Part shown: piece after piece, positions 1 through 39,794 of the stretch
Position numbering within the stretch: position 1 is the first letter of the stretch
How the letters are laid out: every line of letters begins with the position of its first letter
From: a virus
Length of the DNA: 39,794 nt
IMG/VR virus record: IMGVR_UViG_3300044822_000062
Span: 1-39,794 of that record
Strand: one strand, 5' to 3'
Position numbers and translations under genes: made by a program
Notes under the pieces: generated by a model
The model's input: the letters and a program-made list of their open reading frames with translations, nothing else
Databases searched by the model: none
What the model was told of the DNA's origin: nothing

Positions 1-270
1 CGCGCCGCCCGCGACGCCCTCGACGCCCGCGACGCCCTCGACGCCCGCGCCGCCAGCGCCGCCAGCGCCGCCCGCGACGCCCGCGACGCCCTCGACGCCA
101 GCGACGCCCGCGCCGCCCGCGCCGCCAGCGACGCCCGCGCCGCCAGCGCCGCCAGCGCCGCCCGCGACGCCCGCGACGCCCTCGACGCCAGCGACGCCAG
201 CGACGCCAGCGCCGCCAGCGACGCCCGCGACGCCAGCGCCGCCCTCGACGCCCTCGACGCCAGCGACGCC
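1..270 (+). repeat. 9-bp combinatorial coding array, left part (30 units)
   Basis: These are thirty in-frame nine-base units. The first codon is CGC, AGC or CTC, the second is GCC or GAC, and the third is GCC, giving (R/S/L)(A/D)A. All six combinations occur, in irregular order. The array ends where AGC GCT CGC GGC CCG GAA TGG begins. It continues the array at the other end of the window, and bases 2-52 are identical to 39744-39794. Confidence 0.95.
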
Positions 271-1041
271 AGCGCTCGCGGCCCGGAATGGGCCGCTCGC
301 ATTCTCATGAAAAAGTTTGCCGAGTGGTGCGTCTACTATCGCGGTTGGTGGTGGTCTGGCGAACTTTCCTATCTCGCTACGACCCACATCGGTGCCTTGC
401 AGACCGGAGCTAAGAGCGTGCAAAAATGGTCGAAGCACGTCCTCGACGCTTATCTAGTAGGCGCGTGGCAACTCTACTGGACTGAAACCAGTCTTTATTG
501 GATCGCGAAGCCCACGGTGCATGTCGAGATGGTCGAGGGGCGCAAGCGACTGCACTGCGCGGACGGCCCCGCGCTCGATTGCGATATCGAAAACCTCTAC
601 TTCTGGCATGGCGTCTTGGTCCCCGCGTTCGTCGTGGTCAAGCCCGAATGGATCACGCTCGAGCACATCGAGACTGAGACGAATGCCGAAGTGCGCCGCG
701 TGATGATCGATCGGTATGGCGCCAAGCGCTACATCGAGGATTCGGGCGCGACGGTCGTCCAGGAGCTCGCCGCCGATCACCCAATCGTCGGCCTTCGCAC
801 GGCTCGGCTCTTGCGCAAGGAAGTGCCGGACGACGAAACCATCATCATGATTGATCTTTTGAACTCAACACCAGAGCCTGATGGAACCACGAAGCGGTAC
901 CTGCTGAGATGCGATCCGAACGCCTACAATGGCGCGGCGTCCACCGACTGCTTGGCGGCGGTCGCTAGCACATGGAGGAATGCGGATGGATCGCTCGCGT
1001 TCAAGAGGCCATCGGATTACGCGCCGATGTTCGAGTCGTAG
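1..1041 (+). CDS. DUF6745-like protein with Ala-rich repeat array, 3' part (split by window ends)
   Basis: The frame is open from base 1 to the TAG at 1039-1041 and has no start of its own. It is the 3' portion of the gene that begins at 38924. Bases 1-270 encode 30 triplets of the form (R/S/L)(A/D)A, and about 256 residues of ordinary protein follow. That part is Trp/Tyr-rich at first (FAEWCVYYRGWWWSGELSY), then carries HCADGPALD, LYFWHGVLVP, ITLEHIETETNAEVRRVMIDRYG. This resembles the DUF6745 family found in bacteria and phages, whose function is unknown. An internal ATG at 307 could start a separate 244-aa protein, but the unbroken upstream frame argues against it. The family assignment comes from remembered motifs and was not tested by a search. 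Confidence 0.7.
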   Translation, partial: RAARDALDARDALDARAASAASAARDARDALDASDARAARAASDARAASAASAARDARDALDASDASDASAASDARDASAALDALDASDASARGPEWAARILMKKFAEWCVYYRGWWWSGELSYLATTHIGALQTGAKSVQKWSKHVLDAYLVGAWQLYWTETSLYWIAKPTVHVEMVEGRKRLHCADGPALDCDIENLYFWHGVLVPAFVVVKPEWITLEHIETETNAEVRRVMIDRYGAKRYIEDSGATVVQELAADHPIVGLRTARLLRKEVPDDETIIMIDLLNSTPEPDGTTKRYLLRCDPNAYNGAASTDCLAAVASTWRNADGSLAFKRPSDYAPMFES

Positions 1042-1064
1042 CGTCCCCGAAGAGGAACCGAACA

Positions 1065-1250
1065 ATGATTCCTTCAGCAGTGCCCAACGGCCTATACGAG
1101 CGGCTACCGTGCGACCGTTACAGGCATCCACCGGCTTGTCCTGATGGCGATTGGTGCCGCGCTAATCGCGTGTGCTACTGGGGTTGCAAGGATGATTGGA
1201 AGTCGCTGACAGATAGCGCTTTGCAGTCTGCAAAGTTCAGAAAATCATGA
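1065..1250 (+). CDS. Small Cys-rich protein, hypothetical
   Basis: This 61-residue protein of unknown function starts at ATG 1065, about 9 bases after a GAGGA ribosome-binding site. The frame is open further upstream, but those starts would overlap the DUF6745-like gene. It has five cysteines in a compact stretch (CDRYRHPPACPDG, then DWCRANRVCYWGC), which could bind a metal or form a small zinc-finger-like fold. Its stop overlaps the ATG of the SLOG gene (ATGA), so the two are probably translationally coupled. No family was recognised. Confidence 0.6.
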   Translation: MIPSAVPNGLYERLPCDRYRHPPACPDGDWCRANRVCYWGCKDDWKSLTDSALQSAKFRKS

Positions 1251-1606
1251 TTAAGGCGTTAGTGTGCGGTGGTCGGGATTTCGCCGATCGCCAATGGTTG
1301 ATCAAAGTGCTGGACACGATGCGGCCTGACGTAATCATTCAGGGCGGTGCAGATGGTGCTGACTTGATAGCCAAGGAATGGGCTATGTCGCGCGGCAAGA
1401 GCTATTGGACGTTCCCGGCCGACTGGGACTCTCACGGCAACGCTGCTGGTCCGATACGTAACCGGCAAATGGTCGAATGGGGAAAGCCGAACGTCGTGCT
1501 GGCGTTCCCAGGTGGAAAGGGCACCGCCAATATGGTCAAACTGGCAAAAGCGGCTGGCATCGATGTACTCGAATACTCCACTGCGCAAAACGAGGTAGCC
1601 AAATGA
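1247..1606 (+). CDS. DUF2493 / SLOG-type nucleotide-binding protein
   Basis: This 119-residue protein has a Rossmann-like fold signature. MIKALVCGGRDFAD opens it with the family's GGRDF motif, QGGADGADLIAKEWA carries the phosphate-binding GGADGAD loop, and GPIRNRQM and AFPGGKGTANMV complete the set expected for the YspA/DUF2493 branch of the SLOG superfamily. SLOG proteins bind nucleotides or nucleotide-derived ligands; the substrate of phage DUF2493 proteins is not established. The length is normal for phage members. The start overlaps the previous stop (ATGA) and the stop overlaps the next ATG, so it sits inside a coupled operon. Confidence 0.85.
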   Translation: MIKALVCGGRDFADRQWLIKVLDTMRPDVIIQGGADGADLIAKEWAMSRGKSYWTFPADWDSHGNAAGPIRNRQMVEWGKPNVVLAFPGGKGTANMVKLAKAAGIDVLEYSTAQNEVAK

Positions 1607-1863
1607 CATCAAAACTAGTCGCCATGACATTCGAGGAAGCAAGCCGGTGGATCGCATCGCAGGAAGTCCGCATCTGCGAGCTTGAGGCCCAACTGGCCGA
1701 CGTGCTGCAAGCCAATCAAACGCATTGCGGTATGTTGAGCGAGGCGGGTGTTCGCATCCGTGAGCTAGAGGCGGCTATTCATGCCTGCCTGGCTGCGTAT
1801 AAAGCGGAGGAGCCTAGCGCTTATGCCATGCTGGAGGCGGCACTGAGCCAAGGTGAGTCGTGA
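1603..1863 (+). CDS. Small coiled-coil protein, hypothetical
   Basis: This 86-residue protein starts at an ATGA junction with the SLOG gene. The centre is predicted helical with heptad-like spacing (EVRICELEAQLADVLQANQ, then GVRIRELEAAIHACLAAY), typical of a short coiled coil and possible dimerisation. There is no membrane segment or signal peptide. Such short coiled-coil proteins are common in phage early regions and their role cannot be assigned from sequence. The stop overlaps the GTG of the next gene. Confidence 0.65.
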   Translation: MTSKLVAMTFEEASRWIASQEVRICELEAQLADVLQANQTHCGMLSEAGVRIRELEAAIHACLAAYKAEEPSAYAMLEAALSQGES

Positions 1864-2225
1864 GCGATTGCGTGACCCTCACCGAGCTTCCGGAGAGGCC
1901 GCCGACGAGCTGGAGGAAGCATTTGGTCGTTCATTTGAACTATGGCAGCAAGGGCGGCGCAGCTACGTATGCCGTCCACGATGAGCGAGGCCGAAAGACA
2001 AACATCGGATATGCCTATGACACGCGGAAGTCCAAAGGCGCACCACGGGGCGAGAGGGGCTTCTTCGTCAATGGCAGCGAGTTAATGTCGTGGGCAGACC
2101 TCCGAGCGCGGTACGCCGAACTGATCAAACCGAAGGATGAAACCGGCTCACCTTCGCTGTCGGCGAACATGAGCATCGAATCAGCTTTGAGTGACGCAAC
2201 TGTGAACAAGGAAGGTAAGTCATGA
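1860..2225 (+). CDS. Hypothetical protein, 121 aa
   Basis: The GTG start overlaps the previous TGA (GTGA). The protein is soluble and has no recognisable domain. The middle contains VVHLNYGSKGGAATYAVHD and a Gly/Arg-rich segment (KSKGAPRGERGFF), followed by a helical MSWADLRARYAELI stretch. The C-terminal 25 residues are polar and probably flexible. Its last codons overlap the ATG of a tiny membrane-protein gene. Confidence 0.6.
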   Translation: MSDCVTLTELPERPPTSWRKHLVVHLNYGSKGGAATYAVHDERGRKTNIGYAYDTRKSKGAPRGERGFFVNGSELMSWADLRARYAELIKPKDETGSPSLSANMSIESALSDATVNKEGKS

Positions 2226-2332
2226 TCTATCTAGGCGTACTCGCCATTATTTTTTGGGTTGGCATTCTTTGTGCCGTGATACAGGACTGGCGCTACTGCA
2301 AACGTGTGGAGAGAGGAGAGCAAAGTGAGTGA
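2222..2332 (+). CDS. Very small single-pass membrane protein
   Basis: This 36-residue ORF starts at an ATGA junction (ATG 2222, stop of the previous gene at 2225). One strongly hydrophobic segment, residues 1-20 (MIYLGVLAIIFWVGILCAVI), is followed by a basic, then mixed charged tail (QDWRYCKRVERGEQSE). A short inner-membrane peptide with a cytoplasmic tail is likely. The function is unknown; phages use such peptides for superinfection exclusion and membrane effects, but nothing here proves that. It overlaps the next gene by 8 bases. Confidence 0.5.
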   Translation: MIYLGVLAIIFWVGILCAVIQDWRYCKRVERGEQSE

Positions 2333-2591
2333 CGCAAATCAAAAAGCCATGACATCGGCTCAACAGCAGGCATTGCGGATGCTGCGCGAGAATCCGAAGC
2401 GCGACATTTATGAGGGTGGCTCGGCCGATGGAAAGCACGGGACTGGCGATTTTTACGTGACCTATGGGCAGGGGCATGGGCCGAAGCTCTCAAAGCTGGA
2501 GGTTGCTGAGATGGTGAATGCGCGACTGATCCGGCAGAAATGGCCGGACTGCTCCGGCTACTACACGTTGACCCTGTACGGTGAGCTATGA
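2325..2591 (+). CDS. Hypothetical protein, 88 aa
   Basis: GTG 2325 was chosen because GGAG lies upstream and the gene then overlaps the tiny membrane-protein gene by only 8 bases; GTG 2304 and ATG 2349 are alternatives. The N-terminal half looks like a helix (AQQQALRMLRENP). It is followed by a Gly-rich part (GGSADGKHGTGDFYV) and a helical LSKLEVAEMVNARLIRQKW segment. The protein is soluble with no recognised family. It ends in an ATGA overlap with the following short ORF. Confidence 0.55.
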   Translation: MSDANQKAMTSAQQQALRMLRENPKRDIYEGGSADGKHGTGDFYVTYGQGHGPKLSKLEVAEMVNARLIRQKWPDCSGYYTLTLYGEL

Positions 2592-2689
2592 ATCAGGCAC
2601 GCCCCGACGGAGGCAGGCGACCGTGCTGGCCCTTGGTATCCGTCACTACGAATAGGATACGCTCTACTGCGCAAAGGTCTGAACCATGA
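2588..2689 (+). CDS. Tiny ORF, possible coupled gene
   Basis: This 33-codon ORF begins with ATG overlapping the previous stop (2588) and ends with TGA overlapping the next ATG (2686). The encoded peptide is basic and Pro/Arg-rich (MNQARPDGGRRPCW), with no fold that can be predicted. The perfect ATGA junctions at both ends are the only support. It may be a real coupled mini-gene or merely a translational bridge. Confidence 0.3.
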   Translation: MNQARPDGGRRPCWPLVSVTTNRIRSTAQRSEP

Positions 2690-2892
2690 TCCATCTCCTC
2701 TGGCTCATCCCAGCCGCGCTTATCGCCCTCATATGGTATATGGGCCTCCGCGCCCGCCGCCAATTCGATGTGCATTGCATCGCGCATACGCCCAAGGGAT
2801 ATAGGCCCAGGGGCGGAAGGCGGCGCATGTGTGGGATCGGTGATAGATCCGCCAACGAAAGCACCCGAGATGGACGTGCTAGTGGGTCTTAG
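2686..2892 (+). CDS. Small N-terminally anchored membrane protein
   Basis: This 68-residue ORF has an AAGG ribosome-binding site and ATG 2686. Residues 2-20 (IHLLWLIPAALIALIWYMG) form one transmembrane helix. The remainder is very basic (LRARRQFD, RPRGGRRRMCG) and presumably cytoplasmic. The function is unknown. It is one of several tiny membrane proteins at the end of the plus-strand operon and meets the minus-strand glycosyltransferase gene head-on. Confidence 0.5.
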   Translation: MIHLLWLIPAALIALIWYMGLRARRQFDVHCIAHTPKGYRPRGGRRRMCGIGDRSANESTRDGRASGS

Positions 2893-2947
2893 CGGCATCA
2901 CCCTGCTATTCGGCTGTGTGGCAATCCTGAAGAGTAAGAGCGCTTGA
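2870..2947 (+). CDS. Possible 25-aa membrane peptide at the operon end
   Basis: The ORF (MDVLVGLSGITLLFGCVAIL, then a short Lys/Ser tail) is a hydrophobic helix with a positive C-terminus. It overlaps the preceding gene by 23 bases and the convergent glycosyltransferase gene by 42 bases. The ribosome-binding site is poor (GAAAG). It is listed because its composition matches the other tiny membrane proteins of this operon; it could be a chance ORF. Confidence 0.3.
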   Translation: MDVLVGLSGITLLFGCVAILKSKSA

Positions 2948-4285
2948 GCGGTTGGCCACAGGATAGGGGACAGTGGGCACCGGCTTATCTAGGAATGCAC
3001 ACAGTTTCGACCATCCTGGCTTATCCATATCCATCACCAGCAGGTCACTGCGTCCCTTAAAGTACTCGCGCACTTCCGTATTGTGCCGGCGATAGCGCTC
3101 TAGGAACACCAGCGCATCGAAGTCCTTGGTGCCGTATAGGGCCGCATGGAGCTGGTTGGAAATGGGGTATATGTCCCACAGATGCCTAGTCGGATTGTGC
3201 CGCCGGTCCCATAGCTTCTTGACGCTCGTCAGCCAATCGACCTCATCTCGTACGGTCAGGATGAACTTGGAATTGGGATAGGCTATGTCCAATTGCTTGT
3301 AGAGCAGCGGGATGGGCAAGTCAGAGAGCGCATAGAACTGCTCGAGTGTGTTAGAGCGGCCGAGTGCATTCATCTCGTACCAGATCTGGGGTGCCTCGCC
3401 GGTACCCCAGTGCAAGCTATCCAGCCCTAGGATCTGTAATGCTTTGTGCAGGGAAGTTGTCGCAGTCTTGTGCAGCCCTATCCCGAACACGCGGGTGGGC
3501 AAAGCCGACAGCTCGATAGGGGTTGGGTCGAAGTTGCGGTACACCGTTCCCATGCCGAACTTGCCGAAGTTAACCACCGTTTCGGTGCGATCCTTCAGGA
3601 TCTGTACCTGATCGCCGTTCTCATAGAGCGCTTGCGCTTCCGGGTACTCCTTAAAGCGTACTGCGGCATTGTGATTGATCGCGTTCAGGTACTCATTCGG
3701 TATGTAGCGCATCGAATACCCAGAACGCTGGAGCCTGAAGTTCAGGCAAATGTCCTCGCGCCCCCAAGTCGCAAAAGCCTCGTTATAGCCGCCCATCTTG
3801 ACGAAGGCACCCGCCCAGATAGCTAACCGTCCCGCATAGCCACGCGCGGGCCTTAAAGCCCCGTGGGGCAGACTTTTGATCAACTGGTAGTTGGGGCACA
3901 TGAAGATGCCAGGACGTACCCCAGGCTCTCTAAATGCGTCTGCGATGTATTGGGAGAAGCCAGGGCCGCCACTGTTATCTGCATCCATCGTGACCAGGAT
4001 GTCAGCGCCTTCGAGAATGCCGCACCGAGCCGCCATGTTTTTGGCGTGGCTGATGTGGAAGGGTGCCCGACCGTTGTGGTAGGTGTATACCACCAGCCGG
4101 CCGCTGTCGATATCGTTGCCGTGAAACATCGCCAGATAGCTCGCCAGATCGTCCTGGCTATCGTAATCAAGGACTACGCAGACACTGTTCGGGTAAGAAT
4201 CAGCCAGGTTATGCGGTAAGGTCTTTTTGAGGTGATCCAATCGACCCTTGCATGTGGTCACATGAGCGATGCGCGGGAGTTTCAC
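2906..4285 (-). CDS. Glycosyltransferase-sulfotransferase fusion protein
   Basis: The protein has 459 residues from GTG 4285, which overlaps the Rz stop (GTGA); a TTG at 4294 is an alternative. The N-terminal half is GT-A-like. It has VTMDADNSGG (DxD metal-binding, about residues 100-107) and GGYNEAFATWGREDI (about 165-179), which matches the C-terminal galactosyltransferase motif GGxxExFxxWGxED. The second half, from about residue 265, opens with GIGLHKTATTSLHKAL, the PAPS 5'-phosphosulfate loop of sulfotransferases, and has SKFILTVRD (about 340-347) where the 3'-phosphate site is expected. The likely role is adding a sugar and a sulfate to a glycan, acting in the cytoplasm. The target could be host envelope polysaccharide or a virion component. 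It lies last in the late operon, after lysis genes, a common place for accessory (moron) genes. Confidence 0.8.
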   Translation of the reverse strand: MKLPRIAHVTTCKGRLDHLKKTLPHNLADSYPNSVCVVLDYDSQDDLASYLAMFHGNDIDSGRLVVYTYHNGRAPFHISHAKNMAARCGILEGADILVTMDADNSGGPGFSQYIADAFREPGVRPGIFMCPNYQLIKSLPHGALRPARGYAGRLAIWAGAFVKMGGYNEAFATWGREDICLNFRLQRSGYSMRYIPNEYLNAINHNAAVRFKEYPEAQALYENGDQVQILKDRTETVVNFGKFGMGTVYRNFDPTPIELSALPTRVFGIGLHKTATTSLHKALQILGLDSLHWGTGEAPQIWYEMNALGRSNTLEQFYALSDLPIPLLYKQLDIAYPNSKFILTVRDEVDWLTSVKKLWDRRHNPTRHLWDIYPISNQLHAALYGTKDFDALVFLERYRRHNTEVREYFKGRSDLLVMDMDKPGWSKLCAFLDKPVPTVPYPVANRSSALTLQDCHTAE

Positions 4286-4713
4286 CGCGGCCAAGCCTGA
4301 ATCAATGCCCCGAGTTGTTCGGCATCGCGGGAGCAGGCTTCGATATAGGCGTCAAGAGCTTGTTCAATTCCAAGAGCGCCTGGGGCGAGCGCGGGGATAT
4401 CGCCAGCTCTGCCGGGATCGGCTGTGGCTTTGGGCACGGGACAGCTTGCAGTATTGGCGTACTTGAACACCCGAGTACCGATATCGAGAGCGATAGGATC
4501 AATAGGCTGCGCTTCATATTTAGCCACCACTTGATTGATTCGATCCAATTCAGTTTGGGCCGAGGCCCTTTCTGCCAATACCGCTTTCGCCGTATTCTGC
4601 GCCTGGCTTGCCTCTAAACTGGTTAACTCGGATTTTCCCCTGAGAGTTCCTAAATAAAATCCACCGCCCAATAGAGCGAGCACCAGAACTACAATCAGGA
4701 CAATCCGTATCAC
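4282..4713 (-). CDS. Rz: Inner-membrane spanin (Rz-like)
   Basis: The protein has 143 residues from GTG 4713, overlapping the previous TGA. Residues 2-22 (IRIVLIVVLVLALLGGGFYL) are a signal-anchor. They are followed by a long helical periplasmic region with coiled-coil character (SELTSLEASQAQNTAKAVLA, then ERASAQTELDRINQVVAKYE). The topology, the size and the embedded Rz1 lipoprotein gene identify the i-spanin. Together the pair disrupts the outer membrane after endolysin action. The GT-sulfotransferase start overlaps its stop. Confidence 0.85.
   Translation of the reverse strand: MIRIVLIVVLVLALLGGGFYLGTLRGKSELTSLEASQAQNTAKAVLAERASAQTELDRINQVVAKYEAQPIDPIALDIGTRVFKYANTASCPVPKATADPGRAGDIPALAPGALGIEQALDAYIEACSRDAEQLGALIQAWPR
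4302..4517 (-). CDS. Rz1: Outer-membrane spanin lipoprotein (Rz1-like), embedded in Rz
   Basis: This 71-residue ORF lies wholly inside the Rz-like gene in another frame. It starts MKRSLLILSLSISVLGCSS, a lipoprotein signal peptide whose Cys17 would be the lipidated residue. The mature part is Pro-rich (CPKPQPIPAE), as in Rz1. The embedded arrangement is the classic lambda Rz/Rz1 architecture. It would sit in the inner leaflet of the outer membrane and bind Rz across the periplasm to fuse the membranes at the end of lysis. Confidence 0.85.
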   Translation of the reverse strand: MKRSLLILSLSISVLGCSSTPILQAVPCPKPQPIPAELAISPRSPQALLELNKLLTPISKPAPAMPNNSGH

Positions 4714-4877
4714 ACCTTAGCCTTGAGCTTCTCGACATCGGCCTTTAATTTGGCGACATCGGCTTCGATGCTGGTGCTCAAGCTCGCCGCCAGCGACGGG
4801 TCTTTGCGCACAAAGATGAACACACCTACGGCCCCCAGCAGTAACCCAATGGCGAAACTCAAGATATCAAAGGTCAT
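4710..4877 (-). CDS. Small membrane/coiled-coil protein of the lysis cassette
   Basis: This 55-residue gene has an excellent GGAGA ribosome-binding site. ATG 4877 overlaps the stop of the holin-like gene (ATGA), and the stop overlaps the GTG of Rz. Residues 4-23 (DILSFAIGLLLGAVGVFIFV) are a transmembrane helix. The tail repeats EADVAKLKADVEKLKAKV with heptad spacing, a short coiled coil. The position between holin-like and spanin genes implies a lysis accessory role, possibly a holin modulator. No family was recognised. Confidence 0.7.
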   Translation of the reverse strand: MTFDILSFAIGLLLGAVGVFIFVRKDPSLAASLSTSIEADVAKLKADVEKLKAKV

Positions 4878-5161
4878 CGCTTTCTCCTCAGTTTAATTAC
4901 ATTCTTTTTCGCCGTCTTGCGAGCGGTCGAAGTCATTTTCGCGATCTTGTCGGCATTTGCCTGACCCCGCCAATAGGTGAGCACGGCGGACAATCCCAGG
5001 TAGTACTTCAACTGCTCGGGAGGTATCACCCCGTTCATTCCTGCGATCACGGCAACCGTCCCCTGTGCAATACCTAGCATGCGGGTGCCGTGGGTGATGA
5101 AATAACTCCCAGTCGCATACATGAACTGCCAGAAGTTATTGGGGGGTTTTGTCTTTCTCAT
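4874..5161 (-). CDS. Holin-like membrane protein
   Basis: The 95-residue protein has one or two hydrophobic segments, GTRMLGIAQGTVAVIAGMNG (about 24-43) and YYLGLSAVLTYWRG (about 53-66). Its C-terminus is strongly basic (KMTSTARKTAKKNVIKLRRK), a frequent holin feature. The WRGQAN motif after the second segment recalls phage holin families with a conserved (W/Y)RG. It overlaps the upstream small gene by 26 bases. The holin role is inferred from topology and from its place next to the endolysin and spanins. Confidence 0.6.
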   Translation of the reverse strand: MRKTKPPNNFWQFMYATGSYFITHGTRMLGIAQGTVAVIAGMNGVIPPEQLKYYLGLSAVLTYWRGQANADKIAKMTSTARKTAKKNVIKLRRKR

Positions 5162-5333
5162 CCTTTTGACCTGCGGCGAAGCTAGAGGATCGGGTGAGCT
5201 CGATCAGCGAATCCATTTTACCGTTGGTGCTTTCGTGCACCGCATCGATCTTGCGGCCATTTCTCGCCGTCATGATCGCCGTGTAGAGCGATGCTACGCC
5301 GATCATCAGTTCCCCGACTTCGCCGATATTCAT
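5136..5333 (-). CDS. Small phage membrane protein of the lysis region
   Basis: The 65-residue protein has a weak N-terminal membrane segment (GELMIGVASLYTAIMTA, about 7-23), then NGRKIDAVHESTNGKMDSLI and a polar tail. Many phages carry a similar small protein with a membrane helix followed by NG(R/Q)KID and HxSTN next to holin genes; its function is undetermined. ATG 5333 lies just after the stop of the preceding gene. It could be a holin partner or antiholin. Confidence 0.55.
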   Translation of the reverse strand: MNIGEVGELMIGVASLYTAIMTARNGRKIDAVHESTNGKMDSLIELTRSSSFAAGQKDEKDKTPQ

Positions 5334-5334
5334 G

Positions 5335-5517
5335 TCATCTCAAGGAGAAGTTCAACCCGCCCCCCGCAAAGGCGTTGTAGATGAATATGAGTGCAATCAA
5401 CCCCATCACCACGATAATGACTGTCCTGACCACGGGCGGCAACGGCAAAGCCGTCATGCCCCAGTACACGAGTGCGAAAGCGGCGATGAGGATAAAAAGC
5501 AGGATCAATGCGTGCAT
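5335..5517 (-). CDS. Two-helix small membrane protein (Thivi_2564-like)
   Basis: The protein has 60 residues from ATG 5517, directly after the endolysin stop; an upstream start would overlap endolysin. There are two hydrophobic helices, HALILLFILIAAFALVYWG (about 2-20) and RTVIIVVMGLIALIFIYNAF (about 32-51), separated by a short Pro-containing turn. The size and pattern recall the Thivi_2564 family of small membrane proteins common beside phage lysis genes. A pinholin or holin role is possible but unproven. Confidence 0.6.
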   Translation of the reverse strand: MHALILLFILIAAFALVYWGMTALPLPPVVRTVIIVVMGLIALIFIYNAFAGGGLNFSLR

Positions 5518-5518
5518 A

Positions 5519-5893
5519 TCAGTTCTCCACGATTTCAAGCGCATCCGCGACAGAGATGCTGGGGGAACAGTCGAGGTCGCTGCAAACGAACGCTAGATAT
5601 TCTGCGCTATTGTTCTCAGTCGGTGGCGCAAATTCGTAAATCATCTGCTGCAAGAGAAAGTGCCGCTCGGCATACAGGCGCAATTGGCGCTCACCGTCAG
5701 CCCAGCCGAGTTCGGGCGTTGCATAGTAGCCGATGCCGTCGGGATCATCGGCGGGATGCGTGGCATTCGGGCCATGACGCAGATCAAGCGGATTATTTCT
5801 CACCGTGGGTATCGCCCCCGGCACCCCATAGCCTTCCATCGTCGCCATAGCAATGGCGAGCTTGGTAGTACCGGGTGGGGGGATAAAGTTCAT
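5519..5893 (-). CDS. Endolysin-like peptidoglycan hydrolase (lysozyme-like)
   Basis: The 124-residue protein starts at ATG 5893, overlapping the previous stop (ATGA). LAIAMATMEGYG places a Glu at residue 20 as the probable catalytic acid. VRNNPLDLRHG, GIGYYATPELGWADGERQL and EFAPPTENNSAEYLAFV match a recurring phage lysozyme-like/transglycosylase fold with the NNPxxLR motif. It has no signal peptide, so export would need a holin. It could alternatively be a virion-associated muralytic protein, but the neighbours favour an endolysin. Confidence 0.7.
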   Translation of the reverse strand: MNFIPPPGTTKLAIAMATMEGYGVPGAIPTVRNNPLDLRHGPNATHPADDPDGIGYYATPELGWADGERQLRLYAERHFLLQQMIYEFAPPTENNSAEYLAFVCSDLDCSPSISVADALEIVEN

Positions 5894-6171
5894 CGATTAG
5901 GTGCGCGCTGCTCCCGCTCCTGATCCTCTTGCCATCGCTCCATAATCCTCAGCCTGCCGCTCAAGATAAGATCGACTTTCGAGTCGAGCGCTTCGACTTT
6001 GCCATAGAGCACGACACCTCCCACCACCCCCGCCGCCACTAGAAGATTCGTGAGCGCTAAGAGCGCGGTAATGATTTTGGTCGAGCCATTGTAAATCCGA
6101 TTGTCCATGCGGTAGGCAAGCTCCTGATAATCCCGAGGGTCCACTTCATAGGCATCCGTGCTGATACTCAA
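5890..6171 (-). CDS. Membrane protein between tailspike and endolysin
   Basis: The 93-residue protein starts at TTG 6171 with an AAGGG ribosome-binding site; the TTG overlaps the tailspike stop (TTGA). A hydrophilic N-terminus precedes one transmembrane segment (IITALLALTNLLVAAGVVGG, about 33-52). A helical charged tail follows (SGRLRIMERWQEDQEREQ). The topology suits a holin-associated or lysis-timing protein, but no family was recognised. An 18-bp perfect palindrome spans its start. Confidence 0.55.
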   Translation of the reverse strand: MSISTDAYEVDPRDYQELAYRMDNRIYNGSTKIITALLALTNLLVAAGVVGGVVLYGKVEALDSKVDLILSGRLRIMERWQEDQEREQRAPNR

Positions 6172-7943
6172 TTGAGTATCCCTTCACTCTGCAGTTCAGT
6201 GATAATTGTCGATAGAACCTCGCCGCACTGAGCGAGAGTGGCACCAGAGCCTGGGAAGTTCGATACGATCAGGCCGGCCGTCGGCGTGCCCCAGGGGCCG
6301 GATTGGCCTGCATGAGTGTTGATAAAGCGGCTCGCACTCACCGTGACGGTGTACTGGGCCTTGTTACCCAAGAAGAAATTGCCGTGTGCATCGGTACCGA
6401 TGACGACGGCGAGCTCGCGGGTATCTAGAAAGCTTGCCGTAACACTGCCTGGCCAGCTGATGCCATGGGCATTGACCTCCGTAATCCCGCGGATGGTGAA
6501 GCCGTTCATCGTAGGGCTCGTGCCACCGCCATAAAGGAAAAAGTTATCCGTAGCGGACTTCACCCCATCGATGACCCAGCCTACCGGAGTCTGGACGCTG
6601 TTGGAGAACAGAAAGAAGTAATTGGCGACATTCGTGCCACTCGTATCCGCCGAGAGACCGTAGAATGCACAGTAGTTAGAGGGGCCGTTAGACATATCGC
6701 AGTAGACGTGTGAGCGACCGCCCCCGGTAGTCGGGGCGGCACTGCAAAAGAACCAGCCGCCGTAGACCTTTAGCGATTCGATCGCCTCGATATAGAACAC
6801 ATCCGAACCCGTCGAGTTCGCCGTGAGCATGTAGTACTGACCACCGAAGAACTTATGATCGGTCGTTGAGGTCGAGCCCGAAAAGACTGTGGCATAATTC
6901 GATGTCTGGCTCTTGATATTATTCGCCGTGATACAGACGACCGAGGCAGCGGTAGAGGAATAGCTATTCTGCCAGTAGGCATCGTGGACCTCGCAGTCCT
7001 CCGCCCCGTAGTTGTAGTAACAGGCGACGGTGAAGAAGCCGACAATGCCGACATTGATAAAGCGGCAGATGCCGACCGATCCCGCAGTCGAGATACGGGA
7101 TTGGAAGATGGCGGTATTCGGCTGAATGGCTCCTGTGCCAATGGATACATCCTTGAACGTCATTCCCTGCGTGCCCGTGAGATCGAACCCGTGGCTGTAG
7201 GAGAATCCCCCGTGGTTCAAGATGATCTGCGGGGACTTGTAGCCCGAGATACCTATCCCTGTGCCCTGCAGCACAATCGGATACTGCTGTGTGGCAGCAG
7301 ATGGGGTCGTGAAATTGATCGGCGAAAGTGTCGTATAGGTGCCAGTCGCCCCATAGGTAATGATGCCGCCGAGGCTCTTCTGCGCCACCTGGAAGGCCGC
7401 TGCGAAGGCCGGAGCCGCATCATTGGTCCCGGTATTGGTGAAGTACCGATCGACGCACATAGGCGGGTAGGCGTAGTTCGTGGGGGTAACACTCGCCGCC
7501 TTCTCGCCTGCCGTCTGGCCGTAGTAACCGACATTGCCGGTTGTCGGGTCGTAGATGCCCACTCCCTCGACGTACACTTGCGCCCAGCTGAAGCCGGCAG
7601 TGCCTAGGGTGTATAGATCGTTGGTGGCCGGCACGATGTTGCTAGCGATAGCGGGGAACGACAGATTAGAGTTCACCTGATCGACCGGATAGCCGGGGAT
7701 CTGATTGCCCTGCGAATCGGTCAGGTTGAACTTATAGGCCTGGCCGGGATTGAGGTAGATCAGGGCTTGCCCGAGGCTGTTGAGCGGTACGGGGTTTGTC
7801 CATGCACTGCCCAAACCTGGGTCTTGGTATACGATCGCTGGCACGCTCGAGCCCGCAGCATACGTATACAAGTAGCCGCCTGAGAGGAAGCCCCCGTTGG
7901 GGCTAAAGCCTTGGAAAAGTAATTGGGGGATCAAAAGCGCCAT
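6168..7943 (-). CDS. Tailspike / tail fibre with beta-helix
   Basis: The 591-residue protein has an N-terminal particle-binding type segment (FQGFSPNGGFLSGGYLYTYA, then GSAWTNPVPLNSLGQALIYL and YKFNLTDSQGNQIPGYPVD), a pattern common to many podovirus tail proteins. From about residue 165 a pectate-lyase-like parallel beta-helix is suggested by short repeats rich in Gly/Asn/Ser and aromatic residues. The C-terminal 60 residues are probably a trimerisation or receptor-facing part. It would bind and perhaps cleave host surface polysaccharide. It follows the ejection genes, as tailspike genes do in P22-like phages. No catalytic residues can be named. Confidence 0.75.
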   Translation of the reverse strand: MALLIPQLLFQGFSPNGGFLSGGYLYTYAAGSSVPAIVYQDPGLGSAWTNPVPLNSLGQALIYLNPGQAYKFNLTDSQGNQIPGYPVDQVNSNLSFPAIASNIVPATNDLYTLGTAGFSWAQVYVEGVGIYDPTTGNVGYYGQTAGEKAASVTPTNYAYPPMCVDRYFTNTGTNDAAPAFAAAFQVAQKSLGGIITYGATGTYTTLSPINFTTPSAATQQYPIVLQGTGIGISGYKSPQIILNHGGFSYSHGFDLTGTQGMTFKDVSIGTGAIQPNTAIFQSRISTAGSVGICRFINVGIVGFFTVACYYNYGAEDCEVHDAYWQNSYSSTAASVVCITANNIKSQTSNYATVFSGSTSTTDHKFFGGQYYMLTANSTGSDVFYIEAIESLKVYGGWFFCSAAPTTGGGRSHVYCDMSNGPSNYCAFYGLSADTSGTNVANYFFLFSNSVQTPVGWVIDGVKSATDNFFLYGGGTSPTMNGFTIRGITEVNAHGISWPGSVTASFLDTRELAVVIGTDAHGNFFLGNKAQYTVTVSASRFINTHAGQSGPWGTPTAGLIVSNFPGSGATLAQCGEVLSTIITELQSEGILN

Positions 7944-8011
7944 TATGGTATCTCGCTAGCCTGTGCAGTGCGGTGAGGCGTACAGTAGTCGCATGTACTT
8001 AATACTGGCTA

Positions 8012-9760
8012 TCATTGGTTACTTCCTGCTGTTGGGCTGGATGTATCCGGCGAATTCTGTAGCCGCTGCTTCTCAGCAAGAATTGATGAGAGCGGCGCAT
8101 GCTGTAAAGCGCCTCCGACTAATGCGGGCATACTTGAAGGCTTCGCCAGGTTTCCGGCGCCTCTGGCTATCTGCCCGAGTGCACCTTGAGAATTAAGAGC
8201 CTTTTGAACAGCCCATGGGAACGCGACGCCCGCCGCCGCACCCTTAGCCGCACCCTCCCAGTTGCCTTCCCGGACTCCCTCAACACCAGCGCCTATAGCG
8301 GCGGGCGCTCCGATTTGCGCAACTAACCTGCTGATAGATCCGCTGTTGGGTGTTTTATTCGTCAGCAGCGATCTACCGGCATCGGCCAAATCGGCTAAGC
8401 TAGTATCTCCGTGCCCATAGATAGAGTTATACCGGTTGGCTTTCTGATACATCACATTGGCCAGTTTTGCTGGACTAATGATGATATTCCCGTTCTCGTC
8501 TTTGGAAACGGCACCCTCAATTTTGCGCATGTTCCCCCACTGAGTATTGTTCTGTTTCAGTAGCGCGACATCCGTTCCATTACCAGAGGCTGCAGCTGAG
8601 TCCAAAAGACCGTTATTCATGGTTTGGCGAATATCTCGAGCAACTTCGCCGACATCGGAATCGCCTCCTGTAGACAGGCCGTCCAGAGTCTTCTTGATAT
8701 TCGAGAACTGGTCGCCTTTGATTGTCCCTCCGTTCTGAGCGGCCTTTTGCATGATATCGTCAAGATTCCGTCTAACCACCCCAAACTGTTGATCATTGAG
8801 GGTTAGACGCGCCTGGTTCTCGATATCGGCCAAGTGCGGCTCTAACACGTCATAAGGAATACTGGTACGGCTGGCCACATCATCATAGACACCGCTCATT
8901 CTCGACATAGCCCGATTCATGACGCCAGGATCGTTAGTGCTCTCGCCAATCGTTTTAAGAACTGCCTTAGAGAAAGCATTGTTCTGCATATCGACCATAT
9001 CCGCTTGACCGCCAGCAGTGATGGGGTTATCAGATAACATCGCTTTGGCGCGATTCAGAAGCGTAGACCCAGTCCGCTGGGCCGCGTCCAATGGCACCCC
9101 GGCTTGCGTAAGAGCCGTTACAGCCTTGCTGGCTGCATCTTCTGGAGCCAGGACGCTCATAACCGCCGAACCACCGCGCGCCAATCCCTGGCCGACAAGG
9201 CCAGAACCGGCACCGACGACTGCGTTTTGAGTCCTACTCTCACCAGTCGCGGTAGGCTGCAGAGCTCCCTGCAAGGCCCCGGAGGCGGCTGCGCCCGTAA
9301 AGTTCGTAGGATTGGCTAGGCCACCCACGACAGCGCCAGTGCGGGCCAGACCAGCAGCCCTAAGCCCTTGTCCGGCTAACCCCGCTGGAATGACTACATC
9401 AGCGACATTGCCAGCGATATCTCCAGCGACCGCCGCTCCGCTTTGCATCAGCGGTGCATCTCGCGCTTTGGCTGCGTCCACGTCCGCTTGTGGCTCTATG
9501 CCGACGAGCTGGCCTATCCCGCGCGCTGTATCGATCTGAGACTTACCAGCGCCGGCCATGAACTTCTGATAGCCCGACATGCCAGCCGTAGGCGATTGCG
9601 CCGCCTTGGCTTCCGGAGAACCGGTTGGGACCAATTTGCCGTTGACCGCATCGTAGCTCTTGACGGCTTTCGGGGAATCGTCCGCAAGATACGCATCAGG
9701 ATCGAACGAGGTCGCCTGACTGCTATCCTGTAAGTAAGCATCTGGGTCGAAGTCGGTCAT
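8012..9760 (-). CDS. DNA ejection protein, P22 gp16-like
   Basis: The 582-residue protein is close in length to P22 gp16 (609) and occupies the same third place in the gp7-gp20-gp16 order. The N-terminus repeats FDPDAYL twice (residues 4-10 and 19-25). Long Ala/Gly-rich hydrophobic stretches (GDIAGNVADVVIPAGLAGQG, AAKGAAAGVAFPWAVQKAL) are typical of internal virion proteins that form the trans-envelope channel. The gene starts at ATGA with the upstream ejection gene. Assignment rests on order, size and composition rather than on specific motifs. Confidence 0.65.
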   Translation of the reverse strand: MTDFDPDAYLQDSSQATSFDPDAYLADDSPKAVKSYDAVNGKLVPTGSPEAKAAQSPTAGMSGYQKFMAGAGKSQIDTARGIGQLVGIEPQADVDAAKARDAPLMQSGAAVAGDIAGNVADVVIPAGLAGQGLRAAGLARTGAVVGGLANPTNFTGAAASGALQGALQPTATGESRTQNAVVGAGSGLVGQGLARGGSAVMSVLAPEDAASKAVTALTQAGVPLDAAQRTGSTLLNRAKAMLSDNPITAGGQADMVDMQNNAFSKAVLKTIGESTNDPGVMNRAMSRMSGVYDDVASRTSIPYDVLEPHLADIENQARLTLNDQQFGVVRRNLDDIMQKAAQNGGTIKGDQFSNIKKTLDGLSTGGDSDVGEVARDIRQTMNNGLLDSAAASGNGTDVALLKQNNTQWGNMRKIEGAVSKDENGNIIISPAKLANVMYQKANRYNSIYGHGDTSLADLADAGRSLLTNKTPNSGSISRLVAQIGAPAAIGAGVEGVREGNWEGAAKGAAAGVAFPWAVQKALNSQGALGQIARGAGNLAKPSSMPALVGGALQHAPLSSILAEKQRLQNSPDTSSPTAGSNQ

Positions 9761-11145
9761 TGGCTATCGAACTCTTTAACCTTCGCTCGAGCCGCGGCCA
9801 TATCGGCCTTCGACATGCCCTGGGCTTTCAGATAGGCATCGGCTTCCTGCGGAGTACGCATCATCCCGTATTCGCGCGCTTGGATATGATTCGGGATATT
9901 GCGGAAGGCATTCTCGTTCTGTAGCATCTGCTGCGGGTTGGTAGCTTTGCTCTGTACATTGGCATACGAGCCGACGGCTTGCTCCGTTGCTAGAGACTGC
10001 CGCACGATTCCCAGAAGCGCCTTATTATCCAATTGGGTGTTTGGGCTTCCGCTATGAGCGAGTTCCCGCGCTGCATCCGTTCCACCCAAGCCTGCCTGCG
10101 TAGCCCGCGTCGCCTCATAGCGCGCTAGATTCTTGGTCAGGGTATTCATATCGTCAGCGCCGGAAGTATCGATTCCTAGACTAGACATGAGGTTCTTCAG
10201 GCTCTTCACGCTTTCGTATTGCGTGCCAGTCGAGGGCGCGCCTGGACTCTCAAGGATCGACTTGGCCCTATTGAGCGCATCGATAGACCCGACTGTGTTA
10301 TTAGCAGCCGCTTGTGCTTGCTGCACTCTGCCGGCAACCCCTGTCAAATTAGCGGTTTGAGCAGTGCCCTCAGCCGCGCCACTGGCCGATGCCGCTGCGG
10401 TGGGCTTAACGTACGGCAATGTTGCCGCAGCAGTAGCCCCGGCCACCTGAGAACTTGTAGGATTAATTGCGCCGGGACCCAATTGCGGTACCGATCGAGC
10501 GCCAGTGACCTTATTAACCAATTGGTTCTGGCCAGCCGCATTCGTCCCCTGTCCCGGCATGCTGAGTTCTGCGGTGGGGGACTTCGCCATAATCGCCGCT
10601 TGCTGTAGGCCCTTGTGCAGTCCGTCCGCATCGGAGGGCATAGCGGTGGCCATGCTGGTGAGCATCCGCGATACGGCCGGGTTGTTCGGAAACTGCTCCC
10701 GTAGATTTTCCACATTGTTAATAAACCGGGAATGATCCAATTTATCGTCGGTGGCCCACGAACCGAACGCATCGCCAATCATGGAGCGCTCGGACTGATT
10801 CAGATTAAAGAGCGTCTGCTGATTCTTGTAGACCTCGCCAGCTCGCATCGTTGCACTATTGGCAAGTTCCGGCAGGAGTGGGGCAACGGTCGATACATCA
10901 TTGGCGAATTTCTGATTGTCAAAATTCCCGTCTGTTCCTTTGTATTGAGCTGCATTCTTTACAAGATTACTTACGGCTTGAGCCTGCGAAGCCTTCATCT
11001 GATCCTGCTGCGCACCTGCCTGAGCACTCTGTTGCTGGTAAGCTCCTGTCTGCAGATTCTGCTTACGCTGTGCGATATCGATCTGCTGCTGCTGAATCCC
11101 ATAGATAGACGACAGCGCCGCAATGGGATTTTGCGGCGGGTACAT
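9757..11145 (-). CDS. DNA ejection protein, P22 gp20-like
   Basis: The 462-residue protein is close to P22 gp20 (471) and is in the second position of the ejection-protein trio. The N-terminal 70 residues are Gln/Ala-rich and helical (GIQQQQIDIAQRKQNLQTG, QSAQAGAQQDQMKASQAQ). The middle and C-terminus are also Ala/Gln-rich, and the C-terminus ends in a helical KADMAAARAKVKEFDSQ. It would be packaged inside the capsid and ejected ahead of DNA. The start is the first ATG after a 42-base gap that follows the inserted HNH gene, and its ribosome-binding site is weak. Confidence 0.65.
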   Translation of the reverse strand: MYPPQNPIAALSSIYGIQQQQIDIAQRKQNLQTGAYQQQSAQAGAQQDQMKASQAQAVSNLVKNAAQYKGTDGNFDNQKFANDVSTVAPLLPELANSATMRAGEVYKNQQTLFNLNQSERSMIGDAFGSWATDDKLDHSRFINNVENLREQFPNNPAVSRMLTSMATAMPSDADGLHKGLQQAAIMAKSPTAELSMPGQGTNAAGQNQLVNKVTGARSVPQLGPGAINPTSSQVAGATAAATLPYVKPTAAASASGAAEGTAQTANLTGVAGRVQQAQAAANNTVGSIDALNRAKSILESPGAPSTGTQYESVKSLKNLMSSLGIDTSGADDMNTLTKNLARYEATRATQAGLGGTDAARELAHSGSPNTQLDNKALLGIVRQSLATEQAVGSYANVQSKATNPQQMLQNENAFRNIPNHIQAREYGMMRTPQEADAYLKAQGMSKADMAAARAKVKEFDSQ

Positions 11146-11187
11146 CGTACCGACGGGTGTGATTGAATCCGGGATAGAGTTACCCTC

Positions 11188-11745
11188 CTACTGCAGCACA
11201 GTTCTAGATCGAATCCAACGCTTGCCGTTAGCAATTCGAGATATGTTGCAGGGATTCACGCCGAACTCTTTGGCTATTTCTTTCTGAGTCATGCCAGCAG
11301 CCAACTTCTCTTGCACCGAATCTACTTGTTGCAGTGTCAATTTAGAGAAGCGATGATTCTCGCCATGCCTAGGGTTCCAGTTTGTGTGCATGGACGGTTT
11401 TTGTAGGCCTATCCTATAAGCATGCAATTTATTCTCTGAGTGAGTCACGTATTCGAGATTGACTAGGCGTCCATCTGTCTTAACGCCAGATATATGATTC
11501 ACTTCGCGACCAGTTGGACAAGGTCCTACAAATGCCAGCATTACCAATCGATGTATCAAGTAAATCTTTTGATTCTTGTTCTTAGAAAGCCACACACATG
11601 GATATCCGCGCTTTAGCATCGGTACCAATAGACGTTGGAACCCTCTGTTTCCGTAATTCATCGACATAACGTTGCCCAAGTCCGAGACAGCGTATACGCC
11701 CTCGAACCCAGGTATTTGCAGCCAATTTTCTATGGCATCCGGCAC
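11188..11745 (-). CDS. Homing endonuclease: NUMOD4, HNH and HTH domains
   Basis: The 185-residue protein starts at GTG 11745. The NUMOD4 DNA-binding motif WLQIPGFEGVYAVSDLGNV is at residues 8-26. The HNH core follows (LIHRLVMLAFVGP, then REVNHISGVKTDGRLVNLEY, with N/H residues about 84-85). A C-terminal helix-turn-helix (GMTQKEIAKEFGVNPCNISR, about 151-170) would add DNA contacts. It is a free-standing homing endonuclease inserted between two ejection-protein genes. The gene is visibly poorer in G+C than its neighbours, consistent with recent arrival. Confidence 0.9.
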   Translation of the reverse strand: MPDAIENWLQIPGFEGVYAVSDLGNVMSMNYGNRGFQRLLVPMLKRGYPCVWLSKNKNQKIYLIHRLVMLAFVGPCPTGREVNHISGVKTDGRLVNLEYVTHSENKLHAYRIGLQKPSMHTNWNPRHGENHRFSKLTLQQVDSVQEKLAAGMTQKEIAKEFGVNPCNISRIANGKRWIRSRTVLQ

Positions 11746-12476
11746 TAGAATCCCCCACTATCTGTGCCATACAGACTATCGGCCGGCACACCAGATGACT
11801 GAGTTCCTTGCCCTTGATAGAGCGCGCCCAATAGTGCCGCATTGCCGATGGAGTTGCCCGCGCCCGCAATACCGCCGCCTATCGCTGTCCCGGTATTGGT
11901 AAGCGATTGGCCAATGCCTTGTGCGTAGTTCGAGCCGCCCGTTGCCTGATTCGATGCCGCAGCCTCGCCTAGATTCGCGATACCGGCCAAGCGGCTGTAG
12001 GTATTTGACTGCTGCGTCTGATACTGGTTAAAAGCCTGCCCGAAGGAATTATTGGCTGTGCCCTGGTTGTAGGCCTGCAAGCCAGATAGAGCTGCACCTG
12101 ACATCGCACCTTGACTCGATGCTGAGTTATTGAGCGTGCCCTGAGCGCCTTGCTGCAAATCGAAGTTATACATGGGCGATAGACTCTTCCAATCTGATGC
12201 GTTGAACGGCGCATTCAATGAACCGTATGCCCCGAGCGACGGATTAATACCAGCGCCGGTCTTAGGGCCAGTGCCCATCAGATAGTTGAGCTCGTTTAAA
12301 TCTTCCGTGCCACCTGTCATGAACGGCTGTTCATTCTGGAGTTGCTCTTGAAACATCTGCTCCTGAGCATTCGTCGCGGCCTCTGAAGCGCCTGCTTGCT
12401 TACTTGCGCCCGCGTAACTGGCTACGCCACCGACCACTGCGGCACCTATGGCGGCGGCGGCCCATCCTTCGATCAT
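11745..12476 (-). CDS. DNA ejection protein, P22 gp7-like
   Basis: The 243-residue protein starts at ATG 12476, which overlaps the upstream stop (ATGA); the open frame upstream is discounted. The N-terminus IGAAVVGGVASYAGASKQAG is a hydrophobic Gly/Ala helix. The body has the Ala/Gln/Asn/Ser-rich pattern of podovirus ejection proteins, including LNELNYLMGTG, SPMYNFDLQQGAQGTLN and SGAALSGLQAYNQGTANN. The length is near P22 gp7 (229) and the gene is first in the ejection trio. It would be an internal virion protein forming part of the injection conduit. Confidence 0.7.
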   Translation of the reverse strand: MIEGWAAAAIGAAVVGGVASYAGASKQAGASEAATNAQEQMFQEQLQNEQPFMTGGTEDLNELNYLMGTGPKTGAGINPSLGAYGSLNAPFNASDWKSLSPMYNFDLQQGAQGTLNNSASSQGAMSGAALSGLQAYNQGTANNSFGQAFNQYQTQQSNTYSRLAGIANLGEAAASNQATGGSNYAQGIGQSLTNTGTAIGGGIAGAGNSIGNAALLGALYQGQGTQSSGVPADSLYGTDSGGF

Positions 12477-12973
12477 GACAACACCCCCCTGCGAAAATGC
12501 CCGACCCATACAAGCCGTCCGGTCTCGGCATCGTGTCCAATCCCGTGCAGCGGAAAGCGCCTATGGTATTCGTGGCTATGGAATACGACGATGCGGTTGA
12601 ATGCACCGGACACAAATTCATCCTCTATCCACCGCTCCCCATCCTTGCGGTAAAACTCAGTTCCATAACGCTCGGGGTGAGCACTCAAATAGAGAAAGCA
12701 CGTCATATCCCCGGCTCCAGCATCGGAGTGGATCACCCCTTCCCCGGTGCCTTCGTTGGTCACCCGAAAGCACATGCTATTGGGATAGCCGATCATTCCC
12801 ACCTTTTTGTAGATAGTTTCAATGATCGGCGCATGGTCGCCGTAGAATCCAATACCATCGTAATAATCAGCGCCCGATTTACCCTTATTCGGACGCCACG
12901 TCCCAATGCCCGCTGCGAGCACGGAATTGCGTACTGCGACTGGATCTTTTAGGAAATTGTCTAGGACTATCAC
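12473..12973 (-). CDS. DUF6445-like putative Fe(II)/2-oxoglutarate oxygenase
   Basis: The 166-residue protein starts at GTG 12973 overlapping the previous stop (GTGA). It opens IVLDNFLKDPVAVRNSVL and has FRVTNEGTGEGVIHSDAGAG, whose H-x-D would supply two iron ligands. FNRIVVFHSHEYHRR could supply the distal His, and GRLVWVGHF the 2-oxoglutarate-binding Arg. This matches my memory of DUF6445, a family related to prolyl/aspartyl hydroxylase-like dioxygenases. It sits, translationally coupled, between a virion gene and an ejection gene, so a virion protein or host surface molecule may be the substrate. The catalytic role is inferred. Confidence 0.7.
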   Translation of the reverse strand: MIVLDNFLKDPVAVRNSVLAAGIGTWRPNKGKSGADYYDGIGFYGDHAPIIETIYKKVGMIGYPNSMCFRVTNEGTGEGVIHSDAGAGDMTCFLYLSAHPERYGTEFYRKDGERWIEDEFVSGAFNRIVVFHSHEYHRRFPLHGIGHDAETGRLVWVGHFRRGVLS

Positions 12974-13305
12974 TGCGGCACCCACAGCACGGTAGGAAGG
13001 GCCGCATAGGTAATAGTCAAGGTATCACCCTGAGAGAGAGGGAATATCCCTTGTGTCTGGCCAGTGAGCGTCGGCGTCGCGCGGGTGAACTCTACGGCTG
13101 ATACGGTGCCCCCGCGGATAATGACGAAGCCCTTAGACGGAGCATTATAGGCCCAGGGAGATGCGCCCAAAGTTAAGGTAGATTCTGACGATGGCGGGAG
13201 ACCTTTGTAGATATTTTGGAAATATCGATACCACGTTGTATGGGTCTTCCCGCTGACAGTAAGCGGAGTATCGTACGTAGGCGCCACATTGAAGATGATG
13301 CTCAC
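12970..13305 (-). CDS. Small structural-module protein, hypothetical
   Basis: The 111-residue protein starts at GTG 13305, whose GTGA overlaps the gp10-like stop; an upstream ATG at 13335 would overlap more. It is beta-rich, with FNVAPTYDTPLTVSGKTHTT and FPLSQGDTLTITYAALPTVL near the end. Its place directly after the gp10-like gene is where P22 carries the tail needle gene 26, but the protein is much shorter and lacks the needle's coiled-coil repeats. A small virion or tip protein is most likely. Confidence 0.5.
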   Translation of the reverse strand: MSIIFNVAPTYDTPLTVSGKTHTTWYRYFQNIYKGLPPSSESTLTLGASPWAYNAPSKGFVIIRGGTVSAVEFTRATPTLTGQTQGIFPLSQGDTLTITYAALPTVLWVPQ

Positions 13306-15122
13306 GACTCTTCTAGCTCCATGTACAAAGTACAACCGATTATGTCACGGTTCACCGGGTCAGACACGTTCACCTCATAGACCCTGTCCCTGGCTCGCCC
13401 AAGTCGGTTGAACTTACACCGGTTCTTCGTAGCTCCCTGTACGCCGATCGAGCGCCAGTGCTCCCGGCTCCAGGTAAAGCCCCCATCGTCCGACCAGCGC
13501 AGCATCGCCTGCGGGTTCTGTCCCTGGTTAACACCCGACGGGCCGATGCCTGCGATGGGGGGCGCGGTTGCGGGATTCACGCCGACCCCTGGGGTAAATT
13601 CGATCTGGAGCGATGATTGCGAGACACGTGTACGGGCATCCGGCTTCCAGATATGTTTCGAGCGCCGTTGGGCGCGTAAAGGCGCCGTGCCCTCGGTATA
13701 GAAGCTACGGCTCATCTGCCAAATCGTGCCGTTCTGGTAATCGCCGACTAAGCGCATATTGGCAAAATCGATAAAGCAGTTACCGCGATGCCGGTGATAT
13801 TGACCAGCGATCGGATCGAAAGAAGCTCGCTGATGCCAGGAGGGTTTCCCCAATTGCTGTGAAGCCGTACCATCGTAGACCCAAGTTACATCAGCGGTTG
13901 GGAAGGTGAGAACGTAGAACAGATGTCCTGCCTCCTCATAGGCATAGCCGATCGCATCCGAAACCACTGGATAGGAGGCTATGGCTGTCTCGATGGCGTG
14001 ATTGGATATTCTCTGCCAGGTGTATTGCACGCTCTGAACGACCACGTTCTCGCCCTGCTCATTTTTGGCCAACCATACGAGACCTTGGCCCATGCGGGCG
14101 AGCGATGCCGTGGCGGAACAGCCAATTTGGGGTCCCACGCCGGGTACCCGCGAGAATGAGAAAATGGTATTGCCCGCGTTATACCAAACCTCGGTCGTGC
14201 GTTCCCCGATCACCCACCACTCGCGGTTATTCTCCTGGTGAGTGACGATGTTGTCGGTCGATGAGTCTTTAAGCGCAAAGAACAGGCCTGGGAAGAGCAA
14301 CTGATACGGTGTAGGCCCTGTCGTATACATCGTGCGGGTATTCGGCTGCGCGAACCCGAGCCAGCCCTCAATGAACATGATCCGATTCGAGCCTAGGAAC
14401 CCAGGGTCAGTGATGCGTCCGAACACCGGTATCGAGAGTGTAATGGTGTCGCTCGCATTCGTGCCAGTCGCCTGATTCGACAGAGTGATGGTGGCATTAG
14501 GATCTGGAATCGTATTGACATTGACGATCAGCGTTTTAAGGTTCACCCCGGATGGTATGAATCCAGAAGCTGCCGTTACCGTGCCGCCCGAGGTGATCAC
14601 AATGCCGTTCGGCACCTCACCGGGCAGCGTGAGAATATTGCTGCCATTGCCTACGGCCGCGGTGAAGGTAAAGCTATAAGTCACCCCGGACAGGAGGTAA
14701 TAATAGAGGTTTGGCCCATCGACTATGACGGCATAGCCGCCTAAGCCGTTCTCAAGCACGCCGTTATCGCGTATCGCTACGGGGCCTGAATAGGTGAGCA
14801 GGTTCCCCACAAAAGCGGCCTGTATGACGGCCTGCGATGTCATGGTGGCCGCTGTCTGGATGGTCAGCAGATAAAGCGAAGGGCCAACCACCGCGAGGGC
14901 CTGTAGGCCTCCAGGGAGTACCCACATGCCGCGCACGGCAGAAGCCGCAGTCGCGCATGCCGATGCGAGTCCTGGGGTACCTAAGAGCGCTACAGGCTTC
15001 TTAGCGCCCTCTACCTCTGCCACCTCGGTGTAGTAGTTAATCGCATTCTCGGCATCCTGGAGCGTCATTGGCGCTTGGTAGGAGGGTCCGACAATGCCGG
15101 GATCCACTGGAATGTACGGCAT
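13302..15122 (-). CDS. P22 gp10-like packaged-DNA stabilisation / tail hub protein
   Basis: The 606-residue protein has PVDPGIVGPSYQAPMTLQDA and ENAINYYTEVAEVEGAKKP at the start, then LLGTPGLASACAT, GSNRIMFIEGWLGFAQPNTR, EWWVIGERTTEVWYNAG and GPQIGCSATASLARMGQGLVW. These are hallmark stretches of the P22 gp10 family (472 aa in P22). The protein plugs the portal-adaptor channel and carries the needle. The extra length is partly an insertion at about residues 150-233 that resembles an insert in the gp4-like protein. It lies next to ejection genes as in P22. Confidence 0.85.
   Translation of the reverse strand: MPYIPVDPGIVGPSYQAPMTLQDAENAINYYTEVAEVEGAKKPVALLGTPGLASACATAASAVRGMWVLPGGLQALAVVGPSLYLLTIQTAATMTSQAVIQAAFVGNLLTYSGPVAIRDNGVLENGLGGYAVIVDGPNLYYYLLSGVTYSFTFTAAVGNGSNILTLPGEVPNGIVITSGGTVTAASGFIPSGVNLKTLIVNVNTIPDPNATITLSNQATGTNASDTITLSIPVFGRITDPGFLGSNRIMFIEGWLGFAQPNTRTMYTTGPTPYQLLFPGLFFALKDSSTDNIVTHQENNREWWVIGERTTEVWYNAGNTIFSFSRVPGVGPQIGCSATASLARMGQGLVWLAKNEQGENVVVQSVQYTWQRISNHAIETAIASYPVVSDAIGYAYEEAGHLFYVLTFPTADVTWVYDGTASQQLGKPSWHQRASFDPIAGQYHRHRGNCFIDFANMRLVGDYQNGTIWQMSRSFYTEGTAPLRAQRRSKHIWKPDARTRVSQSSLQIEFTPGVGVNPATAPPIAGIGPSGVNQGQNPQAMLRWSDDGGFTWSREHWRSIGVQGATKNRCKFNRLGRARDRVYEVNVSDPVNRDIIGCTLYMELEES
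14424..14675 (-). other. Beta-rich insert domain in gp10-like protein
   Basis: Residues about 150-233 interrupt the gp10-like sequence with a Gly/Thr/Ile-rich segment containing GSNILTLPGEVPNGIVITSG, GFIPSGVNLKTLIV and ATITLSNQATGTNASDTITL. The order of motifs (GSxxxT, G-x-IP-x-G, tITLS, ATG) parallels the insert in the gp4-like adaptor. It is probably an Ig-like surface domain. Confidence 0.6.
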
Positions 15123-15889
15123 CAGGTGCCACCATTATTCTTATATGGCACCACGAACAGCGGCACCGAGGTGGAATAAGCCAGCCTGTTGGATGTCTGC
15201 CCAGACTTGTCCTCTACGATTGCCGCCCCTCCATTGTTCACAAGATCAGCTCCATCGCAGGTGAAGTTGATACTGTCTGCCGTGACCTGGCCTGAATCTG
15301 CGGTCCACGCAGAAACGCATGGCGGATTCGGTACCGGTACGAATACCGGGTTGATCTGATTCGTGACGAGCGTCGTGATATGCCAGTTCTGTGGATACTC
15401 GACATAGTCCATCCACTGCTGCGCCTGTTTCTGGCGCTGAACATCGTGGCCGGGGTTGTACGGGCTAAAGCCGTTGATAACGACGTTGTTGAACGTCCAG
15501 GGTTTGAGGAAGACTTCAGGCTCGAAGACCTGTTTGGCCATCGGCCAGCGCTGTACATCATGCGCGACGTTGTACGGTGTGAAACTGTCCCGGACGATGC
15601 TGTTGAACTTCCAGGGCTGTATATAGCTCTCTGGCGTCCAATCACCCCAGCCGGTCGTATCGTTGCCGAGCAAGATATCGGCCGTGAGCGCAGTCGTCTG
15701 CGCAAGGACAGTAAGCGTCCCTTTCCACGAATGGATGCGTGCGGTGTTCTCGACTTGGACATAGCGATTGCTGTTGAACTGCTGAGGCGGTGCTTTATAT
15801 GTCGCCAATACCAACAGATTAGCCGCGGTCTTGGCCCAGGAAGGACCAATGACAGTGACATTATTAACGCAAACATTCTGGACGGCCAT
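15122..15889 (-). CDS. Structural-module protein with 38-residue internal repeats
   Basis: The 255-residue protein of unknown family lies between fibre genes and the gp10-like gene. Its centre has two clear copies and one decayed copy of a 38-residue unit: QPWKFNSIVRDSFTPYNVAH (from residue 91), KPWTFNNVVINGFSPYNPGH (from 129) and QNWHITTLVTNQINPV (from 167). The first two end in DVQR. The C-terminal 65 residues are beta-like with two cysteines. It is probably a virion component, perhaps a spacer in a tail appendage. A bulged hairpin lies just upstream of its start. Confidence 0.6.
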   Translation of the reverse strand: MAVQNVCVNNVTVIGPSWAKTAANLLVLATYKAPPQQFNSNRYVQVENTARIHSWKGTLTVLAQTTALTADILLGNDTTGWGDWTPESYIQPWKFNSIVRDSFTPYNVAHDVQRWPMAKQVFEPEVFLKPWTFNNVVINGFSPYNPGHDVQRQKQAQQWMDYVEYPQNWHITTLVTNQINPVFVPVPNPPCVSAWTADSGQVTADSINFTCDGADLVNNGGAAIVEDKSGQTSNRLAYSTSVPLFVVPYKNNGGT

Positions 15890-15895
15890 AAAGTA

Positions 15896-15916
15896 GGCGG
15901 CCCTTTGGGGACCGCC
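15896..15916 (-). other. Intergenic hairpin before the 255-aa gene
   Basis: On the minus strand GGCGG-T-CCC pairs with GGG-CCGCC around a CAAA loop (8 pairs with one bulge). It lies in the 50-base gap upstream of the 15889 start. No T-run follows, so it is more likely an mRNA structural or processing element than a terminator. Confidence 0.35.
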
Positions 15917-15939
15917 ATCTTAAAGTGCCTATCCCACGC

Positions 15940-16413
15940 TCAGCCGAACTCTTCGAAGTTCACCGTGCCTGTCAAGCTAAAGGCCGTAGGTGCGGTCGGT
16001 AGAATGATCGCCCAGACCTTCGATGCTGGAATTTCGGTCTGTAGCTCCTGCAATCCATCCAAGATGTCGAACGGGTTTGCCGTGTTCCACTGCCACGAAA
16101 AGTGGTTCGTGAAGGTGGTTCCGAGCGTCGTCGTGACAGCCTTGAAGATCGTGGAGCCCGTATAGACACCGATCAGCGCTTCATCGACTGGCAGCGCCGT
16201 CACCGTGGTACCGCCCGCAGTACCCGTGGCATAAAATCCATAACTCACCGTCACGATCTGCTGCGTCGAGCCGGTATTGCTCGATTGCATCTGAATGCGC
16301 TTCAAGCGAATGGGTTTCGAGGATGAGTTGGTCCCCTGCAAGATAACGGTTGCAGCCGCCGTGATCGATTGAGGAGTTCCCCCGTCGATCGACACATTCA
16401 TCGGAATAGGCAC
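15940..16413 (-). CDS. Virion-module protein, hypothetical (157 aa)
   Basis: The GTG 16413 start has a strong AAGGAG site 8 bases upstream. The protein is beta-strand rich and Thr/Gly-rich (MNVSIDGGTPQSITAAATVI, GFYATGTAGGTTVTALPVDE), with a Trp-containing middle (TNHFSWQWNTANPFDILDG). No family was recognised. The composition and location between fibre-type genes suggest a small structural or decoration protein of the tail. Confidence 0.55.
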   Translation of the reverse strand: MPIPMNVSIDGGTPQSITAAATVILQGTNSSSKPIRLKRIQMQSSNTGSTQQIVTVSYGFYATGTAGGTTVTALPVDEALIGVYTGSTIFKAVTTTLGTTFTNHFSWQWNTANPFDILDGLQELQTEIPASKVWAIILPTAPTAFSLTGTVNFEEFG

Positions 16414-16425
16414 TTTAGTTGCTCC

Positions 16426-17190
16426 TTACTGTTGAATAATCGTATCAGTCACAAAAAACTGAGTTTGCGTAAATGGGGTATAAAGGGCATTCGTGCCCTG
16501 AAAACTTGCTAGTAACATTTGCTCACGGTCTCCGGTGACCACACTAAAAGTCCACGCCGCACTGCTAGTCTCTATAGCGCTTACAAGTTTATAACCGGAA
16601 CTCAATCCAAATTGAGCTAAGTTGTTCGTGCCCGTGCTCGTGTCATAAAAACTCCAAACATTGAACGCTCCACTAACACCATTGTTACCGGGTGGAGTTT
16701 GTGTGCTCGTGGCACCGGCAATATATCCAATACCAAATTGATTAATCGCAACCACTAGATCGGTAGCAACTGAGTTAGCACTACCATTTGTAATAGTGAT
16801 CGGGGAAGAACCCCCCGCAGTGCCCGTCGCGGTGTGGGTCTGATCAATACCCAAAAGCCCCGCGACTTCCATAAGAGATAAAACATACTGGCAAGAAACA
16901 GACGGAGTGACCGTGACCGTAAAAGTGCCGCCACTTGTTGCAATGTTTTCGCACCACCAGAGCTCTGTATCGCCTGACACGAATCCCAATGAGATGATTT
17001 TGGTATAAGTATTACTATAATTATCAGTGACTGTTGATACTGTTGGAGTACCCCCCGCTTTTAGACTAATCGAGACAATCACCGAGTTACCGACGACCGG
17101 AGTCGAACTAGTAAATGCCACCGCCGCCGATGAAGCGGATGCCTTAGCGCCGGAGTCAACAATCTGAACAACGTTCAGTGGGGAAGTCAT
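16426..17190 (-). CDS. Secreted-type beta-sandwich protein, probable tail accessory/adhesin
   Basis: The 254-residue protein begins MTSPLNVVQIVDSGAKASAS and continues with features of a jelly-roll or Ig-like fold: VGNSVIVSISLKAGGTPTVS, DNYSNTYTKI, ATSGGTFTVTVTPS. The composition is dominated by Ser/Thr/Gly/Val with few charged residues, as in phage fibre tips. Its DNA is visibly more A+T-rich than the fibre gene next to it, which suggests separate acquisition. It follows the large fibre gene directly and may act with it in host attachment. Confidence 0.55.
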   Translation of the reverse strand: MTSPLNVVQIVDSGAKASASSAAVAFTSSTPVVGNSVIVSISLKAGGTPTVSTVTDNYSNTYTKIISLGFVSGDTELWWCENIATSGGTFTVTVTPSVSCQYVLSLMEVAGLLGIDQTHTATGTAGGSSPITITNGSANSVATDLVVAINQFGIGYIAGATSTQTPPGNNGVSGAFNVWSFYDTSTGTNNLAQFGLSSGYKLVSAIETSSAAWTFSVVTGDREQMLLASFQGTNALYTPFTQTQFFVTDTIIQQ

Positions 17191-20100
17191 TTAGGTTGCA
17201 CTCGCGAAATTACAGCCGATTGAAGTCGGCGGGATCGCGCCGCCCCACGCGCCCATGTCACATACCGTCCCGCCCACGGTTCCCGTCGTAGAACCCACAT
17301 TCTTGAAGGGCGATGTGGCTTGCAACTGGTAGTAAGGCGCCAAAGTACCGCTTGCCACAAAAGCAGGTGAATTATTTGGTACGGAATGTGAATTCACCCC
17401 TGCAGGACCGCCCCCCGCTACTACATCCGCTTGATAGGTAGAAAGTGACGAGGTAGTGCCAGAAGGGTAGCCCCCATTCGCGCTCTGCGAGGCCCCGACT
17501 CCCCAATTCACCGCCGTGATATAGCCATTGTAATCATTGATCGCGAGCGAGCTCGTGCCAGTGCACTGCACCCCATAGCTTGCCCCGCCCGCAGTGCCGG
17601 CATAGATATTGTTATAAATGGAAACCAAGCCCGCACTTCGCCCCACCGCCCAAGTACCCGTAGACGATGAGCCGTTGGCAATGATGGTGTTGTTGTAGAT
17701 ATTGACCGGTGTTTGCCAGGTCTCACCCACCGCCGCACCCTTCAGCGTGAAGTTAAACGCATTGTCTGCCACACAGATGTTGTGGTGGAAGTTAGAAGTC
17801 AGGGTGAGCCCCGTGGTGTTGTTGTAAGCGCCTGTGAAATCGTTAAAGCAGTTCATGCCCCCCGAGGCCGTCATCATCGACATATCGACGTAGTTGTAGG
17901 CGACGGTAGTGCCTTGGTTTGCCGAATCCTTACCCCAGGCGAGGCCACCGGAGTTGTAGCCGGTGTTATAGGAAATGGTCACATTGGCCGAGTTGAAGAT
18001 GAAGATGGAATTCAAATGCTGATCGCCCGAAGTGCCCCCGGTACCTTGATTGTCGTGGAACCAGTTATTGGTAATGAGTGCAGAATTTGATGTGGAGATC
18101 CCATCCACCCAAATGGAGGACTCGTTATCGCTGCTGTTCGAGAGCCCCACCAGGGTCTGCCCGGTGAATTCGCAGTTTTTAATAATGACTTGACCCGTGA
18201 CTGAAGGGCCGCTCGCACTTGACACACCGCCAATACGTACAGCCTTGTAAGAATACCCGGTAAAGCGTAGCCCATCGATCGTGAGCCAGCCGGTTTGATT
18301 GGAAAGTTGCGGACTGTTGCCGTTCATGCACCCTGCCAATAAAGGCCCATTGTTCGGGTAAGACAAGCCGCCATTCGGCACATTGCTGCCGTTAAAGCCA
18401 CTGATAGTGGCTGTGCCAATCGCGTAAACGCCAGAAGCATTCGAGCTTCCGTAATAGGTGGGGCTTGTGGAACTACCACCATTGATCTGAATCGCCCCAG
18501 CGTAGGGATTCCCCGAGGGAATCATGGACGATACATTGTAGGTACCTGGCAAAAATCCTACGCGCATGCCCGTCATCTTTGAGAAATTAGACGAACTCGT
18601 CACTAGGCTCGTAACGGCCCAAGGAGCCGCGAGCGTACCGGCAGCGGCATCATTTCCAGTCGGAGAGATATAGTAGTTGAAAGTAGATGAGCCGTAGTTA
18701 CCCAGGTACTCTTGACACGCGGCCCAAATGGGGGGCGTGTAACTCCCCGCACCGTAGGTCGGCGCGAGCGCAGTCATCTGCATCGTGCTCTCGAGTGCAT
18801 ACCAGGCAAAATCCGCGCCGTAGAAACCACAATCCTCGAAGAAGTCGAAGCTCTTCAGTCCTGCGCTGAGCACTGAAACCAAGAATCCGGGGTTAGAGGA
18901 AAGTTGGTTCGTCGGGTCGTAGTACAGGTAGCCGAAGCGTTGATCACGATGCGCGGCAATGAAAAGCGTTTCCCAGGTGCCGGTGCCAGAGAAGTTGTTC
19001 CCACCCTCGTACCCAAGGTAGGGTAGATTCGCCCAGGCTTGGGAGGAATTATCCGCGATCGCGGCAGTGAGTGCCACGTTGGCCGAGCCGACAAACCCGC
19101 TCGTGCTCAAGTTCGATCCGTAGTTATAGCCGTATACGTCAACGTTCGTGTAAGCGAGACTAAAGAGTGCGTTCAGTTGCTCAGCTTGCGTCGAATAGGT
19201 GAGAATTTGGTTGTAGACAGTACTTGAGGGGTTCGTCCAATAAGGTGCCACATGGATTGCATCGATGCCCACCCCGGTGGCCTGATACTTTGCGTAAGGA
19301 TGCTGATAGGGGGCATAGTTGCCCTGCGCCACCCAAGCCGAGGCGTTCATCGACTCAGCCGTTTGGAACGCTCCACCCGAGTTCGGTCCAGAGCCATAGC
19401 CCATCGACATAGTGATCTGTTGGCCGTAGGCGCTGGCTCCATACGCCGCATAGAAAGCATCCGCGATGAGGGCAACTTGACTGCCGTACCATTGCGCGGA
19501 CTCCTCCGTGTTATTACCGATCGAGGGGAATAGCGCATAGCCGATGACTGTGCAGGGACACAGCGTCTGGCGCAGGTTCCAATACTCGTTGGTGAACTCG
19601 GGGATCAACCGGCAAGTGGCGTTTAAGTTCGCAAGCGCTAAATTCGCGAGACTCGTCCAGAAACCTTGCGTGCCCATGAAAGTATTGAACTGCACCGGGA
19701 TCGTGATCCAGCAATCGGCGCTTTGCTGATTACACAGCGCAAAGCACACTTCATAGGGCACGCCGCTCGTGAGCGCCCAGGAACAGCTTGAGAGTTGTGT
19801 GCGCTGCGACCAGTTCCAATAAGTGGGTACGAAGAGCTGGTTATTGCCCCCACCGGTGCATGTAACATTTTGCGTAAGGCCGCTAGCCGTGTAGCTCGTC
19901 CAAGTGGAGCTCGATGTGACGAACTGCACCGTGGGCGAGCCATAGGTAAAGCGCACATAGGCAAGCTGACCGGTATCGGTGCCAGTGGTTTGCTCCTGCC
20001 CCAGAATGCAGGGGATGACGAGATTGCCCCGCGCCCAGTTCGCGCTGGAGCCTCCGGGAGATGAGGCTAAAGTAGCGGTCGTTGCACCGGTCGAAAGCGC

Positions 20101-21660
20101 GGCGGTGAAGGCAAATCCTGTCGTCTGGTAATTCGTAACGAGCCAATCCATGAAGCGAAAGCGCGACAGGTTGACAATGGAGGCTAAGAAATTCGGATGA
20201 AAGTACTGCCCTGCGTTGTAGCTTGCAAGGAGCGAGGTCTGTACGCAAGCGAGCGCCTGTAGGTTATTGGGAGCAGCCCCAGTGGCGGTGAGATAGAACT
20301 GAATCCCCGAGTTGGTCGGGGTTGGAACGCTGAAAGTGACCGACCCCTGCGCCGCGCCTGAGAGCGTGCTCGTGATGGTGTTGGTCGAGGTGTTGACCGT
20401 GACGTTCGAGGCACCTCCCGAGGCATAGGCTACCGAGCCATTGGCCGCGTCCCCCTTGAGCACCAAGGTGCCAGAGCCTTGGAACTGAATCGTGTAGGAA
20501 CCGGACGGATAGTACCCCGGTACGGTCGAGGGGAGCGAGCTGCCATCGAACGTGTTGTAGTTCATCCAAATCCCAAGACACGTGAACACCTGCATCCCTG
20601 AGAAGTTGTTCCCTGCCGTAAGCGAGGTGGGATATCCATTGGCATCGATCTGTACGAACGGCTCTTCGCCCGTGCTTGAGGTGCCCCCAACGGATGAGAA
20701 CGTGCCCCAGGCGTGCGGCATGTAGCTGGTGCCATTGGCATTGGCGCCTTTCACCAGATTTAAGAACGCTTGTTGAGTCGCCCCGTACCCAGGCTGAGCA
20801 AGGTTCATCCCAAGATAGTTCATTTTCGCCGCAGTCGTAATCGTGAAGGTGCCGCTGAAGGTCGCACTGGCACTATCCGTGACCTTGATCACGAGACTGT
20901 CCGTCTCTACATTCGCAGGCGTTCCCGTGATCACGCCGCCGCTCGACAATGACCAGCTGTTAGACCCCGTCTGCGAAGTTAGAGACCATGTATAGGGCGC
21001 CGTGCCACCCACTGCAGCCATCGTGAAACTGTAAGCGCTGCCCTGCGTCGCAGTGCTCAAGGGTGAGGTTGTGGTGATATAGAGGCTATTCTGCACCGTC
21101 AGGCTGAATACGCGCGTCGATATACCCCCCAGCGCATCGACTACCTGGATATCGAGTGAGTCAGTTTCCGAGCTCGTAGGCGTACCGCTGATGGTACCGC
21201 TGGAAGACACGGACCAAGTATTGCTGCCGGTCTGGGAGAGGAGCGACCAGGTATAGGGCGTGACCCCGCCCGTGGCCGCCAGGGTCTGCGTATAGGTCAG
21301 CCCTTGCGTAGCCGTCGGGAGCGTCGCGCCAGTCGTGATCGTGACCGCGGCGACGACGGTGATACCAAAGGATTTGGTTGGCGACAGCGTGCCCCTGGAA
21401 TCCATGATCCGCAGCACCACGGTCGATGAACCCGTGGCCGACGGGGTGCCCGATACGACGCCGCCCGTGGATAGATTTAGCCCCGTGGGGAAGAAGCCCG
21501 AGACTACGGACCAGAAATAGGGGGGTGCGCCGCCCGTGCCTTGCAGCGTCTGCGAATACGCAAGGCCCACCTCGCCCGACACCAGCGGCGAGTTCGTAGC
21601 GATCAGGAGCGGCGGCCCTCCCCCCTGCGGTGCCACGACATAGCGCTTAGCGGGGCTCAT
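17191..21660 (-). CDS. Large modular tail fibre: Ig-like repeats, glycoside-hydrolase-like core, beta-helix
   Basis: The 1489-residue protein starts at ATGA with the upstream gene. Residues 20-275 hold three putative Ig (He_PIG-type) modules with the pattern YTWSLxSQTGSNxWSxSSxG, then SGTP or TGTP. From about 280 to 980 the sequence looks like a TIM-barrel glycosidase: IPEFTNEYWN places Asn691-Glu692 as an acid/base pair, and LGYEGGN places Glu885 as nucleophile, as in clan GH-A. From about 995, YYISPTGNDAAAGTLAAPWA opens a pectate-lyase-like beta-helix (LTIDGLRFTGYSYKAVRIGG, VIIKNCEFTG). It would bind and degrade a host polysaccharide. The enzyme class is inferred. Confidence 0.75.
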   Translation of the reverse strand: MSPAKRYVVAPQGGGPPLLIATNSPLVSGEVGLAYSQTLQGTGGAPPYFWSVVSGFFPTGLNLSTGGVVSGTPSATGSSTVVLRIMDSRGTLSPTKSFGITVVAAVTITTGATLPTATQGLTYTQTLAATGGVTPYTWSLLSQTGSNTWSVSSSGTISGTPTSSETDSLDIQVVDALGGISTRVFSLTVQNSLYITTTSPLSTATQGSAYSFTMAAVGGTAPYTWSLTSQTGSNSWSLSSGGVITGTPANVETDSLVIKVTDSASATFSGTFTITTAAKMNYLGMNLAQPGYGATQQAFLNLVKGANANGTSYMPHAWGTFSSVGGTSSTGEEPFVQIDANGYPTSLTAGNNFSGMQVFTCLGIWMNYNTFDGSSLPSTVPGYYPSGSYTIQFQGSGTLVLKGDAANGSVAYASGGASNVTVNTSTNTITSTLSGAAQGSVTFSVPTPTNSGIQFYLTATGAAPNNLQALACVQTSLLASYNAGQYFHPNFLASIVNLSRFRFMDWLVTNYQTTGFAFTAALSTGATTATLASSPGGSSANWARGNLVIPCILGQEQTTGTDTGQLAYVRFTYGSPTVQFVTSSSTWTSYTASGLTQNVTCTGGGNNQLFVPTYWNWSQRTQLSSCSWALTSGVPYEVCFALCNQQSADCWITIPVQFNTFMGTQGFWTSLANLALANLNATCRLIPEFTNEYWNLRQTLCPCTVIGYALFPSIGNNTEESAQWYGSQVALIADAFYAAYGASAYGQQITMSMGYGSGPNSGGAFQTAESMNASAWVAQGNYAPYQHPYAKYQATGVGIDAIHVAPYWTNPSSTVYNQILTYSTQAEQLNALFSLAYTNVDVYGYNYGSNLSTSGFVGSANVALTAAIADNSSQAWANLPYLGYEGGNNFSGTGTWETLFIAAHRDQRFGYLYYDPTNQLSSNPGFLVSVLSAGLKSFDFFEDCGFYGADFAWYALESTMQMTALAPTYGAGSYTPPIWAACQEYLGNYGSSTFNYYISPTGNDAAAGTLAAPWAVTSLVTSSSNFSKMTGMRVGFLPGTYNVSSMIPSGNPYAGAIQINGGSSTSPTYYGSSNASGVYAIGTATISGFNGSNVPNGGLSYPNNGPLLAGCMNGNSPQLSNQTGWLTIDGLRFTGYSYKAVRIGGVSSASGPSVTGQVIIKNCEFTGQTLVGLSNSSDNESSIWVDGISTSNSALITNNWFHDNQGTGGTSGDQHLNSIFIFNSANVTISYNTGYNSGGLAWGKDSANQGTTVAYNYVDMSMMTASGGMNCFNDFTGAYNNTTGLTLTSNFHHNICVADNAFNFTLKGAAVGETWQTPVNIYNNTIIANGSSSTGTWAVGRSAGLVSIYNNIYAGTAGGASYGVQCTGTSSLAINDYNGYITAVNWGVGASQSANGGYPSGTTSSLSTYQADVVAGGGPAGVNSHSVPNNSPAFVASGTLAPYYQLQATSPFKNVGSTTGTVGGTVCDMGAWGGAIPPTSIGCNFASAT

Positions 21661-22058
21661 CCAAACGCCGCAAACATTTCATTGACCTTGATGCAAGCGA
21701 GTACGCCGGGGTCGCCTAAGCCAATGATGCCGTTATAGGCGCCATTGCCGACATTGATAGGATAGGGAAGCGGCTCACCGCGCAGCAACGGGAAGATGTA
21801 GCCGAAGTTCGCATTGCACTTGGTGAATACCGTATAGGCGCTATCGCCCTGGCCGTTATTGATCGCCGTCGATACGTTGATAACCTGCGGCGCAGTGCCT
21901 GTGCCTGCGAATATCTGAGCAAAATTGGCATTCCAGATGATGCAGGCATTGTTAAAGTTCGTGCCCGTCGCATCCATGTTATACGCGCCGGTATTGACGA
22001 GCTCGATCGGATAGGCGTTGTAGACCTCGTTGCCGAGATTGTCGGATAGCTGGGCCAT
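21657..22058 (-). CDS. Small structural protein, hypothetical (133 aa)
   Basis: The protein lies between the gp4-like adaptor and the large fibre, overlapping both by 1-4 bases. It is rich in Asn/Gly/Ala with two NxNF-type elements (NACIIWNANFAQIFAG and KCNANFGYIFPLLRG), which look like an internal duplication. It could be a head-tail or fibre-attachment protein. No family was recognised. Confidence 0.55.
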   Translation of the reverse strand: MAQLSDNLGNEVYNAYPIELVNTGAYNMDATGTNFNNACIIWNANFAQIFAGTGTAPQVINVSTAINNGQGDSAYTVFTKCNANFGYIFPLLRGEPLPYPINVGNGAYNGIIGLGDPGVLACIKVNEMFAAFG

Positions 22059-23056
22059 TAGAGGTTACTACCAAAGCCGCCGTGCATTATAAAGGACGCA
22101 TCCTTACCATTGCCGGCCATCAGTGCGCTATCAAATCTGAGTTTCTTAACCGGACTCGCGTTTAGCGCCTTGATAACCTGCCGCGCCTCCCACGCCTGCC
22201 GCAGCAGTTCCGGACTCGGCTGCTTGCCGTACTCAGGGGCTAGTTCTATCGCTAGGAGTTTTTTTATCGCGCGGCTGTAGCCCTGCGGCAGCGAGAATGT
22301 ACTCGTCGTCGATTGCAAGTCCGCCAAGATCACATCGGTGTAGAAATGCACCTCGCCCGCTTGCTGCGGGTTGGGGTAGACGAATAGGTGTGCATAGGGG
22401 AAGTCGGGCCGCACAGCCACGACATAGGGCCACGGACCCGGTACGCCCTTGTAGCCGATCTCGTTATAGTCATCGAAGCTACAGACATCGAACCAGTAAT
22501 CCAGCCCCGTATTGCCGGATGCGGTAATGCGCGTATATCCAGACCGGATGTGCAGCGGCCGCGGAATGGCGAAGTTACCCGGCGCGGTATAGGTGATCTG
22601 ATCGGTTGTGAAGCTGCCCGTCGCATTGGCACTCATCGTGATCGTGCCGGTATTGGCCGAACCCGCAATGATGTAGGTGCCCGTGGGGATGGCGCCTGAG
22701 GTATCGGTCAGCGTGCCACCCACCACAAGGCCCTGTGCATTCATGCCCGTGGTGAGCGTCAAGCTTGCCGTCACACCCGTGATAAAGGGGCTTCCGGCCG
22801 TCACATTGCCATTGAACGTCCCCTGGGTGGGGTTCCCCATAGTGTAGTCGGTCTGCCCTGGGGTCCACGCGAGCTTGTTGTAATTGGTCGAGTAGACGAA
22901 GTCCTTATCGGTCGATAGGGATTCGAGCAGATCGTTTAGCGTCTGGAGCGAGTCGCCCGCATCGGTCGCATCGGCTGGCTCGCCGCCTGCGAGGACCCCG
23001 AGATTGCGAAGTGCCCCGGTGATTAAGTCCAGGCCGCTCGAGGTGACGGCGCCCAC
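22058..23056 (-). CDS. P22 gp4-like tail accessory (head-tail adaptor) protein
   Basis: The 332-residue protein starts at GTG 23056. The N-terminus GLDLITGALRNLGVLAGGEP and GDSLQTLNDLLESLSTDKDF matches the gp4 family, which forms a dodecameric ring below the portal. LAWTPGQTDYTMG precedes a beta-rich insert (about 77-158). IPRPLHIRSGYTRI and PNPQQAGEVHFYTDVILADL resume the family sequence, and LPQGYSRAIKKLLAIELAPE gives its helical C-terminal part. P22 gp4 is only 166 residues; part of the excess is the insert. Confidence 0.8.
   Translation of the reverse strand: MGAVTSSGLDLITGALRNLGVLAGGEPADATDAGDSLQTLNDLLESLSTDKDFVYSTNYNKLAWTPGQTDYTMGNPTQGTFNGNVTAGSPFITGVTASLTLTTGMNAQGLVVGGTLTDTSGAIPTGTYIIAGSANTGTITMSANATGSFTTDQITYTAPGNFAIPRPLHIRSGYTRITASGNTGLDYWFDVCSFDDYNEIGYKGVPGPWPYVVAVRPDFPYAHLFVYPNPQQAGEVHFYTDVILADLQSTTSTFSLPQGYSRAIKKLLAIELAPEYGKQPSPELLRQAWEARQVIKALNASPVKKLRFDSALMAGNGKDASFIMHGGFGSNL
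22583..22828 (-). other. Beta-rich insert domain in gp4-like adaptor
   Basis: Residues about 77-158 hold GTFNGNVTAGSPFITGVTAS, NAQGLVVGGTLTDTSGAIPT and TGTITMSANATGSFTTDQIT. The motif order resembles that of the insert in the gp10-like protein encoded downstream. It is probably a small Ig-like domain facing outward. Confidence 0.6.
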
Positions 23057-23059
23057 GCA

Positions 23060-23299
23060 TTAGGCCGGGAAGTACGGAATGTTATAGACCGTACCGCCGA
23101 TATTCACCGACAAGTACCCTTGCGGAGTCGCAGGGAGTGCAGTCCCCGATCCAGCCGCCACCGTATTGGTCGTGGTCGTGCCAAATTGAACGCCCCCGGT
23201 AGCGCCCGTGGGAGTCGCGGCCGTGACAGTAGCAGTCGTGAAACTCGCTGCTGAGCCTGTCTGCGCACCATTGCCATTACCTGGGCTTTTGAGACTCAT
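23060..23299 (-). CDS. Small Gly/Thr-rich protein, hypothetical (79 aa)
   Basis: The ATG overlaps the upstream stop. The N-terminal 50 residues are low-complexity Ala/Thr/Gly (FTTATVTAATPTGATGGVQF). The last 20 residues form an ordered-looking strand set (GYLSVNIGGTVYNIPYFP) resembling the short GGxxYxIP ends of phage head or fibre decoration proteins. It is probably a minor virion protein. Confidence 0.5.
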   Translation of the reverse strand: MSLKSPGNGNGAQTGSAASFTTATVTAATPTGATGGVQFGTTTTNTVAAGSGTALPATPQGYLSVNIGGTVYNIPYFPA

Positions 23300-23658
23300 A
23301 GGCCGTTCCCTCGGGTAAAGGTCACAGAAGCGCCCGTCGCGCCCGCGGCGAGAATGCAGGAAGCGCCCGTGACCTCGGTCGCGACCGATACGACGACGAC
23401 AGCCCCTGGTGCCACGGGGTAGCTAGCCGCAGCCGTGGCAGCCGTCACAGAACCCGCAATACCGAAGTTCACATAGGCCCACGCTGCCGTCTGATTAGCT
23501 ATTTGGATTTGATTGCAGCTCGAATTGCCCCCTGGAAGCACAACCGCTTGCGCACTCGTTGTCGCTGCAAGTGTCAAGGAGGCTTGCAGAGTACCGGCCG
23601 GCGTTCCTGCGTTGCCGGTATTCGTGTAGAGCGGATTAAAGGCAAAGATCTCGCTCAT
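23296..23658 (-). CDS. Beta-rich small structural protein (120 aa)
   Basis: Starts and ends in ATGA overlaps, so it is coupled to both neighbours. The sequence (LQASLTLAATTSAQAVVLPG, QIQIANQTAAWAYVNFGIAG, VAPGAVVVVSVATEVTGASC) predicts a single all-beta domain, like those of head decoration or joining proteins. It follows the coat operon. No specific family is named. Confidence 0.55.
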   Translation of the reverse strand: MSEIFAFNPLYTNTGNAGTPAGTLQASLTLAATTSAQAVVLPGGNSSCNQIQIANQTAAWAYVNFGIAGSVTAATAAASYPVAPGAVVVVSVATEVTGASCILAAGATGASVTFTRGNGL

Positions 23659-23993
23659 TGAATGACGGAGGGCAGGTTCTGCAAGTCGGGGCGGTTGACT
23701 TCGATGTAGTAGCTACCGGTCGGGTATGTCAAAGAGCCCGCGGTGGGGTTAGTGATGGCAAGAGTGAGCGTATTGACGGCGCTGACTCGCGCGTTTGCGA
23801 TGGAAAGCACCGTATTCGAGAACGCCGCTTGCAGAGAGATATCCGAAATTTGGTCCCCTATCGCGAGCCCGTTCACCGTGAAGTTCTGCTCGACCGTCGA
23901 GGTAGCGGTCGTCGCGACGGGAGTGAGTGTCGCCTTCAGAATGAAGTTGTTGAGGATGTTGCCCCAGGGTATACCCATTTCACCAATCGGCAT
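23655..23993 (-). CDS. Beta-rich structural protein (112 aa)
   Basis: The first gene after the terminator, with a strong AAGGAG site directly after the terminator's T-run. The protein (NFILKATLTPVATTATSTVE, GDQISDISLQAAFSNTVLSI, GSLTYPTGSYYIEVNRPDL) is all-beta and probably a virion protein. It is expressed either by read-through or from a promoter not recognised here. Confidence 0.55.
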   Translation of the reverse strand: MPIGEMGIPWGNILNNFILKATLTPVATTATSTVEQNFTVNGLAIGDQISDISLQAAFSNTVLSIANARVSAVNTLTLAITNPTAGSLTYPTGSYYIEVNRPDLQNLPSVIQ

Positions 23994-24004
23994 GTTCGCT
24001 CCTT

Positions 24005-24030
24005 AAAAAACGGGGCGCCATATGCGCCCC
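24005..24030 (-). terminator. Rho-independent terminator after the coat/decoration genes
   Basis: On the minus strand GGGGCGC pairs perfectly with GCGCCCC around an ATATG loop and is followed by GTTTTTT. It is a textbook intrinsic terminator placed 30 bases after the stop of the 188-aa gene. It would reduce transcription from the abundant coat genes into the tail genes. Confidence 0.9.
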
Positions 24031-24059
24031 AGTTGTGCCCAGGGGAACTAGGCGGTGTG

Positions 24060-24626
24060 TTACGTCAGATCCATCCCGTAGAAGTACACATCGAACTGAG
24101 TCGCGGTGGAAGCCGACGCCGTGGTGATGTTGAAATAGATGTTGTAGGACGACGCACCGCCCTGACCATTGGTCGCGCCGACACCCCAGTTAGAGGTCAG
24201 GTAAAAACCCGTGGCCGTCGAGGTGACTTGCTGGATCGACAGCGCCGACGTGGCTCCCGTCATGGTCGAAGTCGTGGAAGCACAGAGCGCCGTGCCTGTG
24301 CCAGCAGGCCCAGACCAGCAGCGAAACACGCATGTGACCGAAGTACCGGGCGTAAATACCCCGTTCACATACGCTCCGGGATTCGCGAGCACAATACAGC
24401 CAGCGCCCGCACCCGCGTTCGAGAAGCTGAAGCGCTGAGTATTGATGAGCGGCAAGACCGCCGCATCGCCCGTGGTCGAAATATTCACGGCCTGCTGGAA
24501 TGCCAGCAGGCGCATCGCATTCGACCCTTGGTACAGGTTGCCGAAGTTCGGCTGACTCGCGGGAGCTAGGACATTGGTGGCCGAGGGGGTCGAGGTAGAA
24601 GCCGGACCAGGATTTACGTTAGGCAT
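24060..24626 (-). CDS. Putative head decoration/structural protein (188 aa)
   Basis: The strong AAGGAG site before ATG 24626 suggests high expression, and the gene lies between the coat gene and a terminator. The N-terminus is Pro/Ser/Thr-rich and flexible (NPGPASTSTPSATNVLAPAS). The body is beta-rich (RFSFSNAGAGAGCIVLANPG, GTSVTCVFRCWSGPAGTGTA) and ends YNIYFNITTA and QFDVYFYGMDL. The high-expression setting next to the coat gene is typical of decoration proteins. The family was not recognised. Confidence 0.55.
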   Translation of the reverse strand: MPNVNPGPASTSTPSATNVLAPASQPNFGNLYQGSNAMRLLAFQQAVNISTTGDAAVLPLINTQRFSFSNAGAGAGCIVLANPGAYVNGVFTPGTSVTCVFRCWSGPAGTGTALCASTTSTMTGATSALSIQQVTSTATGFYLTSNWGVGATNGQGGASSYNIYFNITTASASTATQFDVYFYGMDLT

Positions 24627-24636
24627 GGCTTACTCC

Positions 24637-25992
24637 TTAACCCGAGACCCGTAGACCGAGTGTTCTGTATAGGCTTGCAGGCCCGTACAAGACATCCGCC
24701 CTAGTAGGCTCACTGTCATTATTTATTGTGTACTGCGACACAACACGAATGGACATTCCGACATCCTCATCGTCATAAGCGCGGGCCGCGAACTCCACAC
24801 CGCGAGGGAGCGGCAAGTCAGCAAAGGCAAGCGCATATGCGTACTTGTGGAACACGAGAGACTGAGTGGTTGCGGTGGAGGCGTAGCTCGTGCCGCCATT
24901 CACTGTGATCACCGCACCCGAAGCAGGCGCTACCGTCACGTTCTGGAACTGGCCGCCCGAGATGCAGCAGTCGCCAATCGTCAGAGTGAGCGTGCCCGTG
25001 CCGGAACTCGTATAGGCACCCGTTGCCGGGTTCCAAGTACCTGCCGCGAGACTCGCCGCGCCGTAGGTGAGTGTAGTTGCCGCAGCGCCGTTGGGCGGGC
25101 TTACAAAGCCACCCGGCGGCAGAACGACGAACTGCCGCAGCGCCTTACCGTATTGGTTGCGGTTCTGCGGGTTGACCGGATAGACACCGGCAAACTGGAT
25201 CACATCACCCACCTGGACGACCGCAGTCGATGAGGTCCAGCCTTGAGTCGATACGGTGCCCTGCTGAGCCCACCCAGAGGTCAAGAAGGCCGTACCAGCG
25301 ACCGGGGTTGTCAGGATCGGCGAGCCGCCCTGCGCGCCCGTGGTGTAGACCGGGATGTTCTGGTCCTCCCACCAATCGAGGCCTGCGAACTCGCGAGCGA
25401 TCATGCCGGTCTCGATATATTCGCCGATCTTCGCCTGCGGGTTGAACAACCCCTGGACGGTGGCAACCATCGAGGACATAGAAGTGGGGTCGAGTACCGC
25501 GTTTTTCTCACCTTCGCGCGGGCAGGACTCGTTGGCCAGGTAGGCGCGTGCGTCGGTGAAGATCTTGAGGCTGTTCGGACTCACCCCAACGGTGCCCAGC
25601 TGCGCGGCGGTATTCAGGTAGTAATACTGCGCGGAGTCTGAGTCGATACGGTTGGCAACGGTCGCAATCTGTGGCTTAAGCACCCGCTTCTTGAACATGT
25701 CCATGCTCAGTGCGAGATCCTGAGTCGTGAACTGAATGTCCACGTGGAACTGGTAGTTGAGGACCACCGGGATATAGGTCTCGTTGGTGTCCTCGACGTT
25801 GAGCGGCGGACCGTAGGTACCCTTGTACCGGGGCGGACGGCGGATATTGACGGTGTTGCCTATTTTCGCGCCCGTTTGGGCGAATTCATTGCTGTACTGG
25901 CGTTCTACGCGGTTAGCAATGACGAGTTCATTCTCCAGCACGACGAGTGACTCGTTCGTGATGTAGCTCATCGTTAGCAAATTGTTGGCCAC
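24637..25992 (-). CDS. Major capsid (coat) protein, P22 gp5-like
   Basis: The 451-residue protein starts at GTG with GGAG five bases upstream. The N-terminus NNLLTMSYITNESLVVLENE, QYSNEFAQTGAKIGNTVNIR and PPRYKGTYGPPL is characteristic of the P22 coat family, which folds as HK97 with an inserted I-domain (430 aa in P22). FHVDIQFTTQDLALSMDMFK is the helical arm that follows. The Gly/Thr-rich stretch of about residues 230-370 would contain the insertion domain. The gene lies directly after scaffold, as in P22. Confidence 0.9.
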   Translation of the reverse strand: MANNLLTMSYITNESLVVLENELVIANRVERQYSNEFAQTGAKIGNTVNIRRPPRYKGTYGPPLNVEDTNETYIPVVLNYQFHVDIQFTTQDLALSMDMFKKRVLKPQIATVANRIDSDSAQYYYLNTAAQLGTVGVSPNSLKIFTDARAYLANESCPREGEKNAVLDPTSMSSMVATVQGLFNPQAKIGEYIETGMIAREFAGLDWWEDQNIPVYTTGAQGGSPILTTPVAGTAFLTSGWAQQGTVSTQGWTSSTAVVQVGDVIQFAGVYPVNPQNRNQYGKALRQFVVLPPGGFVSPPNGAAATTLTYGAASLAAGTWNPATGAYTSSGTGTLTLTIGDCCISGGQFQNVTVAPASGAVITVNGGTSYASTATTQSLVFHKYAYALAFADLPLPRGVEFAARAYDDEDVGMSIRVVSQYTINNDSEPTRADVLYGPASLYRTLGLRVSG

Positions 25993-26037
25993 AGAAGCTC
26001 CAAAAGTTAGGGGTTAACTCAAGGAGCTAGGCGACGG

Positions 26038-27117
26038 TCATCTCCTGCGGGCGTTTCTCGCTCGCTCGCGCTCAAACGCGCGCAACTGCTGAAAGTTCAT
26101 CTTGGCGGGATCTATGGGAGGCGGATTCGCGCCAGATGCAGCAATTGGAGTGATCGGAGCCGGGGCTCCCTGCCGTTCTGCCGCTTCCGATGCCAGCGCT
26201 ACCGGGGGAGTAGCTTTTTCTGCGGGCTTCGTAAGACTTAACTCGAGATCCCTAACTTCGGCCACTGCTTTAATGGGGTGCAGTTTCCCGATCTTGCCAG
26301 CAACTTCCGGGTTCTTCGCCAGAAAGTACGCTATGTCCGTACCATAATCCGACAAATCGATGTAGTCAAGAACTGACTGTTGCAACATCAGCTGCGATTT
26401 GGTAACGACCTCCTGCCAGTCGGGATTCTTCTTAACCGCGGCATCCACCTTCTTCTGCCGCTCGATACGCGCAGCCTCGAGCCGCACGGTCTCCTGGTCT
26501 TGTCGCTGTTTCTCGCGATCCGCAGCGAGGGCTTTCTGCACCTTGTACTCGGCCCGATCGTCACTGAACTTGAGCCAGTCGAACTCGCCCTTCTCGTTCT
26601 TGTATTTGGCATCCTCGGGCTGCGGCTCCTTTAGCTCGGCCGGCGGCGGTGTGTTTTTGGCTTTAAGCTCGGCCGCTTCCCTCTCGGCTGTTTCGGCCTT
26701 CTTGCGCCACAGTTCGCGCTCGTTGAAGAGGTTTTCGGCGAGCCGGTCGCTATCGGCCGCTTCTTCGGTCTTTTGCTTGGCGAGAGCTTCTTGCGCGCGG
26801 AGTCGAGCAACATACTTACCGACACGGCGGCGCTCTTTGGCGTATTCCTCTTTGGCGAGCTCGGCGACATCGTCTTGGTCGATGCCCTCATTAGGATCGG
26901 CATTAGCCTGTCCCGATTGAGTGGATGTTGAATCACCTTTAGTGCTTCCCGCCACATCAGCTTTGTCGCCGCTTCGAACACTGGACTCTCCTACGCTAAC
27001 GGCTTCAGGCGTCTTCACAACCTCGAGCGGCGCTGCGGCCTCGCGCGCTGGGCGCTTCTTATCGGCAATGACTTCCGTGCTCTGAATACCACCATCGCTG
27101 GTCACGACCTTAGCCAT
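26038..27117 (-). CDS. Scaffolding protein, P22 gp8-like
   Basis: The 359-residue protein is very charged and helical. It has a disordered N-terminus (about 1-75), a long Glu/Lys/Arg/Ala coiled-coil region (KEEYAKERRRVGKYVARLRA to ERQKKVDAAVKKNPDWQEVV, about 88-225), a helical KLHPIKAVAEVRDLELSL segment, and a basic C-terminus FQQLRAFERERARNARRR. A positively charged helix-turn-helix end is how P22 scaffold binds coat. Position between portal and coat fixes the role: directing procapsid assembly and leaving before DNA packaging. It overlaps the upstream gene by 8 bases. Confidence 0.8.
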   Translation of the reverse strand: MAKVVTSDGGIQSTEVIADKKRPAREAAAPLEVVKTPEAVSVGESSVRSGDKADVAGSTKGDSTSTQSGQANADPNEGIDQDDVAELAKEEYAKERRRVGKYVARLRAQEALAKQKTEEAADSDRLAENLFNERELWRKKAETAEREAAELKAKNTPPPAELKEPQPEDAKYKNEKGEFDWLKFSDDRAEYKVQKALAADREKQRQDQETVRLEAARIERQKKVDAAVKKNPDWQEVVTKSQLMLQQSVLDYIDLSDYGTDIAYFLAKNPEVAGKIGKLHPIKAVAEVRDLELSLTKPAEKATPPVALASEAAERQGAPAPITPIAASGANPPPIDPAKMNFQQLRAFERERARNARRR

Positions 27118-27346
27118 ATAAGTCCCACCTATTTATTGGAATCCCACCATCAGCGACAACAACATCAGCGACAACAACTCGCTCGCCGCTCTCTGGATCT
27201 GGGTAAACGTCCCACCCATCATCGTACAGCGCTATGCACACAGGGATGCCTACGAAAGGGTGCGCTGCCCGCATTTTGTCCATTTCTTCTGGGGTGACCT
27301 GACATAACAAATAATCGAGATTGCCAATGCGCCACGCAGATCTCAT
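27110..27346 (-). CDS. Small protein between portal and scaffold (78 aa)
   Basis: The ATG overlaps the portal stop (ATGA) and the end overlaps the scaffold start by 8 bases. It contains CQVTPEEMDKMRAAHPFVGI, ALYDDGWDVYPDPESGERVV and an acidic tail. It looks like a small soluble alpha/beta protein. No family was recognised; coupling implies a head-assembly role or simply co-expression. Confidence 0.55.
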   Translation of the reverse strand: MRSAWRIGNLDYLLCQVTPEEMDKMRAAHPFVGIPVCIALYDDGWDVYPDPESGERVVVADVVVADGGIPINRWDLYG

Positions 27347-29502
27347 TTCCCCTGTCCATTCGCTGGTTTTGCTTTGGCCGCTTTGCGGTCCTTATCGCTC
27401 TCCTCCGCGGAGTGTGCCATTTCTGCAGCAGTCATTTGCTCCGCATGCTCCATTTCTCGCTCTGCCATGCCCTTCTCGTGACGGTCTGACTGGCGAGAAT
27501 CGATGATCTTGGCGCCCGCGCTGAGTTCGGCCACATCGAGTGCCGTCTGACTGCGTTTCTCGGTATCGTGGACCTTGGTGACATTGGCCCCCAAGGCCTT
27601 CTCGCGCTCAACCTGCATCCAGCCCTGCTCGATTGAGCCCTTGTACTTGATCTCTAACTGCGCCTTCTGTAATTCCTGCTGTAGCTGCTGGTTCTGGATC
27701 ATCAGCGCCTGGACGACGCCTTTGGCGCTATGCGGCATATCCTCCATCGCCTTCTGCATGCCCTGCTGATTCAGCGGCATAAGACGGTCAGCGAGATCAT
27801 CAGCACCAGCAAAGTCCATATTGCGAACGACCAAATCAGCGCCCGTCTTAGCAATTGGTTCCGCGAGAGGCGTCTTAAGTAGGTCAAGCATGTTCTCCGC
27901 GCCTTCCTGGCGTTTGGTCTCATACCCTGGGCCTGTATCCATGACAACGTCATAGCGCCCGACCGACATATCGTGCTTGATCTGCTGTACCCCGCCCTCG
28001 GTCACCGGCTGATTGATCTTGACCATTTGCGGCGTGCCGTCCTCCCCGATGATGCGCTGCATACGCTCTTCGCTGTAGTAGTACGGGAAGAGGTCGAGCA
28101 AGATCTCGCCAATGTGGCTGATGAACATCGTCTGATTGTCGTAGAACTGGAAATGGCTGATATCGGATATCGCCTGGCGACGACGCAGCGCGACCCCGGA
28201 TACGACCGTGCCGGGCGTGTCCTGTCCAGGCTCGTGGGGCATGCCCGCGATCATCATCAGGTTCTTTAAGCTCGACTCAGACGCCTCCTTAAAACCCGCT
28301 TCTACCTCGGCGGGCGGGGTGCGCTGCGGGGGCGGCACAGGTAACGGCTGTCCATCCATACCTAAGAGCAGTTTGTACTTGAGGATGGAATACGGCTTCT
28401 GATTCGCATCGTCCCACTCCGGATGCCCATCAGTTTGCCCCTCAGCCGCGATATAGGGCGCTTTCGAGGACAGCGCGAGCTTCTCAGCCTTAGCCGTCTC
28501 CCAATAATTAGCCGAGCGCGCCGGGTCTTTCATATCCCGAATCATGCCCTTGCGCCGCACATCGCCGTTTAAGTCGAGAACATTGCCCTCGCAGCGGCTG
28601 ATAGGTATCCAGCGGCCCTTGAGATCGCGCTTATCAACGACCTTAGTACCCGAGATGCGAAACCACTGCACCGTGCGGCGCTCTGAGGTGCGCTTATCGA
28701 GTATCTGGATACCGGCGAGGTCGAAAGCTTCCTTACGCTTGGCGTAGTCCTTGGCAAATACAGTATTACCGTTGGAGAGCTTATATAGAGCCTCTTTGGT
28801 CTTTTTGATGCGGTAATACTCGGCAAGACGGATACTTTCTTTGTTCTCCCACTTGTGCTGATCGTCCCCTGGGGCTCCGTGGGGCCATTCGTTGAGGTGC
28901 TCATCGGGGTACGCTCGCTTAAAAGCCGTCTTTTTCATCCATTCGGTGATGATGAACCACTCGGCATCGCTACCGTCGGGCATCTCGGAGCTTGGGTCGA
29001 TATAGCAGGTGAGGGCATTCCTGATCGGCTTGATCTTGAGTTCTTGCTCGAAGCTCTTTTCGTCTACGTATTCGCCCACGACTCGAGCATATCCCCAGCC
29101 GATCCGAACAGCACTTGCCCCAGCGGTGTCATAGGCGACGGAGGCCTTGGAAAGGGTTTCAACGTGGCGGACCAATCCATTAGCGACTCGCGCATCGTCA
29201 ATGGTCGCGTCGGAAACAGGGTGTACTTTGATCCTAGGTCGTTGTTCACGCATGTTATTCGTGACGCGACGCACAAGAGTTGCAGTGTGATTGATCGTGA
29301 GACTGGGACGCCGTTGGATCTTACGTAAGTTGTAGATGTCATCCGGCCACTGCTGTCCATCCTCGAACTCCAGATCCTCTATCGCGAGGAGGCGGTTAGG
29401 CGACTCGATCTCCTCGGCGATGCGCAGCCGCTCCGAGCACTCGGCGAAGACTTCCTCGTCGGTGTCGGCTTGTTTGGTGAAGTCAATGGGGGGCTGGGGC
29501 AC
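27343..29502 (-). CDS. Portal protein, P22 gp1-like
   Basis: The 719-residue protein (P22 gp1 is 725) starts at GTG 29502 with GAGG just upstream. Typical family stretches are LEFEDGQQWPDDIYNLRKIQ, RRPSLTINHTATLVRRVTNN, EQRPRIKVHPVSD, NALTCYIDPSSEMPDGSDAE and ISHFQFYDNQTMFISHIGEI. The C-terminal 130 residues are long Gln/Glu/Lys helices (LMIQNQQLQQELQKAQLEIK), probably the barrel region. It forms the dodecameric DNA gate at the packaging vertex. Confidence 0.9.
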   Translation of the reverse strand: MPQPPIDFTKQADTDEEVFAECSERLRIAEEIESPNRLLAIEDLEFEDGQQWPDDIYNLRKIQRRPSLTINHTATLVRRVTNNMREQRPRIKVHPVSDATIDDARVANGLVRHVETLSKASVAYDTAGASAVRIGWGYARVVGEYVDEKSFEQELKIKPIRNALTCYIDPSSEMPDGSDAEWFIITEWMKKTAFKRAYPDEHLNEWPHGAPGDDQHKWENKESIRLAEYYRIKKTKEALYKLSNGNTVFAKDYAKRKEAFDLAGIQILDKRTSERRTVQWFRISGTKVVDKRDLKGRWIPISRCEGNVLDLNGDVRRKGMIRDMKDPARSANYWETAKAEKLALSSKAPYIAAEGQTDGHPEWDDANQKPYSILKYKLLLGMDGQPLPVPPPQRTPPAEVEAGFKEASESSLKNLMMIAGMPHEPGQDTPGTVVSGVALRRRQAISDISHFQFYDNQTMFISHIGEILLDLFPYYYSEERMQRIIGEDGTPQMVKINQPVTEGGVQQIKHDMSVGRYDVVMDTGPGYETKRQEGAENMLDLLKTPLAEPIAKTGADLVVRNMDFAGADDLADRLMPLNQQGMQKAMEDMPHSAKGVVQALMIQNQQLQQELQKAQLEIKYKGSIEQGWMQVEREKALGANVTKVHDTEKRSQTALDVAELSAGAKIIDSRQSDRHEKGMAEREMEHAEQMTAAEMAHSAEESDKDRKAAKAKPANGQGK

Positions 29503-29508
29503 GTTGCC

Positions 29509-29934
29509 TCACGTAGTCCCTGAAGCACGGGCTTTCCAGCGCTGATACGCCGATTTGCGGCAGGGCCTACACTCGCGCGAACCCCTAGAATTCACATATC
29601 CATCTGCCAGCGGATGGCCTTGGGGGCAGTGCGTCTTTTTGGCGTTCCTAGCCGAAGCCCCTACGCCACGCAGAATGTTTTCTCGTGCTGTGACTGCCTC
29701 TAGATGATCAGGGTTGACGCAGGACGGATTGCGGCAAAGGTGGTCCAAATGATATCCAGGCGGAACTGCTCCCTTTGCTGCCTCATAAAGCAGGCGATGC
29801 ACCCGCCAATGGCGGCGCTGATACATGACTAGCCCGTATCCCTTGTTCTTGGCGCCCTGCCAGATCCAGCAATCATTCTCATCGACGAACTTGCGCGCGA
29901 GAATCTTATCAATGGTATTGCGCCATCCAGACAT
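29509..29934 (-). CDS. HNH endonuclease with C-terminal zinc motif
   Basis: The 141-residue protein directly follows large terminase. WRVHRLLYEAAKGAVPPGYH then LDHLCRNPSCVNPDHLEAVT is the HNH_3 core, with D-H at about residues 83-84 and a Cys pair (CRNPSC) binding zinc. The C-terminus has HCPQGHPLADGY and RECRPCRKSAYQRW, a second Cys/His zinc-binding element seen in many phage HNH proteins. It is probably a free-standing homing endonuclease, although HNH proteins next to terminase can also assist packaging in some phages. Confidence 0.9.
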   Translation of the reverse strand: MSGWRNTIDKILARKFVDENDCWIWQGAKNKGYGLVMYQRRHWRVHRLLYEAAKGAVPPGYHLDHLCRNPSCVNPDHLEAVTARENILRGVGASARNAKKTHCPQGHPLADGYVNSRGSRECRPCRKSAYQRWKARASGTT

Positions 29935-31374
29935 CTAGGCTCCTAGCCAACCGAGGCCATCATTACGTCCAGCGCCAGAGAATGAACGCTGCGTGTTAGT
30001 GCCAGTTTTGAACTGCGTCTCGGCGAATCTACGCATCATCATAGCGTATCTAGTAGCTGACATCAGATCGTCTCTGACCTTCACTATTAGTCCATCTTTA
30101 CGATGGTACATTCTCATTTCTTCCCACCAATCCGAGAGCGTTGAGAACACCTTAAGGCGCCCTGTCTGCATGCGATCAAGCATTTCGGCAACACCCGCTT
30201 CCAGGCCATTTGTACCGTCCGGGAAGGTCGCACGCTGGCCGATCATCTTCAAGCCTTGGGATCGATACTGGGCAGCGAGCTGCTCGCCTGAGCCCTTATC
30301 GTGCTGTAACCCGTCATGGGGCCATGCCCAGGGGAGCCACTCGGCCCAAGGTCGAATAGAGGCGGCGAACATGGCAGGCGTTTGTTCCCGTTGACGGTGG
30401 CACGCGGTGACATAGAGACAATCAGCGTCTCGGTCCCAAGCCATGCGGATAGCTGCGCTTGGGTGGTCCCACCCGAAATCAAGGCCCCCCACCTGCGGCC
30501 AGTAGTCCGGGATCGCAAATGGAGCGCATACAAGTTCGTCCTCGGCAATTGGGAAAACTCGTCCAGATCCGAGCTGTGGGATTCCCTTGGTTCTAGCATC
30601 TCGCTCATATTCCGGGTAACTCGCGATGATCGCGGCCCGCTGCTCCGCCGTGTAATGGCTCACATCGTCTATGGTCATCTGCGTGACGTGCGTCCCAGGG
30701 ATTTTGTCTAGGAGGAAGCGCTTGACCACATCGGACATCCCGAGAAGCGGCGTAAATGTGACAAACACCGGCCCAACGGTGCTGTTGGTACGGGTTAAGC
30801 CCTCGATGTAGATGTCTAATGGGGGCTCCTCATCGAACCAGACGATGTCGAGTGTTTCGCCCTGCCATTTCTCGCGGCCTTTCTCGTAAGATTTGAGCGC
30901 GATATGGCTGACTTGCCCTGACTCGTGTCGGATCTTGATGCTGTCTTGGAGATCGGGTTGGCCACGGGCGGGTGTAATATCGAGGATAGCGTCTTTAGGT
31001 ATTGCTCCAGTCCCATAAGAACCTGGGCGTCCGAGGAGGATGCGCTGAACGTTATCTCGGGTACTTTCTCCAGTAATGCCAGCAGCCCAGCCAACGATAG
31101 GTCGATCGTAATGTTTACCTGGCCAAGCTGGGGGATAACGTCCCGTAGCGTGCATTGCATATTCCATCCCCGCTGCTAGGGTCTTGCCTAGCTGATTGCC
31201 TGCCATCAATAGCCGCTCTCTGTGGTCCCTACCTGCGGCGTGAAAGTCTAGTTGCTTCTGATACGGCCGATAGTCGTTAAGCTTCTCTTGACTCGCTAGG
31301 CGTGCTTCCTGCGCTATCAGTGTCTCGAGGAGCAATGAAGGATCGAAGGGCATCGATTGCGGCTCGCAGCTCAT
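29935..31374 (-). CDS. terL: Terminase large subunit
   Basis: The 479-residue protein (P22 gp2 is 499) starts at ATG 31374; GTG 31377 and the Met of MPFDPS are alternatives. ATPase: Walker A-like AGNQLGKT (about 58-65) and Walker B LDIVWFDEE (about 175-183). Nuclease: GGLDFGWDHPSA, whose first Asp (about 299) starts the RNase H-like domain, with further acids in HDGLQHDKGSG and VKVRDDLMSATRYAMM. The motor fills the head by headful packaging in the P22 branch, which fits a circularly permuted map. It overlaps the small-subunit gene by about 98 bases. Confidence 0.92.
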   Translation of the reverse strand: MSCEPQSMPFDPSLLLETLIAQEARLASQEKLNDYRPYQKQLDFHAAGRDHRERLLMAGNQLGKTLAAGMEYAMHATGRYPPAWPGKHYDRPIVGWAAGITGESTRDNVQRILLGRPGSYGTGAIPKDAILDITPARGQPDLQDSIKIRHESGQVSHIALKSYEKGREKWQGETLDIVWFDEEPPLDIYIEGLTRTNSTVGPVFVTFTPLLGMSDVVKRFLLDKIPGTHVTQMTIDDVSHYTAEQRAAIIASYPEYERDARTKGIPQLGSGRVFPIAEDELVCAPFAIPDYWPQVGGLDFGWDHPSAAIRMAWDRDADCLYVTACHRQREQTPAMFAASIRPWAEWLPWAWPHDGLQHDKGSGEQLAAQYRSQGLKMIGQRATFPDGTNGLEAGVAEMLDRMQTGRLKVFSTLSDWWEEMRMYHRKDGLIVKVRDDLMSATRYAMMMRRFAETQFKTGTNTQRSFSGAGRNDGLGWLGA

Positions 31375-31642
31375 CACGACTCAATCCGCCGAGCTCTGCG
31401 TCTGGATCAACCTTCTTGGGCATAAGGCTGGCAATGACTTTGACGTAACTGACTGGATCATCTTCTCGTGCCGCGGCGATAGCGCCCACCCCGTGCTCAT
31501 CCCAATCAGCAGCCAGATCACGGAGGAAAGCCTCCTCAAGCCTATTGCGGCTGCCTTTCGGTCTTCCATGGGGGTTAGCCACCTGTCCAGGCTGGAACTG
31601 ATGCGGAACGAGCCAAGGAGCTTTGAGGGCTGCATTACTCAT
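31277..31642 (-). CDS. terS: DUF5681-type protein, probable terminase small subunit
   Basis: The 121-residue protein has the DUF5681 signature FQPGQVANPHGRPKGSRNRL near the N-terminus, followed by EEAFLRDLAADWDEHGVGAI and PVSYVKVIASLMPKKVDPDA. This family repeatedly sits next to large terminase genes and is taken as a DNA-recognition small subunit. The Arg-rich GRPKGSRNR could contact DNA. The 3' end overlaps the large-subunit gene. Confidence 0.75.
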   Translation of the reverse strand: MSNAALKAPWLVPHQFQPGQVANPHGRPKGSRNRLEEAFLRDLAADWDEHGVGAIAAAREDDPVSYVKVIASLMPKKVDPDAELGGLSRDELRAAIDALRSFIAPRDTDSAGSTPSESREA

Positions 31643-31656
31643 GCTTTAGCAATTGC

Positions 31657-31887
31657 TTACTGCACCGTGTCAATTTCACGGGTCGAGGTGACGACGAGCG
31701 AGAGCGTATAGACGGTCTTCGAGTCAATGACGTGATCGGGCTTGAGCGTATTGTCGATCATGTCCATCAACGGATTTATCACTCGTTTAATCAACTGATT
31801 ACGTGCGCAGATGAGGCCGTAATCCAGGTCCTTGCACTCGACCGCATAATTGAGCTTCTCGATCGATGGGCCTTCGATGCTAGTCAT
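31657..31887 (-). CDS. Hypothetical protein, 76 aa
   Basis: ATG 31887 was chosen because it makes an 8-base overlap with the GroES-like stop (ATGACTAG) after a purine-rich GAAGAGA. The protein is soluble and mixed helical (LNYAVECKDLDYGLICARNQ, VINPLMDMIDNTLKPDHVID) and ends in a beta-like VYTLSLVVTSTREID. No family was recognised. Confidence 0.55.
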   Translation of the reverse strand: MTSIEGPSIEKLNYAVECKDLDYGLICARNQLIKRVINPLMDMIDNTLKPDHVIDSKTVYTLSLVVTSTREIDTVQ

Positions 31888-32281
31888 TCTCTTCAATGCC
31901 CGTGACATCGTTCTCACGACAGATCACCATTTCCTTATCGCCCCAGCGGAAGGTCTGGAACAGATACCCCTGGATATCGAGGCCGCCCAATTGGACGATA
32001 TCGCCTACTTTGACATCGCAGGGTCGAAAGTGCAGGGAGTCCCAGGATTTGGTGCGCTTGCCCTTCGGGCCATCGTACTTCTTTTCGTAACAACCCGGAC
32101 CGACTGCCCGGACTTTGCCACGCAATGTGCGACCGGTATAGACGACTTCGATGATATTGCTGAAGGGCCAGGGAATGGGTTCGATGACGATTTGATCTCG
32201 CAGCGGCCTGACCTTGGCACTTTTAGGGAGAGCGTCGAAGCACTCATTGCCGATTCGAGTCCCTGGGCTATCCTCGAGCAT
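31880..32281 (-). CDS. GroES-like co-chaperonin
   Basis: The 133-residue protein contains a Cpn10 pattern: VRPLRDQIVIEPIPW (the usual xRPLxDRVxV start, about 24-38), a mobile-loop-like FSNIIEVVYTGRTLRGKVRA, VGPGCYEKKYDGPKG, VKVGDIVQLGG, and the end FRWGDKEMVICRENDVTGIE, where GroES has the terminal strand carrying EDD. It probably caps host GroEL to help fold a large coat protein, as T4 gp31 does. It is longer than GroES (97) because of an extra N-terminal stretch and roof-region residues. Confidence 0.8.
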   Translation of the reverse strand: MLEDSPGTRIGNECFDALPKSAKVRPLRDQIVIEPIPWPFSNIIEVVYTGRTLRGKVRAVGPGCYEKKYDGPKGKRTKSWDSLHFRPCDVKVGDIVQLGGLDIQGYLFQTFRWGDKEMVICRENDVTGIEEND

Positions 32282-32697
32282 TACCGTCCGAACCAGGGCT
32301 TGCGCGGGGGTTCTTTCGCCTCGACCGTGACGGTCTCACCGGGCTCGATAGTCACTTTTTGAGTTTGGCTTTCCTGCCCTCGGAATAGGCTATCGCTTCG
32401 CGCTGGGTCTTTTTGGGGAACTTGGCTCGCGCTTCCTTGGAGGTTATCCACGACTGGACGAACTTCCCCAGGGTTTCCCCCTTGTGCGGTTCCGGCATGT
32501 TCTGCTCTCCAGCGTTTGCGCCACTTGGGCGGATGCGAATGAACGGTCTCGAGGGCTTGGGTTGCGGTCAGTACCCGGTCGGTATTACGTATCTCGTTGA
32601 GCTCATCGGTCGAGAGCGGGACGGCTGAATAGATCTTATCACCCTCAATGGAGGCGTGGATGGTCTTCGAGCCCACGTGAAAGGTTGCGTGTCGCAT
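32281..32697 (-). CDS. Hypothetical protein, 138 aa
   Basis: Starts at a TGATG junction. The N-terminus HATFHVGSKTIHASIEGDKI and PLSTDELNEIRNTDRVLTAT is folded. A basic PPKWRKRWRAEHAG segment and a flexible middle follow, and the end SQTQKVTIEPGETVTVEAKE looks like a beta hairpin. No family was recognised. It is coupled to the GroES-like gene. Confidence 0.55.
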   Translation of the reverse strand: MRHATFHVGSKTIHASIEGDKIYSAVPLSTDELNEIRNTDRVLTATQALETVHSHPPKWRKRWRAEHAGTAQGGNPGEVRPVVDNLQGSASQVPQKDPARSDSLFRGQESQTQKVTIEPGETVTVEAKEPPRKPWFGR

Positions 32698-32936
32698 CAG
32701 CCTGAGCCGGGGAATAGGACTTTGCCGCCTTCGCTACCATCGGGGGCTTTACCGCCGATTGACTCATCGTGGGCGTTACTCAGATCGAATTGCACGCCGC
32801 CGCGCATTTTGGGCTCTGGAGCGATCGTATACTGCCCCAGAATGTTTCTCATCTGCTTGGTGCCCGAACGTAGCACCATCCCCTCTACGGGCTTCCCAGA
32901 GCTTCCTACGACGGCCCGATTATCACCTTTAGCCAT
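32697..32936 (-). CDS. Hypothetical protein, 79 aa
   Basis: The polar, Gly-rich protein (NRAVVGSSGKPVEGMVLRSG, LGQYTIAPEPKMRGGVQFDL) has no membrane segment and is probably partly disordered. It ends one base before the next gene starts. Function unknown. Confidence 0.5.
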   Translation of the reverse strand: MAKGDNRAVVGSSGKPVEGMVLRSGTKQMRNILGQYTIAPEPKMRGGVQFDLSNAHDESIGGKAPDGSEGGKVLFPGSG

Positions 32937-32952
32937 TTAGGCGTTGCCCATT

Positions 32953-33138
32953 TTAGGCGCCACCGGGCTTCTTAGGCATGGCCATCCCGTCGTAATTGTG
33001 GACGGGGAAGCGGATACCGTCGCCGTTGCAGGAACCCACCTTCAACTCGGATTTGAGCGCGCCCTTGCCGGCTTGACCGCGATCCTCGTGCTTGGGCTCT
33101 CCCTTCATCGATTCTCGATTCTCTGGCTTGCCTGGCAT
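32953..33138 (-). CDS. Small basic protein, hypothetical (61 aa)
   Basis: ATG 33138 has an AGGAG site upstream and is preferred to the long open extension, which antisenses nothing useful and overlaps the nuclease gene. The protein MPGKPENRESMKGEPKHEDR is Lys/Gly-rich and flexible at first and ends HNYDGMAMPKKPGGA. It is possibly a small nucleic-acid-associated or assembly protein. No family was recognised. Confidence 0.5.
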   Translation of the reverse strand: MPGKPENRESMKGEPKHEDRGQAGKGALKSELKVGSCNGDGIRFPVHNYDGMAMPKKPGGA

Positions 33139-33194
33139 GGAGTTTCTCCTGTAGGGACTGTGAATATGCGCGTTTGAACGGCTGAATGCAATAT

Positions 33195-33509
33195 TTAGCG
33201 GAATCTCGGCGGATGCCGAGCCTGGACTTGTTCCACGTGGAACATCACATCCCTTTGGGTCCGTATCACCTGGACGCAAAAGCCGCCCCAAACCCTCCGT
33301 AGAGTCTCCTGATGGGGTTCCATGGGTCCATCCTCGGTCTTGACCTCGACCATCTGCAGAATCGGACCGTCCTTCGTGGGAATGCGCACGATCAGATCGA
33401 CAAACCCAGGAACCGTGTGCACATCGAATGTCATGCACATGGCTTCCTCGTACCACCGGCGCACCTCTGCGTGATTGGAATCAGCCTTCGGAGCGTACTT
33501 GTGCTGCAC
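33195..33509 (-). CDS. Putative VRR-NUC-like PD-(D/E)XK nuclease
   Basis: The 104-residue protein starts at GTG 33509 and overlaps the upstream HTH gene by 29 bases. PGFVDLIVRI gives the catalytic Asp (about residue 38), QMVEVKTEDG gives the E-x-K pair, and MEPHQETLRRVWGGFCVQVI is the conserved Q-containing helix, in the order expected of VRR-NUC/Holliday-resolvase-like nucleases. The short length fits phage members. It would cut branched DNA before packaging, or serve recombination with the ERF annealing protein. A parS-like palindrome lies in its 3' part. Confidence 0.65.
   Translation of the reverse strand: MQHKYAPKADSNHAEVRRWYEEAMCMTFDVHTVPGFVDLIVRIPTKDGPILQMVEVKTEDGPMEPHQETLRRVWGGFCVQVIRTQRDVMFHVEQVQARHPPRFR
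33229..33244. promoter_or_regulatory. parS-like ParB-binding palindrome
   Basis: TGTTCCACGTGGAACA is a perfect 16-base palindrome. It matches the chromosomal parS consensus (TGTTTCACGTGAAACA in Bacillus; GTTCCACGTGGAAC as core in pseudomonads) at all positions of the Pseudomonas-type core. It lies inside the nuclease gene, where it encodes MFHVEQ. Confidence 0.7.
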
Positions 33510-33669
33510 TGCGCTTCATCCGATAGGTAATGGCTCGCACATAACTGGCCGAGAGTCCCAAGCGCTCGCCGATCGCCTGGCGGGTGAGCCCTAACTTCAC
33601 AAGTTCCACGACGCGCTTATCTCGATTCAAGGTATCTTCGGCGTTCACGGTGTTTCTACGCCGGCCCAT
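33481..33669 (-). CDS. Small helix-turn-helix protein (62 aa)
   Basis: The core DKRVVELVKLGLTRQAIGER and LGLSASYVRAITYRMKRS forms a helix-turn-helix of the kind in phage regulators and small terminase-like proteins: helix LTRQAIGERL, turn GLS, recognition helix ASYVRAIT. The N-terminus is basic. It probably binds DNA as a regulator of the minus-strand early genes. The stop lies inside the next gene. Confidence 0.7.
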   Translation of the reverse strand: MGRRRNTVNAEDTLNRDKRVVELVKLGLTRQAIGERLGLSASYVRAITYRMKRSAAQVRSEG

Positions 33670-33671
33670 GG

Positions 33672-33935
33672 TTAACCGACAGGTAGCAATACCTGATGTA
33701 ACGCCGCAGCCTCAATCGCTTCCTGGGCACTATCGCACGTATGTAGCACTTCCCCAAAGGGGGTCTTACGCAGCTCGTAGGTGAATGCGCCAGGGGTGCC
33801 ACTGCGGTGGATCTCGTAATCATCGGCCCTTAGCACTTGGGGGGAGATGCGCATCCAATCGAGTTTGCGAGGGGCGCTGACGGGCTGATTACAGCGAGCT
33901 CTGACCTTGGCTTGAACCTGCTCGAGTGTGGGCAT
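33672..33935 (-). CDS. Hypothetical protein, 87 aa
   Basis: A GGGAG site stands 11 bases before ATG 33935. The protein starts with a helix (TLEQVQAKVRARCNQPVSAP), then reads ISPQVLRADDYEIHRSGTPG and AFTYELRKTPFGEVLHTCDS, a small beta sheet, and ends in an Ala-rich helix. The pattern recalls small phage proteins that display a parameter-like fold, but no family was recognised. Confidence 0.5.
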   Translation of the reverse strand: MPTLEQVQAKVRARCNQPVSAPRKLDWMRISPQVLRADDYEIHRSGTPGAFTYELRKTPFGEVLHTCDSAQEAIEAAALHQVLLPVG

Positions 33936-33982
33936 GTGTAATATTTACTCCCTGGTTAAGTGCGGTGCAACCTGAATTGAAA

Positions 33983-34567
33983 CTAGCCCTTGAGTTGATC
34001 CACGAGGTTTTGGAATCCGGGAAGACGTGCAGTAATGCTCTTGGATTCGGCTCTTTGGGAAACCGTTTTTAACGGTCTTAAGTCCGAATGCGAACAGTTA
34101 TCCACAGGTGATTCGCTCTTAAGATTTCTTTTAGGTTTAGGATGAAGATTAGGATGAAGATTAGGAGGTGGACAGTGTGGACTCGTGGTGGACAGTGTGG
34201 ACATCTTTGCGCGCTGCTCCCGCTTCTTGAGACGGAAGTACTCGCGACGCTCCTCGGCACTGCGGATTTTCTCGTATTTCTCGTAGTTGGTGATTCGCCA
34301 GCCCCAGTCCCTGGTTTCCTCAAGTCTCACTATTCGCCGCCCTTCCTCATCTGGCGTGCGTGATTGCGGATCGGGTTTCTCGAGCTCGGCTATGCCCCGT
34401 TGGACAATCTCCAGTGGATAGCCGCACCGCGCTGCGATCGCTTGGGGAGTCATATCAACAACCCCCTCGCGTTCAGCGATTACCAGCATGGCCATGAACA
34501 CGACGGTTGGCTCGAATTGGCCGTAGAGGCTGCCGTCAAAGATCGACCTGAACATCTTGACGTACAT
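33983..34567 (-). CDS. Replisome-organiser-like phage replication protein
   Basis: The 194-residue protein has an N-terminal winged-helix-type domain: KMFRSIFDGSLYGQFEPTVV, AMLVIAEREGVVDMTPQAIA, ARCGYPLEIVQRGIAELEKP, DPQSRTPDEEGRRIVRLEET. Then come the conserved WGWRITNYEKYEKIRSAEER and a basic REYFRLKKREQRAK. This phage family resembles the N-terminal part of replisome organisers and DnaD-like proteins. The C-terminal third is low-complexity and coincides with the repeat cluster and DnaA box in the DNA, as the lambda origin lies inside gene O. Its role at the origin is inferred. Confidence 0.65.
   Translation of the reverse strand: MYVKMFRSIFDGSLYGQFEPTVVFMAMLVIAEREGVVDMTPQAIAARCGYPLEIVQRGIAELEKPDPQSRTPDEEGRRIVRLEETRDWGWRITNYEKYEKIRSAEERREYFRLKKREQRAKMSTLSTTSPHCPPPNLHPNLHPKPKRNLKSESPVDNCSHSDLRPLKTVSQRAESKSITARLPGFQNLVDQLKG
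34098..34106 (+). promoter_or_regulatory. DnaA box
   Basis: TTATCCACA matches the strict DnaA box consensus. It lies in the 3' part of the replisome-organiser-like gene, next to an A+T-rich stretch (34119-34140) and tandem repeats, as expected at an origin. Confidence 0.65.
34131..34202. repeat. Iteron-like repeat cluster, candidate replication origin
   Basis: TTAGGATGAAGA occurs twice head to tail (34137-34148, 34149-34160), within four spaced TTAGG copies from 34131. Next to it GGTGGACAGTGTGGAC occurs twice (34167-34182, 34187-34202) with a 20-base period, giving four GTGGAC copies. The GTGGACAGT motif recurs upstream of the same gene at 34587-34595. Repeats plus a DnaA box inside a replication-type gene is the lambda-O arrangement. 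Confidence 0.6.
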
Positions 34568-34576
34568 TGGCTACCT

Positions 34577-34599
34577 TTGGACTATTGTGGACAGTCCAA
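34577..34599. promoter_or_regulatory. Inverted repeat upstream of the replication-type gene
   Basis: TTGGACT and AGTCCAA form perfect 7-base arms around ATTGTGGAC, and a second nested pair CTATTG/CAATAG overlaps them. The loop carries the GTGGACAGT motif of the repeat cluster. It lies 10-32 bases before the 34567 start and is a likely operator for that gene's product or for one of the HTH regulators. Confidence 0.5.
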
Positions 34600-34601
34600 T
34601 A

Positions 34602-34641
34602 GTAGCAATTACAATGGTTATGTAGCAATTACAATGGTTAT
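34602..34641. repeat. Perfect 20-bp tandem direct repeat
   Basis: GTAGCAATTACAATGGTTAT occurs twice in exact tandem (34602-34621 and 34622-34641). It spans the gap before the replication-type gene and includes the stop region of the upstream HTH gene. It is A+T-rich against a G+C-rich background. It could be a pair of protein-binding sites or a recent duplication. Confidence 0.85.
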
Positions 34642-34874
34642 GGCAAGTCCATCACATAGACTGCCAGACGCTTACTGCCCTGCCTGACCATCGTGCTATG
34701 TATCCGATGACCCCTCGCGCGCAACTCCCGTATACGCTCTGATGCACGGCAGCAGCCGAACCGCTCAAAGGCTATCCAGGTGGTGAGCACACGCCCCGCT
34801 TTCAGATGCTTCAGGATCTCCGAACACTGGCTGCCGCGGCGTAGGAAGCGGCGGGTCTTGGGGCGGCATTTCAT
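34638..34874 (-). CDS. Helix-turn-helix DNA-binding protein (HTH_39-like)
   Basis: The 78-residue protein starts at ATG 34874 overlapping the upstream repressor stop (ATGA). After a basic N-terminus (KCRPKTRRFLRRG), SQCSEILKHLKAGRVLTTWI and AFERFGCCRASERIRELRAR form a winged-helix pattern typical of small phage regulators: the signature is xxILxHL-x-G-x-xTxxxAxxxFG-x-xR-x-xxRIxEL. The end GHRIHSTMVRQGSKRLAVYV is the wing. It is probably a transcription regulator of the leftward operon. Confidence 0.75.
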   Translation of the reverse strand: MKCRPKTRRFLRRGSQCSEILKHLKAGRVLTTWIAFERFGCCRASERIRELRARGHRIHSTMVRQGSKRLAVYVMDLP

Positions 34875-35065
34875 TTGCGTGAACTCCTGGCAAGTGCTTC
34901 GAGCTTGATTCCAGTGACCCGGCTGATCTTGAGCAGCGTCTCCAAAGAAGGCTTTTTTCGGCCATTGAGCCAACGGCTCACCATATGCCGGTCAGCCCCG
35001 AGCCGCTCGGCAAGCTCCGACTGATTGATCTCCTGAGTGCGCATGTAAGATCTGAGTATTTCCAT
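34871..35065 (-). CDS. Cro/CI-type XRE repressor-like regulator
   Basis: The 64-residue protein starts at ATG 35065; GTG 35083 is possible but would lie over the promoter. It is an XRE domain: MRTQEINQSELAERLGADRH, MVSRWLNGRKKPSLETLLKI, SRVTGIKLEALARSS, with QSELAERLG as helix 2 and DRHMVSRWLNGR as recognition helix plus loop. It has no C-terminal oligomerisation or autocleavage domain, so it is Cro-sized. Divergent from the plus-strand operon, it is the likely switch regulator. No ribosome-binding site precedes the start, which fits a leaderless message. Confidence 0.85.
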   Translation of the reverse strand: MEILRSYMRTQEINQSELAERLGADRHMVSRWLNGRKKPSLETLLKISRVTGIKLEALARSSRK

Positions 35066-35066
35066 G

Positions 35067-35102
35067 GATGAGAACCATATCACATGGTGTAATCACGAGC
35101 AA
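35067..35102 (-). promoter_or_regulatory. Leftward promoter for the regulator, with operator
   Basis: On the minus strand TTGCTC (35097-35102), a 17-base spacer and TATGGT (35074-35079) give a sigma-70-type promoter. Transcription would start within a few bases of ATG 35065, so the message would be leaderless. The -10 is overlapped by the inverted repeat ACCAT-atcac-ATGGT (35074-35088), a likely operator giving autoregulation. Confidence 0.5.
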
Positions 35103-35108
35103 CAAATA

Positions 35109-35145
35109 GTTGTTGACAGGGACAACGTGCTATGAAACTATGCTT
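35109..35145 (+). promoter_or_regulatory. Rightward promoter region of the plus-strand operon
   Basis: A perfect TTGACA (-35) is at 35113-35118. Downstream -10 candidates are weak: AACTAT at 17-base spacing or TATGCT at 20. An inverted repeat GTTGT/ACAAC (35109-35113, 35122-35126) covers the -35 and could be an operator for the adjacent regulator. The first plus-strand gene starts at 35166. Confidence 0.5.
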
Positions 35146-35165
35146 CCACATTCACCGGAGGCGAT

Positions 35166-35468
35166 ATGAACGCAAAACTGAAACAGATCGCGAAGCACAC
35201 GCCGGGGCCGTGGGAGTTTGGCACGCCGGGTGATGGTGGCCGCGTCAACGTCTACGCCGATAGCACCATGTCACTGCGAATCTGCCGCGTCGATAGCGGG
35301 CAGGACATCGGCATAGACGCCGCGGCAAACGCCAAGCTAATCGCCGCGGCGCCGGATCTGGCGGAGGCGCTACGCGCGATCCTTGAGTTCGATTCGATGG
35401 ACTACAGCATGCACATACGCGGGATGCAGAAAATTGCTCGCGCCGCGCTCGCGAAGGCGGGTCTATGA
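35166..35468 (+). CDS. Conserved phage protein (TPGPW / ANAKLIAAAPDL family)
   Basis: The 100-residue protein has an ideal GGAGG site five bases before the ATG. HTPGPWEFG near the N-terminus and DAAANAKLIAAAPDLAEALR in the second half mark a very widespread family of small phage early proteins of unknown function. The end is helical (GMQKIARAALAKAG). It is the first gene of the rightward operon and overlaps the next by ATGA. Confidence 0.75.
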   Translation: MNAKLKQIAKHTPGPWEFGTPGDGGRVNVYADSTMSLRICRVDSGQDIGIDAAANAKLIAAAPDLAEALRAILEFDSMDYSMHIRGMQKIARAALAKAGL

Positions 35469-35677
35469 GCGACCAACTCACTTGTCCTTCATGCGCTCAC
35501 GAGTTACCCGAAGTAGCGGACGATGCCGAAGTCTGCCCACGCTGTGGCTTCCCGTGCCTACAGGATGGCAAGGACGAGGATGATATACCGGTATTGCAGC
35601 CGATCACGGTGAGGCCCGTTGAGTTGAATGCTCAACTCTGGAGTGAGTGGAAGCGCCTCGCGGAGAAGCTGCCGTGA
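35465..35677 (+). CDS. Zinc-ribbon protein with a duplicated C-terminal motif
   Basis: The 70-residue protein has CPSC (residues 7-10) and CPRCG (25-29), a small zinc ribbon. The C-terminal half, CLQDGKDEDDIPVLQPITVR then PVELNAQLWSEWKRL, recurs almost unchanged in the gene at 36743. Zinc ribbons of this size bind nucleic acid or proteins. Both ends overlap neighbours (ATGA, GTGA). Function unknown. Confidence 0.7.
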   Translation: MSDQLTCPSCAHELPEVADDAEVCPRCGFPCLQDGKDEDDIPVLQPITVRPVELNAQLWSEWKRLAEKLP

Positions 35678-35874
35678 GCAACCTTCATCCGATATTCGAA
35701 CAGATCTTGAGCGATCTCGGGATGCCGCAGACGCATTGTGAGCGCTGCGAGCAATTCGACCAAGTGCACGATCAAAACTGCCCGAAGCATCCTGACTACG
35801 ACCCCACCCCCTACTGCACCCACTGCGGCCCGAAAGCCAATTGCACCTGTCCGCCTCACCCGGAGAACGACTAA
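35674..35874 (+). CDS. Cys/His-rich small protein (66 aa)
   Basis: GTG 35674 overlaps the previous stop (GTGA). After a helix (NLHPIFEQILSDLGM), it has HCERCEQFDQVHDQNCPKHP and PYCTHCGPKANCTCPPHP, enough Cys and His for two zinc sites. It is possibly a zinc-binding adaptor. No family was recognised. The TAA overlaps the next ATG by one base. Confidence 0.65.
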   Translation: MSNLHPIFEQILSDLGMPQTHCERCEQFDQVHDQNCPKHPDYDPTPYCTHCGPKANCTCPPHPEND

Positions 35875-36743
35875 TGAGCCCCGTCCTACTCGATCGAATG
35901 CAGCAAATCCTGAATCTCTCGCTGTCCTCAGGCAGTCACGCGGATTTCGAGGAAGGCATGTGCGTGATGGAAGCCGCGGCCTATATCGCCGGCGAGCCGT
36001 GGAGCGAGCAGCCGAAGTGTGCGTGCCCCGTCATCACCTCGTTCATGATTGCCTGGAACGATGCATTGCCTAGCGATGCCGAGCGCGATCGGTTGCTGAA
36101 GCCGCTGATCGAATCGGTCATCGATACGAAATCGACGCAAGCCGTCGAGGAGCGCCGCTCATATCTCGCGCTCGATTGGCTGATTCGCGTGCATACGCCG
36201 AAGTGGCTCGACCTTGTGCCATCGCTCGCTCCACACGCAAAGGCCCTGCGCGATCTTGAGGAGATCGCAGACATGGCCGGAGCGACCACGGCCGGAAAGA
36301 AGGTTGATGCCGCGAGGGATGCCGCGAGGGCTGCCGCGAGGGCTGCCGCGAGGGATGCCGCGGGGGCTGCCGCGTGGGCTGCCGCGGGGGATGCCGGGTG
36401 GGCTGCCGGGTGGGCTGCCGCGGGGGATGCAGCGGGGGCTGCCGCGAAGGATGCCGCGAGGGATGCCGCGAGGGATGCCCGGTGGGCTGCCGCGGGGGAT
36501 GCAGCGGGGGCTGCCGCGGGGACTGCCGGGTGGGCTGCCGCGGGGGCTGCCGCGGGGGCTGCCGGGTGGGCTGCCGCGGGGGATGCCGGGTGGGCTGCCG
36601 GGTGGGCTGCCGCGGGGGCTGCCGCGGGGACTGCCGGGTGGGCTGCCGCGGGGGCTGCCGCGGGGGCATTTCTAAAGCCGACGACCCTCTGGCTTCAGGC
36701 AAGCGCGCTCGATCTCGTGAAGCGCATGATCGAGGTGCGGTGA
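35874..36743 (+). CDS. Conserved phage protein with a 12-bp Ala-rich repeat array
   Basis: The 289-residue protein starts at ATG 35874, overlapping the previous TAA by one base. The N-terminal 140 residues contain [40 protein letters not shown] and [20 protein letters not shown], a family seen in many actinobacterial and phage genomes, with no known function. The region of about 145-264 consists of tetrads such as [17 protein letters not shown] short unique C-terminus follows ([20 protein letters not shown]). All six frames are open across the array because its period is a multiple of three. Confidence 0.75.
36306..36665 (+). repeat. 12-bp coding tandem array (about 30 units)
   Basis: The units follow [GAT/GCT/ACT] GCC [GCG/GGG/CGG] [AGG/GGG/TGG/AAG], encoding (D/A/T)A(A/G/R)(R/G/W/K). 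The order is irregular, with longer blocks (for example those containing AAGW-AAAG) repeated. Collagen-like or Cys-Gly-rich translations in other frames are side-effects of the array. Confidence 0.95.
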
Positions 36744-36958
36744 TGGGCTGGGGTAGTTCGCTCTGCTTGGTAGGCCCGTGCCTGCAGGATGGCAAGGACG
36801 AGGCTGAGACGGTGGTGATCCCGATCCTTCAGCCGATCACCGTGCGGCCGGTCGAGCTCAACGCAAAGCTTTGGGCTGAATGGAAGGCCATGGCCGTGAA
36901 GCGCGAGGAGCAGCTCGAAGCAACTTTCGTACAGGAGTATGGCGATGAAAGTTACTGA
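36743..36958 (+). CDS. Paralogue of the zinc-ribbon protein lacking the ribbon
   Basis: ATG 36743 overlaps the previous stop. The 71-residue protein begins [12 protein letters not shown], then CLQDGKDEAETVVIPILQPI and TVRPVELNAKLWAEWKAMAV, matching the C-terminal half of the 35465 gene, and ends KREEQLEATFVQEYGDESY. The Cys pairs of the ribbon are gone. The duplication spans the Ala-repeat gene and may have come with it. Confidence 0.65.
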   Translation: MGWGSSLCLVGPCLQDGKDEAETVVIPILQPITVRPVELNAKLWAEWKAMAVKREEQLEATFVQEYGDESY

Positions 36959-37064
36959 TTGGGTCCTAGTCGCAGTTTTCGTGATAGCCGCCATCGTCTA
37001 TATCGCCTGCAAGGTCTCGCCGCACCACGAGGATATGTACGACGATGAGGAGCCGCGCAAATGA
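36945..37064 (+). CDS. Tiny single-pass membrane protein (39 aa)
   Basis: ATG 36945 has AGGAG seven bases upstream. Residues 6-22 (WVLVAVFVIAAIVYIAC) are a transmembrane helix, followed by an acidic tail (HHEDMYDDEEPRK). It overlaps the genes on both sides. It is possibly a membrane-acting early peptide. No family. Confidence 0.55.
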   Translation: MKVTDWVLVAVFVIAAIVYIACKVSPHHEDMYDDEEPRK

Positions 37065-37228
37065 ACTGGTCAGCCTCGACTGCACTCTGGATATGCCTGC
37101 CGCTGCTCATCTTGTGCGCGCTGTGGTGCTACCTCGAAGGGCGCAGCAGCAAAGTCATCCCCTACCAGAAGGCGAACGAGCTACGGCCGGGGTGTTTTAG
37201 TGTCGGCAAGGATGTGCGCAATGTCTGA
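37061..37228 (+). CDS. Small single-pass membrane protein (55 aa)
   Basis: ATG 37061 overlaps the previous TGA. Residues 6-25 (STALWICLPLLILCALWCYL) form a Cys/Trp-containing membrane helix. The tail GRSSKVIPYQKANELRPG is basic. The last eight bases, ATGTCTGA, overlap the next start, which supports both gene boundaries. Confidence 0.55.
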   Translation: MNWSASTALWICLPLLILCALWCYLEGRSSKVIPYQKANELRPGCFSVGKDVRNV

Positions 37229-37415
37229 CCTAGAGCGTCTGCTAGAAGCCTCCATCGAATACCAGCGTATGAAGCGCATGCTCGTGGAGGTGACCGAGGA
37301 ACTTGCCTACACGACAGCCGATAACGAGCGGCTGCGGCGCGAGCTCGGACGCTGGCGCCTACTCGCCGATATGCGGCAGGATCAGTGTGCGCTTCTTCGC
37401 AGGCAGGCCGGATGA
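37221..37415 (+). CDS. Small coiled-coil protein (64 aa)
   Basis: ATG 37221 was chosen over GTG 37200 because AAGGA lies about nine bases upstream and the start makes an ATGTCTGA junction with the previous stop. The protein is helical and charged: DLERLLEASIEYQRMKRMLV, EVTEELAYTTADNERLRREL, with heptad spacing suggesting a coiled coil. Function unknown. Confidence 0.6.
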   Translation: MSDLERLLEASIEYQRMKRMLVEVTEELAYTTADNERLRRELGRWRLLADMRQDQCALLRRQAG

Positions 37416-37657
37416 GGGAGGAGGAACTAGAGCGGCATTGGCTCATCCTTGAGAACTTCAGGGACTGGTGTCGAGATGAAGGATTCTTACCGAAACTTGG
37501 AGATAAGCATGGCAACGAGAGCAGAGGAATGGGACATGCCGGTGGCAAAAGACGTGGAGCCCACGCCAACGGTGAGCAATCACGGGGTGGGACAGATAGC
37601 TGCAGCGTTCGCGAAAGCGCAGCTCGAGATGAAGAATCCCGGCTTCGACGCGACTAA
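37412..37657 (+). CDS. Possible overlapping ORF upstream of the annealing protein
   Basis: ATG 37412 overlaps the previous stop. The first 30 residues (MREEELERHWLILENFRDWC then RDEGFLPKLGDK) look like real protein. The remaining 50 lie out of frame over the annealing-protein gene and look random. Either a short protein read into an overlap, or a relic of an older gene truncated by the annealing-protein gene. Confidence 0.3.
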   Translation: MREEELERHWLILENFRDWCRDEGFLPKLGDKHGNESRGMGHAGGKRRGAHANGEQSRGGTDSCSVRESAARDEESRLRRD

Positions 37658-38255
37658 TCCGTTTTTCAAGTCGAAGTTCGCAAGCCTGGCTGCTGTCAGG
37701 AATGCCGTCGTCCCGCTTCTCGCCAAGTTCAATATCTGTATGGCGCAGGACTTGACGACAGCGGAAGGGACGATCTCCTGCGTAACCATCCTGACCCATG
37801 CAAGTGGCCAGCAAATGCGCTTTGGGCCGCTCACGCTGCCCGTAGCGAAGGACGATGCACAAGGGTATGCCGCAGCAGGGACCTATGCTAAACGCATCTC
37901 CTTGCAGTCCGTATGCGGCGTGGTAGGGGATGAGGATGACGATGGGAACAGCCAAGTGAAAGCCTATTCGGAACCGCATAGACCGCAGGGCGATGTGGGC
38001 AAAGGCGCTAACCCTGAGAAAGTCGAGGCAGCAGCCAATGCCATCCATGCCGCGTTACATGACGGGGACTTAGAGGAGAAGATCAGGGGCTTGAGGTGTC
38101 TAGACCTTCACGATGCGCTGAATAAGGACCAGGATGTCTATGTCGCTGCGGCTGATAGGTTGAAGCCGTCCGATCGCGCTGCGTTCAAGACGTTCGTTTC
38201 GCTCGCCAAGGCTGCGGAGAAAGCGGATAGGGCCGCGAGCGGAGCGCGGTTTTGA
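37509..38255 (+). CDS. erf: ERF-family single-strand DNA annealing protein
   Basis: The 248-residue protein starts at ATG 37509 with GGAG six bases upstream; TTG 37449 and ATG 37476 are alternatives. The ERF core is GQIAAAFAKAQLEMKNPGFD, NPFFKSKFASLAAVRNAVVP, ISCVTILTHASGQQMRFGPL and DDAQGYAAAGTYAKRISLQS, ending in the typical acidic VVGDEDDDGN. ERF proteins anneal complementary single strands and in P22 circularise terminally redundant DNA. This fits headful packaging. A C-terminal helical domain follows. It is probably the recombinase partner of the VRR-type nuclease. Confidence 0.88.
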   Translation: MATRAEEWDMPVAKDVEPTPTVSNHGVGQIAAAFAKAQLEMKNPGFDATNPFFKSKFASLAAVRNAVVPLLAKFNICMAQDLTTAEGTISCVTILTHASGQQMRFGPLTLPVAKDDAQGYAAAGTYAKRISLQSVCGVVGDEDDDGNSQVKAYSEPHRPQGDVGKGANPEKVEAAANAIHAALHDGDLEEKIRGLRCLDLHDALNKDQDVYVAAADRLKPSDRAAFKTFVSLAKAAEKADRAASGARF

Positions 38256-38575
38256 CGGAGACGATTACAGAGGATCGGATGATGGCCGCGATGAATTGGC
38301 TTGCGGAATCCGATACGGACTACGCCATCGCGAAGACTGATGTATTGCGCGCTGAAATCGTCTGTAAGCGTGCCAGGGCCAGGATCTTTATGACGGGCGA
38401 CGGGAGCATCGAGGCTCGAAAGATGGCGGCAGAGACGCATACGGAGGTTATAGAGGCAGACGAGGAACTGTTACGCGCGACGCTGGGATATGAATCCCTG
38501 CGCGCCAAACGGCAAAGGGCCGAAATCGTAATAGACGTGTGGCGTAGCTGCGAAGCTAGCCGGAGACGGTCGTGA
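38252..38575 (+). CDS. Helical hypothetical protein (107 aa)
   Basis: TTG 38252 overlaps the previous stop (TTGA) and has GGAG seven bases upstream. ATG 38279, with GAGG five bases upstream, is a strong alternative. The protein is almost wholly helical and charged: YAIAKTDVLRAEIVCKRARA, EARKMAAETHTEVIEADEEL, YESLRAKRQRAEIVIDVW. It resembles small phage proteins next to annealing proteins, possibly an accessory. No family assigned. Confidence 0.6.
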   Translation: MTETITEDRMMAAMNWLAESDTDYAIAKTDVLRAEIVCKRARARIFMTGDGSIEARKMAAETHTEVIEADEELLRATLGYESLRAKRQRAEIVIDVWRSCEASRRRS

Positions 38576-38613
38576 AAGTGTGCGTAGTAGGTGGAAAAGA
38601 GGAGCAATGCAAC

Positions 38614-38937
38614 GTGAAGACCATCAGGCAAGGCGATGTTTGTTTGATCGAAGTCAAGTCGATTCCAAAGGATGCGAAAGAGCAGGCGCTGGCCGGCCAA
38701 AAGCTCATTCTCGCGTTCGGCGAAGCGACTGGGCATCATCATCGGTTCGAGTTTTTGGACACGAGCCACAACGTGAGGCTCTATGTGGCCGATGGAGGTG
38801 CGCGGTATCTCGAAGTGCGCGCGGACGCTGATCTGCGCCATGAAGAGCACAGCACCGCGAAGGTCCCGGCCGGAAAATATCTGCTGCCCCAACAAGTGGA
38901 ATATATCGTTCAGGAGCTTCGCCGTGTCGCAGACTGA
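38614..38937 (+). CDS. Conserved phage protein with GATGHHHR and HEEH motifs
   Basis: The GTG 38614 start gives MKTIRQGDVCLIEVKSIPKD with GAGGAG upstream; GTG 38572, which overlaps the previous stop (GTGA), is the alternative. FGEATGHHHRFEF (about 40-52) and DLRHEEHSTAKVPAGKYLLP (about 78-97) mark a widely distributed phage family of unknown function, whose conserved His residues could bind metal. It overlaps the start of the repeat protein by 14 bases. Confidence 0.7.
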   Translation: MKTIRQGDVCLIEVKSIPKDAKEQALAGQKLILAFGEATGHHHRFEFLDTSHNVRLYVADGGARYLEVRADADLRHEEHSTAKVPAGKYLLPQQVEYIVQELRRVAD

Positions 38938-39794
38938 ACTCGCCCAATACGTCGAAGCCTGCAACTTCCCTGGTACCCTCGATGAGGGAGCCATCGAGCG
39001 TGCTCTCGCGGCCTACTGCAAAGCATTAGGCGTCAAGCGAGAGATCAAGCGCTTGCCCCGCGGCTGGTCACTCGAGTCGGAGCGCGATCTCGCGGCAAGC
39101 GTCGAGGGGACGCTGGGTGATTTCGCGCGGCGTCAGGGAAAATCCTTAATTCCGGCCCGCGCCGCCCTCGACGCCCGCGCCGCCAGCGCCGCCAGCGACG
39201 CCCTCGACGCCCGCGCCGCCCGCGCCGCCAGCGACGCCCTCGCCGCCCTCGACGCCAGCGACGCCCGCGCCGCCAGCGACGCCCGCGCCGCCCGCGCCGC
39301 CCGCGCCGTCAGCGACGCCCGCGCCGCCCGCGACGCCAGCGACGCCAGCGACGCCAGCGCCGCCAGCGACGCCAGCGACGCCCTCGACGCCCGCGCCGCC
39401 CGCGCCGCCAGCGACGCCCTCGCCGCCCTCGCCGCCAGCGACGCCCGCGCCGCCAGCGACGCCCGCGACGCCCGCGCCGCCCGCGCCGCCAGCGACGCCC
39501 GCGCCGCCCGCGACGCCCGCGCCGCCAGCGACGCCAGCGCCGCCAGCGACGCCCGCGACGCCAGCGCCGCCCTCGCCGCCCTCGACGCCCTCGACGCCAG
39601 CGACGCCAGCGACGCCCGCGACGCCCGCGCCGCCCGCGCCGCCAGCGACGCCCTCGCCGCCCTCGACGCCAGCGCCGCCAGCGACGCCCTCGACGCCCGC
39701 GCCGCCAGCGACGCCCTCGACGCCCTCGACGCCCGCGCCGCCAGCGCCGCCCGCGACGCCCTCGACGCCCGCGACGCCCTCGACGCCCGCGCCG
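38924..39794 (+). CDS. DUF6745-like protein with Ala-rich repeat array, 5' part (split by window ends)
   Basis: GTG 38924 opens a frame that runs to the window end without a stop. Residues 1-78 are an ordinary domain (QTELAQYVEACNFPGTLDEG, AIERALAAYCKALGVKREIK, RLPRGWSLESERDLAASVEG). After IPA the repeat array begins at 39158. If the ends are joined through the 51-base overlap, the gene continues in frame at base 2 and ends at 1041, giving about 619 residues. It is the last gene before the SLOG cluster of the same operon. Confidence 0.75.
   Translation, partial: MSQTELAQYVEACNFPGTLDEGAIERALAAYCKALGVKREIKRLPRGWSLESERDLAASVEGTLGDFARRQGKSLIPARAALDARAASAASDALDARAARAASDALAALDASDARAASDARAARAARAVSDARAARDASDASDASAASDASDALDARAARAASDALAALAASDARAASDARDARAARAASDARAARDARAASDASAASDARDASAALAALDALDASDASDARDARAARAASDALAALDASAASDALDARAASDALDALDARAASAARDALDARDALDARA
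39158..39794 (+). repeat. 9-bp combinatorial coding array, right part (about 70 units)
   Basis: About 70 in-frame nine-base units with the same alphabet as bases 1-270: CGC/AGC/CTC, then GCC/GAC, then GCC. The one departure noticed is GTC for GCC at 39308-39310. The final 51 bases (39744-39794) equal bases 2-52. Confidence 0.95.

Follow-up and report, generated by a model that had tools for sequence, protein, structure and literature searches.

PAPS-type sulfotransferases encoded by phages have been reported for OM43 phages and for Synechococcus phage S-SRM01; they belong to a different Pfam family (Sulfotransfer_3) from the protein described here, the function of phage sulfotransferases was described as unclear, and fusion to a glycosyltransferase goes unmentioned in that report (PMC10580990). 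In bacteria, sulfation of LPS exists (PMC12445080), and the enzyme concerned, LpsS, is a Stf0-family protein which, unlike the fusion, carries no glycosyltransferase domain. Our search of the open-access literature found no paper on a glycosyltransferase-sulfotransferase fusion or on a phage APS kinase paired with a sulfotransferase, a weak absence, subscription papers being mostly outside the search. Here, sequence and structural-model analyses support the prediction that a phage protein joins a GT-A glycosyltransferase to a PAPS-type sulfotransferase in one bifunctional polypeptide, as the preliminary description of this DNA had proposed: the structure model matches both kinds of enzyme, the PAPS motifs are kept, and an APS kinase gene adjoins the fusion in relatives.

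The window, the whole 39,794-nucleotide stretch of viral DNA that was analyzed (IMG/VR record IMGVR_UViG_3300044822_000062), carries the fusion gene at 2906..4285 as a real ORF. It lies on the minus strand, which had not been specified before, as do its domains and the lysis genes described below. The gene starts with GTG at 4285 and encodes a single polypeptide of 459 aa. The longest start of the ORF is a TTG at 4294 (2906-4294, 462 aa), from which residues are numbered here. However, the in-frame GTG at 4285 is the likelier start, and 459 aa the likelier product, because it forms a GTGA overlap with the TGA stop of the Rz-like gene in both the window and its closest relative, L002. Both Pfam matches of the protein, PF02709 and PF17784, exceed their curated cut-offs, and both families are matched by all 23 aligned homologues. 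No NCBIfam equivalog scored above its cut-off for the fusion protein (all matches fell far below), and its PHROG matches were weak and confined to the glycosyltransferase half. The dN/dS ratio is 0.04-0.13 in non-saturated comparisons and low in both halves where measurable, which shows purifying selection. Since both families recur in all aligned homologues under such low ratios, the ORF is not a chance one; with 24 distinct homologous fusions, a chance or artefactual ORF was ruled out.

The glycosyltransferase half occupies 3509..4276 (residues 7-262), as supported by PF02709 and Foldseek. Glyco_transf_7C (PF02709) matches residues 154-208 (E 5.8e-7, 29.5 bits; cut-off 23 bits), and the N-terminus of the protein is GT2-like. 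Structure prediction of both halves, proposed earlier as a check, returned GT-A enzymes for the first half and PAPS sulfotransferases, including the Cpz8-PAP complex, for the second. The Foldseek matches of the N-terminal half were heparosan synthase 2, chondroitin polymerase K4CP, PcManGT and GalNAc-T2. The motifs named in the preliminary description were found in place, DAD at residues 104-106, GGYNEAFATWGRED at 168-181 and GLHKTATTSL at 273-282. The first forms part of the DxD motif D104-A105-D106-N107 (3974..3985), which is invariant in 23/23 aligned proteins and probably binds metal and nucleotide sugar. The second (3752..3793) lies inside PF02709 and has a GGY-E-W-ED pattern, whose residues G168, G169, Y170, E172, W177, E180 and D181 are likewise invariant in all 23. 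The label "GT-A/galactosyltransferase-type" therefore holds for the GT-A part, in view of fold and motifs; "galactosyltransferase-type" is a Pfam label only, and sequence and fold do not fix the donor and acceptor sugars.

The sulfotransferase half spans 2939..3499 (residues 266-452), as supported by PF17784, sequence matches in the PDB and Foldseek. Sulfotransfer_4 (PF17784) covers residues 268-452 with an E-value of 7.2e-38 (131 bits; cut-off 22.8 bits), and the PDB sequence matches were 5tiv, 9kf1, 4mua and 8y9p. Foldseek matched the C-terminal half to schistosome sulfotransferases, to Cpz8 in complex with PAP and to SgdX2, at E-values of 1e-8 to 1e-7 and target-normalised TM scores of 0.48-0.62. 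The AlphaFold model has a pLDDT of 78.6 and a pTM of 0.75 and is poor at residues 294-326. D325 (3320..3322), invariant in 23/23, aligns with the Asp of the schistosome "TTDLP" and is a candidate catalytic base, a role which we take over from the schistosome enzyme. The predicted 5'-phosphosulfate-binding loop, GIGLHKTATTSL (3449..3484, residues 271-282), has invariant G271, G273, T279 and L282, with K or R at K276 and with T277 and S281 each kept in 22/23 proteins. Moreover, both residues of the predicted 3'-phosphate-binding motif R349-x7-S357 (3224..3250) are invariant (23/23). These 5' and 3' PAPS motifs agree with the sulfotransferase motifs described in PMC11677658. A missing PAPS pocket was thus not encountered, the pocket being judged from motifs and fold matches rather than from a bound-ligand model, nor were clear homologues with another proven activity. 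We infer from sequence that both halves look catalytically active. That only one half is catalytic and the other a binding or scaffold domain could be argued from the poor model in the acceptor region of the sulfotransferase, but this is very improbable given that the active-site motifs in each half show little or no variation among the 23/23 aligned proteins, that dN/dS is low in each half where measurable, and that linkage to the APS kinase gene cysC favours a working sulfotransferase. As a separate observation, the member at L024:5983-7494 (same virus as L012) has a Cys/His-rich insert of ~46 residues in its sulfotransferase half, zinc-finger-like in appearance, which splits residues that are adjacent in other members.

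A search for the fusion elsewhere, also suggested at the outset, revealed it repeatedly in viral contigs. Scans of these contigs gave 26 fusion loci; once repeats were removed, among them L028-L031 and L037, which represent a single virus, and once the window itself was counted in together with L050, a locus reached by starting from APS kinase, 24 distinct fusion proteins remained. Both halves were present at every contig match except L037, whose fusion is truncated at the end of its contig. The 22 other aligned members are 55-79% identical to the window protein, and L050 is more divergent. The carrier viruses are uncultured, on contigs of 5 to 265 kb with mostly unrelated neighbourhoods, and their terminases differ (PF03237 in 5/25 records, with terminase matches in different PHROGs). 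Among 50,697 phage records there was no fusion and one match to the glycosyltransferase half, and 72,556 plasmids contained single-half matches only. The 84,980 prokaryote genomes, scanned with short exact peptide patterns that could miss distant cellular fusions, yielded one match, L038, on a contig of 7 kb binned into a Methanoregulaceae MAG that bears the label SPRUCE. Its fusion ORF is the same as that of viral contig L032, which points to misbinning or a provirus as the likely explanation; L038 may be either a misbinned phage or part of an archaeal virus. The fusion therefore recurs in at least 24 uncultured viruses and is almost absent from cellular genomes. An origin as ordinary bacterial cargo was considered and is unsupported, the plasmids being without the fusion and the sole prokaryote match sharing its ORF with a virus. 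Trees of the two halves gave different partners for the window, L002, L006 and L016, but AU tests on the sulfotransferase half were not significant (p 0.09 and 0.14), leaving only a hint of half-swapping between relatives.

CysC is the APS kinase that makes PAPS, the donor required by sulfotransferases. Its gene lies downstream of the fusion on the same strand, within 0-1 kb, in 6/24 distinct fusions representing 5 lineages (L018, L020, L022, L025, L033 and L050, with L020 and L022 close relatives), a linkage absent from the preliminary description. In L020, L022 and L025 it overlaps the fusion stop (gaps of -8, -8 and -4 bases), and in L018, L050 and L033 the gap is 228, 460 and 988 bases; the CysC of L025 matches PF01583 at E 3e-56. 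Otherwise CysC is very rare in phages: it occurred in 5 of the 50,697 phage records, at least 1 of those being a bacterial assembly, and a pattern-based scan of 2.9 million IMG/VR contigs gave 108 matches. Fisher tests of the linkage gave p < 1e-17, with backgrounds that are lower bounds and rows that are not independent, and it is the effect size, not the p-value, that carries the weight. Because the PAPS motifs are kept and CysC follows the fusion in relatives, PAPS-dependent sulfation is strongly favoured as the chemistry of the fusion. The window itself lacks CysC, and its phage would accordingly depend on PAPS supplied by the host. Viruses also pair the two activities in a second way, without a fusion: at L109:1671-2207 and L110:3175-3711, a sulfotransferase ORF that has no glycosyltransferase half (E 5.7e-33 with the profile of the sulfotransferase half) lies near a viral APS kinase gene.

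In the window, the fusion is the last gene of the late operon, which comprises virion and lysis genes. Its GTG overlaps the stop of an Rz-like spanin gene (4282..4713; phrog_1327, E 9.4e-4), in which an Rz1-like ORF is embedded (4302..4517; phrog_3198, E 0.0023), and an endolysin-like gene of the same lysis module lies upstream (5519..5893; phrog_873, E 9.8e-9). The two spanin matches are weak and of Rz/Rz1 type, in keeping with the earlier placement of the gene behind the spanins, and beyond the fusion no minus-strand gene with a recognisable match was seen. The view of the fusion as cargo, last in the late operon, is borne out for the window and L002 but fails for the family: the fusion stands beside a helicase and a DNA polymerase in L021, a replication initiator in L015, a terminase in L032 and L034, capsid-region genes in L001 and L006, and a protease-like gene in some other viruses. 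The window virus has P22-type head genes, and among isolated phages its closest relatives have Rhizobium (by TerL, 56%) and Xanthomonas (by capsid, 53%) as hosts. No tRNA was found in the window, nor any match to integrase family PF00589, a search that covered this family only, in a record that may be incomplete. Two other features of the neighbourhoods were observed. A papain-fold protein of ~270 aa (phrog_19005, no Pfam match), absent from the window, lies at most ~2.5 kb from the fusion in 11 loci (L001, L016, L018, L019, L020, L022, L024, L025, L027, L032 and L033; e.g. L032:3441-4271), and its model is closest to xylellain (3ois). At 1-306 of the window, short low-complexity repeats are encoded (of DALDA or GVAGVEG type, depending on frame), which run in frame into a DUF6745 gene (307-1041) and may be an assembly edge.

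These surroundings bear on what the enzyme modifies. Cytoplasmic glycosylation and sulfation of a structural protein of the phage, altering virion charge, stability or recognition, would fit the position at the end of the late operon, the capsid-region neighbours in L001 and L006 and the terminase neighbours in L032 and L034; glycosylation of mycobacteriophage virions is known, according to work cited in PMC12619734. We regard virion decoration as a less likely possibility, since the virion genes of the carriers differ and none travels with the fusion in neighbourhood comparisons, three homologues have membrane tails, and the fusion has replication genes as neighbours in L015 and L021. Those same replication and DNA polymerase genes could instead point to DNA hypermodification, in which a modified base would be glycosylated and sulfated and phage DNA thereby shielded. 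Phage glycosyltransferases can modify DNA, and PMC10829341 attributes systems based on sulfotransferases to phages, with reference to Iyer 2013. Nevertheless, this is quite unlikely: the thymidylate-synthase-type hydroxymethylase (PF00303) is absent in 19/21 records, including the window, and the membrane tails again argue against it. No Tet/JBP base oxygenase was matched in 21 records, a result shared by the control genomes.

An acceptor of another kind, a host small molecule, lipid or peptide, is suggested by Cpz8 and SgdX2, which act on natural products and are, among bacterial proteins of solved structure, the nearest relatives of the sulfotransferase half, and by a methyltransferase gene located after the fusion in L028 and L036. 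It is unlikely, as the glycosyltransferase half resembles enzymes acting on polysaccharides or proteins and no biosynthetic cluster surrounds the fusion. The methyltransferase genes themselves (Methyltransf_24; L028:7368-7949, with PF13578, and L036:7343-7972) overlap or abut the fusion in two distinct viruses at 60% identity and may represent a further tailoring step.

Among the roles offered in the preliminary description, namely alteration of host surface polysaccharide, superinfection blocking and decoration of virion proteins, a change of the host surface is favoured, on evidence that is indirect. PAPS is a cytosolic donor, so the acceptor has to be accessible from the cytoplasm, and the inner membrane is pointed to by C-terminal transmembrane helices in three homologues (L033, L034 and L035). 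In addition, the isolated phages PBR31 and RHph_N2, which are related to the window virus, carry GDSL-type esterases just after their lysis genes, near the same slot, one of which was labelled by its authors as a possible O-antigen modification protein. Because of these transmembrane ends, the P22-type heads and the post-lysis esterases, a host envelope glycan is favoured as the acceptor. We consider it about evenly balanced that the fusion is a bifunctional enzyme acting on a membrane-linked envelope glycan of the host (an O-antigen, LPS core or capsule precursor). The GT-A half would transfer a sugar from a nucleotide-sugar donor to the glycan, and the sulfotransferase half would move sulfate from PAPS onto that sugar or its neighbour, producing a charged, sulfated cap. 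Progeny or rival phages might then no longer adsorb to the infected cell or its debris, and the APS kinase of some relatives would raise the PAPS supply. Reaction order, acceptor and benefit are what we infer. Several findings count against this reading: most homologues, including the window protein, have no transmembrane helix; the fusion lies among replication or packaging genes in some viruses; the esterases of PBR31 and RHph_N2 could be tail-associated; and the poorly modelled residues 294-326 are the presumed sulfate-acceptor side.

Some phages, then, probably build sulfated sugars. The wider picture, in which our belief and our doubt are of similar size, would be a virus-specific family of bifunctional enzymes that often has an APS kinase beside it and forms a compact sulfoglycan module recoating the host envelope or the virion, two or three enzymes providing PAPS supply, sugar transfer and sulfation during infection. 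One phage sulfotransferase family is connected with sulfated sugars by its conserved glycosyltransferase partner domain and by the adjacent APS kinase gene, which together suggest a testable three-step pathway. If this is true, phages are able to alter the charge of glycans on the bacterial surface, a potential means of preventing adsorption that is undescribed in the literature searched, and the fusion would offer a compact enzyme for making sulfated glycans.

The proposed outcome, an altered surface glycan, is akin to O-antigen conversion by phage genes of the P22-type gtr kind, and the window carrier itself has P22-type head genes; a gtr-type cassette with a small flippase and a bactoprenol glycosyltransferase was not noticed when the neighbours of the fusion were compared. 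The N-terminal half shares the GT-A fold, the DxD motif and the GGY-E-W-ED pattern with K4CP, heparosan synthase 2, GalNAc-T2 and beta-1,4-galactosyltransferase 1, its fold matches having 12-17% identity. In K4CP and heparosan synthase 2 the partner is a second glycosyltransferase domain, whereas in the phage protein it is a sulfotransferase. Correspondingly, the C-terminal half is alike in sequence and fold to the Sulfotransfer_4 enzymes Cpz8 (9kf1/9kf2), SgdX2 (8y9p) and schistosome SULT-OR (4mua and others), with which it has the 5'-phosphosulfate loop and the R-x7-S motif in common. These solved enzymes are single-domain proteins, whereas the phage protein is virus-borne and has a GT-A half joined to its sulfotransferase. 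Each of the two halves comes from a family already known, and it is their combination that is new.
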